From contig QHZQ01000010.1 of the NCBI GenBank assembly GCA_003224725.1, forward strand, positions 1-38,361: 38,361 nt of DNA, given 5' to 3'. Every line of letters starts with the position of its first letter. The first letter of the stretch is position 1. The notes below the pieces were generated by a model, which saw nothing but the letters and a program-made list of their open reading frames with translations, ran no database searches and was not told the origin of the DNA. Source of the stretch: Acidobacteriota bacterium (GTDB lineage: Bacteria; Acidobacteriota; Terriglobia; Versatilivoradales; Versatilivoraceae). Shown piece by piece: positions 1 to 38,361 of the stretch. The translations under genes and the position numbers were made by a program.

Positions 1-2224
1 TGATTATTTTGTCGCGGCCCGCCTTGTCCTCTGCCACTTGAATATGGAGCCTCTCTCTGGCTCCAAGAAGCTGATAAGACTGACCGGCGGACTGCAATTC
101 CTGTTGTACTCTTTCTGCAGAAAGCGGCCGCTTCATCGGATCCTGTGCATTGAGCAACAAGAATGGACGAGGTGCCACTCCAGCTGCAACTTCAGGAAGA
201 TCGAAGTAGCGCAGGACCTCTGGCAGAAAGAGATTCACGTGAACTGCATAATTTCCCGTCTCGATGATTTGTCGATAGCTAAGCAACGCATTGACACTGG
301 CCGTCCCGGCAACACGCCGGTCTAAGGCAGTCACAAACTGTGCCATCAACCCTCCGCCGCCCGCTCCTAATACATAGATCTTACTTGCTTCAACCTCTGA
401 ACGCTGGCTCAAGAGATCCAACGCACGTAATGAATCTTTGATCCGCATTGCCAGCATCGGTTTTCCGATGAGGAAGGAGTTATAAACCAGGTTTTCCTCG
501 ACCCCCAAACTGGGATGGAAATAGTCCACCTTGCTTTCAATTTTGCATTGGGTCTCCCCAAGCCCCCGGGGATCAATGGCACAAACCACAAATCCAATCC
601 CGGTTAACCGCTCTAACAAGCCTCCCTTTTGGGCTTCCATGCCTTTTCCCAACTCATTGAGATAAAGAATAGCAGGAGCCTTGCTTCGCAAGTTTTTGGG
701 CTTAAATATTAAGGTGGGGATGCGTACTCTCGGTTCAGTTTCATAAATCAGCTTTTCTATGGTATATCCATCACGGTCCAGCGTCTCATAGGTATGGACC
801 TCAACATGAGACTCCGGTTCCATAGAATCGTTGAGAACTTCATGGATGTCCCGGCGCAGCTGATTTTGAAACTTTGCCAAATCATCCTTCGAGTGAAGGG
901 TTGGTAGGCGGTATGACCGTTTCGCCAATCGCTGCCGGTTCAAGCTCTGAACTGTCTCGCCTCCCAACGAATCAAGAACCTGACCTGATTCTGTGCAGAG
1001 CAAGTTCTTCTCATTCTCTACCGTAACCGATGATTCCTTGGGATTTTCCGTCTTAGTCAACAACCAGCGTTCGAACCACTGATAAGCTGCCTCGCGCAAT
1101 CCTGTTGACAGGCTGTGCTTTTCATTCACTTCCACTTTGTCCAATTTTGATTCAGCATCCACCAGTTCATAGATTTTCTGAACTTCTTCGTAGGTCACGC
1201 GCGTGCCTTCGATAGGAAAGAAATCCTGTTGGGCCGAACCAATCCGAAGCGGCTTGGGAGCAAAGAGCGCCAGCAACTCGGCGTGATCAACTCCATTGAG
1301 TAGGGTTTCAAAAAGATCCTGTTCGGGATCCCACTCCGGATCAGCCGTAGCTCGGTTCCCCATCCGCCAGTAGAGACTCGTAATGTAGCAGATGGGCATG
1401 GAAACCTTGACCCGTTCGTCCAAGGCAGAGATGTAAGCAGTGAGAGTCCCACCGCCAGACTGTCCAGTCACGCCGATTTTCTTGTGATCTACTTCGGGAC
1501 GGGTTTGCAGGTAATCGATGCTCCGAATGCCGTCCCAGATGCGATAACGCGCCAGATTGTCCCCCAACAAATAAAGTGGATTCCCTACGTAGCCATGCTC
1601 GGGACAAGCCAACTCCATGGGAAATTTCTTTGTCTTGGGGTCGTAACATTGGGAGCGTTCTCCTTGGCCCAGTGGGTCTATCGTCAGGACGGCAAAACCA
1701 CGCCTGGCCAGCGAAGCATGAAATATCTGATACGTCTCGAAAGCCTTGCCATTTTCGCTGTGTCCGCAAGGACTGAAAATACCCGGAATGGGACCGGTGC
1801 GTTCTTTAGGTAAATAAAGCAGGCCGGTGATATAGAACTTGGGAAGGCTCTCGAAAATAACCTTCTCTACCAAGATGTCTCCTTTGTCCAGTTTGCCCAC
1901 CACCCGAGGATTCAGTGGGGTCCGGTCTGGCAAGCCACCGATCATCTTCAGCAAACACTCCCTCAGATACTTTTGACGATGATGTAGCTCCTTGGCATTC
2001 ATTAGATTTTCTATCGCATTGTGGCGGCGCGAGTACTGCTCTCGAGCAACTCCCATGATGAAGTCGTAAACCATCGTTTCATAGAATTTAGCATCGGGAG
2101 AATGGGTAACCACAGCCAGCTCGTCGACTGGTAGGTCGGTCCTTCTGGGTCCACAGAATTGAGTCGACAAAGAAAGGGATATCAAAAGAGCAATAGAAAT
2201 GAAACGCAAATTAAGAATTGACAT
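1..2224 (-). CDS. Secreted alpha/beta-hydrolase (acetyl xylan esterase-like), two tandem hydrolase-like domains, 3' end truncated by window edge
   Basis: Manual translation from ATG at 2224 gives one open frame to position 1 (MSILNLRFISIALLISLSLS...IGVTGQSGGGTLTAYISALDERV...IYVLGAGGGGLMAQ...). Absent from the ORF track, probably because its stop lies outside the window. GxSxG nucleophile elbow in domain 1. Confidence 0.85.
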   Translation of the reverse strand, partial: MSILNLRFISIALLISLSLSTQFCGPRRTDLPVDELAVVTHSPDAKFYETMVYDFIMGVAREQYSRRHNAIENLMNAKELHHRQKYLRECLLKMIGGLPDRTPLNPRVVGKLDKGDILVEKVIFESLPKFYITGLLYLPKERTGPIPGIFSPCGHSENGKAFETYQIFHASLARRGFAVLTIDPLGQGERSQCYDPKTKKFPMELACPEHGYVGNPLYLLGDNLARYRIWDGIRSIDYLQTRPEVDHKKIGVTGQSGGGTLTAYISALDERVKVSMPICYITSLYWRMGNRATADPEWDPEQDLFETLLNGVDHAELLALFAPKPLRIGSAQQDFFPIEGTRVTYEEVQKIYELVDAESKLDKVEVNEKHSLSTGLREAAYQWFERWLLTKTENPKESSVTVENEKNLLCTESGQVLDSLGGETVQSLNRQRLAKRSYRLPTLHSKDDLAKFQNQLRRDIHEVLNDSMEPESHVEVHTYETLDRDGYTIEKLIYETEPRVRIPTLIFKPKNLRSKAPAILYLNELGKGMEAQKGGLLERLTGIGFVVCAIDPRGLGETQCKIESKVDYFHPSLGVEENLVYNSFLIGKPMLAMRIKDSLRALDLLSQRSEVEASKIYVLGAGGGGLMAQFVTALDRRVAGTASVNALLSYRQIIETGNYAVHVNLFLPEVLRYFDLPEVAAGVAPRPFLLLNAQDPMKRPLSAERVQQELQSAGQSYQLLGARERLHIQVAEDKAGRDKII

Positions 2225-2496
2225 TCGGGGCTATTCTCCACGCTCACAAACCCCATATCGTATGACTTTGATTTTTGAAACGCAAACCCAAAACCAGACA
2301 GGAAATAGTGTCCGAAATCGGGACAGATCAACCGATAGAGCCTCATTCCTGAAGCCAGTTTGAGCTTGGCCTTACCCTTTACATCCAATAATTTAGTTAA
2401 AATCGCAAAATTTGGGCTACGACGTGTATCAGTGCGGCTGTTCTGGCTCCCAGGCAGACAGAGAGCGTAATTCCGAGCAACTGGAGATAATTTAGT

Positions 2497-3846
2497 ATGG
2501 AACCCAAAACCCAAAAACTCTTACGGCAAGCAGGCAAGTATGTTCTTTTGGGCAAGCTCACTCTTGCCTTGGAGCAATACTTTGAAATTCATGAACTGGA
2601 GCCTAACGATACAACTATCATCAATACGATCGCAGAGCTGTATGGACGGTTGGAAAACAAGGATGAAGCGTTGAATTGGTATCAAAAGTTAGCGGAAGCA
2701 TTTGAGTACCGAGAGCTTTTTCCAAACGCGATTGCGACCTACAGAAAGATTTTGAAAATTTCGCCAAAGAATCAAGAAGCCCTGGTTCGTATGGCAAACT
2801 TGTACGAGCGTCAAGGGCAGATCGCCAACGCAAAACACCTTTCCAAGATGCTCGCCGAGCAACTCATGAGTTCGGGACAGTATGAAAAGGCGATAGAGAC
2901 TTGTCAAAGGATCTGCCGGCTCGACCCAAGCTGTCCGGAAAACCGTTTGGAGCTGGCGAGGATTCTGGAAAAATTTGGGAAGCAGGAGGAGGCCAGCCAA
3001 GCTTTTCTGATATGCGCGAACCAGCTCGCAGAAGAAGGAGATATGGCGGCAGCCGCAACCGTTACGGAAAGCATTTTCCGCTTGAAGGTCCAGAATAAAG
3101 AGTTCCTTAAGTCTTTCTTCAAGCTCCTCCAAGAAATCGACCTAGTGGAGCAGGGCATGAATTACTTGCATTCCCTTTCCTTGGACCAGGATCCTGATAT
3201 CAAAGTGATGTTATTTGAGGTGTTCCTGCAGCAGGGGGATCTCGAACCCTCGCAAAGGTATTTGCTTGAGGGCGTGTGCAAGGACCCGCGCCTGTATCCG
3301 GCCACTCTGAAGCTGCTCCAGGAATTGATTGCCAAGAAGAACCTGGATGCCAATTTAGAGGTCGCCGAAGCACTCATTGAAAGTGCAATCCAACTACACG
3401 ATGAAGTCAACCTCAAAGTTAGATTGGACTCACTCATGGAGGTGGACCCATCGAATATTCGCACCCTCAAGATCCTCACTGCTCTTCTAATCCGCATGAA
3501 TGACAGGCAGGGATTGGAAGGATGCTTAAAACGATTAGTCATACTGGAACTACAAGACGGTAATCTGCGCGAAGGGCGGGACAATCTTAACAAATTGGCC
3601 GCGTGTGGGCAGAACAATTTTTATGTCGATCTCTTGAGCCTGTTAGATAAGGGCATGTGTCAAGACTCCTCTCAAAATCTGCAAGAAGTCTGTCAGCAGG
3701 TTATCCAAGCACTCCGACAAGGAAGTCTGGTAACCGAAGAGCCCATGTGTATCATGGGAAAGCCTGTGGAGGTCGCGGATTTAGACTTGGGAATGGGACT
3801 CGGAATTGAAGTTGAAGAAGATCTCTTTGCTGAGTCTAGGCTCTAG
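2497..3846 (+). CDS. Tetratricopeptide-repeat protein
   Basis: 449-aa ORF with repeated TPR-like helices (e.g. YEKAIETCQRICRLDPSCPENRLELARILEKFGKQEEA). Confidence 0.8.
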   Translation: MEPKTQKLLRQAGKYVLLGKLTLALEQYFEIHELEPNDTTIINTIAELYGRLENKDEALNWYQKLAEAFEYRELFPNAIATYRKILKISPKNQEALVRMANLYERQGQIANAKHLSKMLAEQLMSSGQYEKAIETCQRICRLDPSCPENRLELARILEKFGKQEEASQAFLICANQLAEEGDMAAAATVTESIFRLKVQNKEFLKSFFKLLQEIDLVEQGMNYLHSLSLDQDPDIKVMLFEVFLQQGDLEPSQRYLLEGVCKDPRLYPATLKLLQELIAKKNLDANLEVAEALIESAIQLHDEVNLKVRLDSLMEVDPSNIRTLKILTALLIRMNDRQGLEGCLKRLVILELQDGNLREGRDNLNKLAACGQNNFYVDLLSLLDKGMCQDSSQNLQEVCQQVIQALRQGSLVTEEPMCIMGKPVEVADLDLGMGLGIEVEEDLFAESRL

Positions 3847-4048
3847 AAGTCTTACAAGGTCTAAGAACGACAAATCTCTTTTATAAATCCTAACAAATAT
3901 ACTTGAAAACTCCCCGGCTGCCACCACCCCTAGGCTCGCTGAGAAGGGGGCTCGGGGATAAGCTTGTCCAAAAACTGGCGAGTGGCCTTCAGCCACTGAG
4001 ATGGAGTGTAACTCAATCGACATTCGCCGGTCGAAACCGATGACTTCG

Positions 4049-5086
4049 CTAGGGTGATGAGAGCACAGGCGACCCTGCTTCTCTTAACACTTCGTTGAGG
4101 ATACTCAGATCGGCGATGTTGCCAATATCCCCACCTTTTAGGTACTTCAGTTCTAGAGATCGTTCAAAAAAAGCCTGAAGTGAGGGCAGGATCGGATCCC
4201 AAGTCAACTCTATTCGATTAAAAGCTTCGTCCAAGATAGTTTCGGGAATGGGCTTCCGCGTCAGCCTGGCTATCTCCTGATTGAGGATCCTCTTAGCCTC
4301 CATAGGATTCTGTTGAATCCATTGAGTGACTTTGACATGTGCCCTTAACCATTCTCTGACTAAATCAGGTTGTCCTTCGAGAAGCTTTTTTGAAGCAACC
4401 ACGATAGTTGTCGCGAACTTCCGGTTGGGCCAGAGGTCACGCTCATCCAATTGTATTCTCCCATTTCCATTGTTTACTAAGATTGAGCCCCATGGTTCAG
4501 GAACCCAAGCAGCGTCAATTTCCTTGCGAAGAAAGAGTGTAAGGATGTCCGCGTTGGCAATTGGTAGAATCTCAACTGTGCCACCCTTTTCCTTGGGTTC
4601 ATAACCCAATCGCTTCAGGTAGATTCGGAGAGAAATGTCCTGAGAATTTCCAATCTGTGGGGATGCAAAACGCTTTCCGAAGTAATCTTCTTTATTCTTG
4701 AGTTGAACATCCTGACGTGTTACAAAAACAGCCCCGCCACTTGCGGCTCCTGAAATAACCCTCAACTCCCGCCCTCCAGTGCGTATGTAACCAGTGATGG
4801 CAGGGCTAGGCCCCACATACGCGACGTCCAGTTCCCCGGCAAGAAACGCTTCGATGGCTGCGGGCCCTGCGCTGAATACTTTTACAGTCAGATCCATTTC
4901 TTTTCCGAGGTATTCTTTAAACGTTCCCCGAGCCAGACCGATGATGGGCTGAGCGTGAGTGATATTGGGGAAATAACCGAGGCGAAGACGTAGCCTTGAA
5001 CCTGTAGCCGGTTTCTTACATCCCACCGGTACTGAAATCAAAGAGAAAAGCAGCAATCCAAGCAAAAAATGCAGTCTAGTTGGCAA
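4049..5086 (-). CDS. ABC transporter substrate-binding lipoprotein, aliphatic sulfonate/nitrate/taurine (SsuA/TauA/NrtA-like) type
   Basis: Lipoprotein signal (LLLFSLISVPVGC) then LRLGYFPNITHAQPIIGLARGTFKEYLG...SAGPAAIEAFLAGELDVAYVGPSPAI...IDAAWVPEPWG. Confidence 0.88.
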   Translation of the reverse strand: MPTRLHFLLGLLLFSLISVPVGCKKPATGSRLRLRLGYFPNITHAQPIIGLARGTFKEYLGKEMDLTVKVFSAGPAAIEAFLAGELDVAYVGPSPAITGYIRTGGRELRVISGAASGGAVFVTRQDVQLKNKEDYFGKRFASPQIGNSQDISLRIYLKRLGYEPKEKGGTVEILPIANADILTLFLRKEIDAAWVPEPWGSILVNNGNGRIQLDERDLWPNRKFATTIVVASKKLLEGQPDLVREWLRAHVKVTQWIQQNPMEAKRILNQEIARLTRKPIPETILDEAFNRIELTWDPILPSLQAFFERSLELKYLKGGDIGNIADLSILNEVLREAGSPVLSSP

Positions 5087-5198
5087 GGGGAGGAAATACC
5101 GATAGGGTCCTTCACAGTAAAGGAGAGAGTATAACCGAAACTTTGTAAAGCGAAAGGGAAATGGTAAGATTCAACACTCCGACCCTTAAAAGAGACCA

Positions 5199-6272
5199 AT
5201 GGACCAGTCTGACGAGCTAAAGAGATTCTTGGAAAGGTTATTGACAATGTTCCATATGATGAATTCCAGGCGTGACTTTCTGAAATATGGTGGTGCAATT
5301 CCTTGGGCAATACTGGCAGGAAGAGGCATGTCTGCCACTCCCAGACTACAAATGTCTAAAATCGAACGCGTGAAAGCTGTTTTGCGCGGCGAACGGGTGG
5401 ATCGGCTTCCTTTCTCCTTCTGGCATCATTTCGGCCTAGAAAAATCTCCGGGCGAAAAACATGCAGAGGCCACTCTAGCTTTCTATCGCAGGTTTGACTT
5501 CGACCTGGTTAAGGTTATGAGTGACTTCCCGTATCCCGTACCTAAAAGCCTGGACAAGATTGCGACCAAGGAAGACTGGGAGCAACTCGAGATCTTAAAA
5601 AACCCCTTTCCCGAACAAATCAAAGCATTGCGGATAATTCACAAGGAGTTGAAGGGTCAGGCACCTTTTGTAGAGACCATATTTCAATCCTGGACCGTGG
5701 CGGAGAAGCTGTCCTCCCGGGAAACGATGCAAAAGTTGAAGGACCAAAATCCGAATTTACTGAAGAAGGTGCTCCGAGTCATTTCTGAGTCTCAGGCTAA
5801 CCATGCGCGGTTAGCCCTGGAAGCTGGTGCAGCCGGAATTTTTCTAGCGGTCGCGGCAGCAGACGATCTAGTGATGAATTCGCAAGATTATCTGAAGTTT
5901 GTCCGGGAATCCGACCTGATTATTCTCGAGGCTACCAAGGGACGAAGTTACCTCAACATCCTGCATCTTCATGGCAACAAAGTTCACTTTGACAGCTCCG
6001 TGACCTATCCCGTTCAGGTGATTAACTACTCGGTGCACGGAACCGGAATGGACCTTGCTACAGCCAAGAAAAAATTTTCCGGTACCCTGATGGGTGGCTT
6101 GGATGAAGTCAAGATTGCCCGCTTGGGTGAAAGCGAATTAAGATCTGAAATCCAGCAAGCAATCTTGGCGACGCAGAAACGCCGTCTGATTCTTGCACCA
6201 GGATGTTCAGTACCCAACGACATTGCGGATGAACCACTTTTGAAAGTAAGAGACTTAGTCCAAAAATCCTGA
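5199..6272 (+). CDS. Uroporphyrinogen decarboxylase (URO-D/MtaA-like) family protein with predicted Tat signal; start may be 5247, 5256 or 5259
   Basis: MSKIERVKAVLRGERVDRLPFSFWHHFG... and LMGGLDEVKIARLGESELRSEIQQAI...LILAPGCSVPNDI resemble URO-D family proteins; N-terminus has SRRDFLKYGG. Confidence 0.8.
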   Translation: MDQSDELKRFLERLLTMFHMMNSRRDFLKYGGAIPWAILAGRGMSATPRLQMSKIERVKAVLRGERVDRLPFSFWHHFGLEKSPGEKHAEATLAFYRRFDFDLVKVMSDFPYPVPKSLDKIATKEDWEQLEILKNPFPEQIKALRIIHKELKGQAPFVETIFQSWTVAEKLSSRETMQKLKDQNPNLLKKVLRVISESQANHARLALEAGAAGIFLAVAAADDLVMNSQDYLKFVRESDLIILEATKGRSYLNILHLHGNKVHFDSSVTYPVQVINYSVHGTGMDLATAKKKFSGTLMGGLDEVKIARLGESELRSEIQQAILATQKRRLILAPGCSVPNDIADEPLLKVRDLVQKS

Positions 6273-6572
6273 CGGGAAACCATTTGTCTTACCTATTTGA
6301 TCCAGACCTCCAGGCCCCACCTGTTTGTAAGACCGGCGTAACAAGGCCATTCAAAACGAAGATTCAGGCAGGCATTGCCGGGCTGTGTGAGGAATTCGTT
6401 GCTGGTGGCGAGAAGTCCCTTTTCGACCGCATGAAAGGATGTTCGGGTCTCCTCCAGCTGATGCCACCGGATTCAACTTGGGCTTTCGTCTTGGTAAGTA
6501 ATTCTGTTGACTCGACTGTTGTTCGGTCAGCTGTGTCAGAAGGTAACTCGAAGCGTAAATGGAGAAATCGTT

Positions 6573-7913
6573 TCAGCCCAGGTCAGGCAATTTCATTCGG
6601 CCAAACCTTTTCCCAAAAATTCCGCTGCCGACTTGTTTCATCATTTTTCTGGCCTGGACATATTGCTTCAGAAGTTGATTAACTTGCTGCACAGAGGTGC
6701 CACTTCCCCTTGCAATCCTTTTTCTGCGACTTCCATTAATAATTTGATGATGGTTCCTTTCTTTGGGGGTCATGGAATTAATAATGGCCTCGATGTGCAG
6801 CAGTTCCTTTTCATCCACCTTAACTTTGGTGAGTTCTTTGAACGGGCCAACCTGTGGGAGCATTGACAATATTTGCTCTAAAGGCCCAAGCTTTCTCATC
6901 TGGCGCAGTTGGTCCCGAAAATCCTCCAGGGTAAAAGAGTCGGAACGCAGCTTTTTTTCGAACTCGAGTGCCTTCTTATGATCAATGGCCTCCTCTGCTT
7001 TTTCGATCAAAGAAAGAACGTCGCCCATTCCCAGAATGCGAGAGACCAGGCGATCAGGATGGAAGAGTTCCAGAGCATCGTACTTTTCCCCTACACCCAC
7101 AAACTTTATGGGCTGACCTGTCACGGTTTTGATCGACAAGGCCGCTCCGCCCCTGGCATCCCCATCCAATTTAGTCAAAATAACCCCGGTTAGACCCAGT
7201 TGATTATGAAATTCTTGAGCGCTCTTGACAGCATCTTGGCCCGTCATGGCGTCTGCAACAAATAAGATTTCCGACGGGTTAGCTAATTCTTTTACTTTTC
7301 GAAGTTCTTGCATGAGTTGTTCATCGATGTGAAGCCGCCCCGCTGTGTCAATTAACAGAACATCGTAGCCCGAATTTCCCGCCTCACGCAGGGCCTCCCG
7401 ACAGAGCTTTAGAGGATCATCCACGCCTTCCCCTGCGTAAACGGAAACGTCGACTTCCCTCGCAATAATAGATAACTGCTCTCGAGCAGCCGGGCGATAA
7501 ACGTCGATAGAGACCAGATACGACCGATGTCCATTGCGATTCAACCACCGAGCCAATTTGCCAGTTGAGGTGGTTTTGCCCGAACCCTGCAGGCCAACTA
7601 TGAGAAACACGCTCGGAAGCTTTGCAGAGAAATTCAGTCTTGGCGAGGTTCCTCCAAGAGTCTCCACCAGTTCATCCCTGACGATTTTAATGACCTGATG
7701 GCTGGGAGACAGGCTTTCCATAACTTCCTGACCTAACGCTCTTACTTTGATCCTCTCAATAAATTGCTTAACGACCTTGAAGTTGACATCAGCCTCCAGG
7801 AGAGCTAAACGAATTTCTCTCAAGGCCTGTTCAATGTGGTCGGGAGAAAGCTTCCCTTCACCTCTGAGATTTCTGAAAATCGTCTGAAGTTTTTGGGATA
7901 ATTGATCGAGCAT
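6573..7913 (-). CDS. ffh: Signal recognition particle protein Ffh (SRP54 GTPase)
   Basis: GLQGSGKTTSTGKLARWL, DTAGRLHIDEQLM, TKLDGDARGGAALS, and a Met-rich C-terminal M domain. Confidence 0.98.
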   Translation of the reverse strand: MLDQLSQKLQTIFRNLRGEGKLSPDHIEQALREIRLALLEADVNFKVVKQFIERIKVRALGQEVMESLSPSHQVIKIVRDELVETLGGTSPRLNFSAKLPSVFLIVGLQGSGKTTSTGKLARWLNRNGHRSYLVSIDVYRPAAREQLSIIAREVDVSVYAGEGVDDPLKLCREALREAGNSGYDVLLIDTAGRLHIDEQLMQELRKVKELANPSEILFVADAMTGQDAVKSAQEFHNQLGLTGVILTKLDGDARGGAALSIKTVTGQPIKFVGVGEKYDALELFHPDRLVSRILGMGDVLSLIEKAEEAIDHKKALEFEKKLRSDSFTLEDFRDQLRQMRKLGPLEQILSMLPQVGPFKELTKVKVDEKELLHIEAIINSMTPKERNHHQIINGSRRKRIARGSGTSVQQVNQLLKQYVQARKMMKQVGSGIFGKRFGRMKLPDLG

Positions 7914-8701
7914 TAATTCTCTGAAAGTTTAAGGCAGAAACGTCGAATGCTCCGTGCTAAACCTGTGTCAGCGTCCACCTCAAGTTCGACCGCGTTAATT
8001 CTTACATCGCCTGTGGCCGTTTCGAATTTAGCCGGGATTTGATTAATGAATTTGGGTTGGATGATTTCTTTGTTAACTCCAATGACGGAGTCGTGTGGGC
8101 CTGTCATCCCCACATCGGTGATATAAGCTGTACCCAGGGGCAGAATTTGTTCGTCAGCCGTCGGCACATGGGTGTGTGTTCCCACAATGGCGGAGACCTT
8201 TCCATCAAAATACCATCCAAAAGCCTGTTTTTCGGCTGTGGCCTCGGCATGAAAATCGACGAAGATCGTTCTAATCTCTTGGTTCAAGTCTCGAAGTAGA
8301 CTTTCGGCTATTCGAAAGGGACAGTCAATGGCAGGCATGAAAACCCGGCCCTGGAGATTGATAACCGCAAACGGCTTTCCGTTCCGCGTCTTGCCCACAA
8401 ACATACCACGCCCCGGTGCCGAGGGAGGATAATTTGCCGGCCGAAGCAAGCGCGGCTCTAAGTCAAAATAATTCAGGACCTCCTTTTTATCCCAAATATG
8501 ATTGCCGGAAGTCAGGACGTCAATCTGTAGGCTCAGAAGTTCCTCTGCCAGACGGGGAGTGATTCCGTTTCCCGAAGCTGTGTTTTCAGCATTGGCAATA
8601 CATAAATCAATTGCCCGCTCCTCAAGAATATTGGCCAGATGATTCTTGAGTGCGTCCCTGCCCGGGCGCCCGACAATGTCTCCAACGAATAAAATCTTCA
8701 T
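7913..8701 (-). CDS. ymdB: YmdB-family metallophosphoesterase
   Basis: MKILFVGDIVGRPGRDALKNHL...NAENTASGNGIT...SGNHIWDKKE...VDFHAEATAEKQAFGWY; 1-nt overlap (TAATG) with ffh. Confidence 0.93.
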   Translation of the reverse strand: MKILFVGDIVGRPGRDALKNHLANILEERAIDLCIANAENTASGNGITPRLAEELLSLQIDVLTSGNHIWDKKEVLNYFDLEPRLLRPANYPPSAPGRGMFVGKTRNGKPFAVINLQGRVFMPAIDCPFRIAESLLRDLNQEIRTIFVDFHAEATAEKQAFGWYFDGKVSAIVGTHTHVPTADEQILPLGTAYITDVGMTGPHDSVIGVNKEIIQPKFINQIPAKFETATGDVRINAVELEVDADTGLARSIRRFCLKLSEN

Positions 8702-8703
8702 TA

Positions 8704-10266
8704 TTATCGAGCATACTCCACAACTCGCATCTCACGGATCACGGTCACTTTAATCTGTCCGGGATATTGCAGTTCATTCTCAATCTTTCTGGCGATGTCC
8801 TTGGTCAGCCAGAAAGCCTGTTCGTCGCTAACCTTATCACTCTCCACCATAATCCGGATTTCACGTCCTGCCTGCAGGGCATAGCATTTGGACACACCCT
8901 CGAAAGAATCCACCAGACTCTCTAATTTCTCCAAGCGCTTGACATAGGTTTCCAGTATTTCCCGGCGAGCTCCTGGACGAGCGGCAGAAAGAGCGTCCGC
9001 GGCCTGGACCAACTGAGCTTCGACAGTGCGAAATTCCACGTCGAAGTGATGGGCTTCCATGGCATGAATGACCTCTTCGCTCTCGCCGCATTTACGCGCG
9101 ACCTGGACTCCAAGCTGGATATGAGTTCCTTCGACCTCGCGGTCGATGGCTTTGCCAATATCATGAATTAACCCGGCACGCTTGGCTACCGCCACGTTGG
9201 CTCCTATTTCTGCAGCCATCATGCCAGCGAGACTCGCCACTTCCTTAGAGTGATTCAAGACATTCTGGCCATAGCTGGTTCGATACCTGAGCCGTCCCAA
9301 AAGCCTGATGATCTCAGGGTGAAAGTCACGGATTCCCAATTCAAGAGTTGCTGCCTCACCCTCTTGTTGGATCTTAACATCAAGCTCCTTCTTCACCCTA
9401 TCAACGACCTCTTCAATGCGGGCCGGATGGATGCGGCCATCCGAGATCAATTTTTCAATAGACATTTTAGCGATTTCTCGCCGAATGGGATCGAATCCCG
9501 ACAAAATAATGGCCTCCGGTGTGTCGTCAATGATCAAATCAACTCCTGTAGCTACTTCTAAAGCTCGTATGTTTCTTCCTTCTCGACCAATGATTCGACC
9601 TTTCATTTCATCACTGGGAAGATCAACCACCGAGACCGCTGTCTCCACGACGTGCTCACCGGCACAGCGCTGAATGCAGGTACTTATGATTTTCTTGGCT
9701 TCTTCTTGGGCTGTAACTTTCGTCTCCTCTTCGATCTTTTTAATCATGCCAACAGCCTCGTGTTTGGCATCAGCTTCCATCTGTTTCAGCAACTGCCTCT
9801 TCGCCTCCTCTGCGGAAAGCCCAGAATGCATCTCCAGTTGGCGCTTTTGCTCCGCCAACAACTCCCTGGCTTTTCTTTCGTCAAAAGCAACTTCGCGTTC
9901 CCGGTCGCTAAGCTTTTTCTCTTTTTGGGAAAGCTCCCTTTCCCTCTGCGTCAGCGCTTGATCTTTTCTTTCGAGAAGCTCTTCCCTCTGGTTATGGCGT
10001 TTCTCCAGACCTTGTAACTCTAGTTTTCGATCTCTGGTTTGTTTTTCAACTTCGGCGCGAAGGCTAAGAATTTTATCCTTGGCTTCCAGCAACGCCTCTT
10101 TTTTAATGTGTTCAGCTTCCTTCTTAGAGTCTCCAACAATTTTCTGAGCAGTCTGTTCTGCCGCTTTTATAGAACTTAAAACCTGTCTGGCTTTTAAAAG
10201 CATCACAGAGAGCACAATGATTAAGCCAACCGCCACAGTAAGTGCTAAGTAAGCTACGGGGTTCAT
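8704..10266 (-). CDS. rny: Ribonuclease Y
   Basis: N-terminal membrane helix and coiled coil, KH motif GRIIGREGRNIRALE, HD domain (LNHSKEVASLAG...GLIHDIGKAID). Confidence 0.97.
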   Translation of the reverse strand: MNPVAYLALTVAVGLIIVLSVMLLKARQVLSSIKAAEQTAQKIVGDSKKEAEHIKKEALLEAKDKILSLRAEVEKQTRDRKLELQGLEKRHNQREELLERKDQALTQRERELSQKEKKLSDREREVAFDERKARELLAEQKRQLEMHSGLSAEEAKRQLLKQMEADAKHEAVGMIKKIEEETKVTAQEEAKKIISTCIQRCAGEHVVETAVSVVDLPSDEMKGRIIGREGRNIRALEVATGVDLIIDDTPEAIILSGFDPIRREIAKMSIEKLISDGRIHPARIEEVVDRVKKELDVKIQQEGEAATLELGIRDFHPEIIRLLGRLRYRTSYGQNVLNHSKEVASLAGMMAAEIGANVAVAKRAGLIHDIGKAIDREVEGTHIQLGVQVARKCGESEEVIHAMEAHHFDVEFRTVEAQLVQAADALSAARPGARREILETYVKRLEKLESLVDSFEGVSKCYALQAGREIRIMVESDKVSDEQAFWLTKDIARKIENELQYPGQIKVTVIREMRVVEYAR

Positions 10267-10499
10267 AGTCTCTCCTCAATAGTTTCAACCCGTAAACTCG
10301 TTCCTGGGAAATGACCGGAGCAGGCATCAGGCGTGCGGTTACAGCTAACGATACATGAGTCATCACGATTATTCCATTTCCCAATTGACGGTTTACGAAA
10401 GCATCATCAGCGTGCTACGTACTAACGTTTTGATTATAGTCCAGTGAATAGCGAATTACAATAAAAGGGATTCCGAGAGTCTCCAGCGAGGATATAAAA

Positions 10500-10526
10500 A
10501 GCGGGCTCAAACAAAAACCCCGCTTT
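10500..10526 (-). terminator. Rho-independent terminator downstream of the candidate 6S RNA
   Basis: On minus strand: AAAGCGGGG-TTTTTGTTTGA-GCCCGCTTTTTAT, a GC stem followed by a T-run. Confidence 0.7.
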
Positions 10527-10690
10527 GCCGTGAGGCACTCTATTTGGACCTGGATACCAGGTGGGCACCTTATACTATCACTTTAGGAAGCTTCATCTGG
10601 TGAAGCTTACACACGGTAAATAGAGTCAGGTTCCCATACAAATAGGTGTTGGTTCAAATAATGGCGCGCCAACACGTACATCGCAGGGTG
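10518..10690 (-). ncRNA. ssrS: Candidate 6S RNA (ssrS) between zapA and rny, about 170 nt
   Basis: Gap between zapA and rny; minus-strand RNA can form a closing stem ACCCUGC/GCGGGGU, an inner stem ACUCUAUUU/AAAUAGAGU (10618-10626 with 10537-10545), an apical hairpin AAGCUUCA/UGAAGCUU and a 3'-side bubble hairpin ACCUGG-UAU-CCAGGU; terminator follows. zapA-linked 6S is an established arrangement. Confidence 0.55.
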
Positions 10691-10775
10691 AGTGTGATTT
10701 TAGTTAGCAGCCCTGCTGTAGGTCAAGCAATATTTTCGACGACACGTTTTACACTTCATGTACCACGCTTCAATT

Positions 10776-11069
10776 TCATCTCTTCAGCACTTGATCAAGC
10801 AGACGAGAACACTCCGCACTCTTGTCGTAGACAATGGACTCAAATTCCTTTGAACGTTCACGTTCCTGGAATAATTCATCAGCGATGTTCAATGCCGCCA
10901 ACACCGCCACCTTTAAAGAATCCACGGTCTTGCTGCCCTGAGCAATCTCCCGCATCTTTTTGTCTACATAGGCGGCCAATTCCTTGATATAGTTCGACTC
11001 AATTCCACCCTTGATTTGGTAGAACTGATTGTAAATCTCTACACGGGTCAATCCTTCAACGCTTCGCAT
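10776..11069 (-). CDS. zapA: Cell division protein ZapA
   Basis: YIKELAAYVDKKMREIAQGSKTVDSLKVAVLAALNIADELFQ is a ZapA-type sequence. Confidence 0.88.
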   Translation of the reverse strand: MRSVEGLTRVEIYNQFYQIKGGIESNYIKELAAYVDKKMREIAQGSKTVDSLKVAVLAALNIADELFQERERSKEFESIVYDKSAECSRLLDQVLKR

Positions 11070-11105
11070 GGAAATAACTCCAAGGTTTATTGGCTTTGGT
11101 TTCGA

Positions 11106-11357
11106 CTACACGGTCAGTTCTTCCAGATTATTTAAAATAGTTTCAACCCTTTCTTTGACCAAGCTTTTCTCTTTCTTAAATTCTAGAATTTCCAGTTTGA
11201 GACGATCATTTTCACCTGCCAGTTGGTCAACGTGGGACTTCATCTTCAGAATATCCTTCTCGAGAGATTCCTTTTGTAACTTAATGGCTTTAAAAAGTTC
11301 AATAACACGATAGACTTTGTTCTCTAAATCCGTGAATTTTTCTAATCCGTCACTCAC
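11106..11357 (-). CDS. Small coiled-coil protein, ZapB-like
   Basis: 83 aa, coiled coil with heptad-like pattern (LENKVYRVIELFKAIKLQKESLEKDILKMKSHVDQLAGENDRLKLEI); sits between pheT and zapA. Confidence 0.6.
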   Translation of the reverse strand: MSDGLEKFTDLENKVYRVIELFKAIKLQKESLEKDILKMKSHVDQLAGENDRLKLEILEFKKEKSLVKERVETILNNLEELTV

Positions 11358-13456
11358 ATTAGATCCTTATCTGGGATCCTTATTTCAACACCCAGTTTTT
11401 CCGCCAGGAGCGCCCCAATCTTCTGCTGATGTTGATTGACTTCTTCCTCGGTCAATGTTCGATCGAAAGCTTGATAAACGATGCTGATTGAAATTCCCTT
11501 TTTATCTGAGGGGAGCTTATCTCCGACATAGAGATCAAATGGAAAGACCTTTTGTATCTCTTTGATGTTCGCCTGCTCAATCGTCGATTCGATTCTACTA
11601 TAATCGACATCTTTATCAACGAACATTGAGAGGTCCCTTTGAATGGACGGAAACCTGGGGATTTCGTGGAAGACCTTCTTTGCAGCTCTCAAGTTGTACC
11701 ATTGCCGCAACGGAATTTCCGCTACCCACACCGGTTGTCTAATTTTGTATAGCTCACAAACTTTGGGATGAAGTTGCCCAAAGATCCCCAAATGCTGGCC
11801 ACGCCATCGAATCTCTGCTGCAACACCTGGATGGTAGTGGTTTGGGGAGGAACAGGGCATTTGCTCTTGCTCCATCCTGTGCATCGGACCCAAGAAGCAA
11901 ACCTCTTTGACTGGAAGCCCTAGCGACTGGAGAAGAATTTCGATGTCGCCTTTCAGATCGAAAAAATTAATGGCCCGGGTCACGCTGTGAACACTTACCT
12001 CCTGGTAGTTTCCGCTGGCGATCATTCCCAGGTAATCTTCTTCTTGTGGCTTCTGGCCAGCATGGTTGCGATAGATCTTACCTATTTCGTAAAGCCTGGC
12101 ACTCTTGATGCCCCGATTGTAGTTACGCAAGAATGAGTGCAAGAGTCCAGGTAACAAAGAGGCCCGCATCACGCCCGTTTCAGCGGAAAGTGGGTTTAGC
12201 AATCGAATGGGTTCATGGTCAGCAAATCTTCGATTTTCTGACTCATCAATAAAAGAATAGGTCAGGGTTTCGGAATAACCTAGATGTGTCAATCTCTCTT
12301 TTAGAATTTTCCCTTGCGAATATTCTGGCCGGCGATGAGAGCCTCCTTTCCATGCGGGTAGGCTGGATGGGAATTTGTCGTATCCGTAATGGCGCGCAAT
12401 TTCTTCGATGAGATCAATCTCGCTTTCAACATCTAGCCGTGAGGTAGGCAAATCAACTCGCCAGCCCTCAGCCAATCTTTCGACGATTTTGAAATCTAAC
12501 AGGTTCAAGATTTCTTCGACTGCCGGTTGCTCAATTTCTGATCCCATCACTCGAGTGATGCGAGACCTTCGCAGGAAGAGAGGTTCCCGTCTGACCACTT
12601 GAGGATAACAGTCAACGACCCCTTGCTGAATCTCTCCGCCAGCCAGCCGATGGATTAGAAAAGCTGCCCGGTCCAGAGTCGGCACCGTTGCATTGACATC
12701 CGCTCCTCTTTCAAAGCGATGGGAAGCTTCTGTGTGCATACCTAACAACTTCGACGTCTTCCTTATGGAAATAGGGTTAAACCAGGCACTTTCGAGCAAG
12801 ACGTCTCGGGTGGAAGAACTAATTTCACTTTCCAGGCCACCCATTATCCCGGCCAGCGCCACAGCTCGGGCTTGATCTGCGATGACCAGCATTCCCCGGT
12901 TCAGTCTCCTTTCCAAGCCGTCGAGGGTGACGAGCCGTTCTTCATGGCAAGCTTCCCGGACAATAATCTTCCTGCCGTCAATTTTCAGAAGATCGAAGGC
13001 ATGCAATGGGTGACCTAGCTCCATAAGGACATAGTTTGTAATGTCAGCGATATTATTGATCGGCCGGAGACCGAGTGTCTCCAGCCGCTGAACCAGCCAA
13101 TCGGGAGAAGGAGCTACCTTCACACCGCGAACGATCCGTGCACTGTAACGAGCACACAACTGTGGGGATTGTATTTCGACGGCCACCTGGGTCTTAGCCG
13201 GACTCGACGACTCTTCCAAGTGAATAGCAATCTCTCTTAGCGATTTCTTGTATAAAGCAGAAACTTCTCTGGCCACACCTGCATGACTTAAGCAATCAGG
13301 ACGATTGGTTGTGAGGTCCAGCTCAAAAAGGAAATCGTTCCCATGTGGCTCCACCGTTTCGACGACGACTCCAACTTTGGTCAGGTCAGAGGCCAGCTCC
13401 TGAGGAGAAGCATCGATATCGACAAATTCTTTCAGCCACTGCCAACTAATCTTCAT
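11354..13456 (-). CDS. pheT: Phenylalanyl-tRNA synthetase beta subunit lacking the N-terminal tRNA-bind insert
   Basis: MKISWQWLKEFVDI...LDLTTNRPDCLSHAGVAREV...PINNIADITNYVLMELGHPLHAFD...C-terminal FDX-ACB (PSIQRDLSMFVDKDV). Confidence 0.96.
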   Translation of the reverse strand: MKISWQWLKEFVDIDASPQELASDLTKVGVVVETVEPHGNDFLFELDLTTNRPDCLSHAGVAREVSALYKKSLREIAIHLEESSSPAKTQVAVEIQSPQLCARYSARIVRGVKVAPSPDWLVQRLETLGLRPINNIADITNYVLMELGHPLHAFDLLKIDGRKIIVREACHEERLVTLDGLERRLNRGMLVIADQARAVALAGIMGGLESEISSSTRDVLLESAWFNPISIRKTSKLLGMHTEASHRFERGADVNATVPTLDRAAFLIHRLAGGEIQQGVVDCYPQVVRREPLFLRRSRITRVMGSEIEQPAVEEILNLLDFKIVERLAEGWRVDLPTSRLDVESEIDLIEEIARHYGYDKFPSSLPAWKGGSHRRPEYSQGKILKERLTHLGYSETLTYSFIDESENRRFADHEPIRLLNPLSAETGVMRASLLPGLLHSFLRNYNRGIKSARLYEIGKIYRNHAGQKPQEEDYLGMIASGNYQEVSVHSVTRAINFFDLKGDIEILLQSLGLPVKEVCFLGPMHRMEQEQMPCSSPNHYHPGVAAEIRWRGQHLGIFGQLHPKVCELYKIRQPVWVAEIPLRQWYNLRAAKKVFHEIPRFPSIQRDLSMFVDKDVDYSRIESTIEQANIKEIQKVFPFDLYVGDKLPSDKKGISISIVYQAFDRTLTEEEVNQHQQKIGALLAEKLGVEIRIPDKDLM

Positions 13457-13459
13457 ATG

Positions 13460-14482
13460 TCAAAACTGTTCCAGAAATCGCAAGTCGTTGTCGTAAAAGT
13501 ACTGGATATTATTGATGGAATATTTCACCATGGCAAAGCGTTCAATCCCAATTCCAAACGCAAAGCCAGTGTATTTCTCCGGATCATAATGAACATAGCC
13601 AAATACCGCTGGATTGACCATGCCGGCACCCAGAACCTCGATCCATCCGGTCATCTTGCATATTCGGCAACCTTTACCGAAACAAACAAAGCAGGAAATA
13701 TCGACCTCCGCGCTTGGCTCTGTAAAAGCAAAATAGCTCGGCCGGAAACGAACCTTGGTCCTTTCACTGAAGAAGGCTTTCAAGAAATACTCTAACGTTC
13801 CTTTGAAGTCCCCAAAGGTAATCCCTTCATCGACAGCCAAACCCTCTACCTGATGAAACACCGGCGAGTGGGTCGCATCAGGGTTGTCGTGGCGGTACAC
13901 TCGGCCTGGACAGATTATGCGGAGGGGGGGACAATGTTTCTCCATCGTGCGAATCTGGACAGGAGAAGTGTGAGTCCGCAACAGTAAAGAGTCTGAAACA
14001 TAAAAGGTGTCTTGAGTGTCTCTAGCCGGATGGTGCTCAGGAATGTTTAAAGCTTCAAAGTTGTAATAGGTGGTCTCAATCTCGGGGCCATCCTCAATGG
14101 AATATCCTATCGAATGGAAAATGTCTTCGATCTCATAGCGAACTTGAGTGAGTGGATGGGAGTGTCCCAGAGGTCCTCGATTCCCCGGGAGAGTAACATC
14201 AACCTGTTCTGAAGCCAATCGTTGGTCTAATTCTCGAGCAGCCAACTGCCTTTCCTTCTCTGCGATGGCACTTTCCATCTCGATCTTAAGGTCGTTGAGC
14301 CGTTTGCCCAGATCTCTCCTATTTTCAGGCGATTTGTTTTGTAGCTCTTTCATCAAAAGAGTGAGCACACCCTTTTGCCGACCATAGTATTTAATGCGGA
14401 ATACTGCTAAAGCAGGAAGAGAATCGATCGTCCTTAATTCATCCAGAAAACCCTTTCCAATCTGATCAATGTCTAATGTCAT
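13460..14482 (-). CDS. pheS: Phenylalanyl-tRNA synthetase alpha subunit (start placed at internal ATG 14482; ORF extends to 14539)
   Basis: Class II aaRS motifs: GPEIETTYYNFEALNIPEHHPARDTQDTFYV...GRVYRHDNPDATHSPVFHQVEGL. The 14539 start lies in a terminator-like hairpin. Confidence 0.93.
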   Translation of the reverse strand: MTLDIDQIGKGFLDELRTIDSLPALAVFRIKYYGRQKGVLTLLMKELQNKSPENRRDLGKRLNDLKIEMESAIAEKERQLAARELDQRLASEQVDVTLPGNRGPLGHSHPLTQVRYEIEDIFHSIGYSIEDGPEIETTYYNFEALNIPEHHPARDTQDTFYVSDSLLLRTHTSPVQIRTMEKHCPPLRIICPGRVYRHDNPDATHSPVFHQVEGLAVDEGITFGDFKGTLEYFLKAFFSERTKVRFRPSYFAFTEPSAEVDISCFVCFGKGCRICKMTGWIEVLGAGMVNPAVFGYVHYDPEKYTGFAFGIGIERFAMVKYSINNIQYFYDNDLRFLEQF

Positions 14483-14515
14483 GTCGTTTTGTGGCTTTTC
14501 AATGTCAGCTGATAT

Positions 14516-14540
14516 GAAAAATGGGGCTGGACGCCCCATT
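14516..14540 (-). terminator. Terminator/attenuator-like hairpin between rplT and pheS
   Basis: Minus strand AATGGGGC-GTCCA-GCCCCATTTTTC: 8-bp perfect stem followed by a T-run. Confidence 0.6.
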
Positions 14541-14633
14541 GAGTTTCTCTATTATTTTATGGTAATTCGGTTGGACAATGAAGGACTTCGTAGGAACGCC
14601 GGCAAAATCGGGGAACCTATCTCCAAGCATTAT

Positions 14634-14993
14634 TCAGGCGGCCAGCGCGTCTTTGGCTGTGTTAGCCAGTTGGGCAAATGATTCCGGATCCTTCACCGCC
14701 AGATCAGCCAGGACTTTCCGGTCGAGCTCGACCCCGGACTTTTTAAGACCGAAAATCAAGCGATTATAAGAAAGACCGTTTAATTTAGCGGCAGCTCCTA
14801 TGCGGATAATCCACAATCTCCTGAAATCTCGTTTCCGTACGCGTCGGTCGCGAGAGGAATACTTTAAGGCCTTGTCCACTGATTCTTTGGCTGAACGATA
14901 AAGCTTACTCTTGGTCGCCCGAAAGCCTGAAGCTAATTTCAAAATCTTTCGCCGGCGATCCCGCCGGCTTGTTCCTCGCTTTACTCTTGGCAC
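14634..14993 (-). CDS. rplT: Ribosomal protein L20 (GTG start)
   Basis: [61 protein letters not shown]. Confidence 0.98.
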
Positions 14994-15023
14994 TGCCTGT
15001 TCTCCTTGAGCTAAGTTTTCAAA

Positions 15024-15224
15024 TTACGAGGCATAGGGCAGCATGCGACGAACTTTCGCCGCGTCCGCCGGACTAACCAAGACGTTATGATCTAGCTTTC
15101 TCTTTCGTTTCGAAGCCTTCTTGGTCAGTATGTGGCGCGCATGAGAGTGTCCACGTTTGATTTTCCCTGAAGCAGTCACGTGGAAACGTTTCTTGGCGCC
15201 TTTGTGAGTCTTAATTTTTAGCAC
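15024..15224 (-). CDS. rpmI: Ribosomal protein L35 (GTG start; ORF track start at 15320 is too long)
   Basis: [48 protein letters not shown]-like GGAG 9 nt before GTG. Confidence 0.93.
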
Positions 15225-15258
15225 TGCCTGTTTCTCCAATCGGTCATAAAATCTCAAC

Positions 15259-15768
15259 TTACTTCTTGGGAGAAAAAATGACAAACATATTGCTCCCTTC
15301 CATCTTTGGAAAACCCTCAACGACCCCTACTTCAGAAAGGTCTTCAATAAGCCGTCCGATCAACTGCCGGCCGATTTCTTTGTGCGCCATTTCTCTTCCG
15401 CGGAACATCACTGAGGCCTTAGCCTTGTCACCGTCCTGCAAAAAACGGATAATGTTGTTCTTCTTGAATAGATAATCATGCTCATCGGTCATAGGTCGGA
15501 ATTTGATCTCTTTGACCTGGATGACCTTCTGGTGTTTCTTGGCTTCATGAGTTTTCTTATTGAGCTGGTAAAGATATTTGCCATAATTCATAATCCGGCA
15601 TACCGGCGGCTGAGCCGTAGGTGAAATTTCAACCAGATCTAAATCCTTCTCCTTGGCAATTTTCAGTGCCTCATACGGCGGCAGTATCCCGATTTGACTG
15701 CCATCCTCGTCAATCACCCGAATCTCTTTAGCTCGAATGCGCTCATTCACTCTAGTACTTTTGTTGAT
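15259..15768 (-). CDS. infC: Translation initiation factor IF-3, predicted AUC start
   Basis: [65 protein letters not shown]. Strong SD AAGGAGGTG sits 7 nt before an in-frame ATC at 15766-15768. Confidence 0.9.
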
Positions 15769-15852
15769 ACAGGCACCTCCTTCTTAATTGGCCCAATCGG
15801 CAGTTTCGGTCAAGGCACTCTTGCATCATTAGACAGCCCAACGTGGCGCCTT

Positions 15853-17778
15853 CTATGGTCTTACAGACTTTTTGTTTCTTAAATCCTCAAGCAATTCCAA
15901 GAATTTTTCAAAAGAAAATGTACCCAAATCTCCTTGAAATCGATTTCGGACAGCCAAAGTCCCGTTTTCGACTTCCTTGTCCCCCAAAATCACCATGTAA
16001 GGAATTTTCTCTAACTGTGCTTTCCGAACCTTGACATTCACCTTTTCATTTCTCAAGTCCGCCTTCACCCGGATATTTTCTTGCATCAATCGAGCTTGAA
16101 GCTGATGAGCAGCTTCATTGTGACGGTCGCTGATGGGTAGCAACATCACCTGAACCGGAGCCAGCCAAAAGGGAAAAGCGCCGGCATAATGTTCAATCAA
16201 GATCCCGAAAAAGCGCTCCAATGAACCTAGCAACGCCCGATGCACCATATAGGGACGGTGAGCCTTACCGTCTTCGGCTATATAGGAAATATCAAACCGC
16301 TCCGGCAGGTTGAAGTCGATCTGAATGGTTGAACACTGCCAAGAGCGGCCAATGGCATCCTTGATCTTTACATCAATTTTCGGACCATAGAAAGCACCAC
16401 CACCTTCATCGAGATTATAGGACAAACCTCTGGAATCGATGGCTCTTCTTAAAGCTGCTGTGGCGCGGTCCCAATCTTCAGGGGAGCCCACATACTTATC
16501 CGGGCGGGTGGCCAGAAAAATCTCAAACTGATCAAATCCAAAATTCGTCAGAATCGACAGGGTAAACTCGATGACCCCGAGAATTTCCTCTTCGATTTTC
16601 TCGGGTTGACAAAAGATGTGAGCATCATCCTGGGTGAAGCCTCTAACTCGAAACAGACCTTGGAGCACCCCGGACCGTTCGTAGCGATAAACCGTACCGG
16701 TTTCCGCGAATCTCAAAGGCAGATCTCGGTAGCTTCTCATGTCACTCTTGTAAATGAGTATGTGAAAGGGGCAATTCATGGGTTTGATCTGGTAATCCAC
16801 CTCATCAATTTTCATCGAGGAATACATACTTTCCCGATAGAAATCAACATGACCACTCGTGCGCCATAAATCAAGCTTGGCGATGTGCGGGGTGTAAACA
16901 AAATCATATCCACCCTGCAAATGTTCCTCCCGCCAAAAATCCTCTATTTCTTTTCGGATCAGCGCTCCTTTGGGATGCCAAAAAACCAGCCCCGGGCCTG
17001 CTTCTTCCTGCAAGCTAAAAAGATCTAACTCTTTCCCTACCCGACGGTGATCCCTTTTCTTGGCTTCTTCTACTTGCCTGAGATAATCTTCCAGCTCCTT
17101 CTTACTGAAAAAGGAGGTCCCGTAGATTCTCTGCATTTGCTTACTGTGCTCGTCACCCTTCCAATAGGCACCCGCAATAGACAATAACTTCACCGCTTTA
17201 ATCTTTCCAGTAGACCGAATGTGTGGGCCTAGACAGAAATCAATGAGGTTTCCCAACTTGTAACAAGAAAACTCATCGGCAGCCTTTTCCTGGATGAGCT
17301 GGCACTTCAGTTCCTCACCTCTTTTCCTGAACCACTCCAACCCCTCGGGCTTGGCCATCATGAAACGCTCATAAGGCAGATCCTGCTTGATGAGTTCCTG
17401 CATCTTCTGCTCAATTTTTTCCAGGTCTTCCGGAGTGAAAGGTTCTTTCCTGTAAAAATCGTAATAAAAGCCATTTTCAACCGGGGGCCCAATGCCCAAC
17501 TGAGTTTCGGGGAAGAGCTCGATGACCGCCAAGGCCAGTAAATGAGCTGAACTATGCCGGTATACTTGCAGGGCCTCGGAATTTCTGTCAGTGAGGATGT
17601 TGACCTTAGCATCCTTTTCAAGCCTACTGGATAAATCTCTGAGCTGGCCGTCGACTTTGGCAACCAGTGCAGCTTCTGCCAGGCGTTTGCTCACAGAATT
17701 CGCCACTTCCAAAACAGTGACGCCAGATTCAAACTTGTTCTGGGTTCCGTCAGGAAAGATAACCGTAATCGAATTCAT
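15853..17778 (-). CDS. thrS: Threonyl-tRNA synthetase (ORF extends to 17826; likely start MNSITV at 17778)
   Basis: TGS domain, HRRVGKELDLFSLQEEAGPGLVFWHPKGALIRKEIEDF, MNCPFHILIYKSDMRSYRDLPLR. Confidence 0.97.
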   Translation of the reverse strand: MNSITVIFPDGTQNKFESGVTVLEVANSVSKRLAEAALVAKVDGQLRDLSSRLEKDAKVNILTDRNSEALQVYRHSSAHLLALAVIELFPETQLGIGPPVENGFYYDFYRKEPFTPEDLEKIEQKMQELIKQDLPYERFMMAKPEGLEWFRKRGEELKCQLIQEKAADEFSCYKLGNLIDFCLGPHIRSTGKIKAVKLLSIAGAYWKGDEHSKQMQRIYGTSFFSKKELEDYLRQVEEAKKRDHRRVGKELDLFSLQEEAGPGLVFWHPKGALIRKEIEDFWREEHLQGGYDFVYTPHIAKLDLWRTSGHVDFYRESMYSSMKIDEVDYQIKPMNCPFHILIYKSDMRSYRDLPLRFAETGTVYRYERSGVLQGLFRVRGFTQDDAHIFCQPEKIEEEILGVIEFTLSILTNFGFDQFEIFLATRPDKYVGSPEDWDRATAALRRAIDSRGLSYNLDEGGGAFYGPKIDVKIKDAIGRSWQCSTIQIDFNLPERFDISYIAEDGKAHRPYMVHRALLGSLERFFGILIEHYAGAFPFWLAPVQVMLLPISDRHNEAAHQLQARLMQENIRVKADLRNEKVNVKVRKAQLEKIPYMVILGDKEVENGTLAVRNRFQGDLGTFSFEKFLELLEDLRNKKSVRP

Positions 17779-18019
17779 AAGGCTTAATCGGGTGAAAGGG
17801 CAGCCCCTCTCAGGCTTTCCGGCCAAAACGAGCCTGAAAATTTACCAGATATCCAGGTGTCGGTCAACCTTTTTAAGGTTGCGTAGAGCGCGAGGCTCCG
17901 TCAGCATCGAACTTTCATGGGTTTGATTCATCAGACTTATTATAAGAGAATCGTCCGAGAGAAGAAATCCAGCGCTTTCGAAGATGCGATTACAGTTTTT
18001 GAGACTCTCAAATTAGCCA

Positions 18020-18824
18020 ATGGAGATTTACGGCCTCGATTTCACCAGCGCCCCCCGTCCGAAAAAGCCTATCACCTGTGCTGTGGGTTCAAAGGATGGC
18101 CCGGTTCCTGTATTGAAGATGGAGCATCTGACAGGGTTCTCCGGTTTTGAAGAATTTGAAGTATTCTTAGGTCAGGGCGGTCCCTGGGTCGCAGCGATGG
18201 ATTTCCCCTTCGGGTTACCTCGGAAACTAATTGCCAATCTCTCCTGGCCGAAACCTTGGGAAGCCTATGTTGAGTTTGTTTCCACACTAGGCTTGAAGTC
18301 GTTTGAGTTCGAATTAGCTGGCTACAGAAATGGCCAACCCCAGGGGGATAAACAGCATTTGAGGCTACAGTCCGATGATGTTATACGGAGTCCCGGTTGG
18401 GAGAATGTTTTTCCAGGGCGCTCCCCGATTGCTGAGGTCTGGCGTAAGTCTCCTGCCTTGTCGGCCGACCACTGCAGACAGAGTGGCCCTCGAAGGTTAT
18501 CCAGCTCTGGTGGCTCGAAAATGGATTGGGAAGCACAGTTACAAAAGCGATCAGCCTATCAAGCAAACGCTCGATAAGGAGGAAAGGCGCCGAGCCATCC
18601 TCACCGGACTGCGCTCCAGCCAATTTAAGAGTCACTATGGTTTTGATATCGAATTGAGCGACACGCTGGCCCGTCAGTGTGTCCTGGATCCTTCGGGCGA
18701 CGCTCTGGACGCGGTTCTTTGCTCCATTCAGGCCGCTTGGGCCTTTGGGCGACGGGACTTTGGCGTACCTCCCCAATGTGATAAAGATGAAGGATGGATC
18801 GTGGATCCGTCATTAGCGCTGTAA
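18020..18824 (+). pseudogene. DUF429-family (RNase H-like fold) protein, reading frame disrupted near 18360-18375
   Basis: N-terminal half in one frame (MEIYGLDFTSAPRPKKPITCAVG...MDFPFGLPRKL...KQHLR) and C-terminal half in another (SPMMLYGVPVGRMFFQGAPRLLRSGVSLLPCRP...EGYPALVARKWIG...DALDAVLCSIQAAWA). Confidence 0.75.
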
Positions 18825-18898
18825 TTTGAGAAGCCTGGGTGTTTCGGCTATACTAACAAGGTGCGTGAAAAGTAGAGTTATTAAAGGAAGCGGACAAA

Positions 18899-20080
18899 AT
18901 GCGAAGAATCTATTTGGATAATAATGCCACAACCCAGATAGCCACTGAAGTGGTGGAGGCGATGCTGCCGTGCTTCCGGGAGTCTTATGGAAATGCCTCG
19001 AGCGTTCACTGGTACGGTCAGGAGGCCAAAGCCTTGATGGACAAGGGCAGACAACAGGTCGCAACCTTTCTCCACGCTGAACCTAACGAGATCGTATTCA
19101 CCAGTGGCGGAACAGAAAGCGATAACCTGGCCATCCGTGGAATTGTCGAATCCGTGCCAGGAACCGGCAAGCACGTCATCACCTCACAAATCGAGCATCA
19201 TGCAGTTTTGCATGCGTGCCAGATGTTGCAGAAGCTTGGCATCAAAGTCACCTATGCTCCGGTTGATGCAGAAGGTCTGGTAGACCCTGCGGAGATTGAG
19301 AAGTCCATTACACCTGAAACGGTTTTGATCTCGATTATGCATTCCAACAATGAAATTGGCACCATTCAACCGGTTCAGGAAATCGGAGCGATTGCCAGGG
19401 CCCGCGACATTTACTTTCATACCGATGCTGTCCAGGCGGCGGGAAAAGTGCCTCTTGACGTGGAACAAATGGGGGTCGATCTCTTATCGATTGCGGGACA
19501 CAAATTTCACGCTCCCAAGGGTGTCGGCGCTCTCTATATTAAGAAAGGCACTAAAATTCGGCCCCTGCTTTACGGTGGGGCTCACGAGAGAAATCGGCGC
19601 GCGGGGACGGAAAGCATCCCTCATATTGTGGCCCTGGGCAGAGCCGCCGAACTCGCAATGACTGAGATGGAAAATAATACGAGAAGAATTCTTGAACTCC
19701 GGGATTACTGCGAGACGGAGATTCTGAGACGTGTCCCTCACACGTTCCTTAACGGCTCTCGAACCCGAAGAATTCCGAATACGGCCAACATCCGTTTTGA
19801 CCAGGTCGAGTCTGAGGCTCTACTAATCAATCTGGATTTGGCCGGTGTTGCCTGTTCCACCGGCTCGGCCTGTGCCTCCGGCTCCATCGAACCGTCCCAC
19901 GTGCTGACAGCTCTGGGTCTTCCGCCAGAGCAGGCTTTCAGTTCGGTTCGTTTTAGCCTGTCCAAATTTACCACTCGCGAAGAAATTGACCACGTTCTGA
20001 ATTTGCTTCCGGAGATGGTTGAGCGCTTACGCGAAAAGTCCCCCCAACACAACAAGTCGTTCGTGATGCACGCAGAATAA
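18899..20080 (+). CDS. Cysteine desulfurase (NifS/IscS family)
   Basis: RRIYLDNNATTQIATEVVEAMLP...TSGGTESDNLAIRG...HTDAVQAAGKVPLDV...SIAGHKFHAPKGVGALY...CSTGSACASGS. Confidence 0.97.
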   Translation: MRRIYLDNNATTQIATEVVEAMLPCFRESYGNASSVHWYGQEAKALMDKGRQQVATFLHAEPNEIVFTSGGTESDNLAIRGIVESVPGTGKHVITSQIEHHAVLHACQMLQKLGIKVTYAPVDAEGLVDPAEIEKSITPETVLISIMHSNNEIGTIQPVQEIGAIARARDIYFHTDAVQAAGKVPLDVEQMGVDLLSIAGHKFHAPKGVGALYIKKGTKIRPLLYGGAHERNRRAGTESIPHIVALGRAAELAMTEMENNTRRILELRDYCETEILRRVPHTFLNGSRTRRIPNTANIRFDQVESEALLINLDLAGVACSTGSACASGSIEPSHVLTALGLPPEQAFSSVRFSLSKFTTREEIDHVLNLLPEMVERLREKSPQHNKSFVMHAE

Positions 20081-20086
20081 GGAGTA

Positions 20087-21247
20087 TTGGTGTCCGAGAA
20101 GATTGTTATTGCGATGAGCGGCGGGGTGGATAGCTCCACGGCGGCGGCCTTGCTTCAGCAGCAGGGCTATGAGGTTGTGGGGCTCTCCATGCAGTTATGG
20201 GACTATACGCGCCGGGAATCGAGCCACGATGAGGCCGAACTGAAGAGGTCCGGGACTTGCTGTTCTCTAGATGATATCTACGATGCGCGTCGAGTGGCTC
20301 GTTTTTTGAATCTGCCTTTTTATGTGGTCAACTTTGAGAAGGCTTTCGAGGAAGAAGTGGTCATCCCCTTCGTGAGATCCTATTTGGAAGGAGAAACTCC
20401 GATTCCCTGTGTTCGGTGCAATACCTTCTTGAAGTTCGATCGCCTTCTTTCCAGGGCTTCTCAAATTGGAGCTGCCAAGCTGGCCACGGGACATTATGCC
20501 CGCGTCCGCTACAATCAGGCAACCGGTCGCTATGAGCTGCTTCAAGCTCTCGACACAAGTAAAGATCAGTCTTACTTCCTCTTTGAGATGACCCAATCCC
20601 AATTGAGGCGCACTCTGTTTCCTCTAGGAGAATATTCGAAATTGGAAGTCAGGAAGATGGCGAAGGAATATCAGCTCCCTGTTTTCGAAAAACCGGACAG
20701 CCAGGAGATTTGTTTTATTCCCAGCAAGAATTACGGCCGCTTCGTCGAGACCTACGTCTCCCAAGGTTTAATCACCCCCCGGGAGGTCGCGACCTCACAG
20801 GCCGAAAGCTCCGGCTGGACGGCCCGTTCTGGGACCATTGTGTCCAGAGACGGTAACGTCTTAGGTCAACATCGTGGGATTCATCATTTTACCGTGGGCC
20901 AGCGCAAAGGGCTGGGTGTCGCGGTGGGCGAGCCTCTTTACGTGCTCCAGACTGACGTGGCCAATGGCCGTGTGGTGGTTGGACCGCAACAGGACTTGTT
21001 GAAGAAGGGGCTCATTGCCAAGTCGCTTAACTGGATTTCGATTGAAAAGCTCGTCGAACCTATGCGGGTAAAGGCCAAGATCCGCAACCGGCACGAGGCT
21101 GCGACAGCCACGCTCTGCAACGAAAACCCTGATTGCGTCTCGGTGGAATTTGACGAGCCCCAGCGCGCCATAACTCCTGGCCAAGCGGTCGTCTTTTACC
21201 AGGAGGATCGCGTGGTGGGCGGAGGCTGGATCAAGGAAAGCCGATAG
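20087..21247 (+). CDS. mnmA: tRNA-specific 2-thiouridylase MnmA (start TTG 20087 or GTG 20090)
   Basis: VIAMSGGVDSSTAAALLQQQGYEVVGLSMQLWD...PCVRCNTFLKFD...ATGHYARV...SKDQSYFLF...DSQEICFIP. Confidence 0.97.
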   Translation: MVSEKIVIAMSGGVDSSTAAALLQQQGYEVVGLSMQLWDYTRRESSHDEAELKRSGTCCSLDDIYDARRVARFLNLPFYVVNFEKAFEEEVVIPFVRSYLEGETPIPCVRCNTFLKFDRLLSRASQIGAAKLATGHYARVRYNQATGRYELLQALDTSKDQSYFLFEMTQSQLRRTLFPLGEYSKLEVRKMAKEYQLPVFEKPDSQEICFIPSKNYGRFVETYVSQGLITPREVATSQAESSGWTARSGTIVSRDGNVLGQHRGIHHFTVGQRKGLGVAVGEPLYVLQTDVANGRVVVGPQQDLLKKGLIAKSLNWISIEKLVEPMRVKAKIRNRHEAATATLCNENPDCVSVEFDEPQRAITPGQAVVFYQEDRVVGGGWIKESR

Positions 21248-21365
21248 ATACTTGTCCCCCCCTTCTTCGTCGTCGTCCTCGGACTCGTCGTCATGGCCAT
21301 ATGCACAGGATGAGCTTGATGACCAGACGACGACTAGTGGTACATAATCCTAAAAACGTCAGTTA

Positions 21366-21513
21366 GCCACAGAGGCACAGAGACCACAGAGGGGGCAGAT
21401 AAGGAGTTATATCTTCGCAAAGCCTTTCAAAATTGTTATCCTCTGCGTGAGGATACCGCATCTGAAAACCGCCCGCCTTTCCACTTGCTCTGTGCACTCT
21501 GTGACTCCGTGGC
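21366..21513. repeat. CACAGAG-type imperfect inverted repeat, about 148 bp
   Basis: Left arm GCCACAGAGGCACAGAGACCACAGAG (21366-21391) and right arm CTCTGTGCACTCTGTGACTCCGTGGC (21488-21513) match 22/26 as inverted repeats; internal hairpin ATCCTC-TGCGT-GAGGAT. Confidence 0.75.
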
Positions 21514-21545
21514 AATTTCACCTGCCGGATTTGGGATAATCCTCC

Positions 21546-22574
21546 ATGCAAACCGGTATCATATTCGATGACCTCTTTCTGGAACACGATACCGGCCCTT
21601 ATCATCCGGAATGTAAGGAGCGCTTAATTTCCATCGGAGAGGCACTGCAGTCCTGTCCTTACTCTGACCGGCTCTTCAGACTAAAGCCGCGCCCCGCTCG
21701 CGAAAGCGAACTCAATCTCATCCACCCGTTCTCACATATTCGAAATATTCAGCGGACCGCTGGCCAATCCTTCACGCAACTGGATTCGGATACCGTGGCC
21801 AGTGCCAGGAGTTACGAGGTCGCTTCGAATGCCGTGGGCAGTATCCTGGAAATGATCGATGCCTTGTTCTCCGGTCAAATTCAAAACGGTTTTGCTTTTG
21901 TGCGCCCTCCCGGTCATCACGCTGAGCCTGAGCGGGCCATGGGGTTTTGTCTCTTTAGCAATATTGCCATTGGGGCGGCCTATGCCTTGAAGAAGTTCAA
22001 ACTTTCACGCGTGCTGGTCATCGACTTTGACGTACACCATGGAAACGGCACGCAGAGCGCCTTTTACAACCAGAAAGAAGTGCTCTACCTCTCCACCCAT
22101 CAATTTCCTCTTTACCCAGGAACCGGGGATTTCCCTGAACTTGGCTCAGGCGGCGGCAAAGGATTTACCGTGAACTTTCCGCTCCCGGCAGGATGTGAGG
22201 ATGATACCTATAATCTGATATTTGAAAAAATGGTCACTCCTATTGGCGAAGCCTACCGACCCGAGTTGGTCTTAGTTTCGGCCGGCTTTGACGCCTACAC
22301 GCAAGATCCGCTGGCCGGCATGGACGTCACTCCGAAAGGGTTTTCCGGGATAGCCAGGGCGATCCTCGACCTGGCTGACAAGGTTTGTGAGGGCAGGGTA
22401 GTCCTCGCGCTGGAAGGTGGATACCATTTGGCTGGTCTCCAGCGGTGCGTGCTTTATGTTCTGGACGAACTGACTCGCAACGGACATCCACGGAACGACT
22501 GGAAGCAGACGCCTCGATTTCGTTCGATCCTGGAAACAGCCAAAAAATATTTCAACCCATATTGGAAGTTCTAA
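21546..22574 (+). CDS. Histone deacetylase-family protein (acetoin utilisation/acetylpolyamine deacetylase-like)
   Basis: GIIFDDLFLEHDTGPYHPECKERL...VRPPGHHAEPERAMGFCLFSNIAIGA...VLVIDFDVHHGNGTQSAFY...LVSAGFDAYTQDPL...LEGGYHLAGL. Confidence 0.96.
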   Translation: MQTGIIFDDLFLEHDTGPYHPECKERLISIGEALQSCPYSDRLFRLKPRPARESELNLIHPFSHIRNIQRTAGQSFTQLDSDTVASARSYEVASNAVGSILEMIDALFSGQIQNGFAFVRPPGHHAEPERAMGFCLFSNIAIGAAYALKKFKLSRVLVIDFDVHHGNGTQSAFYNQKEVLYLSTHQFPLYPGTGDFPELGSGGGKGFTVNFPLPAGCEDDTYNLIFEKMVTPIGEAYRPELVLVSAGFDAYTQDPLAGMDVTPKGFSGIARAILDLADKVCEGRVVLALEGGYHLAGLQRCVLYVLDELTRNGHPRNDWKQTPRFRSILETAKKYFNPYWKF

Positions 22575-22622
22575 CTAGCCAACGGCTTCGCCCCCTGAGA
22601 GCCTGCCCCCACCCCTGACAGG

Positions 22623-22683
22623 GAGCCCCGAAGCGCCAGCGAGGGTCATCGCCGGGCTGTCCCTCGCTGGCGCTTCGGGCTCT
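22623..22683. repeat. REP-like long hairpin
   Basis: GAGCCCCGAAGCGCCAGCGAGGG (22623-22645) vs CCCTCGCTGGCGCTTCGGGCTC(T) (22661-22683): near-perfect inverted arms with one bulge. Confidence 0.85.
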
Positions 22684-22710
22684 CATTGAATGGCTGAGTG
22701 TTTTGTCCAA

Positions 22711-22722
22711 GCCCCTAGGGGC
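22711..22722. repeat. Palindrome within a REP-like intergenic element
   Basis: GCCCCTAGGGGC, perfect 12-bp palindrome, followed by GAAATATGGGTAGCCCAAGG. Confidence 0.6.
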
Positions 22723-22792
22723 GAAATATGGGTAGCCCAAGGTGGAGCGCTAGCGGAACCCTGGGTTTGCGGCCCCATTCCCAGTCTTCTCC

Positions 22793-22816
22793 CTTTCCCC
22801 GCACAGGCGGGGAAAG
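22793..22816. repeat. REP-like hairpin
   Basis: CTTTCCCCGC-ACAG-GCGGGGAAAG: perfect 10-bp arms, 4-nt loop. Confidence 0.8.
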
Positions 22817-22993
22817 CGCTGGGGTGAGGGGCATGAGTTGAGAAAACGAGAACAAGATTCCGCCGCGTATAACGGGCTAATACGCTCGCCGGCACTGGCT
22901 TCCGCTCGTAGCTCGACTTGGACATGACTGCATTCGACTGGAATGGTACTTGTGAGCCCGCCAGCGCGTGAGTGGGATGGCTGCAATCGGTTT

Positions 22994-23642
22994 CTAAGGC
23001 AACTCTCTCAGTCGAATGTTGCGAAATTCCACCCGCGTATCGTGACCGAGAAAGCCAATGTGACCTTGAGAACGTGCCAGACCGGGATGCTTCTTCAGGA
23101 CCTGCGGGTCTTTCACAGAATCAAGGTTAGCATCCACAATCGTTGTCCCGTTGAGAATCACGGTGATGCGGCGACCGCTAGCAGTAATCTCTTCCTGATT
23201 CCATTCTCCAGCCTTCTTTAAGAAACCCTGGCGGGCGGGGACCACGTCATAGATCGAGCCATGGTATTGAGCTGGTCTCAACTTTCCCTGATAGACCGGA
23301 GCCTGGTCATTCATCGAGAATCTGAATCTCCATCCCGGCATAAGCTGTATCCCCTTCAAGAGGGGCCCGGATACCAACACCGTTGTTGCCGCCTGGTTCT
23401 GTCTTGAACTCGAAACGAAAGACAAAGTTGGAATACTCTTTCTCGGTGAAAAGGTTTCCACCCCCATCGGCAGGGCAAACCAGGACGTGATTTTCCACAA
23501 CGTAGCCTCGTCCTGTCTTTCTGACGAGCGTCCAGCCGTCTAAGGTCTCACCGTCGAACAAAGAGATGAAACCCGGTTCCTCTGCAATAACTAGCAATGA
23601 TAGGCAGAAAAATAGGAAAAGAGTTGCTTTCATGGTTTTCAT
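22994..23642 (-). pseudogene. DUF1080 (3-keto-disaccharide hydrolase-like) secreted protein, interrupted by a +1 frame change at 23307-23309
   Basis: Frame 1: [40 protein letters not shown]...[11 protein letters not shown]; frame 2 resumes at once: [62 protein letters not shown]...LRELP*. Confidence 0.8.
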
Positions 23643-23767
23643 GATGTAAAGGTCCTTTGGTAAAGTATCGCTCCGCCCCCGTTTCTTAGGTCGGCGCCCC
23701 TGCAACCGGAAAGAGCCGTGGCTGCTCCCCTGGCCGAAACCATAATCCCCCTTCGGATGCCCTGGAC

Positions 23768-25198
23768 TCAAACCAGGATTGGGCGGAGCACATTGCCCTG
23801 GACGTCAGTCAACCGGAAATGCCGGCCCTGGAATTTGTAGGTGAGTTTCGTATGATCGATTCCCAGGCAGTGCATGATGGTGGCGTGGAGGTCGTGGACG
23901 TCCGTTGGATTTTTCACGATGTTATAACTGAAGTCATCGGTCTCACCATAGGTGATGCCACCTTTAATGCCACCGCCTGCCATCCACAGGCTGAAGCACC
24001 GTGGGTGATGGTCGCGGCCGTAGTTGTCCTCAGTCAAAGCACCCTGCGAATAGACCGTCCGTCCGAACTCCCCGCTCCAGATCACGAGTGTATCACCCAG
24101 CATTCCCCGTTGCTTCAGATCCTGAATCAGCGCCGCCGAGGGCTGATCGGTCTGCAGGCATTGGCCGCGAATCTCCTTGGGTAAATTGTTATGCTGGTCC
24201 CAACCGCGATGGAAAAGCTGAATAAAGCGGACGCCGCGCTCGGCCAGTCGCCGCGCCAGAATACAATTGGCGGCATAACTGCCGGGCTTGCGTGAGTCAG
24301 GACCATACATCTCGAAAACCGCCTCAGGCTCCTTCGAAAGATCCGCCAGTTCAGGCACCGAGCTTTGCATTCGAAACGCCATCTCATATTGAGCGATGCG
24401 TGTGGCGATTTCCGGGTCCTGGTAATCTTTTAATTGCAGGTCGTTGAGCCTCGCCAGATCGTCCAGGAACCGGCGCCGGGCCAGGGTCGAATAGCCCACC
24501 GGATTTGACAGGTAGAGCACCGGATCCGAGCCGGAGCGAAACTTGACGCCCTGATATTTCGTTGGCAGAAAGCCGCTCCCCCATTGGCGGTCGGCCAGTG
24601 CCTGGGAACTGCCGCTTCCTTGAGAAACCATGACAACGAACGCCGGCAAATCCTGGTTTTCACTCCCCAAGCCGTAGGCGATCCAGGCCCCAATGCTGGG
24701 CCGGCCCGCTAACTGAAAGCCGGTCTGGAAAAAAGTGACTGCAGGGTCGTGATTAATGGCTTCGGTGCGCATCGATTTGACCAGGCAAAGGTCATCAGCC
24801 ACCTTCCCGGTGCAGGGCAGCAGCTCGCTCAGCCAGGTTCCGCTTTGGCCGTGCTGGTTAAAGCGGAAGATTGAGTTGGCGGTCGGAAAGTTTGACTGGT
24901 AGGCAGTCATCCCTGTGAGGCGTTGCCCCATACGTACAGACTCGGGGAGGTCCTTGCCGTGTTGCGACTGCAGCTGGGGTTTGTAATCGAATAAATCCAA
25001 TTGTGAAGGCGCCCCGTGCTGAAACAGGTAAATGACCCGCTTTGCTTTGGGCGCGAAATGAGGCAATCCCGGTAATCCCGTGCCGGCTTGGGCGTCTTTG
25101 GAAAACAAAGTGGCCAGCGCCGTTATGCCCAAACCCGCGCTGGAGCTAAAAAAACTCCGTCGAGTCAGAAGCAGTTTTTGTTCTTGGATGGGGTCCAT
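23768..25198 (-). CDS. DUF1501 protein (sulfatase-like fold) with Tat-like signal; ORF extends to 25303
   Basis: [22 protein letters not shown] Tat-like signal; [24 protein letters not shown]...[16 protein letters not shown]...[21 protein letters not shown]. Confidence 0.92.
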
Positions 25199-25275
25199 AA
25201 CTCCTCCTGAAAATTCTGATCGAGTGATGCCGGGCTTGGGACTTTTGAACTTAAGCGACTCTGCCGCCTGATGTG

Positions 25276-25330
25276 CGGAAAGTCTCTGACTTTCCGAACT
25301 CACGCCCTGCGGGCTCTGGGGCTATGCCCC
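25276..25330. repeat. Cluster of three REP-like hairpins between the DUF1501 and PSD1 genes
   Basis: CGGAAAGTC-TCT-GACTTTCCG (25276-25296), GCCC-TGC-GGGC (25304-25314), GGGGC-TAT-GCCCC (25318-25330). Confidence 0.8.
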
Positions 25331-25415
25331 GGCCGCAGACTTCCTCCACACAATGTGATCGAAGTCGAGGGCCTGTTAGGATCCCTTCGCCTCGATCCGC
25401 ATAATAAATCCTCTC

Positions 25416-28589
<3,174 letters not shown>

Positions 28590-28816
28590 TCTCGTTCCCT
28601 CCGTCGTTCTTGGGGGTTCTCTGGGCCGAGGCTTGCTGCTAACATCACTCGGTCCAAATATACCAACGGCGTCCTTCCTGTAGACCTACGCTATTATATA
28701 TGTATCCCGACCAATTTTCTGCGGCAAACTCTGTGTAAGAGAACTTCTCACTTATTTTTGATTGCGATGTAATCCCCCTTTCGGGAACCGTAAATGGGTG
28801 TCATCAGCCAGACTGA

Positions 28817-31800
28817 TCAGAACGGTTGACCGAGGAAGAAGCCGCTGGTCTTGTCATTGATGCTATAGACTCGAGAGACGGCGGCCAGAGGAACATTGTT
28901 GAGAGAATCGATTACAAGCGGACCATAGTTGTTGGAAATGCCCAAGGTGGAGAGGATGTCATCAATGTTGTAAGCACCATTTATGGGGATGACGATGCTC
29001 TCATCCTGTGCCAGGATGTTGCCCGAGATATCACGGGCCGTTACGCGCACAGGGGCAGGAACTCCGTTGCCTAGATTGATTACAGTAACACTGGAATGGA
29101 ACTGCTTGACATTGGTGGCAGACGGAATGAGCAGTCGAGTGGCTCCGGAAACCAAACTGAGAGCGAGGCCGGGATCATCACTGCTGTTGTTGATGACCGA
29201 ACTGAATGCGGCGACTGGCTGGCTGGAATTAAGGCGAATATACCCCAGAGTATTGGAAGTCCCGCTCGCTCCTGTCAGCCAGCGATTGACGTTATTTAAT
29301 TGCAGCAGACCGTGGGCAGGCACCAGGACATTTTTGGAACCCAGTGGCGTACCGCTCGTGTCAAAGAGACTCACCGTCGCGCTGGCCTGACTTTCACTCG
29401 GATTGTTGATACCCAGGTTGGTTCGAAATGAGGCCGTATCCTGACTGATAGGAATAATGCCTGTGGTCGTCAGCTTGGAAAGCTCAACCCCTTCAAAGAA
29501 GCCGCTGGCTCCGGAGGTCAAGCTGTAGACACGGGAACTGGCTACCAACGGAAACGCGTTGTTGGAGGTGATTTCCAGAGGGCCATAGATCCCGCTCAAT
29601 CCCAGGGTTGTATGGATGTCGTCGCTGCGGAAAAATCCGCCCGAAGGAATGGTCACTGACCCTCCTCCTCGAAGAACTCCAAAGTGGTCACGTTGCCGCA
29701 AGCTTACGGAGACCACTGATTCTCCGGCGTTCTGGAGAATCAGCGAGGAACGAAACTGGTTCACTGAAGTGGTAGCAGGAATCATCAGCTGGGTTCCGCC
29801 AGCCGCCTTACCAATTTCAAGGCTCGGGTCATTGGAACCATTGTGAACCTGAGTTGCGTAAGCAACCAGGGGTTGATCGGAAAATATCACCACAGACCCC
29901 GCCAGATTCGTCATTTGAGTGGCGTCAGTTCCGCCAACGAATCGAATAACATGGTTGAGCTGGGTCAATCCGGCAGCAGGAACGGAAATGGAGCGAGCCC
30001 CAACTTGTGTGCCGTTCTGATCATAGAGTGTTACAGTGGCAACGGCCACCTGGTTTGAGACATTTGTCACACCCAGGTTGGTGCGAAACTGGGCCGTGTC
30101 GATAACGAAGGGAACAAATTGTATGGTTTCATTGAGGCTCAAAGCATAACTTCCATTGTTAGGGTTGAACCGAAAAATAACCACCTTCCCCGGAGAGAGG
30201 CGTGCCTGATTGAAACTGAGCTGGACAGCCCGATCTCTAGCCGCGCTCTGAATACCCACGGTGGCGCTGCCACCGCGAGAGCGGGGCCCCTCCAGAGTTT
30301 GATACTGAAATGCAATGTCATTGCTACCTTCAAAAAGAATCATTTCGAAAGTGATTCGAGTATCGAGCGCCATCCCGTTTTCATCGATAATGTTCAAATT
30401 GCTCCATTCAATCACTAACTGCCGGTTAGGCGAGCTCCCCAGCAGGCGCGTGAAGACACCACTGTCAGGTCGCTCCAGGAAAAGATCATCGAAAAACGGA
30501 GCGATTAGATTAGCCGGCAAATTGCCAGCCGTTCCACTGGCAATGCCCTGTCGGGGAACCGTGGTTCCAGGCAGAGGACCATTTTGCCATTCCGCAGGAA
30601 GCGGAACAGAGTTGTTAAGGGAAAGCCAGCCGTTAGTGGCAACCGATATTTTGCTTCCCTCCAGGAATGTAGAAGTAAACAAGCTGAAGTTGAAGGGAAG
30701 CGAGATTTGAACGGTTGAATCATCATTGTCGTTTGGAAAGGAAAGCCGGGTGCCGCCAGAACCTTCAGAAGCGTCAACGAACCGGGACTGCGGTTGCGGA
30801 TGATTGGAGCTGGGCTGGGGAGCCGTGACGGTGAAAACCGGTCCGTTGGCGGTCTGCCCGAACGTAGTGACGGAAATCGTTCCGGTGGATGCCCCGAACG
30901 GAACGATGGCAACAAGCTGGGTTGGGCTGGAAGAAACCAGAGCGGCCTGAACGTCATTGAAGCGGACCACGTTGTTCTTAACTTTGCTGTCAAAGTTAGT
31001 CCCGCTAATGGTAACCGCCGTCGTGGGAGGGCCGAAGGAAGGCATGACGGACACGACCGTTGGAGGAGCGGCTAAGGAATTGAAGGCGCCAGGTAGAATC
31101 GCGCTCGTCCCATCAGGATTTACGACTAGAGCGGTCAAGCTGCCAGCGGTGTTGGGCGGTGTAGTCGCCTGAATTGTGGAAGAATCGACGATCAGTAAAT
31201 TAGAGAGAGGCAATCCCGCCAGATAGACCGACGTGCCCCGCACAAAGTTTGACCCGCTGACCGTGACTGTTGTCCCGCCCTCTCGCGCTCCCGAATCGGG
31301 AGTGATGGAGGAGAGGGTAGGTGGAGTTCCCGTAATGATGAATCCTCCAGTCAGAGCGGACAAGCCATCACTTCTCTGGGCAAACAGGCTTCGGAGTCCA
31401 ACTGGCGCCGAGGGATCTGTCGTTACAGAAAGATGCACATTGCCTGTCCCGACAAGTGTCGCACTGCCCAGCGAGACACCGAGCCCCGTAATAAGGAAGC
31501 TGGTTCCGGCTGAGAGGCCGTCCCCTCTGACTGTAAAAGGGCCTGAGACCCCTTGAGACACACGCACGCCCAGCGCAGGACTGGTCAAATTCAAAAGACT
31601 GGCTGGCTGAGGCAGGACGGAGATATTGACGTTAGGCAAGTTGTTGCCCGGCGCCACATTGACCATCTGCCGGGAGGAGAAATCGGGGGTATTGCCCAGG
31701 AAGGTCGTAGTGAAGTTGACATTGACTCTGGAATCAAATTGCCCGCCCATCGCGGTTTCAGTAACCGGGCCATCTAGCGGTTCTGCGTATACCGAGTAAC

Positions 31801-32707
31801 TTCCCACCGGCAAACCCGCTATTTGAAAGGTCCCGTCCAGCCCCGAAAGTGTTGAAACGGTCGGGCTGCCCTGCTTATCCAGCACAACCACGTGGGCTCC
31901 AAATACGCTGGCACCGTTGTTCGCAACTCGTCCGCTAAAGCCTCCTGTCGAATTGGTGAAGTCAGCTGACGGGTAAATGACTGAGGCCCCAATGATGTCG
32001 TCACTCTTCAGCACGCGCGGAAACAGGTCCCCGCGTGAACCGGTGGGATTCATGGTGGCTGAAACTATCGCTGTATGGTCTAATCCCAGGAAATGTCCAA
32101 TCTCATGAGTGGCGATGGCTTGGATGTCGAAGGCATCACTGTCTCCACTGGTTGAAAAACGGAGAGCTGGATTAAAAAGGATATCGGCATCTAAGAAACG
32201 TCCAGAAGCAGTCGTCGAAATGGTGACTGCGATAGCTCCTGAGGCAAAGGAGAAGCTGGTATCTTGAAATGTGATCAAATTCGTCCCATCGTGGCCACCG
32301 CTTTGAATCTCAGTAGTACCCTGGTAGCTGAATTCAATCGTGGATGTCGGAATGTCTTGCCACGTTTCAAAAGCCTTTTGGATGGCAACGAACTCGCTTC
32401 CATTACTCGAGGAGGGTAGTCCAAGCACGCTGATTTTGTAAGGGACAGGCTGGTTCTGCCATTTGGCATTAGACTCCACCCGCACAAAGGCAAGCACTGA
32501 TGACGTATCACCGAGGACGGCCAAGACGAGGGCTGAAGAAAGGCCAGATTTCAGGGAGTGCCAATTGCGACAAAATTTCCGCACAAACCTGACCAGGAAG
32601 ACTTGCAATTTCTCGCGATATAGACGAATGTCCATGAACGGCGACGAAAACCACGCGGTCGAAGAGGTTGCTCCAAACAAGACGTTCTGTTGCAGATGGG
32701 CGCCCAA
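28817..32707 (-). CDS. Large secreted metzincin (matrixin-like) metalloprotease with carboxypeptidase-regulatory-like and IPT/TIG-like domains
   Basis: HEIGHFLGLDHTAIVSATMNP zinc motif with Met-turn candidate; PTLSSITPDSGAREGGTTVTVSGSNF (IPT/TIG-like); C-terminal tandem duplication. Likely start is the internal MDIRLYREKL. Confidence 0.85.
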   Translation of the reverse strand: MGAHLQQNVLFGATSSTAWFSSPFMDIRLYREKLQVFLVRFVRKFCRNWHSLKSGLSSALVLAVLGDTSSVLAFVRVESNAKWQNQPVPYKISVLGLPSSSNGSEFVAIQKAFETWQDIPTSTIEFSYQGTTEIQSGGHDGTNLITFQDTSFSFASGAIAVTISTTASGRFLDADILFNPALRFSTSGDSDAFDIQAIATHEIGHFLGLDHTAIVSATMNPTGSRGDLFPRVLKSDDIIGASVIYPSADFTNSTGGFSGRVANNGASVFGAHVVVLDKQGSPTVSTLSGLDGTFQIAGLPVGSYSVYAEPLDGPVTETAMGGQFDSRVNVNFTTTFLGNTPDFSSRQMVNVAPGNNLPNVNISVLPQPASLLNLTSPALGVRVSQGVSGPFTVRGDGLSAGTSFLITGLGVSLGSATLVGTGNVHLSVTTDPSAPVGLRSLFAQRSDGLSALTGGFIITGTPPTLSSITPDSGAREGGTTVTVSGSNFVRGTSVYLAGLPLSNLLIVDSSTIQATTPPNTAGSLTALVVNPDGTSAILPGAFNSLAAPPTVVSVMPSFGPPTTAVTISGTNFDSKVKNNVVRFNDVQAALVSSSPTQLVAIVPFGASTGTISVTTFGQTANGPVFTVTAPQPSSNHPQPQSRFVDASEGSGGTRLSFPNDNDDSTVQISLPFNFSLFTSTFLEGSKISVATNGWLSLNNSVPLPAEWQNGPLPGTTVPRQGIASGTAGNLPANLIAPFFDDLFLERPDSGVFTRLLGSSPNRQLVIEWSNLNIIDENGMALDTRITFEMILFEGSNDIAFQYQTLEGPRSRGGSATVGIQSAARDRAVQLSFNQARLSPGKVVIFRFNPNNGSYALSLNETIQFVPFVIDTAQFRTNLGVTNVSNQVAVATVTLYDQNGTQVGARSISVPAAGLTQLNHVIRFVGGTDATQMTNLAGSVVIFSDQPLVAYATQVHNGSNDPSLEIGKAAGGTQLMIPATTSVNQFRSSLILQNAGESVVSVSLRQRDHFGVLRGGGSVTIPSGGFFRSDDIHTTLGLSGIYGPLEITSNNAFPLVASSRVYSLTSGASGFFEGVELSKLTTTGIIPISQDTASFRTNLGINNPSESQASATVSLFDTSGTPLGSKNVLVPAHGLLQLNNVNRWLTGASGTSNTLGYIRLNSSQPVAAFSSVINNSSDDPGLALSLVSGATRLLIPSATNVKQFHSSVTVINLGNGVPAPVRVTARDISGNILAQDESIVIPINGAYNIDDILSTLGISNNYGPLVIDSLNNVPLAAVSRVYSINDKTSGFFLGQPF

Positions 32708-32763
32708 TATCGATGGTCGGGCTAAACTCTGAAACCTGCACCTTCAATCAAGCATCGGCCGGG

Positions 32764-33315
32764 TTATTTGGCGATTAGATTTTTAATACCGACGATCAGG
32801 TCGTCTAGCGGGACTCGATAAGGCTTGGCCTGCGACGAAAGGGTGTGGGTGGAAGTATCATAAAGCTGCAATCCCGATAAGCTATGAATCACTTCTTTGT
32901 AACCGGTACGAAGATCTTTCACAATCTGAAATTTTCCCTGAGAAAGTCCAACAATCTGCCAGTGGTGGTCCTTCGAAGGTTCTAAAAATAAGACGGCCTC
33001 TTCATTGGGGACAAATTGAGGCATCCCCGAAACGGTCTGTGTTATTCCGCCGACACTCCCACCCACTGTTACGACGGTGACAGATCCATTGGAGTGACTC
33101 TTAAGATTTTCACCAACTGCAAATTTTGAGTACGTTAAAATCAGGGTGCTTTTCTCATTCCAGCGACTCTCTGTCGACAAGCAGCGCCCAACGATGATCT
33201 TTTGCGCCTTCTGAACCAAATCCTCTAAAGACAATTTTTCGACCGTAGTGGCCTGAAGCGACGCGATCAACAATATCAGGATAAGGAATGATAGGGGGGC
33301 CAAGATTCGGGTCAT
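32764..33315 (-). CDS. Small secreted hypothetical protein
   Basis: Signal peptide MTRILAPLSFLILILLIASLQA; 183 aa; lies directly upstream of the metzincin gene on the same strand. Confidence 0.65.
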   Translation of the reverse strand: MTRILAPLSFLILILLIASLQATTVEKLSLEDLVQKAQKIIVGRCLSTESRWNEKSTLILTYSKFAVGENLKSHSNGSVTVVTVGGSVGGITQTVSGMPQFVPNEEAVLFLEPSKDHHWQIVGLSQGKFQIVKDLRTGYKEVIHSLSGLQLYDTSTHTLSSQAKPYRVPLDDLIVGIKNLIAK

Positions 33316-33767
33316 TGATCCTTGCGACTCCAGTCGTAGGGAATCTCGCTGGAGTGCGGGTCCACCCGAAATTCATCCGGGTCGTCGTAGTAATACACTT
33401 CGGTCGCGCAGTTCACGACGATCGCCTCGTATTCACTGATACACTTGAAGCCGTGATAAACATAATTGGGAATTTGAAGGAGCATTTGATTATGATCACC
33501 CATAAAAAACTCGTTGATTTCTCCGTGGGTGTGGGAGGCCTGGCGACCGTCGTAAAGGACAATCTTCATCATCCCGCGTACTACCACAAAATGGTCGATC
33601 TGCTTCTTATGATAATGCCATCCTTTTACCACTCCCGGATAGGCTGTGGTCAAATAAATTTGTCCAAACTTAATAAACATCGAATCATCGGATCGCAACA
33701 TCTCCATGAGGCGACCTCTCTCGTCGGCTATCACTCTTAATTGCTTTGTTTTGACTCCCTGTATCAA
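33312..33767 (-). CDS. RmlC-like cupin (dTDP-4-dehydrorhamnose 3,5-epimerase family-like)
   Basis: DERGRLMEMLRSDDSMFIKFGQIYLTTAYPGVVKGWHYHKKQIDHFVVVRGMMKIVLYDGR...VYHGFKCISEYEAIVVN. Confidence 0.85.
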   Translation of the reverse strand: MIQGVKTKQLRVIADERGRLMEMLRSDDSMFIKFGQIYLTTAYPGVVKGWHYHKKQIDHFVVVRGMMKIVLYDGRQASHTHGEINEFFMGDHNQMLLQIPNYVYHGFKCISEYEAIVVNCATEVYYYDDPDEFRVDPHSSEIPYDWSRKDQ

Positions 33768-33892
33768 AGGTTTCCTCCTATTCTACAAAGGGCCTCAGTT
33801 CCAATTCTTCGGATGGCCGGTGGAAAGGCTTCATCGAAAGGCCCTGGCCAAATGGAAGGGTGACCTATTTGTTTAAATCGTCCTTTCATGAA

Positions 33893-34318
33893 TCAATCAA
33901 TGACCTGAATCTCCTTTTCCTGGACAGTCCGATCCAGAATTGAAAAAGCGCGCACAGAAGGGGAACGTAAGGAGGCAATGAAGTAGGTACAATCAGGATA
34001 ATAGGCTTGTTCTACATCGACTGAAGAAGGATAGGCCTCCGAAGTTGGGTGAGAGTGATAAATACCTAAATGGATCAGTTGCAGAGAACGTAGCTCCTTA
34101 AAGAATCGAAGGAGGGCTCGCGGCTCCATGGAGTAACTTATGGGGCTTTGTAAGGCATTCTTCATTCTCCTGAGATGGCTGATGAGGTTTCCTTGACCCA
34201 TTAGCAGACCGCAACATTCCAAGGGAACATCCTCTCTGGCGTGCTGGATAATGGCTTCCAGAATCTCTTTTTTAATTAGGACGATGTCCACTTCAATTTG
34301 TGGAAGAACTTTCGTCAC
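33893..34318 (-). CDS. JAMM/M67-family (Mov34/MPN) metalloprotease-like protein; start revised from 34555
   Basis: ECCGLLMGQGN...HLGIYHSHPTSEAYPSSVD (HxHx10D JAMM motif). The ORF track N-terminus reads through the ftsZ terminator, so a GTG at 34318 is more plausible. Confidence 0.75.
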   Translation of the reverse strand: MTKVLPQIEVDIVLIKKEILEAIIQHAREDVPLECCGLLMGQGNLISHLRRMKNALQSPISYSMEPRALLRFFKELRSLQLIHLGIYHSHPTSEAYPSSVDVEQAYYPDCTYFIASLRSPSVRAFSILDRTVQEKEIQVID

Positions 34319-34462
34319 TTCACTTCCACCCCCTTTATCCAAAGCAGTGGTCAAGGGAAGACGTCTCTTTATTCTCTCCCCGGTGCTTTCGCCGAGGAAG
34401 CCATAGAACGGTGAAGAGGCGATCGCGATCAACCGTTGCACTAACCATATTATAAGTAAAGC

Positions 34463-34492
34463 AAAAAAGGCTAACCCACCTGGGTTAGCCTT
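34463..34492 (-). terminator. Rho-independent terminator of ftsZ
   Basis: AAGGCTAACCCA-CC-TGGGTTAGCCTT, 12-bp perfect stem; minus strand continues into a T-run (TTTTTT). Confidence 0.88.
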
Positions 34493-34517
34493 GCTGGACA
34501 TGAAAAATCCGACAAAA

Positions 34518-35717
34518 TTAGTCCGCCAATTTCCTCCTGAGGAATGCCGGAACATCCAGATCCGTCTTATCGAAGTTGGGCGGAACCGGGGCGGGGTTCT
34601 CCGGCATAGAAACGCCGAGGGCCCCGGCCTTGGCCGCTTGAGTTAAAGGTACGGATCCAGGTTCAGGTCGCATTTCAACGGTTCGTAATTCCTGGGAGTG
34701 AGGCATCTGGATCAGTGGGGCTTTCTCTTCTTTTTTGTCAAAGCCAGTCGCAATAACAGTGATTTTGATTTCATCCGTCATGCTGTCACTCAAGACTGCT
34801 CCAAAAATGATGTTGGCTTCTTCATCGGCGGCTTTGTGAATGACAGAAGCCGCTTCACTGACTTCATGCAGAAGGAGATTTTCGGGTCCCGTAATATTGA
34901 TGAGCACTCCGCGGGCCCCTTGGATCGAAGCCTCCTCCAGCAGGGGAGAAGAAATGGCTCGGCGGGCCGCATCGGCGGATCGGGTCTCGCCCCGCGCCGT
35001 TCCAGTTCCCATTAAGGCCATGCCCATGCCTTGCATAATGGTCCTGACATCGGCAAAGTCCACGTTGATGATTCCGGGAATTTGAATAATATCCGAAATC
35101 CCCTGCACTCCCTGGCGCAGGATATCATCTGCGATACGAAAGGCTTCCGACAGGCTGGTGCCTCGTTGCACCGTCTGCAGAAGGCGCTCATTAGGTATAG
35201 CAATGACGGTATCCACACACTCCCGCAATTCGCGAAGACCCTGCTCTGCCTGCTGAGCGCGTTTTTTTCCTTCAAAAAGAAATGGCCTGGTAATGATGGC
35301 AACCGTGAGGGCTCCTAATTCCGCGGCCAAGCTCGCGATGATGGGAGCAGCTCCAGTGCCCGTGCCTCCGCCGAGGCCCGCGGTGACAAAAACCATGTCT
35401 GCGCCTTCCAATACTTCGATGATTTTTTCGGTATCTTCGAGCGCAGCTTTGCGTCCAATCTCGGGGTTGGCACCAGCACCCAAACCACTCGTCAATTTCT
35501 GGCCAATCTGAATCTTCACTGCCGCGTTGGACATCTTGAGGGCTTGCAAGTCAGTATTGGCAACGATGAACTCAACCCCTTCGACTTGAGCCGAAATCAT
35601 CCGGTTGACGGCATTACCTCCGCCGCCCCCCACTCCAATTACTTTGATGACTGCACCATTGGGTGGGCCTTCTTCCAGCATAAATTTGATGGGTTGATTG
35701 GATGTCTCCAAATTCAT
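34518..35717 (-). CDS. ftsZ: Cell division protein FtsZ
   Basis: [20 protein letters not shown]...[13 protein letters not shown]...C-terminal [14 protein letters not shown]. Confidence 0.99.
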
Positions 35718-35891
35718 TGAATGCTCCTTTCCCTAAAAAATCCGGGGATCCCTCCCCACACTGAGCGCCCCCAAATGACAAGCGAGCGACATTTTTACAA
35801 GATCCAAGCCAGACAACACCAAAGGCCATCCTGCTCCAACGCTTCCCTAAAAGTAAGAGCTTGCATTCAGAAGTAAAAACTGTGCAAACAC

Positions 35892-35920
35892 AACATAGTG
35901 TGTTTGAAATCAAAATTCAA
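35892..35920 (-). promoter_or_regulatory. Candidate sigma70-type promoter upstream of ftsZ
   Basis: Minus strand TTGAAT (35915-35920), 17-nt spacer, TATGTT (35892-35897); AT-rich upstream. Confidence 0.4.
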
Positions 35921-36001
35921 GCAAAAAATACACTATATTTTGTAGTATAGGGGTCGTTCGCGCTTCCCCCGAAAGCCGGCCCCGACAGGAAAGACAAAAA
36001 C

Positions 36002-37231
36002 TCAGCTTAGATGGGTCTTGAACCACGACAAACCTCTGGAGAGCAAGTTTCCATTAGTATGAACTTTGGCCAAACGGTAAGAATGGGTTCGATAGCCAAA
36101 GAGGACTAGACCTACAGCTGTCGAGTATATTGGACTGTTCAGTGCTTCGCCCATCCCTCCTAACCCGGCGGGAACCCCTTTTCTAACAGGGAGATCGAAG
36201 ATCTGCTCTGCTACGTCAATGACCCCTTCTAACAGAACGGTCCCGCCGGTCACAACGATCCCAGCTCCCAAGGCTTTTTCAAATCCGGTTTGCTTAATTT
36301 CTTCCAAGATCAAGCTCATGATTTCTTCGACTCGCGGTTGAATAATTTCGCAAAGAATCTTCTTGCTGATCGTTTTGGGCTGTCTTCCACCGACGCAGGG
36401 AACTTCAAAAGAGACATCTTCGGCAATTAGAGTGGATAGAGAACAGCCGTAATGGCGCTTAATCTTTTCGGCTTCCGGAATGGACGTACGGAGACCCACA
36501 GCGATGTCGTTGGTAATCTGGTCGCCTCCCAGCGGTAGAATTGACGTGTGGCGAATTGCTCCTTGGATGAAAACGGCTAAATCAGTTGTCCCACCCCCTA
36601 AGTCAACCAGGGCCACTCCAAGCTCTTTGTCATCGCTGTTGAGCGTGCTTTCCGCTGAGGCGAGCTGTTGCAGCACAGTGTCAGCTACAATGATCCCACT
36701 GCGGTTGGCAGCCGTAACAATGTTCTGAGCAGCAGTTGTGGAACTGGTCACAATATGACAGTTCACTTCCAGACGCGTCCCTAAGAGTCCCAAAGGATCC
36801 CCGATTCCATCTTGGCCATCGACCACGAACTCTTGAGGCAACACATGAACAATCTCACGGTCTATGGGCAAAGAGACGGCCTTGGCAGTTTCTATCACGC
36901 GGCGAATATCTTCCTTCATGATTTCCCGGGTATGGGCCATGATGGCCACAGCCCCTCGGCTGTTGAAGCTCTTAATGTGAACTCCGGAAAGCCCCACATA
37001 GGCGGATTCAACAGCGATTCCGGCTGTTTTTTCCGCCTCTTCAACCGCTCTCTTGATCGAACTTACGGTGGCATCGAGATTGACCACGACTCCCTTGCGC
37101 AGGCCTTTTGATTCCGCAGCGCCCATCCCCACCACGGCCAGTTCGCTCTTTTCACCCTGCTCACAAATGACTGCACAAGTCTTGGTAGTGCCTACATCCA
37201 AACCGACGATATACTTATTTTTCTTGGCCAA
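36002..37231 (-). CDS. ftsA: Cell division protein FtsA
   Basis: YIVGLDVGTTKTCAVICEQ...LVDLGGGTTDLAVFIQGAIRHTSILPLGGDQITNDIAVGL...GIVVTGGTVLLEGV. Confidence 0.98.
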   Translation of the reverse strand: MAKKNKYIVGLDVGTTKTCAVICEQGEKSELAVVGMGAAESKGLRKGVVVNLDATVSSIKRAVEEAEKTAGIAVESAYVGLSGVHIKSFNSRGAVAIMAHTREIMKEDIRRVIETAKAVSLPIDREIVHVLPQEFVVDGQDGIGDPLGLLGTRLEVNCHIVTSSTTAAQNIVTAANRSGIIVADTVLQQLASAESTLNSDDKELGVALVDLGGGTTDLAVFIQGAIRHTSILPLGGDQITNDIAVGLRTSIPEAEKIKRHYGCSLSTLIAEDVSFEVPCVGGRQPKTISKKILCEIIQPRVEEIMSLILEEIKQTGFEKALGAGIVVTGGTVLLEGVIDVAEQIFDLPVRKGVPAGLGGMGEALNSPIYSTAVGLVLFGYRTHSYRLAKVHTNGNLLSRGLSWFKTHLS

Positions 37232-37309
37232 CTTCTCCTCCGCTTAACCTTTTCAAACAGGCCCGATTATAGCTGGTCAAGAAGAAAAGGAAAAAGGCAA
37301 AAGGAAATA

Positions 37310-38185
37310 TCAGTTCCTGAACTTTTGGTTGGCCGTATTGATGACCACCTGATTGCTGTATCGTAGGTCAACTGAGTCCAGGAGGGGGTACTTTTGCTTG
37401 AGCTCTCGACTCATCGCCAAATAGCGACGAAATTTCTCCTGAAAATTCTCAGCTCCCAGATGAACCAAGACTGTGTCCTCGCTGGCAATCACAGAAACAT
37501 TACCCGTGTCTCGCAAATAAATCTCTGAAATATCCTTGCTCAGCCCGGCGCCATTGTCATCCAGTGATTGAATCAAGTCACGGTACAAGGCAATTCTTTT
37601 TTTGTTGCGCGTCAGGGTCTCCACATCAAAACCTGCTTCCAAGCCAGATAGCACCGGGAAGTCAAATCTGGAAATGGTTTCTGGCTTGTTTTCCAATAAG
37701 ATACCATCTTCGTCGACCAGAACAGTGCCACGCTCGACCCGGGCAAAGGCAATGGGAACCCGTTCTTTAATGGAGATGACCAATTTGTCGGGAAGAATGC
37801 GCTGCACAGACGCCTCTTTGACCCAGGGCAACAGTTCGATGGACTTACGCAATTGATGAATATCCAGCGCCAAAAGGTTTTTGTTCAGCTCTTCAAGCTC
37901 TCTTATCCTCATCAAAACATGGTTTTCGGATACGTAGCGAAGCCCACGAATTTCCTTGATCGCAATGTCAAACCTATGTGCATGCAGGAGAGCGTCCCTA
38001 ATGGCATAGGTTACAAAGGCGATTATCGCCAGGGCGGCGATAGCTAAGGCACCTTTAAATGATAGAGCCAGAACTCCTTTCACTGTTCTACTTCGTCCCG
38101 CTTCGCGGGGTTTCTGTTTTACCAGAATTGGACTGGATCTTTCGCCCATATATTCCGCTAGGATTCTTCCCAGGCGCCTTTCCAT
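37310..38185 (-). CDS. ftsQ: Cell division protein FtsQ/DivIB (POTRA)
   Basis: Single TM helix then IKEIRGLRYVSENHVLMRIRELEELNKNLLALDIHQLRKSIELLPWVKEASVQRILPDKLVISIKERVPIAF. Confidence 0.93.
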   Translation of the reverse strand: MERRLGRILAEYMGERSSPILVKQKPREAGRSRTVKGVLALSFKGALAIAALAIIAFVTYAIRDALLHAHRFDIAIKEIRGLRYVSENHVLMRIRELEELNKNLLALDIHQLRKSIELLPWVKEASVQRILPDKLVISIKERVPIAFARVERGTVLVDEDGILLENKPETISRFDFPVLSGLEAGFDVETLTRNKKRIALYRDLIQSLDDNGAGLSKDISEIYLRDTGNVSVIASEDTVLVHLGAENFQEKFRRYLAMSRELKQKYPLLDSVDLRYSNQVVINTANQKFRN

Positions 38186-38361
38186 ACCGCCAAAATCTCC
38201 GACGACCCAGCCCTTGACCAGGACCCTCCAGCCTTAGCAACAGCTCTTCTCCCCCCTTCCAAACGTCACCGGCACCCATGGGCATGACAAGATCACCCGC
38301 CTCCAGTTCAGGCTGAATAGAGGAGTCGACCTCCCCTAGACTACGAATGTAGCGGGCGTTT
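38088..38361 (-). CDS. murC: UDP-N-acetylmuramate--L-alanine ligase (MurC), C-terminal fragment, 5' part beyond window
   Basis: Manual translation: NARYIRSLGEVDSSIQPELEAGDLVMPMGAGDVWKGGEELLLRLEG...SGTK*; GDLVxxxGAGDVWK is the MurC C-terminal signature; position upstream of ftsQ fits. Confidence 0.8.
   Translation of the reverse strand, partial: NARYIRSLGEVDSSIQPELEAGDLVMPMGAGDVWKGGEELLLRLEGPGQGLGRRRFWRYGKAPGKNPSGIYGRKIQSNSGKTETPRSGTK

Follow-up and report, generated by a model that had tools for sequence, protein, structure and literature searches.

Which element occupies the gap between the zapA-like and rny-like genes on the minus strand of this Acidobacteriota contig? The first-pass annotation proposed a zapA-linked 6S RNA in a locus that no ORF explains. 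6S RNAs are promoter-mimicking RNAs that shut down RNA polymerase. In a cmscan comparison with Rfam over the whole window (the entire stretch of 38,361 nt that was analysed), RF00013 is the sole match at the gathering threshold. It spans positions 10692–10513 on the minus strand with 75.5 bits, against a gathering score of 46.4, and covers model positions 1–187, i.e. the full length. A hit to the Spy779816 sRNA (20.2 bits against a gathering threshold of 67) was discarded as a chance match, and a genome-wide search found no second RF00013 match. The predicted fold of the 180-nt RNA has an energy of −62.5 kcal/mol, compared with −45.8 ± 4.2 kcal/mol for shuffled sequences (z = −4.0), a value reached by none of the 200 shuffles. 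The ORF list holds no credible sense ORF covering the gap, in agreement with the annotation. The zapA–rny gap encodes the single 6S RNA detected in this bacterium (Table 1).

Table 1. Elements of the 6S RNA locus and its flanks, in window positions
Feature	Positions	Strand	Basis
zapA-like gene, 97 aa, upstream neighbour	10776–11069	−	ORF; the name zapA comes from the first-pass annotation and synteny
σ70-type promoter TTGACC-18-TAAAAT, immediately preceding the 6S gene	10697–10726	−	Motif; kept in the family
6S RNA (ssrS)	10513–10692	−	RF00013, 75.5 bits (gathering score 46.4), model 1–187; single match in the genome
Closing stem P1, 5′ arm ACCCUGC	10683–10689	−	93.6% of cells paired; 3/7 pairs with double-sided changes
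Alternative 5′ hairpin GUGUUGG/CCAACAC	10646–10675	−	Complementary in the window; no covariation
P2 5′ strand UAUUUGaACC, predicted to template the pRNA	10651–10660	−	Rfam alignment; 89.3% paired, 3 pairs double-sided
Putative template base for pRNA initiation (C, specifying G), third nucleotide beyond GAACC; expected pRNA 5′-GUUGGUUCAAAUAAU	10648	−	Predicted from position
Distal 5′ central bubble CACCUAUUUG, 5′ strand of a CBCH-like helix, pairs with CAAAUAgaGUG (10546–10536)	10639–10648	−	Covariation; cross-family swap
P3 and apical arm (GGGAACCU/AGGUGCCC; AAGCUUCA/UGAAGCUU)	10563–10635	−	91.1% and 84.1% paired; 10 pairs double-sided
3′ central-bubble hairpin ACCUGG-UAU-CCAGGU, borrows GGU from P2	10548–10562	−	6 bp; arm variation with pairing kept
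P2 3′ strand GGUcCAAAUA, contested by P2, collapse helix and 3′-bubble hairpin	10541–10550	−	Covariation, strand comparison
Closing stem P1, 3′ arm GCGGGGU, doubling as the downstream hairpin's 5′ arm	10517–10523	−	Covariation, folding
U-rich tract UUUUUGUUU, adjoining the closing stem on its 3′ side	10509–10517	−	U-rich in 12/12 family members
Downstream hairpin AAGCGGG (10525–10519)/CCCGCUU (10505–10499) + T5, shares closing-stem arm	10496–10525	−	Sequence, folding
Additional promoter-like site TTGTAA-17-TATAAT, preceding rny	10433–10461	−	Look-alike in several relatives
rny-like gene, 520 aa, downstream neighbour	8704–10266	−	ORF; 6S–rny order common to relatives

The gene order on the minus strand is pheT, an 83-aa ORF, zapA, the gap, rny and ymdB. 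The order pheT/zapA–6S–(rny)–ymdB is conserved in most loci: zapA lies upstream of the 6S RNA in most relatives, and the usual 6S location is between zapA and rny or ymdB. A position downstream of zapA is shared with beta- and gamma-proteobacterial 6S RNAs (PMC7641849). The locus differs from E. coli ssrS in its host, a member of the Acidobacteriota, and in its downstream neighbours, rny/ymdB here and ygfA (FAU1)/EVE there. An rny gene follows the 6S RNA in part of the window's family only, ymdB being directly next elsewhere. Since ymdB directly follows 6S in many Acidobacteriota, even in one genus (g2) within the same family, 6S and ymdB have kept together through the loss or relocation of rny. 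Among named sequences, the rny product has its closest homologues (78–80% identity) in contigs titled ‘Acidobacteria bacterium PMV_1.51’ and in a MAG titled Acidimicrobiia; the next-nearest are again titled Acidobacteria.

Read from the sequences, TTGACC and TAnnAT elements with a spacing of 17–18 nt are present just upstream of the RNA in 12/12 members of the window's family, which argues that the 6S RNA has its own promoter. A 6S RNA is expected to be a transcript of ∼160–200 nt from a dedicated promoter; here, the conserved promoter stops a few nucleotides short of the 6S 5′ end. The promoter-like site upstream of rny suggests that a distinct transcription unit begins after the 6S RNA, and a TTGTAA..TATGAT look-alike occurs in the downstream flank of several relatives, before ymdB. 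These features bear on the possibility that the gap is a zapA 3′ UTR or an rny leader, such as an attenuator with a terminator, in which the helices are incidental. Its placement between zapA and rny, in their orientation, and the terminator-like site before rny would fit such an arrangement, but the RF00013 score of 75.5 bits, the conserved promoter of the RNA itself, its persistence in many relatives where rny is missing downstream and ymdB comes next, and the promoter-like site owned by rny together make it extremely improbable.

RF00013 matches occur in 69 of the 101 genomes searched, including 12/12 in the window's family. The other 32, which comprise family f4 and others and of which several are highly complete, lack a match under stricter filters; there the 6S RNA is either diverged or absent. 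From the 67 loci extracted, 30 were aligned, and a covariance model built from the alignment recovered all 67 again. The new model also finds rny-adjacent 6S genes in Acidobacteria of other groups, in Syntrophorhabdus and other ‘Deltaproteobacteria’, and in Cloacimonadota.

The RNA folds as a rod with a closing stem, a large central bubble and an apical arm. The full-length match, the closing stem, P2, the central bubble and the apical arm are all features of RF00013 and E. coli ssrS. In the main structure, 88.8% of cells are paired, 18 of 38 pairs show double-sided changes and none of 500 shuffles reaches the score. Double-sided changes are seen in 107 cells, compared with 42.5 expected from shuffles, and slid controls give 31–48%. 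Covariation thus backs all four helices, P1, P2, P3 and the apical one. Three elements drawn by the first-pass annotation are found in place, namely the closing stem, which is covariation-supported, an apical hairpin (10608–10588) and the small hairpin on the 3′ side of the bubble. The last has 6 bp in the window and, over the 67 loci, a mean of 5.1 bp versus 3.1 in shuffles, with 34 distinct arm pairs. Collectively, the zapA-linked 6S RNA is fully supported, with a score above the gathering threshold, compensatory changes in homologous gaps and a conserved dedicated promoter.

Two other helices of the annotation fared less well. A 9-bp inner stem is made of complementary letters, but its ensemble probability is 0.000 and enforcing it costs ∼10 kcal/mol; with 45.5% of cells paired across 30 relatives, equal to slid controls, it was rejected. 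It lays claim to AAAUAGAGU, the P2 3′ strand, which the canonical P2 and the collapse helix described below both use. A hairpin said to compete for the 5′ half, GUGUUGG/CCAACAC, is complementary in the window but lacks covariation: among 29 distinct sequences, no pair is changed on both sides and 83.0% are paired, versus 83.2% in shuffles. P1 accounts for its GUG, and the pRNA start and P2 for its CCAAC, so it was dropped as a conserved element, and the comparison of relatives gives no sign of selection on it. In window folding, it dominates only in the read-through transcript (probability 0.99), where it may form.

The distal 5′ bubble is complementary to the 3′ strand of P2 and can form with it a central bubble collapse helix. 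In an alignment not fitted to this helix, 80.9% of cells are paired, 6/9 pairs show double-sided changes and the covariation score is reached by 0/500 shuffles, while slid controls are at most 45% paired. A register without the 1–2 nt bulge (‘CBCHalt’) was set aside as worse, with 70.9% against 81.6%. Duplexes between 5′ bubble and 3′ strand average −7.8 kcal/mol for a locus's own strands versus −4.9 kcal/mol for strands swapped between families, and only 0.14% of permutations do as well in a swap test with one representative per family. The strands co-vary by family, i.e. UAUUUG/CAAAUA in f1, f3 and f8, GAUCCU/AGGAUC in f11, UCAAUGAAC/GUUCAUUGA in part of f9 and GGAUCU/GGAUCU in part of f6, so that the motif is replaced and pairing is kept. 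The helix is not universal: f5, most of f9 and of f7, part of f6 and the f1 member L023 have it weakly or not at all.

Collapse helices are known from the 6S-1 RNA of B. subtilis and the 6S RNA of A. aeolicus, where the distal 5′ bubble can also pair with the P2 3′ strand; within the open literature searched, the helix is named in PMC8876501 alone. A short 3′-bubble hairpin and a G start of the pRNA, predicted here, are further likenesses. Unlike in these two RNAs, the helix in Acidobacteriota has 9–11 bp with clear compensatory changes across families, and the 3′-bubble hairpin also takes GGU from P2. In this it resembles the gamma-proteobacterial extended 3′-bubble (release) hairpin, which invades the P2 3′ strand, but it borrows 3 nt of P2 and has 6 bp, not 9.

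The collapse helix could be an alternative fold of P2 in the free RNA instead of a release element induced by the pRNA. In the isolated window RNA, P2 has a probability of 0.69 and the collapse helix 0.28, and the enforced structures differ by 0.1 kcal/mol. An A–C mismatch at 10547/10654 is present in the window's genus and in most of the family, with U–G in L007 and L012; it splits P2 into 6 + 3 bp, which makes P2 nearly isoenergetic with the collapse helix. Against a free-state role, the helix has the homologous position and the strand usage of the one that aids release upon pRNA synthesis in B. subtilis (PMC8876501), and bound RNA polymerase is expected to hold the bubble open. A purely free-state fold is therefore unlikely, and a role in release is preferred.

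For this role, the following route is proposed. The ssrS gene would be transcribed from its own σ70-type promoter, between zapA and rny, into a 6S RNA of ∼180 nt that folds as a promoter-like rod composed of the closing stem P1, P2, the central bubble, P3 and the apical arm. The rod is predicted to bind the housekeeping RNA polymerase holoenzyme and block promoters. The polymerase would be released by synthesising a short pRNA on a template that runs from the 5′ bubble into P2. This pRNA is predicted to start at 10648 and to begin 5′-GUUGGUUC, as placed relative to E. coli U44. The prediction also draws on B. subtilis 6S-1, whose pRNA starts with GTP (PMC8876501). Opening of P2 would free its 3′ strand, of which GGU would pass to the 3′-bubble hairpin ACCUGG/CCAGGU and CAAAUA..GUG would pair with the distal 5′ bubble as the collapse helix, so that the bubble closes.

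After the closing stem, the mean T fraction in the family is 0.74 in the first 10 nt versus 0.33 further on; over the 67 loci, the values after the extended closing stem are 0.47 and 0.25. Since the tract after the closing stem is U-rich in all 12 family members, the closing stem with its U-tract is the better terminator candidate, and the junction of the two is the most likely site of 3′-end formation. P1 would be an unusual terminator, with a structured ‘loop’ of ∼160 nt. Other families have a longer closing stem, for example CGGAG/CUCCG before a T run in L019 (1501–1694) and a 12-bp stem UUAGGAGUAGUC/GAUUACUCCUAA in L002 (1501–1683); these stems run straight into or near a U-tract, as if they were terminator hairpins. 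For E. coli ssrS, Rho-dependent termination and 3′ processing are reported (Chae et al. 2011, as cited in PMC7641849), in contrast to the abutting U-tract found here.

The first-pass annotation saw in the GCGGG arm, shared between the closing stem and a terminator, two mutually exclusive outcomes. The sharing is real, AAGCGGG pairing with CCCGCUU ahead of a run of T's. In silico, the mean probability of the closing stem in the window falls from 1.00 for an RNA ending at 10513 to 0.00 with 30 nt added: the extended transcript gives up P1 for the downstream hairpin together with the 5′ hairpin and the collapse helix, and its minimum free energy favours the terminator over P1 by 7.2 kcal/mol. This would suit an arm that evolved as a choice between terminator and closing stem, with an RNA active only after removal of the 3′ terminator hairpin, and pairing of GCGGG with a downstream CCCGC is also found in L006, L008, L010 and L016. 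Yet a U-tailed hairpin on the shared arm occurs in only 2/12 family members, the window and, in weaker form, its genus mate L010, whereas L004, L007, L012, L013 and L023 retain the closing stem at 0.85–1.00 even with a 45-nt extension. In addition, the U-tract precedes the 3′ arm of the hairpin, and polymerase would pause there with P1 already formed. Exclusivity thus holds for the window in silico and is not conserved in relatives, and an evolved switch is improbable. As the overlap is real in this species but unconserved, there is probably no built-in switch, and the closing stem with its U-tract stays the preferred 3′ end. The downstream hairpin is probably a lineage-specific back-up terminator; since it is the predicted fold of the window's read-through transcript, some termination may take place there, and such a transcript could form the closing stem only once trimmed.

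One could combine these elements into a hybrid release type of the Acidobacteriota, in which the split P2 strand serves a gamma-proteobacterial hairpin and a long Bacillus-style helix under selection, together with a closing-stem-arm terminator that keeps the precursor inactive until trimmed in the window's lineage. We give this joint proposal a small chance; if the hybrid were true, selection would be strong enough to leave compensatory changes. The reading of the locus as ssrS, i.e. a 6S RNA with its own promoter, predicted polymerase binding, pRNA release and a 3′ end at the P1/U-tract junction, has a probability of ∼85%.

In conclusion, the gap RNA is a well-supported further member of the known 6S family, with a well-supported candidate release helix. 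The 6S RNA, its linkage to zapA in beta- and gamma-proteobacteria (PMC7641849), the collapse helix and the release hairpin were already known. No article naming 6S RNA, zapA and Acidobacteria together was found in the open literature searched, and as far as that literature shows, comparative support for a collapse helix in Acidobacteriota is new. The overlap at the 3′ end calls for caution, being switch-like in one genome and mostly not across relatives. For a phylum that has been little studied, the analysis provides a 6S RNA along with its promoter, structure and synteny. Covariation supports a collapse helix for which the earlier basis was in vitro work on B. subtilis and Aquifex, and this comparative support makes the generality of the collapse-helix release step testable.
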